Notes under the pieces: generated by a model
Told to the model about the DNA's origin: nothing
The model's input: the letters and a program-made list of their open reading frames with translations, nothing else
Databases searched by the model: none
Part shown: piece after piece, positions 1-39,185 of the stretch
Numbering within the stretch: the first letter of the stretch is position 1
Layout: each line of letters opens with the position of its first letter
Position numbers and translations under genes: made by a program
Origin: Opitutaceae bacterium
GTDB taxonomy: Bacteria; Verrucomicrobiota; Verrucomicrobiia; Opitutales; Opitutaceae
DNA length: 39,185 nt
Assembly: GCA_018667915.1 (NCBI GenBank)
Contig: JABIRI010000143.1
Span: forward strand, 1-39,185
Direction of reading: 5' to 3'

Positions 1-28
1 GGCGGATAACGCAGCCCGACTCGAACGC

Positions 29-1402
29 TCACTCCAGACCGCCGCGGGCGATCATATCGCGATACCAATAATAGGAATCTTTAGGTGTGCGTTTCTGCGT
101 CGTGTAATCGACGTGAACAAGTCCGAAGCGTTCTTTGTAGCCCTCGGCCCACTCAAAATTGTCGAGGATCGACCAATAAAAATAGCCCATCACATCCGCT
201 CCATCGGCAATCGATTTTTCGATCGAAGCCAAATACCGGTGCAGGAAATCAATCCGTTGCGGGTCGTGCACTTTCCCATCCAAATGCACCCAATCCGTGT
301 TACTCATGCCATTTTCCGAAATCACGACGGGAAGTTTGTAGCGCTCACTCTGCCACTGGGTCGCCCAGTAGATGGCGTCAGGCGCAATATTTAACCACGA
401 CAAAGTGGCCCGCGGATTCCCCCAACCATAACCCCGTTCGACTTCCTTAGCCTTCCCTTCGGTGTTCGCCTTGAACGGCGAACCGGTGTAGCAATTGAAC
501 GCCATGAAATCGATTGGCTCCGAAATTAGCGCCATGTCAGCATCGGTAAACTTCGGCACATCGGCGCCAAAATTCCGGAGGCCATCTTCCGGATAGTGCC
601 CGAACACAACCGGATCGGCCCACCAGGCGAGGTTCCACATCCGACGTTCTTCACAACTAAAATACAACGCGCGGGCGGCTTCAATATCAGCAGGAACATG
701 GGTCGCCGGAATCGGCTCCCGAGCGGTGTGTGCCAACGAAATTTGTTGAGGACCTTTAGCGTGTGATCGCAACGCCTGCACGCCGCGACCATGCGCGCGC
801 AACAAGTTGTGAGCGGCCAACAGACAATTGGCATAGGGCTCCTTCAAGCCCGGCGCAAAAACCCCTTCTTGATACCCCATACCCACGATTACCGGAGGCT
901 CGTTGATCGTCATCCAATGGTTCACGCGGTCACCCAAACGTTTGGCCACGACGGTGGCATACTCGGCAAACCACTCGGCGACGTCTGAATTTAGAAAACC
1001 ACCTCTGTCTTGCAGGGCCTGGGGCATATCCCAGTGAAACAGTGTGACCCACGGGGTGATCCCAGCGGCCAACAAACCATCGATCAGATCGTCGTAAAAC
1101 TTAAGCCCCTCCTCGTTTACCGTGCCAGTGCCTTCGGGAATAATACGAGACCAGGACAACGACATCCGATAAGCCTTCACCCCTAATTGCTGCATCAAGG
1201 CCACATCTTCGGGCCAACGATGATAATGGTCACAGGCCTCATTCCCGTTATGATTCTCAAATACTTTACCGGGAGTCTGCGAAAACGTGTCCCAAGCCGA
1301 AGGTCCCCGGCCGCCCTCGTTCCACGCTCCCTCGATCTGGTAAGCGGCGGCGGCGGTGCCCCAAGTAAAATTCTGCGGAAATGCCATAACGTTAGACCCC
1401 AA
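29..1402 (-). CDS. GH1 family beta-glucosidase/beta-glycosidase
   Basis: Family 1 retaining beta-glycosidase of 457 aa, a normal length for the family. It removes glucosyl (or galactosyl, mannosyl) residues from the non-reducing end of oligosaccharides. The N-terminal signature FTWGTAAAAYQIEGAW is present. The acid/base Glu168 sits in TINEP and the nucleophile Glu363 in ISENG; the C-terminal WSILDNFEWAEGY motif lines the aglycone site. There is no signal peptide, so it acts in the cytoplasm on imported oligosaccharides. The start is chosen as TTG at 1402 because a perfect AGGAGG lies 7 nt upstream (complement of 1410-1415). The in-frame ATG at 1387 would sit 22 nt from that site. The next gene on the same strand is a GH2 beta-mannosidase 256 bp upstream. 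Exact substrate cannot be read from sequence. Confidence 0.95.
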   Translation of the reverse strand: MGSNVMAFPQNFTWGTAAAAYQIEGAWNEGGRGPSAWDTFSQTPGKVFENHNGNEACDHYHRWPEDVALMQQLGVKAYRMSLSWSRIIPEGTGTVNEEGLKFYDDLIDGLLAAGITPWVTLFHWDMPQALQDRGGFLNSDVAEWFAEYATVVAKRLGDRVNHWMTINEPPVIVGMGYQEGVFAPGLKEPYANCLLAAHNLLRAHGRGVQALRSHAKGPQQISLAHTAREPIPATHVPADIEAARALYFSCEERRMWNLAWWADPVVFGHYPEDGLRNFGADVPKFTDADMALISEPIDFMAFNCYTGSPFKANTEGKAKEVERGYGWGNPRATLSWLNIAPDAIYWATQWQSERYKLPVVISENGMSNTDWVHLDGKVHDPQRIDFLHRYLASIEKSIADGADVMGYFYWSILDNFEWAEGYKERFGLVHVDYTTQKRTPKDSYYWYRDMIARGGLE

Positions 1403-1409
1403 CCCTAAG

Positions 1410-1415
1410 CCTCCT
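1410..1415 (-). promoter_or_regulatory. Strong Shine-Dalgarno AGGAGG that selects a TTG start
   Basis: A perfect AGGAGG on the minus strand lies 7 nt before TTG at 1402, the ideal spacing. Most genes in this window have no visible Shine-Dalgarno, so this one stands out and supports TTG over the ATG at 1387 as the GH1 start. Confidence 0.6.
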
Positions 1416-1470
1416 AAAATCAGTGGGTAAAGCGAAGCTCCCCTCGCATCTGGTGCACATTAACCGCCAG

Positions 1471-1567
1471 CCGCCTGCGGCGGAAGTAACAAGTATCAAA
1501 AAGAGCCGTCAGCACGGGGTCGGCCTCGTAGACGGGTTGCAAAGCAACTCATTCACCACTCGACCCC
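1471..1567. repeat. Intergenic mini-hairpins between GH1 and GH2 genes
   Basis: The 256-bp gap 1403-1658 has no credible gene but several perfect inverted repeats: CCGCC-TGC-GGCGG (1471-1483), GTTGC-AAA-GCAAC (1536-1548), and an outer 7-bp pair GGGGTCG (1516-1522) with CGACCCC (1561-1567) enclosing the second hairpin. They could mark the transcript end of the GH2 gene or the GH1 leader. They resemble hairpins at 13756-13826, 24937-24957 and 25532-25620. Confidence 0.55.
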
Positions 1568-1658
1568 TTCCTCTACACCACTTCAGTGCGTCAGCTTTTC
1601 TGAATTCTGTGCCTTCAGTGGCCAAAAATTAATCCTGCCCCAGCTCTGCCGAATCAGC

Positions 1659-4139
1659 TCAATAAGTATCCACCAACGAACGCCAACTCAGGGCGCGTTG
1701 CAGCTTCGCGGCGGATTGCGGTTTGGCTAAACGCACCGTGACGGTTTTCGATTTCTTCGCATAGAGCTCAAAAAAGTTATCGTCGGATCGATACTCCAAC
1801 CCGCCCAAGTCAAAGGCGAATCGGTGCTGGAGCGCGGTCGAGGAAAACGTGATCTGCGCGACATCATCGCCGCACATCTTGATAACCGCCTTGGTCTTCG
1901 CTTTTGGCAACTGCACGAACCGGGGCGGCGCGGCGAAGACCGTTTCTTCGCTGACGCATTTGCGCCCAATATGGAGAGCAAGATGCACGTAAATTTCGTC
2001 GCGGGACACCTGTTTTAAAATACCCTTCAACTTGATGACCTGCTGGCACCGGCTTTCACCCGTTCGCAACGCTATCATCTTCGAACCGCGGTCCAAGGTT
2101 CGACCATCCACATGCACGATTGCCCACTGCAATTTTCCCTTGGCCGATTCAGGCGCATCGTAAACGGTCCAGGCCTCCACCGCATCGACGGTGGAGTGTC
2201 GGTAATTGCCGATGCCCTGATGTTCGTCCCCGCGCACTTTACCGCTCACGAGAGCAGGCGCGTAGAACCGTTTCGCGGCGTAGTGCAACGCCCGCCAGCG
2301 CCCGGTGAACTCAATCGAACTCCAGGAGGCGACGGGCCACGTGTCATTAAGCTGCCAATATAACGCACCCATACAACGCGGGGCGAGCCGTCGGTAATGC
2401 TCCACGCCTACTTGCATGCAATACGCCTGATTAAGTTGGGAAAGGTAGATTAAATCGTCCTGTGATTTGGGATACCGATAAAGTCGGGACACATAATCCA
2501 GAATAATTTGATTGCCCGCCGCGTTCTTCTGGTGGTTTTCCATTACCGGTCCGAAAACATTGGCGTCATCCGGCGGACAGAACGTGGCATTGGTGGCCGG
2601 TGAACTGTAGCTCTGCATCCCAAATTCGGAAACAAAGCGGAAAGACCATTTTTCGTAGTCCCTCACCGGTTTACGCGCATGCCATACATCCCAGAAATGG
2701 GTATCTCCCGTTTTCTCACCCGCCGCAAAAGAAACATCACCGCCTTCCCGCCAGGGCGAGGCCGGCCAATACGGCGTGACGGGATCATTTTCCGCCACGG
2801 CCTCGGGGAGAACCTCATGAAACAACGCTTCATATTCTCGTCGCTGCGCCGGGTCGGGATTCTCGCCCAACTCGTTCTTATTAATTTCCCAAATTTCATT
2901 ATTTCCACACCACAACGAAAGACTCGCGCGATGCCGGATCCGTTTCACTTGGGCCACGGCCTCGGGTCTGACCACATCGAGGAATTCCTGACCGCCGGGA
3001 TATTGACAGCAGGCGAACATGAAGTCCTGCCATACCATCAGCCCCAATTCGTCACAAATATCGTAAAACGCTTCGGACTCGTAGATGCCGCCACCCCACA
3101 CCCGCACCATGTTCATGTTGGCCTCGACCGCGGAAACCAGATCGCGCTCGTAGTCGGCGCGTTTTAGCCCGGCCACAAAACTATGCGCCGGAATCCAATT
3201 GGCTCCCTTGGCAAAAATCGGCCGACCATTGACGACAAATCGGAACGCACTCCCCCACTCGTCTTTGCTCTGATCCAGCGTGATGGTCCGTAAGCCGATC
3301 CGTTTCTGGTTCGTGCCGATCAAACGCCCTTCAGCGTCGCTCACGTGAACCGATAGGTCATACAACGGCTGCGCTCCCTGCCCGGCCGGCCACCATAATT
3401 CGGGGGCGTCGACCCGGATCGTTTTACCTCGTCCGCGGCCTACTTCTTTTCCTTCGATCGTAAGCACCCAATCACATTGAACCGTCTCATCCTCCCGGGT
3501 CAGTTCCGGCGTAAGGTCGACATACACCCGTCCGTTCTTCAGGTGACGTTGCCGAATCACCACATCCTCCAGTCGATTGACTGACCAGCCCTCTAACCGG
3601 ATGTCTCGCCAAATCCCCGCCGTGACGAAACGAGGCCCCCAATCCCATCCGAATTGGCACTGCTCTTTCCGAATGCGGTTACACTTTCCCACCGGGTCAT
3701 TGATCTCACGAAACGTCCGCTCGGCATGCGTGTGATCCATATAGTCCTTCGTAGACGAAAACCGGATACGAATCTCGTTCACGCCTTCACGGAGCCTGCG
3801 TTTCACCGCCCAACGATAGGGGGTAAACATGTTGTCTGTCTGGGCTATTTTTTTGCCGTTCAGATAAACGGTCGCCAAGGTATCCAAACCGTCGGCCACC
3901 AATTCAATCTCTTCCCCATTTCGAATCCTGGTCGGGACTTTGAATTCCGCCCGATACTCCCAGTCGCGGTGTTCAATCCACTGCAGATCGAGTTCGTTGG
4001 TGCCCCAAAACGGATCGGGAATCTGCTTATGGCGGCGCAGGTCGCGATGCACGCATCCGGGCACCTGCGCTGGAAACCAGTCAGATTTTGAGCAATCGCG
4101 AAAGGTCCATTTCGCACGGGAGAGATCCAAAGAAGGCAT
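1659..4139 (-). CDS. GH2 family beta-mannosidase
   Basis: Family 2 exo-beta-mannosidase of 826 aa, which releases mannose from the non-reducing end of beta-1,4-manno-oligosaccharides. Order of domains: N-terminal sugar-binding jelly roll (about 1-185, with the QFGWDWGPRFVTAGIWRDI motif), immunoglobulin-like linker (about 190-295), TIM barrel from about 300 (FAKGANWIPAH, VRVWGGGIYES), then C-terminal beta domains. The acid/base is Glu415 in WCGNNEIWE and the nucleophile Glu505 in VSEFGMQS. No signal peptide is present, so it is cytoplasmic. It lies upstream of, and in the same direction as, the GH1 gene. No Shine-Dalgarno is seen before the ATG. The beta-mannosidase rather than beta-galactosidase call rests on the NNEIWE and WDWGPR motifs and the overall length. 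Confidence 0.93.
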   Translation of the reverse strand: MPSLDLSRAKWTFRDCSKSDWFPAQVPGCVHRDLRRHKQIPDPFWGTNELDLQWIEHRDWEYRAEFKVPTRIRNGEEIELVADGLDTLATVYLNGKKIAQTDNMFTPYRWAVKRRLREGVNEIRIRFSSTKDYMDHTHAERTFREINDPVGKCNRIRKEQCQFGWDWGPRFVTAGIWRDIRLEGWSVNRLEDVVIRQRHLKNGRVYVDLTPELTREDETVQCDWVLTIEGKEVGRGRGKTIRVDAPELWWPAGQGAQPLYDLSVHVSDAEGRLIGTNQKRIGLRTITLDQSKDEWGSAFRFVVNGRPIFAKGANWIPAHSFVAGLKRADYERDLVSAVEANMNMVRVWGGGIYESEAFYDICDELGLMVWQDFMFACCQYPGGQEFLDVVRPEAVAQVKRIRHRASLSLWCGNNEIWEINKNELGENPDPAQRREYEALFHEVLPEAVAENDPVTPYWPASPWREGGDVSFAAGEKTGDTHFWDVWHARKPVRDYEKWSFRFVSEFGMQSYSSPATNATFCPPDDANVFGPVMENHQKNAAGNQIILDYVSRLYRYPKSQDDLIYLSQLNQAYCMQVGVEHYRRLAPRCMGALYWQLNDTWPVASWSSIEFTGRWRALHYAAKRFYAPALVSGKVRGDEHQGIGNYRHSTVDAVEAWTVYDAPESAKGKLQWAIVHVDGRTLDRGSKMIALRTGESRCQQVIKLKGILKQVSRDEIYVHLALHIGRKCVSEETVFAAPPRFVQLPKAKTKAVIKMCGDDVAQITFSSTALQHRFAFDLGGLEYRSDDNFFELYAKKSKTVTVRLAKPQSAAKLQRALSWRSLVDTY

Positions 4140-4294
4140 GAAGCAGGGAAAGGAATAAAAACAGGAGCCTTGGCACTCAAGACCGGCGATATTCTAGGGC
4201 AATGCAAGCTCTGGTGGTCGTTGAACAACGCTCGGACGCAAGGTTGCGTAACGCGCCTCCCACCATCACTCTGCTTGAGTCATCCCTTCAGCTC

Positions 4295-6400
4295 ATGATC
4301 ACCTCCCTCCGTCGTTCCGCGCTCCTCTCCGTCTTGATTTTCAGTTTACCCGGACTCTCCTCCGTTTCGAGTGCTCCGGTTGAGTTTGCGTTTCAGGTCG
4401 ATCACGACCCGGAAGATAATCCCTTTTCGCGCGATATTTGGGCAGAGCTGGTGAGCCCCAGTGGCCGTGCAATCAGACTGCCCGCATTCTTCGACGGCAA
4501 CGACACATGGAAAGTGCGGGCTCGGGCGGACGAAAAAGGAAACTACGAATTCGTGGCCGCCGAAGAGTTGATCAATCGAGCCGCAATCCCTCTGAACATC
4601 TCGCTTCGCGGCAAAGATCGCCTCCGAGTAAAAGACGCCGATGGCATGGGCGCAGCAATCGCCATCGACCCCCGCACCAACCGCACCTTCGTCGACGGCT
4701 TTGGCCAACCCTACGTTCCGTTTGGTGGAAATCTGCCCTGGGCGGAGTCGGACAACCCCACCAAGTTCTTCCGCGAAAACTTCGCTCGTTTCGGAGATAT
4801 CGGCCTCAACTGGACCCGCGTTTGGATGTGTCACTGGGGGCAACTCAATCTCGATTGGATCGAACCTCACCACGGTGACCCAACTCCCCTCGGAACCCTT
4901 TCGCTCGATGTGGCGCGCACGTGGGACGATTTGATCGCCGCCGCAGAGTCTCACCAGTTACGCCTCCAAATGGTCCTGCAACATCACGGCCAATACACCA
5001 CGTTTAAGGATACCGACTGGGCGGACATTCCGTGGAATATCGAAGCGGGCGGTTTCCTCAATAGTCCCAAAGATTTTTTCACCGACCCGCTCGCCCGTAA
5101 ACTCACCCGCGACAAATACCGCTACATCGTGGCGCGTTGGGGCTACTCGTCCTCCGTTCTGGCGTGGGAGCTCTTCAATGAAGTCATGTGGACCAACTCC
5201 CGCCGGGGAGATGCCGCCGACAACGCCGCGGTCGCCGCCTGGCACGCCGAAATGGCCCGACACTTACGGCGCTACGATGTCCACAACCACCTCGTCACCA
5301 CCAGCGACGACGACCTCACGCACGAAATGTGGGGTGCGATGGACTACTACCAACCTCATCTCTACGCCTCCAACATGATTCTGGGCGTGCAGGCCCTCCC
5401 CAGCCACGGCCAGGACATGGACCGTCCGGTTTTTTACGGGGAAGTGGGCGACAACGCCATGATCTCCCTCTCCGATGGCCAACGGGCCGACGGCTTCGTG
5501 CATCCCCTCCTCGCTTGGTCCGGCTTGTTCGGAGAACTGACCCACCCCGCGCAGCTGTGGTATATCGACGTCATTCGCCAAAACGATCGCTGGGACGAAC
5601 TCGCCTCTGCCGCCCGTTTTGCCCGGGCCAGTGGACTCCTCACCCGCGATTTGTATCAATCGAGCACGCCCAGCGTGATCGGCGGGGACACCGTGCCCTG
5701 GCGAATCGAACCCGGTTATTACTGGGAGCGGGGAAAGAATCCCGAGTTCGAACTGGAAGTTGATGGCAGCGAACCCACCCAGCTTATGGAGTTTCGCCGC
5801 ATCCTCACCGATTCCTCCGCCCAGCCGCCTCACTCTTTTCCCAGTCGAGCGACTTTCAAATTCCGCTCGCCCGCCGCCACTAACGCTCGCCTCGACGTCG
5901 CCCGCGTCAGCAACACCGGAGGCTCCCTCATCGTCACGCTCGACGGCAAATCAATCGTCAACGAAAACTGGCCCGCCGCTACGGTCGGCTCTCCGGCACC
6001 ATCGAATCTACAATTCGAATTCCGCCTCGGCTACGGCGATCACACGCTCGTGCTCGAAAATCCACATGGACCCGATTGGGTCGACCTCGCGGGATTGGAA
6101 TTGGGCACGCAAGTGCCCGCCCTCGTCGCCACCGCCAAACACAGCCGCGATCGCACCGCGCTGTGGATCCGCCACCGCACTAATCTCCTTTCACCCACCG
6201 AAGACGATGATCTTACCGCAACCCGTGCGACGGTTCAGTTGGAGGATTTTCCGTCGGGGAAATGGCAACTTACGTGGTGGGATCCCACGTCGGGCCGGGC
6301 CTCAAGTTCCAACGAACTGGAGCAGGACGGAGGCACCCTCAGTCTCGGGACTCCCCTCATCGCCCGCCACGCCGCGGCGTGGTTGGAGCGGATTAATTAG
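4295..6400 (+). CDS. Exported DUF5060/cellulase-like (clan GH-A) glycoside hydrolase
   Basis: An exported glycosidase of 701 aa. The start is placed at the ATG at 4295, which gives a signal peptide (basic N-terminus, then LLSVLIFSLPGLSSVSSA); an upstream in-frame ATG at 4202 would add 31 residues ahead of it. After the signal comes a DUF5060-like beta-sandwich (about 30-115). Then comes a (beta/alpha)8 barrel with acid/base Glu296 in WELFNEV and nucleophile Glu383 in FYGEVGDN. The last 150-200 residues form a beta-rich domain resembling a carbohydrate-binding module (VTLDGK, GYGDHTLVLENP). Clan GH-A catalysis is well supported, but the family number and substrate are not. Its neighbours (GH2 beta-mannosidase, GH1, esterase) suggest a plant or algal hemicellulose such as mannan. 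It is transcribed divergently from the GH2 gene. Confidence 0.85.
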   Translation: MITSLRRSALLSVLIFSLPGLSSVSSAPVEFAFQVDHDPEDNPFSRDIWAELVSPSGRAIRLPAFFDGNDTWKVRARADEKGNYEFVAAEELINRAAIPLNISLRGKDRLRVKDADGMGAAIAIDPRTNRTFVDGFGQPYVPFGGNLPWAESDNPTKFFRENFARFGDIGLNWTRVWMCHWGQLNLDWIEPHHGDPTPLGTLSLDVARTWDDLIAAAESHQLRLQMVLQHHGQYTTFKDTDWADIPWNIEAGGFLNSPKDFFTDPLARKLTRDKYRYIVARWGYSSSVLAWELFNEVMWTNSRRGDAADNAAVAAWHAEMARHLRRYDVHNHLVTTSDDDLTHEMWGAMDYYQPHLYASNMILGVQALPSHGQDMDRPVFYGEVGDNAMISLSDGQRADGFVHPLLAWSGLFGELTHPAQLWYIDVIRQNDRWDELASAARFARASGLLTRDLYQSSTPSVIGGDTVPWRIEPGYYWERGKNPEFELEVDGSEPTQLMEFRRILTDSSAQPPHSFPSRATFKFRSPAATNARLDVARVSNTGGSLIVTLDGKSIVNENWPAATVGSPAPSNLQFEFRLGYGDHTLVLENPHGPDWVDLAGLELGTQVPALVATAKHSRDRTALWIRHRTNLLSPTEDDDLTATRATVQLEDFPSGKWQLTWWDPTSGRASSSNELEQDGGTLSLGTPLIARHAAAWLERIN

Positions 6401-6463
6401 TCCCACCAGCCGCCGGCGTTGATCCTACCTCGTTAACTGCCGATTGTGGCTTAAATCCGCTCG

Positions 6464-7627
6464 CTAAGGTCGGGGATAGTCCCGCCAGATCCACTCCAAC
6501 GCATGAGGTAACATCTGCTCGCGCACGCGTTTATCCCCGTGTTTTGAATCGAGCGAAAAAATATACAGGTAGGGATAATCCTTCGCCTGCAACTGGGCCG
6601 CCATGCGATGGTTGGCCGCCACCCAATCGTGCATACCATCACGCATCGTGTTGGGGTTGTAGTTATCCCGATCGCTCACGTGCATCCATAACCGAATCGG
6701 TTTACGCGGACTATTCGGAATCAGCGTCTGGTGAAAATCCCACGCCCCTCCGGGAGTGGCGGGATCAAACGGCCACTGCTGATTTACGTAAGTGCCCGAA
6801 AAACTGATCACCCGCCGATACCATTCCGGATGATACCATGCCATCGTGAATGCCGCGGCTCCGCCCGAACTCGTCCCCATTGTCGCGCGTCCTTCCGGAT
6901 CATCCGTGAGTTTGATCCCAGCCTCACGCTCCACTCGCGGGAGCACTTCGGCTTGGATAAACTCCGCAAATCGCCCCGACATCGTATCGTATTCCAATCC
7001 CCGCTGACTGCCCTGGGCATCACCACCGCCATTGGCCAACAAGATCGCCACCATCGGGGGCACCCGTCCTTGATGGATGAGATTATTCAGCGCCCGCGGC
7101 AACCGATGCGCCGCCGCGTTGCCGGGCTGCTTGGGCCCATCATGGTAAACGATAAAGGGCGCCGCCGTTCCCGCTTCGTATTGGCTGGGCACATACACCG
7201 TCACCAGCCGCTGGTAAGGTTGGGCAAAGGTATCGACGATCAACGTCCTGGGGTTATCCGGATCCACCGTGCCTTTCTCTGTTCGCGCGATACCTGGATA
7301 AAATTCACTGTCCGCCGACTCCATGACAATTTCGATAATCCGCCCCTGGGGCACGCCTTCGATCACCGCGAGTTCGGGTGCAGGAATATAGTCCGGACCC
7401 ACCAACCAGTCACCCGACGCATCGCGAGGAGGATTGGCCCCCGGTGCTCCCTGTAATTCGGTTTCCCCGGGCGCCCTTCCGGCGATTTGAAATTCCGGGG
7501 CGCCGGGACCATCGGGAGAACGCGTCGGCGGCGTGGGCCGTTTTTGCGCGTTTAGCAGAGGGGCGAATACCAAACCGAGAACGAGCAGGACGGCAGGACA
7601 AAGAAGAGGTGCAGGAAGTCGTTTCAT
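6464..7627 (-). CDS. Exported alpha/beta-hydrolase, putative carbohydrate esterase
   Basis: A 387-aa hydrolase of the Esterase-D/enterochelin-esterase-like group (PF00756 type). A signal peptide (LLCPAVLLVLGLVFAPLLNA) is followed by a Pro-rich linker (about 28-70) and the hydrolase domain. The nucleophile is Ser253 in GTSSGG. His363 in SKHGDK is the likely catalytic His, and the Asp of the HVSDRDN stretch (319 or 321) the likely acid. Homologues of this type remove feruloyl or acetyl groups from hemicellulose or hydrolyse siderophore esters. The adjoining glycosidases favour a hemicellulose role, but this is inference. The gene converges with the GH-A gene (63-bp gap) and diverges from msrB. 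Confidence 0.85.
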   Translation of the reverse strand: MKRLPAPLLCPAVLLVLGLVFAPLLNAQKRPTPPTRSPDGPGAPEFQIAGRAPGETELQGAPGANPPRDASGDWLVGPDYIPAPELAVIEGVPQGRIIEIVMESADSEFYPGIARTEKGTVDPDNPRTLIVDTFAQPYQRLVTVYVPSQYEAGTAAPFIVYHDGPKQPGNAAAHRLPRALNNLIHQGRVPPMVAILLANGGGDAQGSQRGLEYDTMSGRFAEFIQAEVLPRVEREAGIKLTDDPEGRATMGTSSGGAAAFTMAWYHPEWYRRVISFSGTYVNQQWPFDPATPGGAWDFHQTLIPNSPRKPIRLWMHVSDRDNYNPNTMRDGMHDWVAANHRMAAQLQAKDYPYLYIFSLDSKHGDKRVREQMLPHALEWIWRDYPRP

Positions 7628-7747
7628 GGCGGAGCTACCCAGCGAGGAAACTGAAATTCATCCACTCCGACGAGAGTAAACCCGACGACCTCACCCGCGC
7701 ACCATTTGACCGCGGAATAAATTCGGTTTCACTCTCCTCCTAACGAT
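7628..7747. other. Divergent intergenic region between esterase and msrB
   Basis: A 120-bp spacer between two divergently transcribed genes, so it must hold both start regions. No convincing -35/-10 pair, operator or Shine-Dalgarno could be identified by eye. Confidence 0.4.
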
Positions 7748-8248
7748 ATGCGAACATTTGCCACCCTCCTCCTCCTCACCGGACTGCTGACTTCCGTCGG
7801 ATGCTCTGCGCGGGCCAGTGACGCTGAACCCACGACTCAACCCGCGGCGGATATCGAACCGGTGGAGAAGTCGGATGCGGAATGGCGTGCGGAACTTACC
7901 GCCGAGCAATTTCACGTGTTGCGGGAGGCGGGCACCGAACGCGCGTTCACCAGTCCACTTCTCAACGAGAAGCGCAAAGGGACATTTGTGTGTGCCGCGT
8001 GCGATCTCCCTCTTTTTGATGCTAAAACCAAATACAAATCCGGCACCGGCTGGCCGAGTTTTTGGAAACCGATCAAGGCCGGTCACGTATTGGATGTGCC
8101 CGACAATAAGTTTGGCTGGAACCGGACCGAAAGCGTCTGCGCGCGATGCGAGAGCCACCTCGGACACGTTTTTAATGACGGGCCTCGTCCTACCGGACTG
8201 CGTTACTGCATGAATGGACTCGCGCTTAAATTCGTGCCGAGCGAGTGA
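7748..8248 (+). CDS. msrB: Exported peptide-methionine (R)-S-oxide reductase MsrB
   Basis: MsrB repairs the R epimer of methionine sulfoxide in oxidised proteins. The 166-aa product has an N-terminal export signal ending in TGLLTSVGCSA; Cys19 could be a lipidation site, though the lipobox is not canonical (S-V-G-C). The SelR domain spans about 42-163. Zinc-binding pairs are Cys82/Cys85 (CAAC) and Cys131/Cys134 (CARC). The catalytic Cys154 lies in RYCMNG, where most MsrB have RYCxNS. GTGWPSF and HLGHVFNDGPRPTGLRYC are clear family signatures. The signal implies repair of envelope proteins rather than cytosolic ones. No reductant partner gene is adjacent. No Shine-Dalgarno is visible; the leader just before the ATG is pyrimidine-rich. 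Confidence 0.95.
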   Translation: MRTFATLLLLTGLLTSVGCSARASDAEPTTQPAADIEPVEKSDAEWRAELTAEQFHVLREAGTERAFTSPLLNEKRKGTFVCAACDLPLFDAKTKYKSGTGWPSFWKPIKAGHVLDVPDNKFGWNRTESVCARCESHLGHVFNDGPRPTGLRYCMNGLALKFVPSE

Positions 8249-8332
8249 CTAGCGGTCAGATGCCAGCTGTCAGGGATCAGCTTTCAGCAGCACCCCATAG
8301 CGGCCGACCCGATTCGGCTTTGCAGCTTTTCA
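8249..8332. repeat. Convergent gap with degenerate TCAGCT-type short repeats
   Basis: Between msrB and the ArsC-like gene, 8254-8290 carries a run of related short words: CAGCTGTCAG at 8264-8273 and TCAGCTTTCAG at 8277-8287, with another TCAG at 8256-8259. On the other strand they read as CTGAAAGCTGA and CTGACAGCTG. This looks like a short degenerate tandem repeat; no function can be assigned. Confidence 0.45.
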
Positions 8333-8692
8333 TCACGTCAGCGCCGCGGCCCAGAGGTCTTCCTTAAATCCGACCAAGCCGGTATCACCGGTCAGGAGGA
8401 ACGGCCGCTTCACGAGGTTGCCATTGCCGTTGAGTAAGGCGAAGGCTTCGGCGGCCGGCATCGTTTCCAGTTTGGGACCGAGCTTCAGTTCGCGGTAGTC
8501 GCCGCCGGAAGTATTGAAGAGTTTCTTCAAATTACCGTCTTGCGCAGCGAGCATACGTTTGAGTTCCACCTGGGATGGCGGCGTCTCTCGAATCGGTTTT
8601 TCTTGGAACGTAATTCCTTCCACCTCGAGCCATTTCACGGCTTTTCGGCAGGTGCTACATTTTTTGTAAGTGTAAACGACCAGTGGTTTCAT
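8333..8692 (-). CDS. ArsC/Spx/YffB-family thioredoxin-fold protein
   Basis: A 119-aa protein of the ArsC-like thioredoxin-fold family. The start at 8692 is set by an ATGA overlap with the stop of the upstream gene; the possible 12-residue extension lies inside that gene. The N-terminal beta strand leads into a CxxC motif (Cys12, Cys15 in YKKCSTCRKA). The family motif LVKRPFLL, with its conserved cis-Pro, is near the C-terminus, and length matches the family (about 115-120). True arsenate reductases usually have one active-site Cys plus three Arg residues. The CxxC form is closer to Spx/MgsR and YffB-like proteins, so arsenate reduction should not be assumed. Translational coupling to the exported exonuclease-phosphatase domain protein is unusual. 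Confidence 0.88.
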   Translation of the reverse strand: MKPLVVYTYKKCSTCRKAVKWLEVEGITFQEKPIRETPPSQVELKRMLAAQDGNLKKLFNTSGGDYRELKLGPKLETMPAAEAFALLNGNGNLVKRPFLLTGDTGLVGFKEDLWAAALT

Positions 8693-10194
8693 TGGACCCA
8701 ACTCACATCGCGAATCACGAACTGCCAATCACCTTTATACATGCCGAGTTCTCCGTAGAAGCTGAGAGAACGGCTACGCACGGCCTGAGCTTCCAACAAC
8801 TCCTTTGCCGCCGGCTGTGGCGCGTAAATTTGAAACAACTGTCCCCCGAAGCGCACCTTCGGGTTTCGAGCGCCAATCGCCGGTCCACTTACCTTGAATA
8901 ATTTGCCGGTCCAATTGCCGTCCTGTAGATCGGTGTTCTTGGGCAGGGCGTCCAGGCGGAGTGCTTTGTTCAAATCAACCGCCGCATAGTTGACCGACCA
9001 CACATCGGCCGTGGGCGGTTCATCAGAGGGATTTTCCACCGGCATCCACTTGGTCGGCAAGTTTTGGTCCACCGAACGGAAGTGCGCGTAAATCGGCAGG
9101 TGATCCGAATAACCCGAGCCACTCGGACCGCCACTGCTCCATCGGACTGGAGCGCCGGCCGCATCAGCATTCATTCCCGGCACGCGCGCCACGCGAAACG
9201 AGTTGTCCTGATACTGAACGCCCGCCCAGTTGTGCAGACCTCGCGAAACGATGAGGTGCATCAAGGTGCCCCATTCACCGCGGTAAACATCGCTCCCCCG
9301 CAAGGGCGGTTCGAGTTCATACCACAAATTGTAGAGATCGATATCTCCACGCCGTAATTCCGTTTCGCTATACCCCACCCGCAAAATATCATCCACGCCC
9401 GTGCGGGGCATGTTGGGGTAGCGCGCCTTTTGGTTATATTGCGAATTCAGATCCCCCCCGATGATCACATCGGCCAAAGGGTTATCAGCGAAAATCGCAT
9501 CCAATCGATCCCGCAGGACGCCCGCGTTCTGCACGCGAATACGTTCCATCGCCGTGGTGCCGGCGCCGGATTTCCAGTGATTATTGAATACAAATACCCG
9601 TTGACCATCGATTTCGATCTCGGTTTCGAGAATCATCCGAGCAGACTCCACCGCGTGTTGACGCGTCGCGACGATCGGGAATTTGGAAAGCGTGACGCAC
9701 TTTATCGCACGACCACTCTCGGCCGGCGGCGGCGACGGAGCATCCGCCCCCACGGCCATCTCGTAGCCGCTGAGTCCCGCATCCTCGAGCGCTTTCATCA
9801 ACCAGACCTCGGCCGGCACGCCTTTCAATTCCGCCGGCAACGGCGATTGGCCCAACAGCGTCGGTAAATCCGTCCCGCGCCATCGGGCCAGAAACGCATC
9901 GATATCGGCGACCGTCGAATCCGGCGTCTGATCGATTTCGATTTCCTGCAACAGAATGATATCGGGCCCGGCGCCCCCGCGAAATTTTTGCAAAATCTTC
10001 GCCGCATTCGTGGCCTTGGTGGCGACGTGAGCCGGGGTATAGGTATCCGGCTGGTAATCATCATAGACCGCGACGCCATCGGCATCGTGAAGATTTTCGA
10101 CATTGTAGACAGCGACCGTGAACGGCTGCGCGCTCCAAACGGGAAGTGCGAACACAGCGAACCAAGCGCCAAGGGCAGATATGCGGGCCAGCAT
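8689..10194 (-). CDS. Exported endonuclease/exonuclease/phosphatase-family protein
   Basis: A 501-aa protein with a signal peptide (ISALGAWFAVFALPVWSA) followed by an EEP (PF03372) domain at about 25-372. Catalytic landmarks are all present: Asn31 in VYNVEN, Glu84 in LLQEIE, His206 in NNHWKSG, Asp248 and Asn250 in GGDLNSQ, and the terminal Asp364-His365 pair in YSDHLPI. The family hydrolyses phosphodiester bonds in DNA, RNA or phospholipid headgroups; export favours extracellular nuclease or phosphatase activity. The C-terminal 120 residues (about 380-501) are a further domain I do not recognise. It is upstream of the ArsC-like gene, with 4-nt stop/start overlap, and divergent from the metalloprotease gene. 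Confidence 0.9.
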   Translation of the reverse strand: MLARISALGAWFAVFALPVWSAQPFTVAVYNVENLHDADGVAVYDDYQPDTYTPAHVATKATNAAKILQKFRGGAGPDIILLQEIEIDQTPDSTVADIDAFLARWRGTDLPTLLGQSPLPAELKGVPAEVWLMKALEDAGLSGYEMAVGADAPSPPPAESGRAIKCVTLSKFPIVATRQHAVESARMILETEIEIDGQRVFVFNNHWKSGAGTTAMERIRVQNAGVLRDRLDAIFADNPLADVIIGGDLNSQYNQKARYPNMPRTGVDDILRVGYSETELRRGDIDLYNLWYELEPPLRGSDVYRGEWGTLMHLIVSRGLHNWAGVQYQDNSFRVARVPGMNADAAGAPVRWSSGGPSGSGYSDHLPIYAHFRSVDQNLPTKWMPVENPSDEPPTADVWSVNYAAVDLNKALRLDALPKNTDLQDGNWTGKLFKVSGPAIGARNPKVRFGGQLFQIYAPQPAAKELLEAQAVRSRSLSFYGELGMYKGDWQFVIRDVSWVQ

Positions 10195-10336
10195 GAAGAC
10201 ACTCTATGCGCATCAGGAACGGTTGCCAGTCGATTAGATAATTCTCCCCCAACTAGCCATTACCCACTATTCCCGCTCGCCCCACCCTATTTTTCCTCTT
10301 TGATTGGACCACTCTCAACCTCCAGCTGAGACACTT

Positions 10337-12022
10337 ATGAACACCTCCCCATTTCGCTTTCTGGCAGTTTTGCTGATTTCGGTCCTCGGCCTGACTTCGA
10401 TCGCCAGCGCCCAACTGACGTTCCAATTTAATTTCACCGATAGCGGATCCGGTTTCAACGATCCCACTCTCGGCTCCGCCCGCCGCACGGCATTGGAACA
10501 AGCCGCCCAATCATTATCCAATCAGCTCAGCCTGCCCCGCGAAGTCACGCTGCAGTTCGACGTCTCTTCCGTCACCGAGGACAACGATACCCTCGCGAGC
10601 GCCGGGAGTGGCGTGATCTCAACCGACAATGGTTTCCTACCCACCATCGCGCAGCACAAAGCCCAAACCGGCGTGGACGAAAACGGCAGTGAGGCCGATG
10701 GTCAGATCGAGTGGAACTTCTCCCCCACCTGGGCCTTGGGCGATTCGGTATCGGAAGACGCGTATGATTTCAAGAGCACCGCCATCCACGAGATTCTTCA
10801 TGCCATGGGATTTGGAGGTGCGATCACCTCGACCGGGACGGGCATCTTCGACGAAACATCCGGCCAACCCGACGGCTGGAATACCTTCGATCAATATCTC
10901 GTGAACAGCGCGAACTCGCGCTTCATCACCCAACAGTTTGCCTTTCAGACGTCGCAACTCGGCGACCTTACCGGCGGCTCCAGCGTCTTCTTTAACGGCA
11001 CCAATGCCGTCGCCGCCAACAACGGCCAGCCCGTCGTCATCTATTCGCCCACCACCTGGGAGGAAGGCAGCAGCCTGAGCCACACCGACGATGCGACCTA
11101 TGTCGGCGACAATTCACTCATGATGAATTCCGCGGCCGATGTAGGACTGAGCGATCGAATTCTCAGTCCCATCGAAATCGGAATTCTCAAGGAGTTGGGC
11201 TATGAAGTCGGTGGTTCCAGCGAATTCGCTTACCTGTCCAATCTGTCCGTCCGAACTTTGGCCGGCAGCGGATCACAAACCCTCATCGCTGGATTTGTTA
11301 TCGCTGGCGGCGACAAGGTTTTTCTCGCTCGGGGAATCGGGCCCACCTTGACGGATTTTGGCGTGGCCGGAGCATTGGAGGATCCTCGTCTGGCACTCTT
11401 CAACGGGACCTCCGAATTTGAATCGAACGACGATTGGAATTCCGCTGACGCCGCCACTTTCCAAACCGTGGGAGCATTCCCTCTGCCCGCTGGCAGCGCC
11501 GACTCTGCCATCGTGACCTCTTTGTCTCCGGGGGCTTACACTATGCAGATCACCGGCGCAGCCGGACAAACCGGAATTTCCCTTGCCGAAATCTACGATA
11601 CCGCGGTCGCCAACAGTGCCGAGGGACCAAGATTCACCAACATATCTGCCCGATCTGCCGTGGGAACCGAATCAGAAATCCTAGTCGCCGGGTTTGTGGT
11701 GGCGGGCACCGGGGACAAGAATCTTCTCATCCGCGGACTGGGGCCAACGCTTGGGAACATCGGGGTGTCCGGAGCACTGACCGACCCCCAGCTTTCACTC
11801 TTTCGTTCCGAGGGAACGACCAGCACCCTGATTCGCACCAATGACGATTGGGACTTTTTCGAAGTCTGGGATACCAGCGAACGATTGGGCGCATTCGAAC
11901 TCTCCAACTCAAAAGACTCCGCCATGTTGGTCACCCTGCAACCCGGCATCTATACAGTCCAATTGTCCGGGGTGAATGACGGAACCGGCGTGGGCCTGAT
12001 CGAAGTTTACGATGCCGACTAA
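10337..12022 (+). CDS. Exported zinc metalloprotease with two verrucomicrobial C-terminal repeats
   Basis: A 561-aa exported protein; ATG at 10337 gives a clean signal peptide (FLAVLLISVLGLTSIASA). The first half (about 25-290) resembles the NF038122-type metalloprotease family, with the zinc site HEILHAMGF at His151/Glu152/His155. The second half carries two tandem copies of a roughly 125-residue repeat (about 299-420 and 432-560). Each has the order L-S/A-R, L-I/V-A-G-F-V, G-DK, L-x-R-G-x-GPTL, GV-x-GAL-x-DP-x-L-LF, NDDW, and a closing Y-T-x-Q-x-G. This module is familiar from exported verrucomicrobial proteins, and its function is unknown to me. It may anchor or sort the protein at the surface. 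The gene end overlaps the following ABC ATPase gene by 11 nt. Confidence 0.88.
   Translation: MNTSPFRFLAVLLISVLGLTSIASAQLTFQFNFTDSGSGFNDPTLGSARRTALEQAAQSLSNQLSLPREVTLQFDVSSVTEDNDTLASAGSGVISTDNGFLPTIAQHKAQTGVDENGSEADGQIEWNFSPTWALGDSVSEDAYDFKSTAIHEILHAMGFGGAITSTGTGIFDETSGQPDGWNTFDQYLVNSANSRFITQQFAFQTSQLGDLTGGSSVFFNGTNAVAANNGQPVVIYSPTTWEEGSSLSHTDDATYVGDNSLMMNSAADVGLSDRILSPIEIGILKELGYEVGGSSEFAYLSNLSVRTLAGSGSQTLIAGFVIAGGDKVFLARGIGPTLTDFGVAGALEDPRLALFNGTSEFESNDDWNSADAATFQTVGAFPLPAGSADSAIVTSLSPGAYTMQITGAAGQTGISLAEIYDTAVANSAEGPRFTNISARSAVGTESEILVAGFVVAGTGDKNLLIRGLGPTLGNIGVSGALTDPQLSLFRSEGTTSTLIRTNDDWDFFEVWDTSERLGAFELSNSKDSAMLVTLQPGIYTVQLSGVNDGTGVGLIEVYDAD
11231..12016 (+). repeat. Two-copy protein repeat at the metalloprotease C-terminus
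   Basis: Copy 1 is encoded at about 11231-11596 and copy 2 at about 11630-12016. Shared landmarks are IAGFVIAGGDKVFLARGIGP versus VAGFVVAGTGDKNLLIRGLG, then GALEDPRLALF versus GALTDPQLSLF, then SNDDW versus TNDDW. The copies differ widely at the DNA level, so the duplication is old. Confidence 0.8.
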
Positions 12023-12812
12023 TTCTCTCCTCGAAGTCCAAACGCTGACCCTGCGACGAGGTCCCAAAACCCTCCTCAATCGCCTCGATTGGGAGGTTAA
12101 TCCCGGCGAGCACTGGGTGATCATGGGGCCCAACGGCTGCGGCAAAACATCGCTATTGCGCAGCCTGACCGGTTTCCTCACCCCGACCTCGGGCGACATC
12201 ACTTTGCTCGGCGAAACTTACGGTGAATGCGATTGGCGCGAAGTGCGCCGCAACATCGCCCTCGTCTCCTCATCGCTGCAACCCCACATCCCCGGCGGGG
12301 AGCCCGCGATCGAAACCGTGATCAGTGGCATCTACGATCAACTCGATTTTTGGGGTGAAGCCACCCCCGCCGATCACCGTCTCGCCAAACGCCTCCTGAC
12401 CCGGCTCGATGCCAAGGAAATCATCCGCCGCGAGTGGGCATATTTATCCCAAGGCGAGAGACAACGCGTGCTCATCGCCCGCGCCCTCGCAGCTGATCCC
12501 AAAGTTCTGATCTTGGACGAACCCTGCGCCGGGCTCGATCCGATCGCGCGAGCCGAATTCCTGGTGGCGATGGAGAAAATCACATCCGACCCCAAGGGTC
12601 CCACGGTCATTCTGGTGACGCATCACGTCGAAGAAATCACGCCCGGGTTCACCCACCTTTTGCTGCTCTCGCGCGGAAAAAAACTATCTGCCGGCGAACT
12701 TAAAACGCACCTCACTTCCGCGCAGCTTTCCGCGGCATTCGAACGCCCAGTCCGGGTCCGGATATCTGGCGCAAGTTGGCAGCTCAAGTTGGTGGACTCG
12801 CCTGCCGCCTAA
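12012..12812 (+). CDS. Orphan ABC transporter ATP-binding protein
   Basis: A single ABC ATPase domain of 266 aa. Walker A is GPNGCGKTS (39-47), signature LSQGE (145-149), Walker B VLILDEP (165-171) with catalytic Glu170, and switch His about 204 in VTHHVEE. The general form, including a short Gly/Pro segment before the helical domain, resembles the ModF/YlmA-like group of metal or molybdate-type ATPases. No permease or binding protein is adjacent: upstream is an exported metalloprotease, downstream a convergent lipoprotein. The start lies inside the metalloprotease gene (11-nt overlap, different frame), suggesting co-transcription and translational coupling. The partner permease must lie elsewhere, or the ATPase serves a non-transport role. 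Confidence 0.9.
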   Translation: MPTNSLLEVQTLTLRRGPKTLLNRLDWEVNPGEHWVIMGPNGCGKTSLLRSLTGFLTPTSGDITLLGETYGECDWREVRRNIALVSSSLQPHIPGGEPAIETVISGIYDQLDFWGEATPADHRLAKRLLTRLDAKEIIRREWAYLSQGERQRVLIARALAADPKVLILDEPCAGLDPIARAEFLVAMEKITSDPKGPTVILVTHHVEEITPGFTHLLLLSRGKKLSAGELKTHLTSAQLSAAFERPVRVRISGASWQLKLVDSPAA

Positions 12813-12818
12813 ACCAAT

Positions 12819-13640
12819 CTAACCGTGGTCCGCCAGGCGGAGGACGTCCCCCGGTTGCAGCGGCAAAGCGCGGGCCACCGCTAACGTTTTCAGCGTTTGA
12901 TAAATCAAGCGCCCATTACGAACGATCGCGAGGGCGCGTTGCGCCGTCTCAACTTTTGCCAGCGCACTGCCACCGTAAACATTCAGTCCCGCACGCCACG
13001 GCACGCGCACCACCTGACCGCGATTCGAATCTACAAACGTCACCATCCCAGCCCGCGACATACGTGAAAGATTCGAAATGGTCGATGCACTGAGATCTCC
13101 TGCAGCACGAACCGATGTCGCAGTAACCCGCGTGCCACTCCGCACTGCCGATTGAGCCACGCGGCCGCCGCCTTGGACCGTCGTGCCGGCCAGATTTCCC
13201 GAAGTGCGCACCGTCGCTCCGCCCAAGCGACCTGTGGCCCGAACTGATGTCGCAGAAACACGCGTGCCACTTCCCACCACGGATCGCGCCACGCGTCCAC
13301 CACCTCGCACTCCCCCACTCGAAAGCGAACCCGTGGTCCGCACCGACGTGGCCGATACCCGGGAGGCCGATCGCACTCCCGAAACCGCCACGCGACCGGT
13401 GCCCGTGGCCACTCCCCCGACCGTGGATCCCGCAGCCGCGCTGGTTGACCCCACGACCCCCAACACCGAACCGACAGATTTTGCCGCGGCCTTGCTGCCG
13501 GCTCCGATCATCGACGCCGCCGAAGTCACCGGCGCCGTGTAAGTCTTGGCCGCATCCATCAGGGTGCATCCAGTCTGGGAAACCAGCGAAAGGAGGAGTA
13601 AACCGGCGAATTGCCGTAAGGACCTCATGCAGCGGACCAT
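12819..13640 (-). CDS. Putative lipoprotein with ten 11-residue repeats and SLBB-like C-terminus
   Basis: A 273-aa protein I do not recognise as a named family. The N-terminus (RQFAGLLLLSLVSQTGC) looks like a lipoprotein signal with Cys25 as lipidation site; the start may instead be the ATG at 13628. Residues 83-192 are ten contiguous 11-residue units such as RVSATSVRTTG, RVSATSVRATG and RVTATSVRAAG, with consensus (R/S/N/D)-(V/L)-x-x-(T/S)-x-V-(R/Q)-x-x-(G/T/S). Before it is an Ala/Gly/Ser-rich stretch. The last 75 residues, with RVPWRAGLNVYGG, a VRNGRLIYQ strand and a closing LPLQPGDVLRL, resemble an SLBB domain of polysaccharide export proteins; this is an inference. The gene is divergent from the pseudo-peptidase pair. 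Confidence 0.72.
   Translation of the reverse strand: MVRCMRSLRQFAGLLLLSLVSQTGCTLMDAAKTYTAPVTSAASMIGAGSKAAAKSVGSVLGVVGSTSAAAGSTVGGVATGTGRVAVSGVRSASRVSATSVRTTGSLSSGGVRGGGRVARSVVGSGTRVSATSVRATGRLGGATVRTSGNLAGTTVQGGGRVAQSAVRSGTRVTATSVRAAGDLSASTISNLSRMSRAGMVTFVDSNRGQVVRVPWRAGLNVYGGSALAKVETAQRALAIVRNGRLIYQTLKTLAVARALPLQPGDVLRLADHG
13065..13394 (-). repeat. 33-bp (11-codon) tandem repeat, ten units
   Basis: Ten in-frame 33-bp units encode residues 83-192 of the lipoprotein. Some units are still similar in DNA, for example the coding stretches around 13110-13140 and 13235-13270, about 132 bp (four units) apart. This suggests later block duplication on top of the 33-bp unit. Confidence 0.75.
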
Positions 13641-13755
13641 GACGCCACACCCATTCCCGTCAACTCACTCGTCCACGGATATTCATCAATTGAGTGACCG
13701 CAATAGGCCGGCCGAGACGAATTGTTGCTCAACCTAGCCTTCCGTGAGAGAAGAT

Positions 13756-13826
13756 CGCCGCAATCGGCGTGAAACATTACCACTAAAGCGATGTCGCAAT
13801 ATCTTGCGATTCGTCCTACGGACGAA
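13756..13826. repeat. Row of three perfect mini-hairpins upstream of the S9-like gene
   Basis: In the 245-bp divergent gap 13641-13885 stand three perfect inverted repeats in close order: CGCCG-CAAT-CGGCG (13756-13769), TCGCAA-TATC-TTGCGA (13794-13809) and TTCGTCC-TAC-GGACGAA (13810-13826). The second and third directly abut. They lie 60-130 bp upstream of the ATG at 13886 and so could be in the 5' leader or promoter of that gene. No T-run follows them. Confidence 0.65.
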
Positions 13827-13885
13827 CCCGAAAACGCATTTAACCCAGCCCCGACCACTCGCTCCTCCCCCAACAACCGTTCGCG

Positions 13886-16369
13886 ATGTTGACCTTGTCC
13901 TCTCCCGTTTACCGTCGTTCGGCGCTGCTTCTTGCTACGCTCTTGATTTGCGTCGGTTCGGTCCACGCTCAACTGTGGCGGCGCACTCCGAAGGTTGCAC
14001 CAACCCCGGGAGTGAATCAGGAGCATCTTAACGCATTTCTGCGTCCCCTTTACACGACGCGAGCTACCTTATCCCGTGACGGTCGCCATCTGGCATACAC
14101 CATCACCAAAGCCGGCAGCACCACCATAGAAGTTGTGGGCACAGACTACCCTTATCCCCGCCGCAGCATCACTCTGGGAGACTTGGCGGAAGCACGGCTG
14201 ACGGCTCTCGATTGGATCGCTCCCGGGCGACTCGTATTCGCCACGGAGGAGTGGACTATCGGGGTGATCGACATTGACCAGGAAGTGGCCCGAGCGGTCC
14301 TCGACCCGATTCGTTTCTCCACCGAAATCATCCCCTTCGATGTCAACCTTGCGGCTTTTGGACCTGAGCAGGATTCCCTCAGAGATGTATCTTATAAAAT
14401 CGACCGCCCCCCGCGATTGGTTCGATTCGCCAACCATTCCCGAGCCAAGGTGATCATCGAGGGCGTAGCCGGCGCCCATCTTCGTGATTCGCGATGGGTG
14501 ACGGCCGAGCTCAATCTTGATACGGGCGAGGTGAAGTTGCTGGACGCGGTCGACATCTCTACTCCTGCGATGCGCGCCCTGATCGATCGGTCAGGACGAT
14601 TTCGTCTCGTGGAAGAACGAGATAAACTGCCGATTCAATGGCGGGTGGGCGCCAAAGAATCCAAATTATTCAAGAAGCGTTGGCGATCGCTCGACAGCGT
14701 GCTTCCTCCCGAAGTGGCGGATCCCTTCTCTGCGAATGCGGATACGTTGTGGACCGAGCGAAGCTTTCCTCTGGCCTTCGACGCCGATCCCGACGTGCTC
14801 ATCTACGCCTCGAACGTCGGGCGAAATACCTACGGAATTTTCGGGATCGACCTCAGCACTGGAGAACCCACTAACCTCGCCGCGATTGATCAAAAAATTG
14901 ATCTGGCTGATCCCGCGGCCACGCTTTTCAGCCCCCCGCTCGGTGATCGGGAAAGTCACTTCCGGAGTTTCAACGTGGCCATGCACTACACCGAATTTCG
15001 GGCCGACCGGGCTCCGTCTCCGCTAATCGTGGATCGCAATTCCGGTCGTATGATCGGGATTCGACCGCCGCTCGAGTTTGCGCGGACCCGCTGGATCGAT
15101 CCGCGGCTCACTCTCGCCGATGCCGAAATCGCCCGCGCATTCCCGGACCGCGACCATCGGATCATCGATTGGGACGACACCCAATCCCGGTTCCTCGTGC
15201 ATCTGTCGTCCGCCAGTGATCCCGGGCGCTATTTCGTGTTCGAAAAACCGAGCGGCAACTGGACGGAGTTTGTGCAGGCCTCACCGCAACCGACCCGTGA
15301 GCAACGGCACCACACCGAACGCTTTACCATCCGCTCACCTTCCGGTCTGCCTATCACCGGTCAAATTGCGGTGCCCAATAAACCGTTGATCGACCCGCCC
15401 TCATTGGTGGTCTATTTTCCGGATGCCCTCTGGCAATCCCCTCCATCCGGATATTCACCGGCAATGCAAACGCTCGCGGAGACCGGTTGTCTGGTCCTGC
15501 AGGTTGACTATCCCGGCACGTCGGGGCGAGGAAACGAGTTTCTATTCTCCGCTCGCGAGGCCCCTGATCAGGCCGCTCTCGCCGCAGTCGAAACAACCTT
15601 GAAGTGGTTACAAACCAAACACTCTTTTTCGCCCCGCCGCATCGCGGTGGTGGGAGCCGGCTACGGCGGGTGGTTGGCTCTGCGCGCCGCCGAGCTGCGG
15701 CCCGATCTGTTTCGTTGCGTAGTCTCCCTCAATGGCATCAACAGCCTTGAGTCACTCACCCGAGCCCCCCCAGAGCGCGAATCGCGCGAATCGGGCTATC
15801 GGCGACAGGAACAAGCCCGAAACACAATGGCCTATGAGCAGTCCATCCTGGACGACTTAAATACTCTCATGAAGCGAGGGGGAAACACCGAGGAAACCAC
15901 AAGTTTCGAAGACCCCACGGACGCCAAAAATCTTGAGGCCTATAAAGACCCCACTGGAACGGACAACCCGGATTCGTTATCCACCAGAATCGCCGCGTTT
16001 CGCAAGATGAACGACCATACCGTGGCCAAGGCGGTAAACCTGCGCGGACGCCTAGCTTCGTGGTATTTCCCCCAGGATTACATCCGCGGTAAAGAAGGCT
16101 CCGTGCTGCAGGATCTCGAAAAACTGATGGCGCCCCTCCTGATTTGCCAGGAAGTCGACAGCCTGTCAGCGCGCAGTGATGACGCGATCGCACTACGCCG
16201 ACAACTCCGACGACTGAAACGGGAACCTCGGTTCTTTGAGCTTCCAGCCGCCACCTATGGCCGCTCCCTCGAACAGCGTCCGGAGACCTGGCTCGAAGTG
16301 GCTGATTTCCTCTACACCAACCTCTACAACTTCAACGTGGAAATCGGCCCAACTGAAGAAGTGCTATGA
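13886..16369 (+). CDS. Exported S9 (prolyl oligopeptidase-fold) protein lacking catalytic Ser and His
   Basis: An 827-aa exported protein with a signal peptide (ALLLATLLICVGSVHA). Residues about 45-470 look like the N-terminal beta-propeller of S9 peptidases. Residues about 480-810 are the alpha/beta-hydrolase domain, with DYPGTSGRG (541-549) and RIAVVGAGYGGWLALRAAELRPDLF. The nucleophile elbow, GxSYGG in active members, is GAGYGG here: residue 592 is Gly, codon GGC at 15659-15661. The catalytic His region, normally GHG or similar, reads AATYGRS with Tyr791. A plausible Asp remains (Asp758). A polar insertion of about 80 residues (630-710) is also unusual. It is therefore likely a non-catalytic pseudoenzyme. 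The open frame is intact, so it is not a decayed gene. Its stop overlaps the next start (ATGA). Confidence 0.85.
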   Translation: MLTLSSPVYRRSALLLATLLICVGSVHAQLWRRTPKVAPTPGVNQEHLNAFLRPLYTTRATLSRDGRHLAYTITKAGSTTIEVVGTDYPYPRRSITLGDLAEARLTALDWIAPGRLVFATEEWTIGVIDIDQEVARAVLDPIRFSTEIIPFDVNLAAFGPEQDSLRDVSYKIDRPPRLVRFANHSRAKVIIEGVAGAHLRDSRWVTAELNLDTGEVKLLDAVDISTPAMRALIDRSGRFRLVEERDKLPIQWRVGAKESKLFKKRWRSLDSVLPPEVADPFSANADTLWTERSFPLAFDADPDVLIYASNVGRNTYGIFGIDLSTGEPTNLAAIDQKIDLADPAATLFSPPLGDRESHFRSFNVAMHYTEFRADRAPSPLIVDRNSGRMIGIRPPLEFARTRWIDPRLTLADAEIARAFPDRDHRIIDWDDTQSRFLVHLSSASDPGRYFVFEKPSGNWTEFVQASPQPTREQRHHTERFTIRSPSGLPITGQIAVPNKPLIDPPSLVVYFPDALWQSPPSGYSPAMQTLAETGCLVLQVDYPGTSGRGNEFLFSAREAPDQAALAAVETTLKWLQTKHSFSPRRIAVVGAGYGGWLALRAAELRPDLFRCVVSLNGINSLESLTRAPPERESRESGYRRQEQARNTMAYEQSILDDLNTLMKRGGNTEETTSFEDPTDAKNLEAYKDPTGTDNPDSLSTRIAAFRKMNDHTVAKAVNLRGRLASWYFPQDYIRGKEGSVLQDLEKLMAPLLICQEVDSLSARSDDAIALRRQLRRLKREPRFFELPAATYGRSLEQRPETWLEVADFLYTNLYNFNVEIGPTEEVL

Positions 16370-18099
16370 GACCACCACGCCATCGCCACTGGCAGATCCT
16401 GCTGCTGCTGCCAGCCCTGGGCATGCGCCTGGCTCTCGCTCAATCAGAACCGCCATCATCCACCGACGAACCGGTCCTTTCACTTCCCCCGTTTGTAGTG
16501 GATCACGATGACCGGAGAACGCGCACCTGGCGTTTCGTTTCCCTGCCCGAAGTCGATTTCGAACTGCTTACCGATGTTGATTCTCAGCAGGCCCGAGATT
16601 TTGCCTCCAACTACTTTCGGCAAGAGCAACTGCTTAACCAACTCATTCCAGAACGTTTTCTTTGGCGATCCGATCAACCCAAGCGCCACCTGCTGATCGC
16701 GGATCCGGGCGGATCAGCCATTCGCGACTCCACGATGAACGCCCTGTTCGGCAATATTAAGAATTCAGGAAAGAAAACGGGGATGCGGCTGATGCCCAAC
16801 ATTCGCCTCGACGACGGCGAGACCTCCATGGTCTACGCCTACTCCCGGCAGCAAACTCCCGACGCGCTCGTTCGGCTTACGCTCTACGGAAGATCTGAGA
16901 TCAATTTCTCCTTCCTCACCAACCGAATTCGTTTCCTACTCGCCCGTCGCACGCCCGCTCTACCGCATTGGTTCGTCGAGGGCCTGAGTGGCGTCTATGA
17001 TACCAGTGAGTTTAGTCAGGACGACATCGAGATCGGCCCGGTGCTCTGGATCTCGGGCAGCGAAGCCGATGCCCTGCGGCGCAATTCAAATCGCCCGCGC
17101 CAGTTACTCCCCCTGTCGCGATTGTTCTCCACCCTCACGACCGATCAAAGTGTCGCTAGCCGCGAGGCATGGATCCGCCAATGCACCCTTTTCGTGCGCT
17201 GGGCCATGTTTGCAGAGGAGGGCCGCTACCGGGACGCTCTTTGGAAATTTGTAGACGGCACGGTAACGGGGGGGGCCTCCGATTCATTTTTCCGAGAATG
17301 CTTTGGATTCAGCTTCGCGGACGGTCGCGACATCCTCAGTGACTACCTAGCGACCGCGACGAATGATGACCACCGCATCGCACCCCGCCGATTGCCCCGA
17401 ACACCTCGTTTTCAGGTGCGCCGGGCGACGCCCGAGGAGATCTGGTTTGGACGGTTGGAATGGTCTCGCTTGGCCTTTATCTGTGCCGATCAACATTTCC
17501 CGGAATTACGCGATGCCTACCTGAAAAACGCCCGAAACACGGGGCGTTTGGCTCAGCAAGAAACAACTGACTCGGCCCGCATCCAACTTTCGCTCGGTCT
17601 ATTGGAATTTAATGCCAAAAACTTGAAGACCGCGTTGCCGCTGCTGGAGCAAGCCACGGCCCGAGTTCCCGGGTCCGCTTCCGTCTACTACGCGATAGCC
17701 GCCTGCCGCTACCAAGCAGCCCATGCCGCGTTGCCTGCCGACACTAAATTTTCGATCGATCAAACCGGTGAAATTCTCGCAAACCTCGATCTCGCCCGCC
17801 GTCAGCGCATGCCGATGGCACGTGTTTACACCTTGCTCGGCAACCTCTGGTTGAATTCAGAACTCACTCCCAGCGCTAGTGATTTGGAAGAACTGAGCGA
17901 AGGCATTGACCTGTTCCCCAGCGTCGCTCGCATCAGTTTGAGCGTCGCCCTGCTTCACGCAGAGTTGGGCCAAATTGATCGCGCCTTGGAGGTCGTCTAC
18001 ATCGGCCTGCAGAACAGTCGCTCGCAACAGGATATCGCCCAATTTTATCGACTCGAGGAAACTTTATTGGATCAGCTTGCCCTGCTGTCCGACGGGTAG
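16366..18099 (+). CDS. Exported TPR protein with a gluzincin-like domain lacking HExxH
   Basis: A 577-aa exported protein starting inside the stop of the S9-like gene (ATGA). The signal peptide (ILLLLPALGMRLALA) is followed by VLSLPPFVVDHDD, which resembles the SPFxV motif at the N-terminus of verrucomicrobial TonB-dependent receptors. Residues 60-340 look like a DUF1570/M1-like metallopeptidase: PALPHWFVEGLSGVYD matches the third-ligand region, Glu205. The zinc motif HExxH, expected about 18 residues earlier, reads SFLTN (182-186). Residues about 395-577 are helical, with TPR-like units (ARIQLSLGLLEFNAKNLKTA, then VYYAIAACRYQAA). It is probably a non-catalytic partner of the preceding protein in the periplasm or at the outer membrane. 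The exact family is uncertain. Confidence 0.72.
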   Translation: MRPPRHRHWQILLLLPALGMRLALAQSEPPSSTDEPVLSLPPFVVDHDDRRTRTWRFVSLPEVDFELLTDVDSQQARDFASNYFRQEQLLNQLIPERFLWRSDQPKRHLLIADPGGSAIRDSTMNALFGNIKNSGKKTGMRLMPNIRLDDGETSMVYAYSRQQTPDALVRLTLYGRSEINFSFLTNRIRFLLARRTPALPHWFVEGLSGVYDTSEFSQDDIEIGPVLWISGSEADALRRNSNRPRQLLPLSRLFSTLTTDQSVASREAWIRQCTLFVRWAMFAEEGRYRDALWKFVDGTVTGGASDSFFRECFGFSFADGRDILSDYLATATNDDHRIAPRRLPRTPRFQVRRATPEEIWFGRLEWSRLAFICADQHFPELRDAYLKNARNTGRLAQQETTDSARIQLSLGLLEFNAKNLKTALPLLEQATARVPGSASVYYAIAACRYQAAHAALPADTKFSIDQTGEILANLDLARRQRMPMARVYTLLGNLWLNSELTPSASDLEELSEGIDLFPSVARISLSVALLHAELGQIDRALEVVYIGLQNSRSQQDIAQFYRLEETLLDQLALLSDG

Positions 18100-18110
18100 C
18101 CGCCCTACCC
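18094..18110. terminator. Symmetric hairpin containing both convergent stop codons
   Basis: GGGTAG-CCGCC-CTACCC is a perfect 6-bp inverted repeat. Its left arm contains the TAG stop of the TPR gene and its right arm, on the other strand, the TAG stop of hrpA; only 5 bp separate the genes. It may act as a compact bidirectional transcript end, although no T-run follows on either side. Confidence 0.5.
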
Positions 18111-21100
18111 TGGTGGTCGGAATAATCCGCCCAAAGCATTAAGGCTCTTCAAGGGTTTCTTCTTCGTTTTACCCGGCAAAGGCGTCACCGAGAGTGGGGT
18201 AGATTTCGGCACGGACTTAATCGCGTTTTCTCCGCTTTTCTCGGGCGATTGACTCCCGATCAGGCCACGCAGTTTTTTGGCTGAAACCGGTTCGGCGGTC
18301 CCCAATTTTTGCGCCCACAAACTTACTCGAAATTCTTCGATCAACCAACGGAGTCGCTCCGCCAAGATACCATCGTTTATCGTGCCTAAAGCGGTTGAAA
18401 ACGGGGCAACCAGGCGGACGCGTTCCGCATCCTTTTGGGGCGCCTGCTTCCAACGATCGGCCCGCAACCTTCTCGCCCGCAGATATCGCTCGAAATGCTG
18501 CAATTGTTCGTAAGGTGAATTCACCAAGAATCGTGAACCTACGATCGAGTCCACGTCTTCCGCCATCCCCGGATAGGGAGTCGGGTGCAGGATCAGTTTT
18601 TGGCGCAGCTCCAAAATGACCTGCAGTTGATCCACCAAAACCGGAACCGCTTTGCGCGACTGTTCTTTCGCTCGCTGCAGCGCCTTGTCGAACTCCACCT
18701 CCGTGCGCTTGCCATCGGTGAGGGGCACACGTTTCGGATCGGTCAGCCATGCGGTCAACAACGCCACCGCATCTGCCTTTAGATCATCAAACGCATAGAA
18801 CGAACTGGCGAGCGGGCCGATCGCCTTGAGTGCCTTCAGATCCTTTTCCATCCAGGCGAGATCACGCCTCAACGTGTGGCCGAGGATGGCCCGCAACCCG
18901 CGTTGCCCCTTGGTCGTCACATCATCGTGCGATCGATAAAGTCGTAGCACCACGCCGTCGCGCGTCGCGGCGAAACCCGGGTAGGCCTTCACCACCACCC
19001 CGGCGTGTTCACCGATTTCAATTTCGGCGGGAATCTCATCACGCGGCCATTCATCGAGCGCCTCGGTCTCCCATTGCTGGCGGGCCTGCCGCCATAAATT
19101 GGGCGCGTTGCGATCTACCTCTTGGCTCGCCTTGCGTTGGTGCGCCGCGACCGCCGCATGAATTTCCGCCAAAGAACGGGAAGCCACGATCTCTGACCCC
19201 GCGTCGTCCTTCACTTGCACCCGCACCTGTAAATGCTCCGAAACCGGTCGTTCCGCCCAAACCGCCGGACTGATATTGAGGCCAAATTGTTCGCCCAAAC
19301 GTTTGGCGAGCAGATCGGCAATCGGCACCCGGCGAGAAGCATCACGACCCGACGCACGGAGTTCCGGCACCAGTTTACGCGCGGTGGCCGCGAGGGGCAT
19401 AACCGCCCGGCGCAGCTCTTTGGGCAACGAACGCAGATAGTGTTCAATCTTGGCCTCCAGGTGTCCGGGCACCGCCCAATCGAGATCACCCAAGGTGAGT
19501 AATTCCGCCTGAGCCACATCCACTTCAAGTGTAACGCCATCATCCGCGTCGCCAGGTTTATAGAGATAATTGAGGGGCAGCACCCCCGTCCCCAGCGGCA
19601 ACGATTCCGGGAATGCCGATGCATCGACCGCATCGTCTTCGGGCGGGCGTAAATCATCGGGCTCAAACTGTAGAAATGTCGGCTCGTGCGGACGACGCTC
19701 CTTCACCAAGGCGATGAGCTCCCCCACTGCGGAGACCACATAACCCGCATCCGTGAGCCGCATGCTGTAGAAGTGCCACACGGCCTGATCCAGATTCATG
19801 ACCCCGCGATCCCGAGTGCGGGTGAGTTGATTTTCCACCCGGGTGCGCACATTGCGATTATGAGAAAGAAAATCAAACGGCCATTTGATCGTATCGTTCA
19901 CCAACGCTTCGCGAATAAATATATCCGTCGCTTCTTCCGGTTGAATTTTACCGTAACTGACGGCGCGCGACTCCACTTCGAGTCCGTATAGGCGCGTGCG
20001 TTGTCGCACCATCGCACGGCCTTTTTCCTCGTCCCAAAACGGTTCCCGGTAAGAGCGTTGCAGTAAATGCGCTCCGAGATCCAAAACCCACCGCGGATCG
20101 AGACGGGCACACGTGCGCGCGTAGAGCCGGGAAGTCTCCATAAACTCCGCACTCATCAACCAGCGCGGTGATCGGGCTTTGCCTTTCGCCGGTGCCGGTT
20201 GGGGCTTACCTCCCTTTCCTTTTTTCTTCTCTTCGCGCACGAAAAGTCCCGAGCCGGGAAAGATGACCGGCTTCCGGTCATGCGTCGCCTTGTAACCGGT
20301 ATTTTCGTCATCGCGGGTCGCAATATTTCCGAGGAGACCCGCAAGAATGGAGCGGTGAATCGTCCGGAACGCCGCATCGTCCATGACGAGTTTGTCCGTC
20401 GCCTCAGCGGGAGAATCGTTCGACTTCGTGCCATCCCAAACCGAGCTGTGTCCCAGGTCTTTGCGTTCACGGAGCACGTCGTGGAGTTGATGATGAATAT
20501 CCCGCCACTCCCGCAGACGGGCATAACTCAGGAAATGATCCCGACACCATCGACGCATCTTCGATTGCGAGAGTTTTTCGAACTCGTCGTGCAATGATTC
20601 CCAAATTGAGAGCAAGGTCAGGAAATCTGATTCCCGGTGCGTGAAACGGCGATGTGCCGCGTCGGCTGCCGCCTGTTTCTCGAGCGGACGTTCCCGGGGA
20701 TCCTGCACACTTAAGCCCGCCGCAATAATCACGACTTCGCGCAACGCCTTCTCGTGCCGCGCTTGTAGAATCATGCGCCCCACCGAAGGATCGACCGGCA
20801 AACGGGCCAACTCGCGACCAATATCCGTGAGGCGGCGGACCGAACCTTCGGATTCGATCGCGTGCAGCTCGTCCAGCAACGCATAACCCGCCTTAATCGA
20901 CTTGCTCGCGGGCATGTTAAGAAACGGAAACCGTTCAATGTCGCCTAGTCCAAACGCTTTCATGCGTAGGATAACATCGGCCAAGTTAGAGCGCTGGATC
21001 TCGGGCTGCGCGAACTTCGGACGCTCGTTGTAATCCTTCTCCGAATACAATCGGATGCAGACGCCTTCGGCCACCCGACCCGCCCGACCCTTGCGTTGAT

Positions 21101-22133
21101 CCGCACTAGACTGGGCCACGGCCTCGATGGGCAGACGACGCGTGCGTGATTGCGGCGAATACCGGCTCACCCGCGCCAATCCCGTATCCACGACGTAACG
21201 GATTCCCGGCAACGTGAGCGACGTTTCCGCGATATTGGTTGCCACAATCACCCGACGTCGGGCCGTGGCCGCGAAGACCCGTTGTTGCTCGGCATTGGAA
21301 AGCCGCCCAAAAAGCGGAATCAATTCGCAACCGCGGGAGGCTCCGCCGCCTAGGCCGTCGATCATCTCGCGGATATCCCGTTCGGCGGGCATGAAAACGA
21401 GCACGTCGCCGCTCGCCGTCGAACTGAGAATTCGGCGGGTCGCCTCGATGGCCCCATCGATATAGTGGAGCGATTCCCGCTTTTTGTCGTCATCAGGTTT
21501 TTCCGATTCCTCGCCGAATTCGTCGAGTGGTTGGTAAACCACCTCGACCGGAAAGGTCCGACCGGACACTTCGATCACCGGTGCATCTTCGAAAGCTTTG
21601 CTGAAAGCGGCGGTGTCAATCGTCGCCGAAGTGATGACAATGCGCAGATCCGACCGTTGGTGGCGCAGTTGGCGCAGATGCCCGAGGAGGAAGTCTATAT
21701 TGAGGGAACGCTCATGAGCCTCATCGATAATGATGGTATCGTATTCGCGAAGTTTCGGGTCGGACTGCACTTCTGCCAACAGCATGCCATCCGTCATAAA
21801 CTTGACCACGGTATCGCGGGATGTCCGATCCTCGAACCGGACCTTGCAGCCGACGCCGCGCCCCCACTGCACGCCCATTTCCTCCGCCACGCGTCTTGAA
21901 ACGGAGAGGGCCGCAACCCGACGAGGCTGGGTGCACGCGATCCGTCCGGCACTTCCCCGCCCCGCCGCCAAACACAGTTTGGGGATTTGGGTGGTTTTGC
22001 CCGACCCTGTCTCACCGGCTAGAATCACCACCGGATGCGCCTGGATAGCGTCCACGATCTCTCCGGCCCGCGAGCTAATGGGCAAATCGGGCGGAAACTC
22101 CAAACGGAAAGGAAATGGCTTTTGGTCTGGCAC
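18105..22133 (-). CDS. hrpA: ATP-dependent RNA helicase HrpA (DEAH box)
   Basis: DEAH-box RNA helicase of 1342 aa, close to the roughly 1300 aa of E. coli HrpA. Motif I GETGSGKT (40-47), motif II DEAH (137-140), motif III SAT (169-171), motif V TNIAETSLT (299-307) and motif VI QRKGRAGR (346-353) are all intact. HA2, OB-fold and a long DUF3418-type C-terminal region follow. The frame stays open for 104 more codons, but that part is Ser/Arg/Thr-rich and antisense to a membrane protein gene. There is no ATG downstream of it before motif I. I therefore place the start at GTG 22133, just before the family-typical FRLEFPPDLPISSRAGEIVDAI region; a TTG at 22103 is possible. Known HrpA has roles in mRNA processing and rescue of stalled ribosomes. 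Confidence 0.93.
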   Translation of the reverse strand: MPDQKPFPFRLEFPPDLPISSRAGEIVDAIQAHPVVILAGETGSGKTTQIPKLCLAAGRGSAGRIACTQPRRVAALSVSRRVAEEMGVQWGRGVGCKVRFEDRTSRDTVVKFMTDGMLLAEVQSDPKLREYDTIIIDEAHERSLNIDFLLGHLRQLRHQRSDLRIVITSATIDTAAFSKAFEDAPVIEVSGRTFPVEVVYQPLDEFGEESEKPDDDKKRESLHYIDGAIEATRRILSSTASGDVLVFMPAERDIREMIDGLGGGASRGCELIPLFGRLSNAEQQRVFAATARRRVIVATNIAETSLTLPGIRYVVDTGLARVSRYSPQSRTRRLPIEAVAQSSADQRKGRAGRVAEGVCIRLYSEKDYNERPKFAQPEIQRSNLADVILRMKAFGLGDIERFPFLNMPASKSIKAGYALLDELHAIESEGSVRRLTDIGRELARLPVDPSVGRMILQARHEKALREVVIIAAGLSVQDPRERPLEKQAAADAAHRRFTHRESDFLTLLSIWESLHDEFEKLSQSKMRRWCRDHFLSYARLREWRDIHHQLHDVLRERKDLGHSSVWDGTKSNDSPAEATDKLVMDDAAFRTIHRSILAGLLGNIATRDDENTGYKATHDRKPVIFPGSGLFVREEKKKGKGGKPQPAPAKGKARSPRWLMSAEFMETSRLYARTCARLDPRWVLDLGAHLLQRSYREPFWDEEKGRAMVRQRTRLYGLEVESRAVSYGKIQPEEATDIFIREALVNDTIKWPFDFLSHNRNVRTRVENQLTRTRDRGVMNLDQAVWHFYSMRLTDAGYVVSAVGELIALVKERRPHEPTFLQFEPDDLRPPEDDAVDASAFPESLPLGTGVLPLNYLYKPGDADDGVTLEVDVAQAELLTLGDLDWAVPGHLEAKIEHYLRSLPKELRRAVMPLAATARKLVPELRASGRDASRRVPIADLLAKRLGEQFGLNISPAVWAERPVSEHLQVRVQVKDDAGSEIVASRSLAEIHAAVAAHQRKASQEVDRNAPNLWRQARQQWETEALDEWPRDEIPAEIEIGEHAGVVVKAYPGFAATRDGVVLRLYRSHDDVTTKGQRGLRAILGHTLRRDLAWMEKDLKALKAIGPLASSFYAFDDLKADAVALLTAWLTDPKRVPLTDGKRTEVEFDKALQRAKEQSRKAVPVLVDQLQVILELRQKLILHPTPYPGMAEDVDSIVGSRFLVNSPYEQLQHFERYLRARRLRADRWKQAPQKDAERVRLVAPFSTALGTINDGILAERLRWLIEEFRVSLWAQKLGTAEPVSAKKLRGLIGSQSPEKSGENAIKSVPKSTPLSVTPLPGKTKKKPLKSLNALGGLFRPPG

Positions 22134-22173
22134 GAAGGTGAAAGGGAAACGCAGAGTGAACGCTCCTCCTGTT

Positions 22174-22719
22174 ATGGCTGGCAAGAACGCTAAACCACCT
22201 CCACTCCCGATTGACGTTTTCGAACGGGTGCTGCGCGTGGCTAATTTCGACGGCCGGCTCCTGGTGGTGATCGCAGGAACCTTCGCCCTGATGGCCGCCA
22301 TGAGCCGAAACCTGCCGCCGACGCTGGCGGGTGTTTTGGCGTCGGGCTGGGGTATCGCTGAAATGCACGGCGCCAACAAACTGCGCAATGGCGACCCCAA
22401 GGGGTTGGACTGGATGATTTGGTCCCAGCTCGGGCTGATGATCACGGTATTTTTCTACGCGGGTTGGATGATGACCCATTTTGATGCGACGGAGTTTCTC
22501 AACGCCGTCCCAGCTCTCGCGCTGGAGAATCTCGAAAACCAATTCGCCGAAGCAGGACTCTCCACCGTCGATATGCCTCGATATTTTGCCAGTATGTCCA
22601 CCGTGGTCTATTCCCTCGTCGCTCTGCTTACTTTCATTTTCCAAGGCATGATGGCGCGCTTCTACCACCGCTCCCGGCCGGCAGTGGAGACGGTGATCTT
22701 CGGACCCGGCCGGCGATAA
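22174..22719 (+). CDS. Small conserved-type integral membrane protein, function unknown
   Basis: A 181-aa protein with no family I recognise. The ATG at 22174 is chosen because the longer frame upstream is antisense to hrpA. It has a cytoplasmic-looking Pro/Lys N-terminus (AGKNAKPPPLP), then hydrophobic segments at about 28-44, 50-64 (weak), 80-102 and 140-158, with a loop of about 37 residues between the last two. Charged residues near the ends suit a multi-pass inner-membrane protein. It is divergent from hrpA, with only 40 bp between starts, and 45 bp upstream of the oxidoreductase gene, with which it may be co-transcribed. Confidence 0.75.
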   Translation: MAGKNAKPPPLPIDVFERVLRVANFDGRLLVVIAGTFALMAAMSRNLPPTLAGVLASGWGIAEMHGANKLRNGDPKGLDWMIWSQLGLMITVFFYAGWMMTHFDATEFLNAVPALALENLENQFAEAGLSTVDMPRYFASMSTVVYSLVALLTFIFQGMMARFYHRSRPAVETVIFGPGRR

Positions 22720-22764
22720 TTCGATCACTTGCGCCAACTGCTTTAGCCAGTAAGCTTCCGCCTC

Positions 22765-23406
22765 ATGTCCAAGGAACGTTACATTTCTGCCAAAGAAGCG
22801 TGGGCCCGCAAACAGGTAGCCAAGGGGGTCCGTCCGCGCGAGGAGGCATCCGACGACCGACTTCCGCCGGGCCAAAAACTCACCACTAACTTTCCCGTGC
22901 TCGATCTGGGTATAAAACCCGAGATCCCACTGGACGAATGGACACTCAACTTGGCCGGCGAAGTCGGAAACCCGCTCAACCTTGATTGGGCGGCATTCAA
23001 CGCATTACCCCAAGTCGAGGATGTGAGCGACTTCCACTGCGTAACGACGTGGAGCAAATTTGACTGCCGCTGGGGCGGCGTGGCCTTCACTGAGCTCTAC
23101 GAACACGTGCGGCCCAAAGCGGAGGCCAAGTTTGTCTACTTCACCGGCTACGACGGCTACACGACCAACGTCCCACTGGCGCAATGTCTCGATGACGATG
23201 TGTTGATCGCGACCCATTTTGACGGCGCCCCCATCAGCCTCGAACACGGCGGTCCCGCTCGCGTGATCGTGCCCAAGCTCTACGCGTGGAAAGGCACAAA
23301 ATTCGTCAAATCGCTACACTTCCTCAATGAGGACAAATTAGGATTCTGGGAAATTCGCGGCTACTCCAACGACGCCGATCCCTTCAAAGAAGAGCGATAC
23401 GCCTGA
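22765..23406 (+). CDS. Sulfite oxidase-like molybdopterin oxidoreductase (YuiH type)
   Basis: A 213-aa stand-alone molybdopterin domain of the sulfite oxidase superfamily. The molybdenum-coordinating Cys is Cys92 in FHCVTTWSKFDCRWGGV, and GGPARVIVPKLYAWKGTKFVK is the typical cofactor-binding C-terminal motif. There is no Tat or Sec signal, heme or dimerisation domain, so this is the short cytoplasmic form, unlike exported MsrP. Its substrate in bacteria is not established. It lies 45 bp after a membrane protein gene, which might be a partner, and converges with the sulfatase with a one-base gap between stop codons. Confidence 0.9.
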   Translation: MSKERYISAKEAWARKQVAKGVRPREEASDDRLPPGQKLTTNFPVLDLGIKPEIPLDEWTLNLAGEVGNPLNLDWAAFNALPQVEDVSDFHCVTTWSKFDCRWGGVAFTELYEHVRPKAEAKFVYFTGYDGYTTNVPLAQCLDDDVLIATHFDGAPISLEHGGPARVIVPKLYAWKGTKFVKSLHFLNEDKLGFWEIRGYSNDADPFKEERYA

Positions 23407-23407
23407 T

Positions 23408-24820
23408 TCAACTGCGGTCGGATCCCAGAATATAGTCCGGATTCAACTGTAGTTTAGGAGCTTCAATTTTCTCCAGCCAATCATGGAGCTCTCGCATCAA
23501 CTCCTCTCGTTTTGAGGGAAATTTTTCGGTCAAATTTTCGGATTCCAAAGGATCACGACCCAAATGGAAGAGTTCGATTTCATCATATTCAGGATATTCG
23601 ATGAGCTTGTAATCGCCTTTGTAGATTACGTTCCGCCAGGAATAAATCCACCGCTTGGTCTCCTCCCGGTATTGAGCATACTTCGGATAATAACAGAAGA
23701 CGGCTCGATCACTCAGGCTCGTCAGTTCACCGCGCAGCAATGAACTGATATCCACCCCGTCCAGCACATAAAAATTCGGGTTATCCACCCCTGAGATTCC
23801 CAGCAACGTGGGGTAGAGATCGACTCCGGTAATTCTCTCCGCACTGACGCTGCCGGCCGGAATTTCGCCCGGCCATTTGAAGATATACGGGACCCGCAGT
23901 CCCCCGTCGTAAGTATCCCCTTTGCGCCCTCGAGTTTCGCCCGTATAGTCGAAGCTGTAAGCGCCGTTATCTGAGGTGAAGACAATCACCGTATCCTCTT
24001 CAATTCCCAGCGCACTGACTTCGTCCAACAATGCCCCCACCGCATCGTCCAACATCTTGTGCATGGCCGCGATGACCGGAACTTCGTCCGGGTCAGGATG
24101 TTTGGACTCAAAATCCTTCATTTTCTCACGAAAATGAGCCACATACGCCGCTTTCGCCTCCAAGGGACGGTGCACTAAATAATAGGGCATATACAAAAAG
24201 AACGGCTGGTTCTTTGCGTGCGCATTTTTAATAAAATCCCGGGCTTTATCCGTAAAAAATTCGGCCGCACTGACTCCCTCCGGCAGATCGATCTCTGGAA
24301 CTGATTTCACCTGGTAATGCCCGGTTCCGGCAATGGCTTCATCAAATCCATGATAGTGAGGGTGCCCGTCACCGTAGTTGCTCACGTGCCACTTGCCATA
24401 CATCGCCGTCGTGTATCCCGCGCGCTGAAAACTCTCCGCTAACGTGATTTTTTCGTGATCGAGATTTCGCTTCGGCGGCACTTGATATTTGATCAAGTGC
24501 TCGTTGCCCAAGTGATGTTGAGACACCCGGTAGGCGCCGGTGCGAGGACCGTATTGACCACTCAATATCGCGGCCCGCGAGGGCTGGCACGTTGGATATG
24601 GCGACAGACCATGAGTGAATTTCATTCCCTCGCGGCCCAACTGGTCGATCCGCGGCGTTTCGAGCCAATCACTGCCGTAGCTCCCCAATCCACCGATACC
24701 CAGATCATCCGCCAAAATAAGGATCACGTTCGGTGGTTTGGCCCCAATCATCGGAAGCAAAAAAGGGAGAAAGAGAAAAGGGAGCGCTGCGAGCGCCCCA
24801 AAACTACGGGTATAGATCAT
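23408..24820 (-). CDS. Exported type I sulfatase
   Basis: An arylsulfatase-family enzyme of 470 aa that removes sulfate esters, probably from sulfated glycans. The metal-binding start of the domain is ILILADDLGIGGLGSYG (Asp38, Asp39). The formylglycine site is Cys78 in TCQPSRAAILSGQ, which fits the C-x-P-S-R rule, so an FGE-type maturase is needed. The VFTSDNGAYSFD and KGDTYDGGLRVPYIFKWPG motifs are also present. The start at 24820 gives the cleanest signal peptide (ALAALPFLFLPFLLPMIGA). An ATG at 24844 and a TTG at 24859 are also in frame, separated from 24820 by a run of nine C on the coding strand. No other sulfatase or maturase is nearby. Confidence 0.92.
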   Translation of the reverse strand: MIYTRSFGALAALPFLFLPFLLPMIGAKPPNVILILADDLGIGGLGSYGSDWLETPRIDQLGREGMKFTHGLSPYPTCQPSRAAILSGQYGPRTGAYRVSQHHLGNEHLIKYQVPPKRNLDHEKITLAESFQRAGYTTAMYGKWHVSNYGDGHPHYHGFDEAIAGTGHYQVKSVPEIDLPEGVSAAEFFTDKARDFIKNAHAKNQPFFLYMPYYLVHRPLEAKAAYVAHFREKMKDFESKHPDPDEVPVIAAMHKMLDDAVGALLDEVSALGIEEDTVIVFTSDNGAYSFDYTGETRGRKGDTYDGGLRVPYIFKWPGEIPAGSVSAERITGVDLYPTLLGISGVDNPNFYVLDGVDISSLLRGELTSLSDRAVFCYYPKYAQYREETKRWIYSWRNVIYKGDYKLIEYPEYDEIELFHLGRDPLESENLTEKFPSKREELMRELHDWLEKIEAPKLQLNPDYILGSDRS

Positions 24821-24828
24821 GCGTTTCT

Positions 24829-24837
24829 GGGGGGGGG
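24829..24837. repeat. Nine-base G:C homopolymer between candidate sulfatase starts
   Basis: Nine G on the plus strand (nine C in the coding sense) lie between the ATG at 24844 and the ATG at 24820 of the sulfatase gene. A run of this length is prone to slippage and would put the upstream start in or out of frame. Confidence 0.6.
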
Positions 24838-24936
24838 TAGACATGAATAAAATAGTCAACGCTGGGAGGGCGCGATTCGATTTTGGGCCGAAAGACCGCG
24901 ATGCCCGCCCCTTTGATCTACTCCCACGGTGGCGGG

Positions 24937-24957
24937 GTGAGCCCTCTCCGGGCTCAC
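24937..24957. promoter_or_regulatory. 8-bp inverted repeat between divergent sulfatase and HTH genes
   Basis: GTGAGCCC-TCTCC-GGGCTCAC is a perfect 8-bp inverted repeat. It lies about 70 bp before the HTH start at 25027 and about 115 bp before the sulfatase start, in the shared divergent region. It could be an operator for the HTH protein, or a member of the intergenic hairpin family seen elsewhere in the window. Confidence 0.5.
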
Positions 24958-25026
24958 ATCACTACTATTACAAGGCAATAAATGCCCAACCACCCGGTCT
25001 GGCTCGAGTCTTGCTATCTGGGAAAT

Positions 25027-25308
25027 ATGCCGATTCTGGACAGCCGAAAACTCCTCGCCTTTGCTACCCTTGCACAAACGGGTAGTTTTACGCTCGCGGC
25101 CGAGGATTTGGGTCTGACTCAGTCGGCCGTCAGCCACTCGATCAAGGCACTCGAAAATGAACTGAATGTGCGACTGGTTGATCGTCGAGGGCGGGCCATC
25201 AGACTTACCGCAGTGGGTAAACGCCTACTCAACTATGCGAACCGAATATTGGCGGATATGGAGGAAGCTCGGGCTGACCTCGCAGGCTATGTCTCGGTAG
25301 AAACTTAG
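25027..25308 (+). CDS. Stand-alone LysR-type winged helix-turn-helix domain
   Basis: A 93-aa protein that is only the DNA-binding part of a LysR regulator: LLAFATLAQTGSFTLAAEDL, then GLTQSAVSHSIKALENEL (the recognition helix region), then VRLVDRRGRAIRLTAVGKRLL and the linker helix. LysR proteins are normally about 300 aa, with a ligand domain of about 200 residues that is missing here. Only 68 bp separate the stop from the tRNA-Leu, so there is no room for the rest. ATG at 25027 is preferred over 24982 because LysR domains begin just before xxxLxxFxxLAxTGSF; a weak GGGA precedes it. It may be a genuine small regulator or the remnant of one cut at the tRNA. Confidence 0.78.
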   Translation: MPILDSRKLLAFATLAQTGSFTLAAEDLGLTQSAVSHSIKALENELNVRLVDRRGRAIRLTAVGKRLLNYANRILADMEEARADLAGYVSVET

Positions 25309-25376
25309 GAGCACCGCGCAAATCCGAGCTTGCCAACCGAGGGCGCGCTCCGTGTCGTCCTCCTTCCTTCCCAACT

Positions 25377-25461
25377 GCCCAGGTGGTGGAATTGGTAGAC
25401 ACGCAGGTCTCAGAAGCCTGTGCCGCAAGGTGTAAGGGTTCGAGTCCCTTTCTGGGCACCA
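25377..25461 (+). tRNA. tRNA-Leu, anticodon CAG
   Basis: An 85-nt class II tRNA. Acceptor arm GCCCAGG pairs with TCTGGGC. The D-arm region is GTGGAATTGGTAGAC. Anticodon stem CAGGT/GCCTG has loop CTCAGAA, giving anticodon CAG, which reads CUG. A long variable arm (GTGCCGCAAGGTGT) follows, then T-arm AAGGG-TTCGAGT-CCCTT. Discriminator A and an encoded CCA end at 25461. It is oriented like the HTH gene upstream. The last 19 nt are the beginning of a 105-bp direct repeat. Confidence 0.97.
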
Positions 25462-25548
25462 TTATCGCTCTCACAGGAGAGTTTTGAGTAAAATAGATCG
25501 GTTGGAAAGGAGTTGAAACGAAAGGGACGAGAACCCTCAGGGTTTGAC
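25443..25548 (+). repeat. Direct repeat, copy 1, starting inside the tRNA-Leu 3' end
   Basis: Begins at AGTCCCTTTCTGGGCACCA (last 19 nt of tRNA-Leu) and runs through 87 nt of flank to CAGGGTTTGAC. Copy 2 is at 25624-25728. The two differ by three substitutions and one deleted base. Confidence 0.95.
25468..25485 (+). terminator. Weak hairpin and T-run after tRNA-Leu
   Basis: CTCTC-ACAG-GAGAG followed by TTTT starts 6 bp after the CCA end. It has the shape of a weak rho-independent terminator. The copy in repeat 2 has CTTT instead of TTTT. Confidence 0.5.
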
Positions 25549-25620
25549 GAAGTCCCGCAAGGCGGGACGGAGATGGGGCAACCCGCTAGGGTTGAGTCCG
25601 CAGGACTGGATCGCAGATCC
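25532..25620. repeat. Cluster of five consecutive perfect mini-hairpins
   Basis: Five perfect inverted repeats stand in order: AACCC-TCA-GGGTT (25532-25544), GTCCCGC-AAG-GCGGGAC (25552-25568), CAACCC-GCTA-GGGTTG (25579-25594), AGTCC-GCA-GGACT (25595-25607) and GGATC-GCA-GATCC (25608-25620). The last three abut without a spare base. Stem sequences differ, but loops are always 3-4 nt, several of them GCA or GCTA. The last four lie in the 75-bp spacer between the two direct repeats. An alternative longer pairing between GGACTG (25603-25608) and CAGTCC in copy 2 is also possible. Confidence 0.85.
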
Positions 25621-25623
25621 ACC

Positions 25624-25728
25624 AGTCCCTTTCTGGGCACCATTATCGCTCTCACAGGAGAGCTTTGAGTAAAATAGATCGTTGGAAAGGAGTTGAAACG
25701 AAAGGGACGAGACCCCCCAGGGTTTGAC
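25624..25728 (+). repeat. Direct repeat, copy 2, with a 19-nt tRNA-Leu 3' fragment
   Basis: A second copy of the 105-bp repeat, offset 180-181 bp from the first. It begins with the same AGTCCCTTTCTGGGCACCA, so it holds a tRNA 3' end with CCA but no acceptor 5' strand, D-arm or anticodon arm. It is not a functional tRNA. Confidence 0.95.
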
Positions 25729-25743
25729 ACGCTCGGCAGACGC

Positions 25744-26085
25744 TCAATCGAACCATTCGTCGGCTTCGTCGAAAGCAGGGATGGGGATATTGGCGATCTT
25801 GAGATTACCGACCGCACGGTGACGACAACCGGGCTTGATCATGACCGTAGTCATGGGCTTCACGGGATAGAGCTCTCCATCGAGCTCGATGTGGCCTTCC
25901 CCCTCCAAGATCAGATAAATCTCGGTGTGGTGTTTGTGGTAGTGGGCTTCGCTGTCTTTTTTGATGTCCACGATGTGCATCGAGGCGACCGGCGTATCGG
26001 AATCGACGAACGCGCGACGGGCTTGTCCGCAGGGACACGCGGCGGGAGTGACATCGGGAAGATGGACGATTTCGAAGTTGGCCAT
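25744..26085 (-). CDS. Small cupin-domain protein
   Basis: A 113-aa single-domain cupin. ATG at 26085 is chosen; the longer frame adds a Gly-rich stretch that is unlikely to be coding. The metal-binding motif is visible: HYHKHHTEIYLILEGEG (two His and the Glu) and, in the second half, PGCRHRAV with the last His. Cupins of this form are often sugar isomerases, dioxygenases or storage/regulatory proteins; the substrate cannot be inferred. A CPCGQAR stretch near the N-terminus has two Cys. It is divergent from the KDPG-aldolase-like gene with an 89-bp gap. Confidence 0.82.
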   Translation of the reverse strand: MANFEIVHLPDVTPAACPCGQARRAFVDSDTPVASMHIVDIKKDSEAHYHKHHTEIYLILEGEGHIELDGELYPVKPMTTVMIKPGCRHRAVGNLKIANIPIPAFDEADEWFD

Positions 26086-26174
26086 AGCGACCAACGATCT
26101 ACCCCCACCCGCCCATGCCGCCAACCCCAAAGCCGACTTGCCCGTTCGCCCTCCCCCTCCCATCGTAGCCGTCG

Positions 26175-26831
26175 ATGAGCAAAGCTTCCGTCCTTCAACG
26201 CCTGTGTGATGATCAGTTGATCGCTTTGCTCAGCGCGAATGATGCCGCAGAGATCACGTTACTCACCAAAGCCCTCATTGCGGGTGGGATCACCAACTGG
26301 GAGTTGCCCATGAGCTGCCCGGCCATTCCGGACTGGCTGAGCGAGGTTTCCCCCGAATATCCCAATTTCCAATTTGGCCTGAGCACCGTCATCGATACCG
26401 AAACCGCACGTCGAGGGATCATCGCCGGAGCCCGTTTTATCAGCACGCCGGCCTTGAGACCCGAAGTGATCCTACTCTGTCGACGCTATCAGATTCCCGT
26501 GATTTGTGGCGTGCACTCGGTGAAAGAAATGGACGCCGCCCTCCTGGTCGGAGCTGACGCCTTAAAACTCTACCCTTCGGAAGACCGCTTTGGGCCGACT
26601 CATATTCGCGAGATGCGGGCCGAGTTTCCGGAAGCCAAGTTATTCGCAGTCGGAGGCGTGACCGCTGAAACCGCGAGAGACTTTCGCGAAGCTGGAGCTG
26701 ACGCTATGTTTGTTTCAAGCTACCTACGGGACCCCGATGATGAGGCACCGCTTTCGAGCGTGGTGATAACGAAAAAAGCCTCCGCGATTTCGACCGCACT
26801 GAATTCTAAAACCGCGACTGACGTTTCCTGA
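26175..26831 (+). CDS. KDPG/KHG aldolase-family protein
   Basis: A class I aldolase of the Eda family, 218 aa, which would cleave 2-keto-3-deoxy-6-phosphogluconate (or a related keto-deoxy sugar acid) to pyruvate and an aldehyde. Family landmarks: ALIAGGITNWELPM, with the catalytic Glu43 region; GARFISTPAL; the Schiff-base Lys131 in GADALKLYPSE (KLFPA in most members); and FAVGGV near the phosphate site. Some positions deviate (ELPM for EiTl, STPA for SPg), so the true substrate may differ from KDPG. It is followed 13 bp later by gamma-glutamyltransferase in the same direction. Confidence 0.88.
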   Translation: MSKASVLQRLCDDQLIALLSANDAAEITLLTKALIAGGITNWELPMSCPAIPDWLSEVSPEYPNFQFGLSTVIDTETARRGIIAGARFISTPALRPEVILLCRRYQIPVICGVHSVKEMDAALLVGADALKLYPSEDRFGPTHIREMRAEFPEAKLFAVGGVTAETARDFREAGADAMFVSSYLRDPDDEAPLSSVVITKKASAISTALNSKTATDVS

Positions 26832-26844
26832 TTTCCCTTCCTTC

Positions 26845-28599
26845 ATGAACACCCTCTCTCGCGTTCGTCCCCCCTTCTATCGACATCTCGGTAAACTTCT
26901 CGTCGCGTTATTCGTGCTTTCGCCCCTCTCGGCCCGAGAGCCCGTCGAAGGTCAGCACGCGATGGTGGCATCCGCGCAGCGCCTCGCCTCCGAAGCCGGC
27001 GTATCGGTCATGCGCGCCGGGGGCAACGCGATCGATGGCGCCGTTGCTACGGGGTTTGCGCTCGCCGTCACCCTGCCCTCATCCGGCAACCTAGGGGGAG
27101 GAGGATTTATGATCATTCGGACGGCCGAGGGGAAAGCCGTGGCGCTTGATTTTCGGGAAGTCGCACCACTCGGTGCCCATCGCGATATGTATCTGGACGA
27201 GAACGGTGCCCCGGCAACCTTACGCTCCCGACAAGGCCACCTCGCCAACGGAGTTCCGGGCACGGTGGCGGGGTTGGAGCATGCCTGGAAGCACTACGGA
27301 TCGGGCAAGGTGAGTTGGCACGACATCATCGAACCCGCTCGACGGATCGCCGATGATGGTTTCGTTATGTCGCCCTTCCTCGTTCAGCATCTGTATTCCC
27401 ATCGGGAGCGACTCGCCGCCAATGAATCTTCTCGTGGAAAATTTCTGCGAAACGGTGATTTTTTCACCGCTGGAGAAGTATTTCGCCAACCCGATCTCGC
27501 CGCGACGCTCTCGCGCCTACAAGCCCATGGTGCCGCTGATTTTTATACCGGGAAAACGGCCGATCTGATCGTGCAAGATCAGGTCACAGGCGGCGGACTC
27601 ATCACGCATGAAGATCTCGCTGTTTACCGTCCGAAGGAACGTGAAGTCCTGCGCGGCACCTATCGTGGTTACGAATTTTTGACTATGCCGCCGCCCAGTT
27701 CGGGCGGCATCGCTTTGACCCAGATTTTGGGTATGCTGGAGTCTTACGATCTTCGCGCGCTGCGGCTTCAATCCACGGCCTATATCCATCTCGTTAGCGA
27801 GGCGATGCGACGGGCGTTTCATGATCGGGCCCTGCATTTGGGCGACCCCGATTATTATGAGGTGCCTCGTGCTCAGCTCACGGATCCAGATTATATCAGG
27901 CAGTTGATGCACGATTTCGAGCCTTCCCAGGCGACCTCGAGCGAACTCCTGGTATCGACGATCAAGCCACCGGCAGAATCGATGGAGACCACCCATTTCT
28001 CCACCGCCGATAGCGCAGGCAACGTCGTCTCCTGCACCTATACCTTGAACGGCAACTACGGCAACAGTGTCACCGTCGCCGGAGCCGGGTTTCTGATGAA
28101 CAATGAAATGGATGATTTTACGGCCAAAGTCGGAGTGAAAAACATGTATGGCTTATTGCAGAGTGAAGCCAATGCCGTGCATCCCGGCAAACGTCCCCTT
28201 TCATCAATGACTCCTACTATCCTACTCAAGGACGGACAACCCGTGCTCGCCACGGGGGCATCAGGAGGTCCGACCATCATCACGACTGTGCTGCATATTT
28301 TGCTCAACGTGATTGACCATAAACTCTCCCTCGCTTTGGCCGCCGACGCGCCCCGTTTCCACCACCAGTGGCAACCAGATCGGATTTCACACGAACCTTT
28401 TTTAACCTCACCCGACACCTTGGATCGCCTGCGAGATATGGGCCACGAGTTCGCCCTACGTCGTCTCTATTCCCATGAAAGCAATCGCATGGCTCGCTAC
28501 TTTGGTGACGCCGAAAGCATCATGTTTGAACCCGAAACCGGTCTGCTGCTCGGCGTAAGTGATACGCGTTACCCTGACGCCGCACCCGCCGGGTTCTAG
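26845..28599 (+). CDS. ggt: Gamma-glutamyltransferase
   Basis: A periplasmic gamma-glutamyltranspeptidase/glutathione hydrolase of 584 aa that transfers or hydrolyses the gamma-glutamyl group of glutathione and related peptides. A signal peptide (LLVALFVLSPLSA) precedes the large-subunit motif MRAGGNAIDGAVATGFALAV and NLGGGGFM. The autocleavage nucleophile is Thr382 in TTHFSTAD, the start of the small subunit. The SSMTPTI and GASGGPTIITT motifs of the glutamate pocket and oxyanion site are present. Length matches the family. It probably shares a transcript with the aldolase-like gene, without an obvious metabolic link. Confidence 0.95.
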   Translation: MNTLSRVRPPFYRHLGKLLVALFVLSPLSAREPVEGQHAMVASAQRLASEAGVSVMRAGGNAIDGAVATGFALAVTLPSSGNLGGGGFMIIRTAEGKAVALDFREVAPLGAHRDMYLDENGAPATLRSRQGHLANGVPGTVAGLEHAWKHYGSGKVSWHDIIEPARRIADDGFVMSPFLVQHLYSHRERLAANESSRGKFLRNGDFFTAGEVFRQPDLAATLSRLQAHGAADFYTGKTADLIVQDQVTGGGLITHEDLAVYRPKEREVLRGTYRGYEFLTMPPPSSGGIALTQILGMLESYDLRALRLQSTAYIHLVSEAMRRAFHDRALHLGDPDYYEVPRAQLTDPDYIRQLMHDFEPSQATSSELLVSTIKPPAESMETTHFSTADSAGNVVSCTYTLNGNYGNSVTVAGAGFLMNNEMDDFTAKVGVKNMYGLLQSEANAVHPGKRPLSSMTPTILLKDGQPVLATGASGGPTIITTVLHILLNVIDHKLSLALAADAPRFHHQWQPDRISHEPFLTSPDTLDRLRDMGHEFALRRLYSHESNRMARYFGDAESIMFEPETGLLLGVSDTRYPDAAPAGF

Positions 28600-28683
28600 C
28601 AACGGGATCGACCTGTTCGCCGATTGTTAACGGGAACTTGTTGAGCTAGTTGCATCCATGATCCCACTGCCCAAGGTAACCCG

Positions 28684-30114
28684 ATGCGCCTTGCTCATCT
28701 CTCTGCCATCGCTGCCAGCAGTGGACTCTTACTGATCTCTTCGTTTCCCGGTTGTAGCGACGAAACCCGCGCCGCGGAAAAGACTTACCAGCAGTTCTGC
28801 ATGAGTTGCCACGGGGAGAATCTCACTGGCGGAATCGCCCCCACCATGCTCGACGACGTGAGGACCCACGGTGGCACCGACGAAGCCATCACGGAGCAAA
28901 TCATCACCGGCGATCCGGCAGCCGGTATGCCCGCATTTGGCGAAGTATTTTCCGATGCAGAGGTGCGGGCCTTGGTAGTCTACATCCGGGAACAACGGTC
29001 CAAACACGCGCTCAATCCCCCCGCCCCACCCAAACCCGACGCCAACCAAATCGTCACCACCTCCCATCACAATTTCCGGGTGGAAGTCGTAACCGACGGG
29101 GTGGACACCCCGTGGGGCATCAACTGGCTTCCCGACGGCACTCTGCTCATCACCGAAAAATCTGGCGATCTACGTCTTTGGCACGGCGGGATTCTATCTG
29201 ATCCGATCGATGGAACGCCCGATGTAGACGCTCTCAGCCAGGCGGGCTTGTTTGATGCGGTTGCTCATCCCAACCACGCCGAAAATGGCTGGATCTATTT
29301 ATCGTTCGCCGACATCCAAACCAAACTTAGTGGAAGCCGATTGAGCCTTACCAAAATCGTGCGAGGTCGGATCAAGGACGGGAATTGGATCGATCAGGAA
29401 ACGATCTACGAAGGACCGATCGACCACTACCGCAAAGCGGGCGGTTATCACTTTGGCAGTCGCATCGCATTCGATGACGCAGGCTATATTTTCTTCACCA
29501 TCGGCGACCGTGGCAATCAAACCCAAGCGCAAGACCTCACTCTCCCCCACGGCAAAGTGCACCGCCTCTTCGATGACGGACGCGTGCCGCCCGACAATCC
29601 TTTCGTGAATCAAACCGGAGCGGTTGCCTCCATTTGGAGCTACGGTCATCGGAACCCGCAGGGGATGGATTTCGATCCTCGCGATGGTAAACTTTGGGCG
29701 ACCGAACACGGCCCGCGCGGCGGCGATGAGCTCAATCTCGTGCGCCCCAAACTCAACTACGGTTGGCCTGAGATCACCTACGGTATGAACTACAACGGCA
29801 CTCCGATCACTGGCGAAACCGCGCGCGAAGGTATGGAGCAACCCGGACTCCATTGGACGCCATCCATCGCCGTTTGCGGAATCGATTTTTATGACGGCAC
29901 GCAGTTCCCCGAATGGACCGGAAACCTTCTTGTTGGCGCACTGGCGAAAAAACAACTTCGCCGCGTCGAAATCGAGAACGGCCAAATCATCTCGCAAGAA
30001 ATCCTCCTGCAAGATGCGGGCCGAGTCCGTGACGTGAGCTCCGGACCAGACGGCCTCATCTATCTCGCGCTTAACGGCTCCGATCGAATCGTGCGTCTCG
30101 TGCCGGTAGACTAA
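28684..30114 (+). CDS. Cytochrome c fused to PQQ-dependent sugar dehydrogenase
   Basis: A 476-aa exported fusion. The N-terminus resembles a lipoprotein signal (GLLLISSFPGC, Cys24). Next is a cytochrome c domain with heme-binding CMSCH (Cys39, Cys42, His43) and likely axial Met82 in AGMPAFG. After a Pro-rich linker (ALNPPAPPKPDAN) comes a six-bladed propeller of the GSDH/PQQ-dependent aldose dehydrogenase type (about 125-476), with GVDTPWGINWLPDGTLL, TEHGPRGGDELN and LNYGWPEITYGMNY. The domain would oxidise a sugar in the periplasm and pass electrons directly to its own heme. PQQ biosynthesis genes are not in the window. Confidence 0.92.
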   Translation: MRLAHLSAIAASSGLLLISSFPGCSDETRAAEKTYQQFCMSCHGENLTGGIAPTMLDDVRTHGGTDEAITEQIITGDPAAGMPAFGEVFSDAEVRALVVYIREQRSKHALNPPAPPKPDANQIVTTSHHNFRVEVVTDGVDTPWGINWLPDGTLLITEKSGDLRLWHGGILSDPIDGTPDVDALSQAGLFDAVAHPNHAENGWIYLSFADIQTKLSGSRLSLTKIVRGRIKDGNWIDQETIYEGPIDHYRKAGGYHFGSRIAFDDAGYIFFTIGDRGNQTQAQDLTLPHGKVHRLFDDGRVPPDNPFVNQTGAVASIWSYGHRNPQGMDFDPRDGKLWATEHGPRGGDELNLVRPKLNYGWPEITYGMNYNGTPITGETAREGMEQPGLHWTPSIAVCGIDFYDGTQFPEWTGNLLVGALAKKQLRRVEIENGQIISQEILLQDAGRVRDVSSGPDGLIYLALNGSDRIVRLVPVD

Positions 30115-30131
30115 GAGATCAGCAGTGAACT

Positions 30132-32552
30132 CTACTCATAACGTAATGCTTCCATCGGACTCACGCGTAGAGCCCGAAGTGCCGGCACAAGACAGGCCAA
30201 TGTCCCCGCTGACATCAGCACCACAAATGTGGTCATGAAGGTCGGCAGGTCGCCGGGTTCCACCCCGTAGAGGAACGAGCTGAGTAATTGAGCCGCGAAA
30301 AACGCCATACCCAAGCCCAACACCATCCCCACGACAAGATGCACACCACCCTGTCGAAGGATGAGTTGCAGCACATCACGCGGCGACGCACCGAGTGCCA
30401 TCCGCACGCCAATCTCCTGCGTGCGCTGGCTCACACTGTAAGCCATCACGCCGTAGATCCCCACCCCGGCGAGCACGAGCGCCACCCCGCCAAAGATGCC
30501 AAAAATCCAAGCGAACAGTTTTTTAAAAAAGAGAGCCTCATCCAGATGGCTCTGCAGTGGCACGACCCAATAGATCGGCAGGTCCGGATCGATTTTGCGC
30601 ACTTCATCCCGCATCAATTGGCCGGCCGCCTGGATATCACCATCAATCGTGCGAAGGTAGAGGGAATTAAAACGCCGATCCTGCTGCGCCAAGGGGCGGT
30701 AAACTTGCGGCCCCACGGCCTCTTCAAAATCACCTTGGTAGATCGATGGAATGACTCCCACCACCGTCACCCAGGGATCATCCACCACGTCGTCGGTGTC
30801 GCCCAATTTGAAGCGCTGCCCAAGGGGGTTTTGCTCCGGCCAAAATTGCCGAACCAGCGCAGCATTCACAATCGCCACATGGTCGCGGTCCATCGTGTCA
30901 CGATCATCAAAGTCTCGGCCCTCCAGCATCGAAACCTCCAGAGTGTCCAACCAGCCCGGAGAAACGTATCCTTCACCGGTCTCAGGTTGGGCCGCGCCAC
31001 CCGCCAACGGTGAATTTTCCAATACTACTGTCTCGTCGCCGTCCCAAGTAGGTAGCCGAGATGACAATCCCACGGCAGTAACATCCGGGCGACGGGCGAT
31101 ATTCTGCCGCAGCGTGCGGAAAAACTCTACCCGCTCCTGTTGGTCGACATATTGAGCCTCCGGCAACCCGATGCGGGACGTCATGATCCCGGTGGGATTG
31201 TAACCCAACGGCACATTGGCCGCCTCGACCACAGACCGAATCATCAGTCCCGACATCACCAACAATACGCAGGAAAACGCGACTTCCGCGACCACGAGAA
31301 ACCGCGTGAGTTTCCCTGAACTCGCGCCGGTCGACCCACGCGATGCATCATTGAGGAACGAAGTAAGATTCGACCGCATCATTCGCAGGGCCGGCATTAA
31401 CCCCGCCACCACACAGGTGAATACCACCGCCCCCAGCACATAGGTCAGCACAAAGCCGTCCATCTCCCATTGTAACCATGCGGGAGGTCCGTCGTCCGTG
31501 CTCGAAATGGCATAGTCGAACGCTTTCAAAAGTGCTTGCGCAATCGGAAGTCCCAAGATCGCGCCCCCCGCCGCCAGCGCAAAACTCTCCATCAACATGA
31601 GTCGGAGCATCCGTATTTTGGAACCACCCAAGGCGGTTCGAATCGCCATCTCCTTGGACCGCACGCCTCCGCGCACCAGTAGTAAATTCGCCACATTGGT
31701 GCAGGCGATGAGCAGCACCATGGTGACCGCACCGGTCATGATACCCAGCATCTGCTTCACGTCGTCTCCCACAAAATTATCCCACATACGTGAGGCCCGA
31801 ATTTCGAATCCGTCATAGGCCTCAGGATATTGCCGCTGCCAACGCGAGAAAATCACCTCCAGCTCCTGTTGGGCCACTGAGAGAGGAACGTCGGATCGAA
31901 GTCGTGCATCGACTTGGAGATAGCGGGTCTCTCGATCTTCATCCGTCCGCATGTAGCGCCGCGGCATCCAGATATCGCACTCATCCGGGTAGTCGAACTC
32001 GCCGTCCGTCACTCCGATAATCGTAGCCACTTCGCCGTTCGCTCGCATCGTGCGGCCGATGATGTCGGGGGCAGAACCGTAACGATTTTGCCAGAGTCGT
32101 TCACTGATCACTACCACCGGAGCCGCATCAGGAGCATTGTCGGAAACCTCCCACCATCGACCCATCTTGGGTTTGGCGCCGATCAAATCTAATCCGGGAC
32201 CCGTCATCCAAGAGCCGGTAAAACGCTCCGGCGTGAGATCGTTGCCGCTCACGTTGAACGTGCCCAATTGCAGCGCCGTGATTTGGCTGAAAGAAGTCTG
32301 CACTTCGGCGAGATCGTTGAACTCTGTCATGGAAAGCGGCACCTGATTCCAACCCCGTTCGGGTATGCTTAAATTTACGGAAATTAGGGAATCTTGATCT
32401 TCATAGGGCAGCCCCTTGAAGAGCACCGCATTCACGATACTGAACATGGTCGTGTTCACGCTTAGCCCAAGGGCCAGCGTCAGAATGGCAATAAAGGTAA
32501 ACCCGGGAGCCTTGCGCAATGAGCGCATCGTGAAGCGAAGATCGGAAAGCAT
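30132..32552 (-). CDS. ADOP/MacB-FtsX-type ABC transporter permease
   Basis: An 806-aa permease of the 'acidobacterial duplicated orphan permease' type. It has two MacB-like periplasmic domains and two FtsX-like units. The start at 32552 gives the typical opening MLSDLRFTMRSLRKAPGF followed by the first membrane helix. FtsX unit 1 lies about 269-395 (VTMVLLIACTNVANLLLVRG, then AIRTALGGSKIRMLRLMLME). A second periplasmic part and unit 2 follow (LFAWIFGIFGGVALVLAGVG, then QEIGVRMALGASPRDVLQLI). No ATPase gene is adjacent, as is usual for this class. The function is unknown, possibly export of peptides or macrolide-like compounds. It converges with the sugar dehydrogenase gene. Confidence 0.92.
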   Translation of the reverse strand: MLSDLRFTMRSLRKAPGFTFIAILTLALGLSVNTTMFSIVNAVLFKGLPYEDQDSLISVNLSIPERGWNQVPLSMTEFNDLAEVQTSFSQITALQLGTFNVSGNDLTPERFTGSWMTGPGLDLIGAKPKMGRWWEVSDNAPDAAPVVVISERLWQNRYGSAPDIIGRTMRANGEVATIIGVTDGEFDYPDECDIWMPRRYMRTDEDRETRYLQVDARLRSDVPLSVAQQELEVIFSRWQRQYPEAYDGFEIRASRMWDNFVGDDVKQMLGIMTGAVTMVLLIACTNVANLLLVRGGVRSKEMAIRTALGGSKIRMLRLMLMESFALAAGGAILGLPIAQALLKAFDYAISSTDDGPPAWLQWEMDGFVLTYVLGAVVFTCVVAGLMPALRMMRSNLTSFLNDASRGSTGASSGKLTRFLVVAEVAFSCVLLVMSGLMIRSVVEAANVPLGYNPTGIMTSRIGLPEAQYVDQQERVEFFRTLRQNIARRPDVTAVGLSSRLPTWDGDETVVLENSPLAGGAAQPETGEGYVSPGWLDTLEVSMLEGRDFDDRDTMDRDHVAIVNAALVRQFWPEQNPLGQRFKLGDTDDVVDDPWVTVVGVIPSIYQGDFEEAVGPQVYRPLAQQDRRFNSLYLRTIDGDIQAAGQLMRDEVRKIDPDLPIYWVVPLQSHLDEALFFKKLFAWIFGIFGGVALVLAGVGIYGVMAYSVSQRTQEIGVRMALGASPRDVLQLILRQGGVHLVVGMVLGLGMAFFAAQLLSSFLYGVEPGDLPTFMTTFVVLMSAGTLACLVPALRALRVSPMEALRYE

Positions 32553-32698
32553 GATTAAACTACCACCCGCCAAAAAGGGGGAAAGTTTCAATTATTACCA
32601 GATCCGCTACATCCGGCTACCTTTTCTCCCCCGTTTAACGCTCAACTTCGATAGTCCTAGCATCGTGACTCATGGCATGATTCCTTAGCCACATACTC

Positions 32699-33688
32699 AT
32701 GAAATATCGCAAATTCGGCAAACACGACTTCACGACTTCGGAAATAGGCTACGGCGCTTGGGCCATCGGGGGATCCTGGGGCGAGCAAAAGGACGACGAA
32801 TCTCTCGGTGCCCTCAATCGGGCGCTCGATCTGGGCTGCAACTTCATCGATACCGCAGCGGGATACGGCGGCGGCCACAGTGAACGCCTCATCGGACAGG
32901 TCTTGCGCGAACGCCAGGCTGCCGGAAAAGACGAATCCATTTTTGTCGCCACCAAAACGCCCCCGGCCGATGGCGAATGGCCGCCCTCCCCCTACTGCAA
33001 AGCCGAAGAGCGCTACTCCGAGTCCTATCTGCGGGAAAACATCGCGGAGCGCATGGCCTGCCTCGGCACCAAAAAGATCGATCTCCTCCAACTCCACACC
33101 TGGACGCGCGCCTGGAACCGCAACCCGACTCCGTTCAAAATTCTCCGTGAACTACAGGCCGAAGGTAAAATTGGCCTCATCGGTGTCTCTACCCCCGAGC
33201 AGGATCAGAACTCCGTCATCGATCTGATGCGCGGCGGCTGGATCGATGCGGTCCAAGTCATCTACAATATTCTCGAACAAGAGCCCGCGGCGGAGCTGTT
33301 GGACGTCGCGGCCGAATGTGGCGTGGGCGTCATCGTGCGGGTGGCGTTTGATGAAGGTGCCCTGACTGGCAAATTCACCGCCGACACCACCTTTGCCGAA
33401 GACGATTTCCGGAGCAACTATTTCGCCGGCGATCGCATCGGCCGTATCGTGAAACGGGTGGACGCGATCAAAGCCGACGTGGAAGGTTCCAGCTACACCA
33501 TGCCGCAGGCCGCGTTGAAATTCGTGTTGGCCCACCCCGCCGTGTCGCTGGTGATTCCCGGTATTCGCACGATCGCTCAAGCCGAAGCCAACTGCGGCGT
33601 AAGTGACCTCGCAGACCTTCCGGAAGATCTCATGACCAGGCTCCACAGCCACAACTGGCGCCGCGGTATCTGGTATAGCGGCAAGTAG
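32699..33688 (+). CDS. Aldo/keto reductase
   Basis: A cytoplasmic NADP-dependent oxidoreductase of 329 aa with a TIM barrel. The catalytic tetrad is visible: Asp51 and Tyr56 in FIDTAAGYGGGHSE, Lys86 in VATKTPP and His133 in LLQLHTW. A C-terminal HPAVSLVIPGIRTIAQAEAN motif binds the cofactor phosphate. The Gly-x-Gly-x-His variant around the Tyr is common in the YhdN/sugar-reductase-like subgroup. It stands alone, divergent from the permease with 146 bp between starts. Substrate unknown. Confidence 0.94.
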   Translation: MKYRKFGKHDFTTSEIGYGAWAIGGSWGEQKDDESLGALNRALDLGCNFIDTAAGYGGGHSERLIGQVLRERQAAGKDESIFVATKTPPADGEWPPSPYCKAEERYSESYLRENIAERMACLGTKKIDLLQLHTWTRAWNRNPTPFKILRELQAEGKIGLIGVSTPEQDQNSVIDLMRGGWIDAVQVIYNILEQEPAAELLDVAAECGVGVIVRVAFDEGALTGKFTADTTFAEDDFRSNYFAGDRIGRIVKRVDAIKADVEGSSYTMPQAALKFVLAHPAVSLVIPGIRTIAQAEANCGVSDLADLPEDLMTRLHSHNWRRGIWYSGK

Positions 33689-33747
33689 AATGCAGCCGAA
33701 ATGTCGTGCGCTAAGGCCTTGCGGAGGCGGCCACGAAAGGTGAACTA

Positions 33748-33777
33748 GGAGATCGAGCGTCCCTGCTTTCGATCTCC
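33748..33777 (+). promoter_or_regulatory. 9-bp inverted repeat ending one base before the sugar transferase start
   Basis: GGAGATCGA (33748-33756) and TCGATCTCC (33769-33777) are perfectly complementary with a 12-nt loop. The right arm ends one base before the ATG at 33779. The left arm carries the only GGAG near the gene, 27 nt from the ATG. If transcribed it would form a stem directly at the ribosome-binding region and could limit translation, or end the aldo/keto reductase transcript. Confidence 0.6.
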
Positions 33778-33778
33778 C

Positions 33779-35149
33779 ATGCTGTCCCACCCCCGCAAAG
33801 CCCGCACTCGCCTCGGTCAGATTGCTGACGGCGGGCTCTTCATGCTCGCACTCGGCGCGGCCTACGGCCTCCGGGCGAATGCCGTGGCGTTAGATCTGCC
33901 GGAGCTTCGGGGTCTCAACACCTACTTGTGGCTCTTTCCCTGGGTGGCGATTTCCGGGCCGTGGATGCTCAGTAGTCAGGGGTTTTACACCCAACCACGG
34001 CTGACTTCCCGCTGGGGCACGATGATGAAGATCGTGCGGGCGGGATTGTTTACCGTGTTAGCGACCATTCTGGTCTCGTTCCTGATTCGGGCCGACGTAG
34101 CCCGGTCGGTGGTGATCCTCGTCGGAGCATTCGGCGGGTTCTTGGTTTATCTCCGCCACGAGCTCTCCGCTTGGAGCACGGGGGACGAACGTTGGCAACG
34201 GCGCGTGCTTTGGGTCGGCACGGCTGCAGAAAATGCGGCGGCTCGGGCTGCGCTGTCCGCATCCGAACGTGACGCCATCGTGAATGTCGCGGAGTGCACC
34301 CCCGCCGATACGTCGCCCGACGATTTCGAGGCATTGATGCGGCGCGAATCGATCGATGCGGTAATCGCTAGTATGCGAGGGGTGGATACGGCTGACATCC
34401 AGCCGCTCTTGGCCGTCGGCGAACGGGAAGGCGTCGAGTTGCTGGTGCGGCCCGGCGTGCCGTTACAATCGGGTTGGCGTCTCGCCGTGGATGATTTTGG
34501 CGGAGAGCCCGTATTGTATGTGCGAGCGCAAGAAGCGTCGCCCATTGCCCTCTCGGTTAAACAAGCGTTGGACTACTTGCTGGCGGCAATTCTCGGGACG
34601 ATGCTCAGCCCGTTCTTACTCCTCATCGCTCTGGCGGTAAAGCTCACCTCACGCGGCCCGGTATTGTTTCTGCAGTCGCGCGGAGGTAAGAACGGCCGCG
34701 AATTTTCCATGCTCAAATTCCGCACCATGCGCGTGGGCGCCGAGACGGAGAAAGCACAACTCGCTGATCAAAACGAGATGAAGGGTCCGGTCTTCAAGAT
34801 GAGCAATGATCCCCGGGTGACCTGGCTCGGACGCATTTTACGGCGCCACAGTTTGGACGAACTGCCGCAGCTCTGGAACGTATTGCGCGGTGAAATGAGT
34901 TTGGTCGGTCCTCGCCCCCTTCCGGTTTCAGAGGTCCAGGCAATCTCGGAAGGCGCCGATCGGCGGCGCCTCAGCGTCAAACCCGGTCTCACCGGTCTAT
35001 GGCAGATCAGCGGGCGAAGTGATTTGGCGGATTTTTCGGACTGGGTAAGGCTAGATCTTACCTATATTGACCAATGGTCGCTGTGGTTGGACGCCAAGAT
35101 CCTGCTCGCTACGGTGCCTGTGGCGGTCCTCGGACGGGGTAGTCGCTGA
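33779..35149 (+). CDS. Polyprenyl-phosphate hexose-1-phosphate transferase (WbaP/WcaJ type)
   Basis: An initiating glycosyltransferase for exopolysaccharide or O-antigen, 456 aa. It transfers a sugar-1-phosphate from a nucleotide sugar to undecaprenyl phosphate. N-terminal helices lie at about 17-34, 45-62, 85-103 and 108-124. A CoA-binding-like domain follows (about 140-250), then a membrane hairpin (about 265-290) and the catalytic bacterial sugar transferase domain: SRGPVLFLQSRGGKNGREFS, LKFRTM, NDPRVTWLGRILRRHSLDELPQLWNVLRGEMSLVGPRP (Asp360/Glu361) and KPGLTGLWQISGRSD. It stands alone, with no wzx, wzy or other glycosyltransferases nearby. Donor sugar unknown. Confidence 0.94.
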   Translation: MLSHPRKARTRLGQIADGGLFMLALGAAYGLRANAVALDLPELRGLNTYLWLFPWVAISGPWMLSSQGFYTQPRLTSRWGTMMKIVRAGLFTVLATILVSFLIRADVARSVVILVGAFGGFLVYLRHELSAWSTGDERWQRRVLWVGTAAENAAARAALSASERDAIVNVAECTPADTSPDDFEALMRRESIDAVIASMRGVDTADIQPLLAVGEREGVELLVRPGVPLQSGWRLAVDDFGGEPVLYVRAQEASPIALSVKQALDYLLAAILGTMLSPFLLLIALAVKLTSRGPVLFLQSRGGKNGREFSMLKFRTMRVGAETEKAQLADQNEMKGPVFKMSNDPRVTWLGRILRRHSLDELPQLWNVLRGEMSLVGPRPLPVSEVQAISEGADRRRLSVKPGLTGLWQISGRSDLADFSDWVRLDLTYIDQWSLWLDAKILLATVPVAVLGRGSR

Positions 35150-35265
35150 CCACATAACGTAAAAATAGGCTGTTTTTGTGCTTTTGTGGCGGTCATTGCC
35201 CGCCAAGCTCTCTTCAAAATCTTCCCCTCGCTTTCAAGGGGACAAGACTCGTTTCCTCTCAATCC
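35150..35265 (+). other. Leader region of the oppBC genes
   Basis: A 116-bp gap with two small inverted repeats, GGCGG-N7-CCGCC (about 35188-35204) and CCCCT-N8-AGGGG (about 35225-35242). No clear promoter or Shine-Dalgarno is seen before the ATG at 35266. Confidence 0.35.
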
Positions 35266-36183
35266 ATGTTTCGATTCATCGCTCGACGACTGCTGGAGAC
35301 CATTCCGGTCCTGCTGATCATCATCACAGCGACTTTCTTCATGATCCGGTTTGTGCCCGGAGGCCCCTTCACCTCGGAAAAGGCAGTCAGCCCCGAGATC
35401 AAGGCCAACCTCGAAGCACACTACGGTCTGGATAAGCCGCTCTACCAACAATACTTCGACTACCTCGGGAGCCTGATGAAGGGCGACTTCGGTCCGTCCT
35501 TTAAATACCCGAACCGGACGGTCAATGAGATCATCGCCGACAAGTTGCCTGTATCCCTAGAGCTCGGCCTGACCTCACTCGTTGTGGCATTGATCCTCGG
35601 TATCACCCTCGGGGTGATCGCGGCGATCAAACGAAACACCTGGATGGACTACTTTTCATCGGCCATCGCGATGACCGGTATCTGTATTCCGACCTTCGTG
35701 CTCGGGCCGCTGTTGGTATTGGTATTCGCCATCCACCTCGGCTGGTTCAACGCCTCCGGCTGGTATACGAGCTATGATCGCGTGCTACCCGCCGCCACCC
35801 TCGGCCTAGTCTACTCGGCCTACGTCGCCCGGCTCACCCGGGGCGGCATGCTGGAAATCCTCAACCAAGACTACATCCGCACTGCCCGCGCCAAGGGAGC
35901 GAGTGAGTTTCGGGTCATTTTCCGCCACGCTTTGCGCGGTGGCCTGCTACCCGTCGTTTCATTCCTCGGCCCTGCGATCGCAGGTATTCTCACCGGATCA
36001 TTCGTTATCGAGACGATCTTCCAAATTCCCGGTCTCGGCCGAGAATTCGTGAACAGCGCCTTCAACCGCGACTACACCTTGGTCCTCGGCACCGTCATTC
36101 TCTATGCGAGCCTCATCATCGTGCTCAATCTCGTCGTCGACGTGGTGCAGGTGTGGTTGAACCCGAAACTCAAATTCGATTAA
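35266..36183 (+). CDS. oppB: Oligopeptide/dipeptide ABC transporter permease OppB-like
   Basis: An inner-membrane permease of 305 aa for uptake of peptides (or nickel, or oligosaccharides in some members). ATG at 35266 gives the standard opening MFRFIARRLLETIPVLLIII; the 30 residues encoded upstream do not fit. The conserved DLGPSFKYPN-type segment (GDFGPSF) and the EAA loop (YIRTARAKGASEFRVIFRHA) that contacts the ATPase are present. So is the closing VIETIFQIPGLGREFVNSA. It is followed 6 bp later by the OppC gene. No substrate-binding protein or OppD/OppF ATPase is adjacent. Confidence 0.94.
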   Translation: MFRFIARRLLETIPVLLIIITATFFMIRFVPGGPFTSEKAVSPEIKANLEAHYGLDKPLYQQYFDYLGSLMKGDFGPSFKYPNRTVNEIIADKLPVSLELGLTSLVVALILGITLGVIAAIKRNTWMDYFSSAIAMTGICIPTFVLGPLLVLVFAIHLGWFNASGWYTSYDRVLPAATLGLVYSAYVARLTRGGMLEILNQDYIRTARAKGASEFRVIFRHALRGGLLPVVSFLGPAIAGILTGSFVIETIFQIPGLGREFVNSAFNRDYTLVLGTVILYASLIIVLNLVVDVVQVWLNPKLKFD

Positions 36184-36189
36184 GCCGCC

Positions 36190-37107
36190 ATGTCTGTCTC
36201 ACTCTCCCCCTCCGCTGATCGACTCCCCACCGGCATTCCGGCTCCGGAAGACCTCGAAGAAGGCACCTCCCTTTGGAAGGACGCCTGGCATCGCCTCGCC
36301 AAAAATCGACTCGCCGTTTTTGGCGGCTCCGTGCTCATCATTCTCGCCGTCGCCTGCATCGTCGGCCCCTGGTTGAGCCCCTACGGCTACGAGGACAATA
36401 ACCTCAACAATACCTTCTCGCCGCCCAGCGGAGCTCACTGGCTCGGCACCGACCAACTGGGTCGCGACTTGCTCGTGCGCCTACTCGTTGGCGGGCGTAT
36501 CTCCATCGGCGTCGGTCTCTGTGCGACGTTTGTCGCGCTGACCATTGGCGTGGTTTATGGCGCCGTGGCTGGTTTCTTCGGCGGCAAGATTGATTCCCTC
36601 ATGATGCGCATCGTCGACATCATGTATGCCCTGCCCTTCACCATCTTCGTCATCCTGCTGATGGTGTTCTTCGGACGCGACATCTGGTTGCTCTTCCTCG
36701 CCATCGGTGCGGTCGAGTGGCTCACCATGGCCCGGATCGTCCGCGGTCAAATCATGTCGCTCAAAAAGATGGAGTTCATCGAAGCGGCCCGGTCCATCGG
36801 ACTCGGCAAACGCCGAATCATCTTCCGTCACATGATCCCAAACATTCTCGGTCCGATCATCGTTTACACGACGCTGACCATCCCGGCCGTTATGTTGCTG
36901 GAAGCCTTCCTGAGCTTCCTCGGTCTCGGCGTGCAACCGCCTCTCAGCTCGTGGGGCGTGCTCATCAAAGACGGCGCGGAGAAGATGGAAGAATACCCCT
37001 GGCTGCTCATGTTCCCGGGCGTGGTATTCTCCCTGACGCTCTTCTCGCTCAACTTCCTCGGCGACGGCCTCCGCGATGCCCTGGACGTCCGCTCCTCCAA
37101 GGACTGA
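36190..37107 (+). CDS. oppC: Oligopeptide/dipeptide ABC transporter permease OppC-like
   Basis: The second permease of an Opp/Dpp system, 305 aa. It has an OppC_N segment (SLWKDAWHRLAKNRLAVFGG), periplasmic HWLGTDQLGRDLLVRLLVGGR and an EAA loop (FIEAARSIGLGKRRIIFRHMIPN). The closing FLSFLGLGVQPPLSSWGVLI motif is also intact. It forms an obvious pair with OppB (6-bp gap). ATPases must be encoded elsewhere, since the next gene downstream is an antitoxin. Confidence 0.94.
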   Translation: MSVSLSPSADRLPTGIPAPEDLEEGTSLWKDAWHRLAKNRLAVFGGSVLIILAVACIVGPWLSPYGYEDNNLNNTFSPPSGAHWLGTDQLGRDLLVRLLVGGRISIGVGLCATFVALTIGVVYGAVAGFFGGKIDSLMMRIVDIMYALPFTIFVILLMVFFGRDIWLLFLAIGAVEWLTMARIVRGQIMSLKKMEFIEAARSIGLGKRRIIFRHMIPNILGPIIVYTTLTIPAVMLLEAFLSFLGLGVQPPLSSWGVLIKDGAEKMEEYPWLLMFPGVVFSLTLFSLNFLGDGLRDALDVRSSKD

Positions 37108-37128
37108 TCTGCCAACCACCACCGTGTA

Positions 37129-37164
37129 TTGACAGACTGCCAATTTGGTAATACCTATCTACCA
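37129..37164 (+). promoter_or_regulatory. Likely promoter and operator of the toxin-antitoxin module
   Basis: TTGACA at 37129-37134 is a consensus -35 box, though the -10 is not clear (candidates TACCTA at 37152 or TATCTA at 37156). Overlapping it downstream are palindromes CCAATTTGG (37140-37148) and GGTAATACC (37147-37155), and an inverted pair TGGTA (37146-37150) with TACCA (37160-37164) that reaches the antitoxin ATG. This is the expected place for autorepression by a ribbon-helix-helix antitoxin. Confidence 0.55.
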
Positions 37165-37412
37165 TGCCTACGGTGACCGTCAAAATGTCTCCTGCTCAGC
37201 ACGCGCGTTTAAAGCGCGTAGCCGAGCGACGGCGCACCTCCCAATCAGAAGTTTTGAGGGAAGCAGTAGACCAACTCGACCAGAGCAATACTCCGATTGA
37301 AGGATCATTCGTCGAACGTGCGGGGCACCTTATTGGGAGCTTGGACGGACCCGGCGACCTCTCTGCACTTTCCAAAGAAATGAAGGGATATGGCGAATCC
37401 CGTCATCCTTGA
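37164..37412 (+). CDS. Ribbon-helix-helix antitoxin of a VapBC-type module
   Basis: An 82-aa protein with an N-terminal RHH/CopG DNA-binding fold: the beta strand TVTVKMSPAQHARLKRVA, then ERRRTSQSEVLREAV. The C-terminal half (GSFVERAGHLIGSLDGPGDL and SKEMKGYG) resembles the toxin-binding tail of many RHH antitoxins. It overlaps the PIN toxin gene by 23 nt. It probably represses its own promoter at 37129-37164 and neutralises the toxin. Confidence 0.88.
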   Translation: MPTVTVKMSPAQHARLKRVAERRRTSQSEVLREAVDQLDQSNTPIEGSFVERAGHLIGSLDGPGDLSALSKEMKGYGESRHP

Positions 37413-37815
37413 TACCGGACCACTCGTTGCGGTGCTCGATCGCCGAGACGAGTTTCACCCTTGGGCGGTGCAAGAACTCTCAAAAGTCACTGCGCCGGTA
37501 ATATCCTGCGAACCGGTGCTATCAGAGACATCCCACTTGATAAACCGAATAGACCCAGGATACCTCCGCCTGTGCGAACTGGTTGAAAATGGTTTAATCG
37601 GATTAAGGTTCAACCTGTCGGACCAATTCACCGCGGTTTCAACACTTCTTCGTAAGTATCGAGATACCCCCATGTCGCTAGCCGATGCATGTTTGGTGCG
37701 AATGAGCGAACTCTATGAGGGGGCAACGATCATGACCATCGATTCCGATTTCCTGCACTACCGCCGTAATGGTCGGAACGTGATTCCACTCATCTACCCG
37801 GGGGACAAACGATGA
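37390..37815 (+). CDS. vapC: PIN-domain toxin, VapC-type RNase
   Basis: A 141-aa PIN-domain ribonuclease. The acidic metal-binding residues are visible: Asp8 in VILDTGPLVA, Glu46 in VLSETSHL, Asp99 in MSLADACLV and Asp118/Asp120 in MTIDSDF. Members cleave tRNA or rRNA and stop growth when the antitoxin is lost. AAGG lies a few bases before the start. The stop TGA (37813-37815) overlaps the ATG (37812) of the following ABC exporter, an unusual link between a toxin and an envelope gene. Confidence 0.93.
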   Translation: MANPVILDTGPLVAVLDRRDEFHPWAVQELSKVTAPVISCEPVLSETSHLINRIDPGYLRLCELVENGLIGLRFNLSDQFTAVSTLLRKYRDTPMSLADACLVRMSELYEGATIMTIDSDFLHYRRNGRNVIPLIYPGDKR

Positions 37816-39185
37816 AGCGCTTTCGACCGTTCCTCGGCTACCTCAAGCCCGTGAAAGGCACGCTTATCGCGGCCTTGCTCTGCGGCTTGGTCTTTGGTGC
37901 TGCCAACGGGGCGGGTCTGCCACTCATGATGAAGTGGGTTTTCCCGCAGATCTTCGCCCCCGATGCGGAGGCTTTGACCAACTGGGAACTCGCCCTGGTC
38001 GCCGCCTGGCTTCCCTTGATATTTTTCATCCGGGGTGTCTCGGGTTACGGTAACGTCTATTTGGTGCAGCTCGCCGGAGTAAAGGTATTGGAAAAAATCC
38101 GCCTCGCTTTTTTCGCCAAACTGCAACGTTTGCCGCTTTCGTTTCTGCAACGCCAGTCCAGCGGCGATCTTATCTCCCGCGGGTTGGCTGATACCAATCA
38201 ACTCCAGTTCACCCTCACCTTCGCCGCCAATGAGATTATCCGGCAGCCCGCGACCCTGCTGGGTTCGGTGGGCTTCCTGGTTTGGGTGGCATTTAATGAA
38301 CGCGGCGTCGCGTTGGTATTGGTGTGCCTTGCCGTAGTTCCCCTCTGTGTGCTGCCCATCCGATTTGTGGGCAAAAAAATCGTGCGCCGCGCCCAAGAGG
38401 TGCAAGCCGAACTCGGATCGATCACGGGGCGTTTCAGTGAAAATCTAAGTGCCGCCCGCGAGGTGCGCGCCTTCAGTTTGGAAGAGCGGGAAATCGGCAA
38501 ATTCCGTGGCATCAGCGAGGCGCTTGTCCGCTTCCAAATGAAAGTGGTCAAATACCAACAGGCCCTCAATCCGGCCATCGAAATCATCTCGGCCTTCGGC
38601 ATTTCGATCACGCTGATCTACGCCTACCGTGCCAACGTGCCCCTCGAGTCATTCCTCGCGTTGATCACCGCGCTCTACTTGAGCTACGAACCGATCAAGA
38701 AACTGGGTGGCCTGAACAACGAAATCAAAAAGGGTCAGGCTGCCCTCGAACGGATCGAGATGGTGCTTAATGAGCCCGTCGCCATCCAAGATCCGGCAAC
38801 TCCCCGATCGTTCGAATCCGCTGCCGGTAACCTCACATTGGAGAACGTCTCCTTTGCCTATCGCGAAGGCGAACCGGTGCTGCGGGATATCAATGTAAAT
38901 ATTCCGGCAGGCACGGTTTGCGCGTTGGTCGGACCTAGTGGCGCGGGTAAATCCACGTTCGCCAATCTCGTTCCTCGCTTCTACGAGGCCGCCACCGGTG
39001 CCGTAAAAATTGACGATACCGATGTGCGCGACGTCACGCTCGCCGACCTCCGCCAACAAATCGGCATCGTTTCCCAAGAGTCCGTGCTCTTTGACGACAC
39101 GGTTTACAACAATCTGCTATTGAGCCGACCCGGCGCCACGCGCCAGGAGGTCGAGCACGCCGCCCAAGCCGCTTACGCGAATGAC
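37812..39185 (+). CDS. MsbA-type ABC exporter, cut by the window end
   Basis: The first 458 residues of a half-size ABC exporter with fused membrane and ATPase domains; the frame is open to the last base. The membrane domain (about 1-310) has the family pattern LSFLQRQSSGDLISR (coupling region) and a second half with six helices in all. The ATPase domain begins at about 340 (LTLENVSFAYREGEPVLRDI). It shows Walker A GPSGAGKST (374-382) and the Q-loop IVSQESVLFDDTV. The signature and Walker B lie outside the window. The best match is the MsbA/lipid-linked glycan flippase group, but substrate is unproven. Its start overlaps the vapC stop (ATGA), so it may be translated from the toxin-antitoxin transcript. 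Confidence 0.92.
   Translation, partial: MKRFRPFLGYLKPVKGTLIAALLCGLVFGAANGAGLPLMMKWVFPQIFAPDAEALTNWELALVAAWLPLIFFIRGVSGYGNVYLVQLAGVKVLEKIRLAFFAKLQRLPLSFLQRQSSGDLISRGLADTNQLQFTLTFAANEIIRQPATLLGSVGFLVWVAFNERGVALVLVCLAVVPLCVLPIRFVGKKIVRRAQEVQAELGSITGRFSENLSAAREVRAFSLEEREIGKFRGISEALVRFQMKVVKYQQALNPAIEIISAFGISITLIYAYRANVPLESFLALITALYLSYEPIKKLGGLNNEIKKGQAALERIEMVLNEPVAIQDPATPRSFESAAGNLTLENVSFAYREGEPVLRDINVNIPAGTVCALVGPSGAGKSTFANLVPRFYEAATGAVKIDDTDVRDVTLADLRQQIGIVSQESVLFDDTVYNNLLLSRPGATRQEVEHAAQAAYAND

Follow-up and report, generated by a model that had tools for sequence, protein, structure and literature searches.

An overlapping gene pair of Opitutaceae-like bacteria encodes two probably exported proteins of peptidase descent that lack the known catalytic residues

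Pseudopeptidases are mostly known singly, often beside an active relative. Two inactive dipeptidyl peptidases of the S9B group, the mammalian DPP6 and DPP10, act as membrane subunits of animal Kv4 channels; the nucleophile serine is replaced by glycine in DPP10 (GKGYGG) and by aspartate in DPP6, while the histidine and aspartate are kept (PMC4350108; structure 4wjl). Bacterial protease folds that are kept without catalysis are described for CspC of Clostridioides difficile and for MamO (PMC4619724, PMC4794232). LbcA of Pseudomonas aeruginosa is a periplasmic TPR lipoprotein that partners CtpA, an active C-terminal processing protease (PMC8764530). We found no description of a bacterial pseudo-S9 pair of the kind reported here in the open-access literature searched, and nothing there on the function of DUF1570.

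The two genes, here called A and B, lie in a stretch of 39,185 nucleotides from an Opitutaceae bacterium (the window), whose genome assembly of 4.28 Mb is 99% complete in 361 contigs. An earlier note on this DNA had placed two open reading frames on the forward strand and joined them by an ATGA overlap. Positions, strand and overlap all proved correct (Table 1).

Table 1. Features of the A-B gene pair, with positions counted from the first nucleotide of the window
Feature	Position	Strand	Residues or length	Basis
Gene A, predicted exported pseudo-S9 peptidase	13886..16369	+	827 aa	ORF; Pfam Peptidase_S9, 57.7 bits; AlphaFold model
A, putative signal peptide (...GSVHA/QLW)	13886..13969	+	~1-28	By eye: basic N-end, hydrophobic core, AxA-like end
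A, beta-propeller region	14015..15385	+	~44-500	Strand pattern of the model; S9 matches over 40-818
A, alpha/beta-hydrolase domain	15386..16330	+	~501-815	Pfam S9 stretch 525-627; model
A, nucleophile elbow GAGYGG	15653..15670	+	590-595	Gly592 (15659-15661) where Ser is expected; Gly in 28/28 paired A
ATGA overlap, A stop and B start	16366..16369	+		Same overlap in 25/28 pairs
Gene B, predicted exported pseudo-gluzincin with TPRs	16366..18099	+	577 aa	ORF; hhalign to DUF1570-bearing L114; AlphaFold model
B, TonB-box-like segment VLSLPPFVVD, right after the signal peptide	16474..16503	+	37-46	Invariant residues; matrix score
B, putative pseudo-gluzincin (DUF1570-like) domain, borders approximate	16519..17400	+	~52-345	Homology
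B, TNRIR, site of the lost HExxH	16918..16932	+	185-189	Alignment
B, HWFVEGL, third-ligand motif	16966..16986	+	201-207	Alignment
B, TPR superhelix	17431..18096	+	~356-577	Pfam TPR_14; model helices; VIA-align matches to TPR domains

Protein A belongs to peptidase family S9 by descent and has both the beta-propeller and the alpha/beta-hydrolase domain. The S9 prolyl-oligopeptidase fold that had been proposed for it is borne out by the Pfam match, which lies well above the cut-off of 22.6 bits, and by the AlphaFold model (pLDDT 85.4, pTM 0.83), whose best structural match is the Aeropyrum acylaminoacyl peptidase 1ve6 (Z 30.3, 466 aligned residues, rmsd 4.4). The model matches the whole-length S9 structures 1ve6, 8wt1 and 5l8s at Z 28-30, the A family profile matches them too, and hhalign aligns A with an active S9 protein at 100%. 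A single-sequence phmmer search of A against the PDB gave no match, while the family profile did match PDB entries. A helix at residues 10-32 of the model covers the signal-peptide region. The signal peptide of B, also recognized by eye, ends at LALA/QSE, and both proteins are probably exported.

The fold of A is kept, and the catalytic residues are lost. An alignment of A to the S9 enzymes that related genomes encode shows Gly592, a Ser (in EVDSLSA) and a Thr (in ATYGRS) in the columns of the catalytic Ser, Asp and His, respectively; judged by these columns, A does not have the Ser-Asp-His triad of an active S9 enzyme. The GGC codon of Gly592 is exactly where the earlier note had put it. Every one of the 28 A proteins with a B neighbour has glycine at the nucleophile column, and their Asp and His columns are degenerate; for 15 of these pairs, the scan that recovered them demanded the glycine in its pattern, so that they are not independent evidence for it, and the other 13 came from searches free of this bias. 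Among 15 lone A proteins the same column holds Gly (12), Asp (2) or Trp (1), compared with Ser in 19 of 20 S9 outgroup proteins. The A proteins without the serine form a single clade (support 96), separate from the outgroup. Two early branches of this clade (L149 and L153) have lost the serine alone and retain Asp and His, and a third (L083) still has the histidine, indicating that the serine was lost first and the rest of the triad later. The nucleophile would then have disappeared in the ancestor of the clade, being replaced by glycine in nearly all members, after which the aspartate and histidine would have drifted away. On stereochemical grounds, Gly or Asp may be the residues to expect at a strained nucleophile elbow that has been released from catalysis, with DPP10 (Gly) and DPP6 (Asp) as precedents.

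Protein B also derives from a peptidase family. By Pfam, window B itself has TPRs and reaches no peptidase model. The profile of the paired B proteins aligns over nearly its whole length (profile residues 59-570) with the DUF1570-bearing relative L114 (hhalign probability 99.2%, E 2.3e-19); L114 matches DUF1570 at 32.2 bits against a cut-off of 22, and a second relative, L116, is also above the cut-off. The suggestion of a DUF1570-like protein was therefore right, and homology places B among the DUF1570/gluzincin proteins (MA clan) by descent. The B relatives form a graded series of zinc sites, from HEYVH...WLNEG (L114) and HEGTH...WLEEG (L116) through REYVH or REYIH...WLEEG (e.g. L095, L100) to KEYFR. 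The motif is wholly gone in every paired B, and HExxH occurs in none of them. Loss of HExxH had been noted before, but its site was given as SFLTN (residues 182-186), three residues out of register; it falls at TNRIR when B is aligned to relatives in which HEYVH or REYIH is still present. The third-ligand-like HWFVEGL was located as described, and its Glu205 is present in window B but not conserved across the paired B proteins. B does not have the HExxH plus downstream Glu of a DUF1570/gluzincin peptidase.

The AlphaFold model of B is of similar quality (pLDDT 85.5, pTM 0.84). A structure search with the whole chain was filled by TPR proteins and listed TPR matches only; this outcome is no argument against a gluzincin fold, and the peptidase fold of the N-terminal domain is assigned from profile homology to the DUF1570-bearing relatives. 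When the B profile is compared with PDB sequences, LbcA ranks first, through its TPR region (E 4e-9). The claim that both proteins kept a peptidase fold and lost catalysis holds for their peptidase descent and for the disappearance of the known catalytic residues, with the fold of B taken from homology.

Missing known catalytic residues are not proof of missing activity. One or both proteins might still be enzymes that use other residues, for example for another hydrolysis or a transfer in the S9 chamber; such an activity could account for the strong conservation of the fold and of the GxGxGG of the elbow (its oxyanion-side region), and for several conserved Asp columns of A, including D383, D405, D561 and D567. 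We nevertheless consider it improbable. The earlier note had named an active-site Ser and His elsewhere in A, or a zinc site formed by other residues in B, as findings that would speak against lost catalysis. Across the 28 paired A proteins, no other Ser, His or Cys that might stand in for the nucleophile and base is conserved; S739, conserved in 25 of the 28, is distant from the elbow in sequence, and the positions on either side of the elbow glycine vary freely. No conserved His or Cys is found in the 28 paired B proteins. Shifted catalytic residues in A or B were rejected, there being no candidate columns.

Both genes are under purifying selection. In the comparison with the nearest pair-bearing relative, G005, which is 82% identical to the window pair at the nucleotide level, dN/dS is 0.22 for A (0.17 for its hydrolase domain) and 0.14 for B (0.13 for its pseudo-gluzincin domain). 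The paired A proteins of other loci come from many genera and share 25-40% identity with window A. Relatives with intact catalytic residues, which would have pointed to a recent lesion, were looked for, and no paired relative has them. A recent lesion or pseudogene is rejected because the glycine is conserved and dN/dS is low. The catalytic loss is supported as ancient and common to the relatives, not local to the window copy. It could be argued that the pair is nevertheless decaying and functionless, and that the window copy is merely unbroken so far. In the G005 copy, A is disrupted by a one-base insertion and B by a stop codon, through recent loss or through an error of assembly, and a lone B paralogue on contig C80 of the window's own genome is broken by a stop codon. 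Set against the dN/dS values, the intact pairs at such low identity in many genera, and the three intact pairs of a single genome (L081), decay of the pair is very improbable.

A and B are inherited together. A search of related genomes for the coupled pair, as the earlier note had advised, recovered 28 intact pairs in Opitutaceae-like genomes, all with the nucleophile glycine in A and without HExxH in B, a recurrence that puts the catalytic-residue pattern far beyond chance. The pair-carrying relatives that have names are Opitutaceae/Opitutales (Verrucomicrobia) records. In all but three of the pairs, the in-frame start of the second gene and the stop of the first share a 4-base overlap. The gene order is reversed, with B before A, in one clade (L075/L139/L144), where the 4-base overlap is present as well. 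The pair has also been duplicated as a unit several times, with three pairs at the L081 locus and two each at L069 and L146. The trees of A and B are congruent (patristic r = 0.90, compared with at most 0.26 in 2000 shuffles) and have 16 of 25 splits in common, compared with at most 2 in 500 shuffles. Part of this agreement would be seen for any two linked genes; the further point is that A and B stayed linked when the pair was duplicated and when its order was reversed. Because the two dead proteins are found repeatedly as a pair within the family, and have duplicated and diverged in step, they are better described as a maintained non-catalytic module than as a decayed relic.

The distribution of the pair is narrow. 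At strict thresholds, B-like proteins were detected for 18 of the 384 genomes of the class, and each of these genomes belongs to the window's family; over the phylum the count is 19 of 388, with the additional genome placed in the same order. Many genomes of the family do not have the pair. Lone A and lone B genes occur in other genomes, indicating that neither strictly needs the other. Open reading frames overlapping or adjoining the lone A genes were considered as partners and set aside, as they resembled antisense shadows or unrelated genes. The genes flanking the pair vary between loci, and no conserved third partner gene was seen at the loci compared. These features would also fit two exported scaffold proteins that act separately, are merely co-expressed from one operon as a co-regulated unit, and form no direct complex. 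We regard separate action as rather unlikely, given that the overlap was re-established after the order reversal, that the pair was duplicated as a unit, and that the two trees agree. An EEVD-like tail at the C-terminal end of A (VxVGxxxEV) was considered as a docking site for the TPRs of B. It is matched by the regular expression in 24 of 28 paired A proteins, and was rejected as ancestral and not pair-specific, because several S9 enzymes whose triad is intact end in tails of this kind.

We thus favor, with a probability of roughly 0.6, an ancient exported non-catalytic module, most likely one complex, with A as the putative binder of a peptide or protein and B as a putative TPR adaptor. Translational coupling would let A and B be made together; after export, the periplasm or the outer membrane is the most likely place of their assembly. 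Non-catalytic binding of the peptide or protein would probably take place in the emptied S9 chamber of A. B would be a DUF1570-like gluzincin without its HExxH that bears a TPR superhelix, and the two proteins may have roles comparable to those of the inactive DPP6 and DPP10 as ancillary subunits.

The segment that follows the signal peptide of B is suggestive, though only suggestive, of a link to TonB. P41, P42 and V45 are invariant in the 28 paired B proteins. A TonB-box matrix was built solely from ten TonB-dependent receptors of the window genome, their boxes aligned by eye; on it the segment scores 15.0, compared with less than 10.3 for 98% of other proteins; the top-scoring other proteins are receptors. 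The 98% level is exceeded by 21 of 65 B proteins, but by 1.2% of shuffled B proteins and by none of 38 A proteins. Genes resembling receptors and carrying the same box divergently adjoin A at L159, L162 and L163, and the Plug domain was confirmed at L159 and L162. A force-driven, non-catalytic envelope machine could be imagined, in which B, itself no beta-barrel, would carry a working TonB box, TonB would pull on B, and the emptied chamber of A would hold a peptide or protein; the pair would act alone or with the TonB-dependent receptor beside it at these three loci. We consider such a machine decidedly improbable.

In the favored reading of a non-catalytic module, the A-B pair provides a natural test of what selection keeps in a dead peptidase, and suggests an envelope function not yet described for Opitutaceae-like Verrucomicrobia. 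If such genes are annotated as peptidases, the proteolytic capacity of these genomes is overestimated.

Among the known systems, LbcA-CtpA resembles the pair in one respect, as the TPR part of B matches LbcA; the match is limited to this part, and CtpA is active. CspC and MamO are subtilisin-like and trypsin-like, respectively, and do not constitute a coupled pair of unrelated dead peptidases. Proteins of the DUF1570/Peptidase MA superfamily (PF07607, PF13485) with TPRs are represented by L114 and L116, to which B is homologous, but B has no HExxH. Acylaminoacyl peptidases and related S9 enzymes (1ve6, 8wt1, 5l8s) share the whole-length fold of A, and their Ser-Asp-His triad is intact. Like DPP6 and DPP10, A combines an S9 fold with a replaced serine, a likeness at the level of sequence, and the structure 4wjl is matched by the A family profile. 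Unlike them, A is bacterial and probably exported, retains none of the triad residues, and is encoded in a coupled pair with another dead peptidase. A lies on a different branch of S9, has a different partner, and arose independently within bacterial S9. In this pair, two unrelated peptidase folds, both probably exported and deprived of their catalytic residues, have been passed on as a pair in many genera, duplicating and diverging jointly.

Lone relatives of A (the exported pseudo-S9 peptidase), found without a B gene beside them, include three early-branching proteins, L149, L153 and L083, in which the nucleophile serine is lost and the histidine is kept; L149 and L153 additionally keep the aspartate. 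This state, serine gone and histidine retained, is the first step of the decay. The window's own genome also carries tandem S9-like genes (L003 and L004, contig C107), whose triad columns are not all canonical as aligned, the alignment being unsure at these genes.

Tandem pairs of genes resembling B (the exported DUF1570-like pseudo-gluzincin) occur with A absent (L098, L099, L100, L101, L109 and L112). Most of them retain the WxEEG motif and half of HExxH (REYVH, KEYFR). They form another branch of the B family, one in which decay has gone less far.

Interrupted copies were also observed. In the pair of the closest relative (L072, genome G005, contig C12), A has a one-base insertion at codon 215 and B a stop at codon 104; despite these disruptions, dN/dS is low. 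A stop codon also interrupts L089, a lone-B paralogue in the window's own genome, and the related copy in G005 (L073) is intact.

Although B is not a beta-barrel, it carries a TonB-box-like segment, VLSLPPFVVD, which is common to most B relatives. In three related loci, the A-B pair is adjoined by a divergent receptor-like gene with the same box, and a Plug domain was confirmed for those of L159 and L162. Judged by sequence, the segment of B appears to resemble the N-terminal box of TonB-dependent receptors from the same genome.

Coordinates of the TonB-box-like segment, the receptor-like genes and the interrupted paralogue
Feature	Position	Remark
TonB-box-like segment VLSLPPFVVD of B	16474-16503	B residues 37-46
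Receptor-like gene with TonB-box-like segment as in B	L159:2297-5092	
Receptor-like gene with TonB-box-like segment as in B	L162:2292-5240	
Receptor-like gene with TonB-box-like segment as in B	L163:2316-5069	
Lone-B paralogue, stop codon inside	L089:3497-5263	Own genome, contig C80
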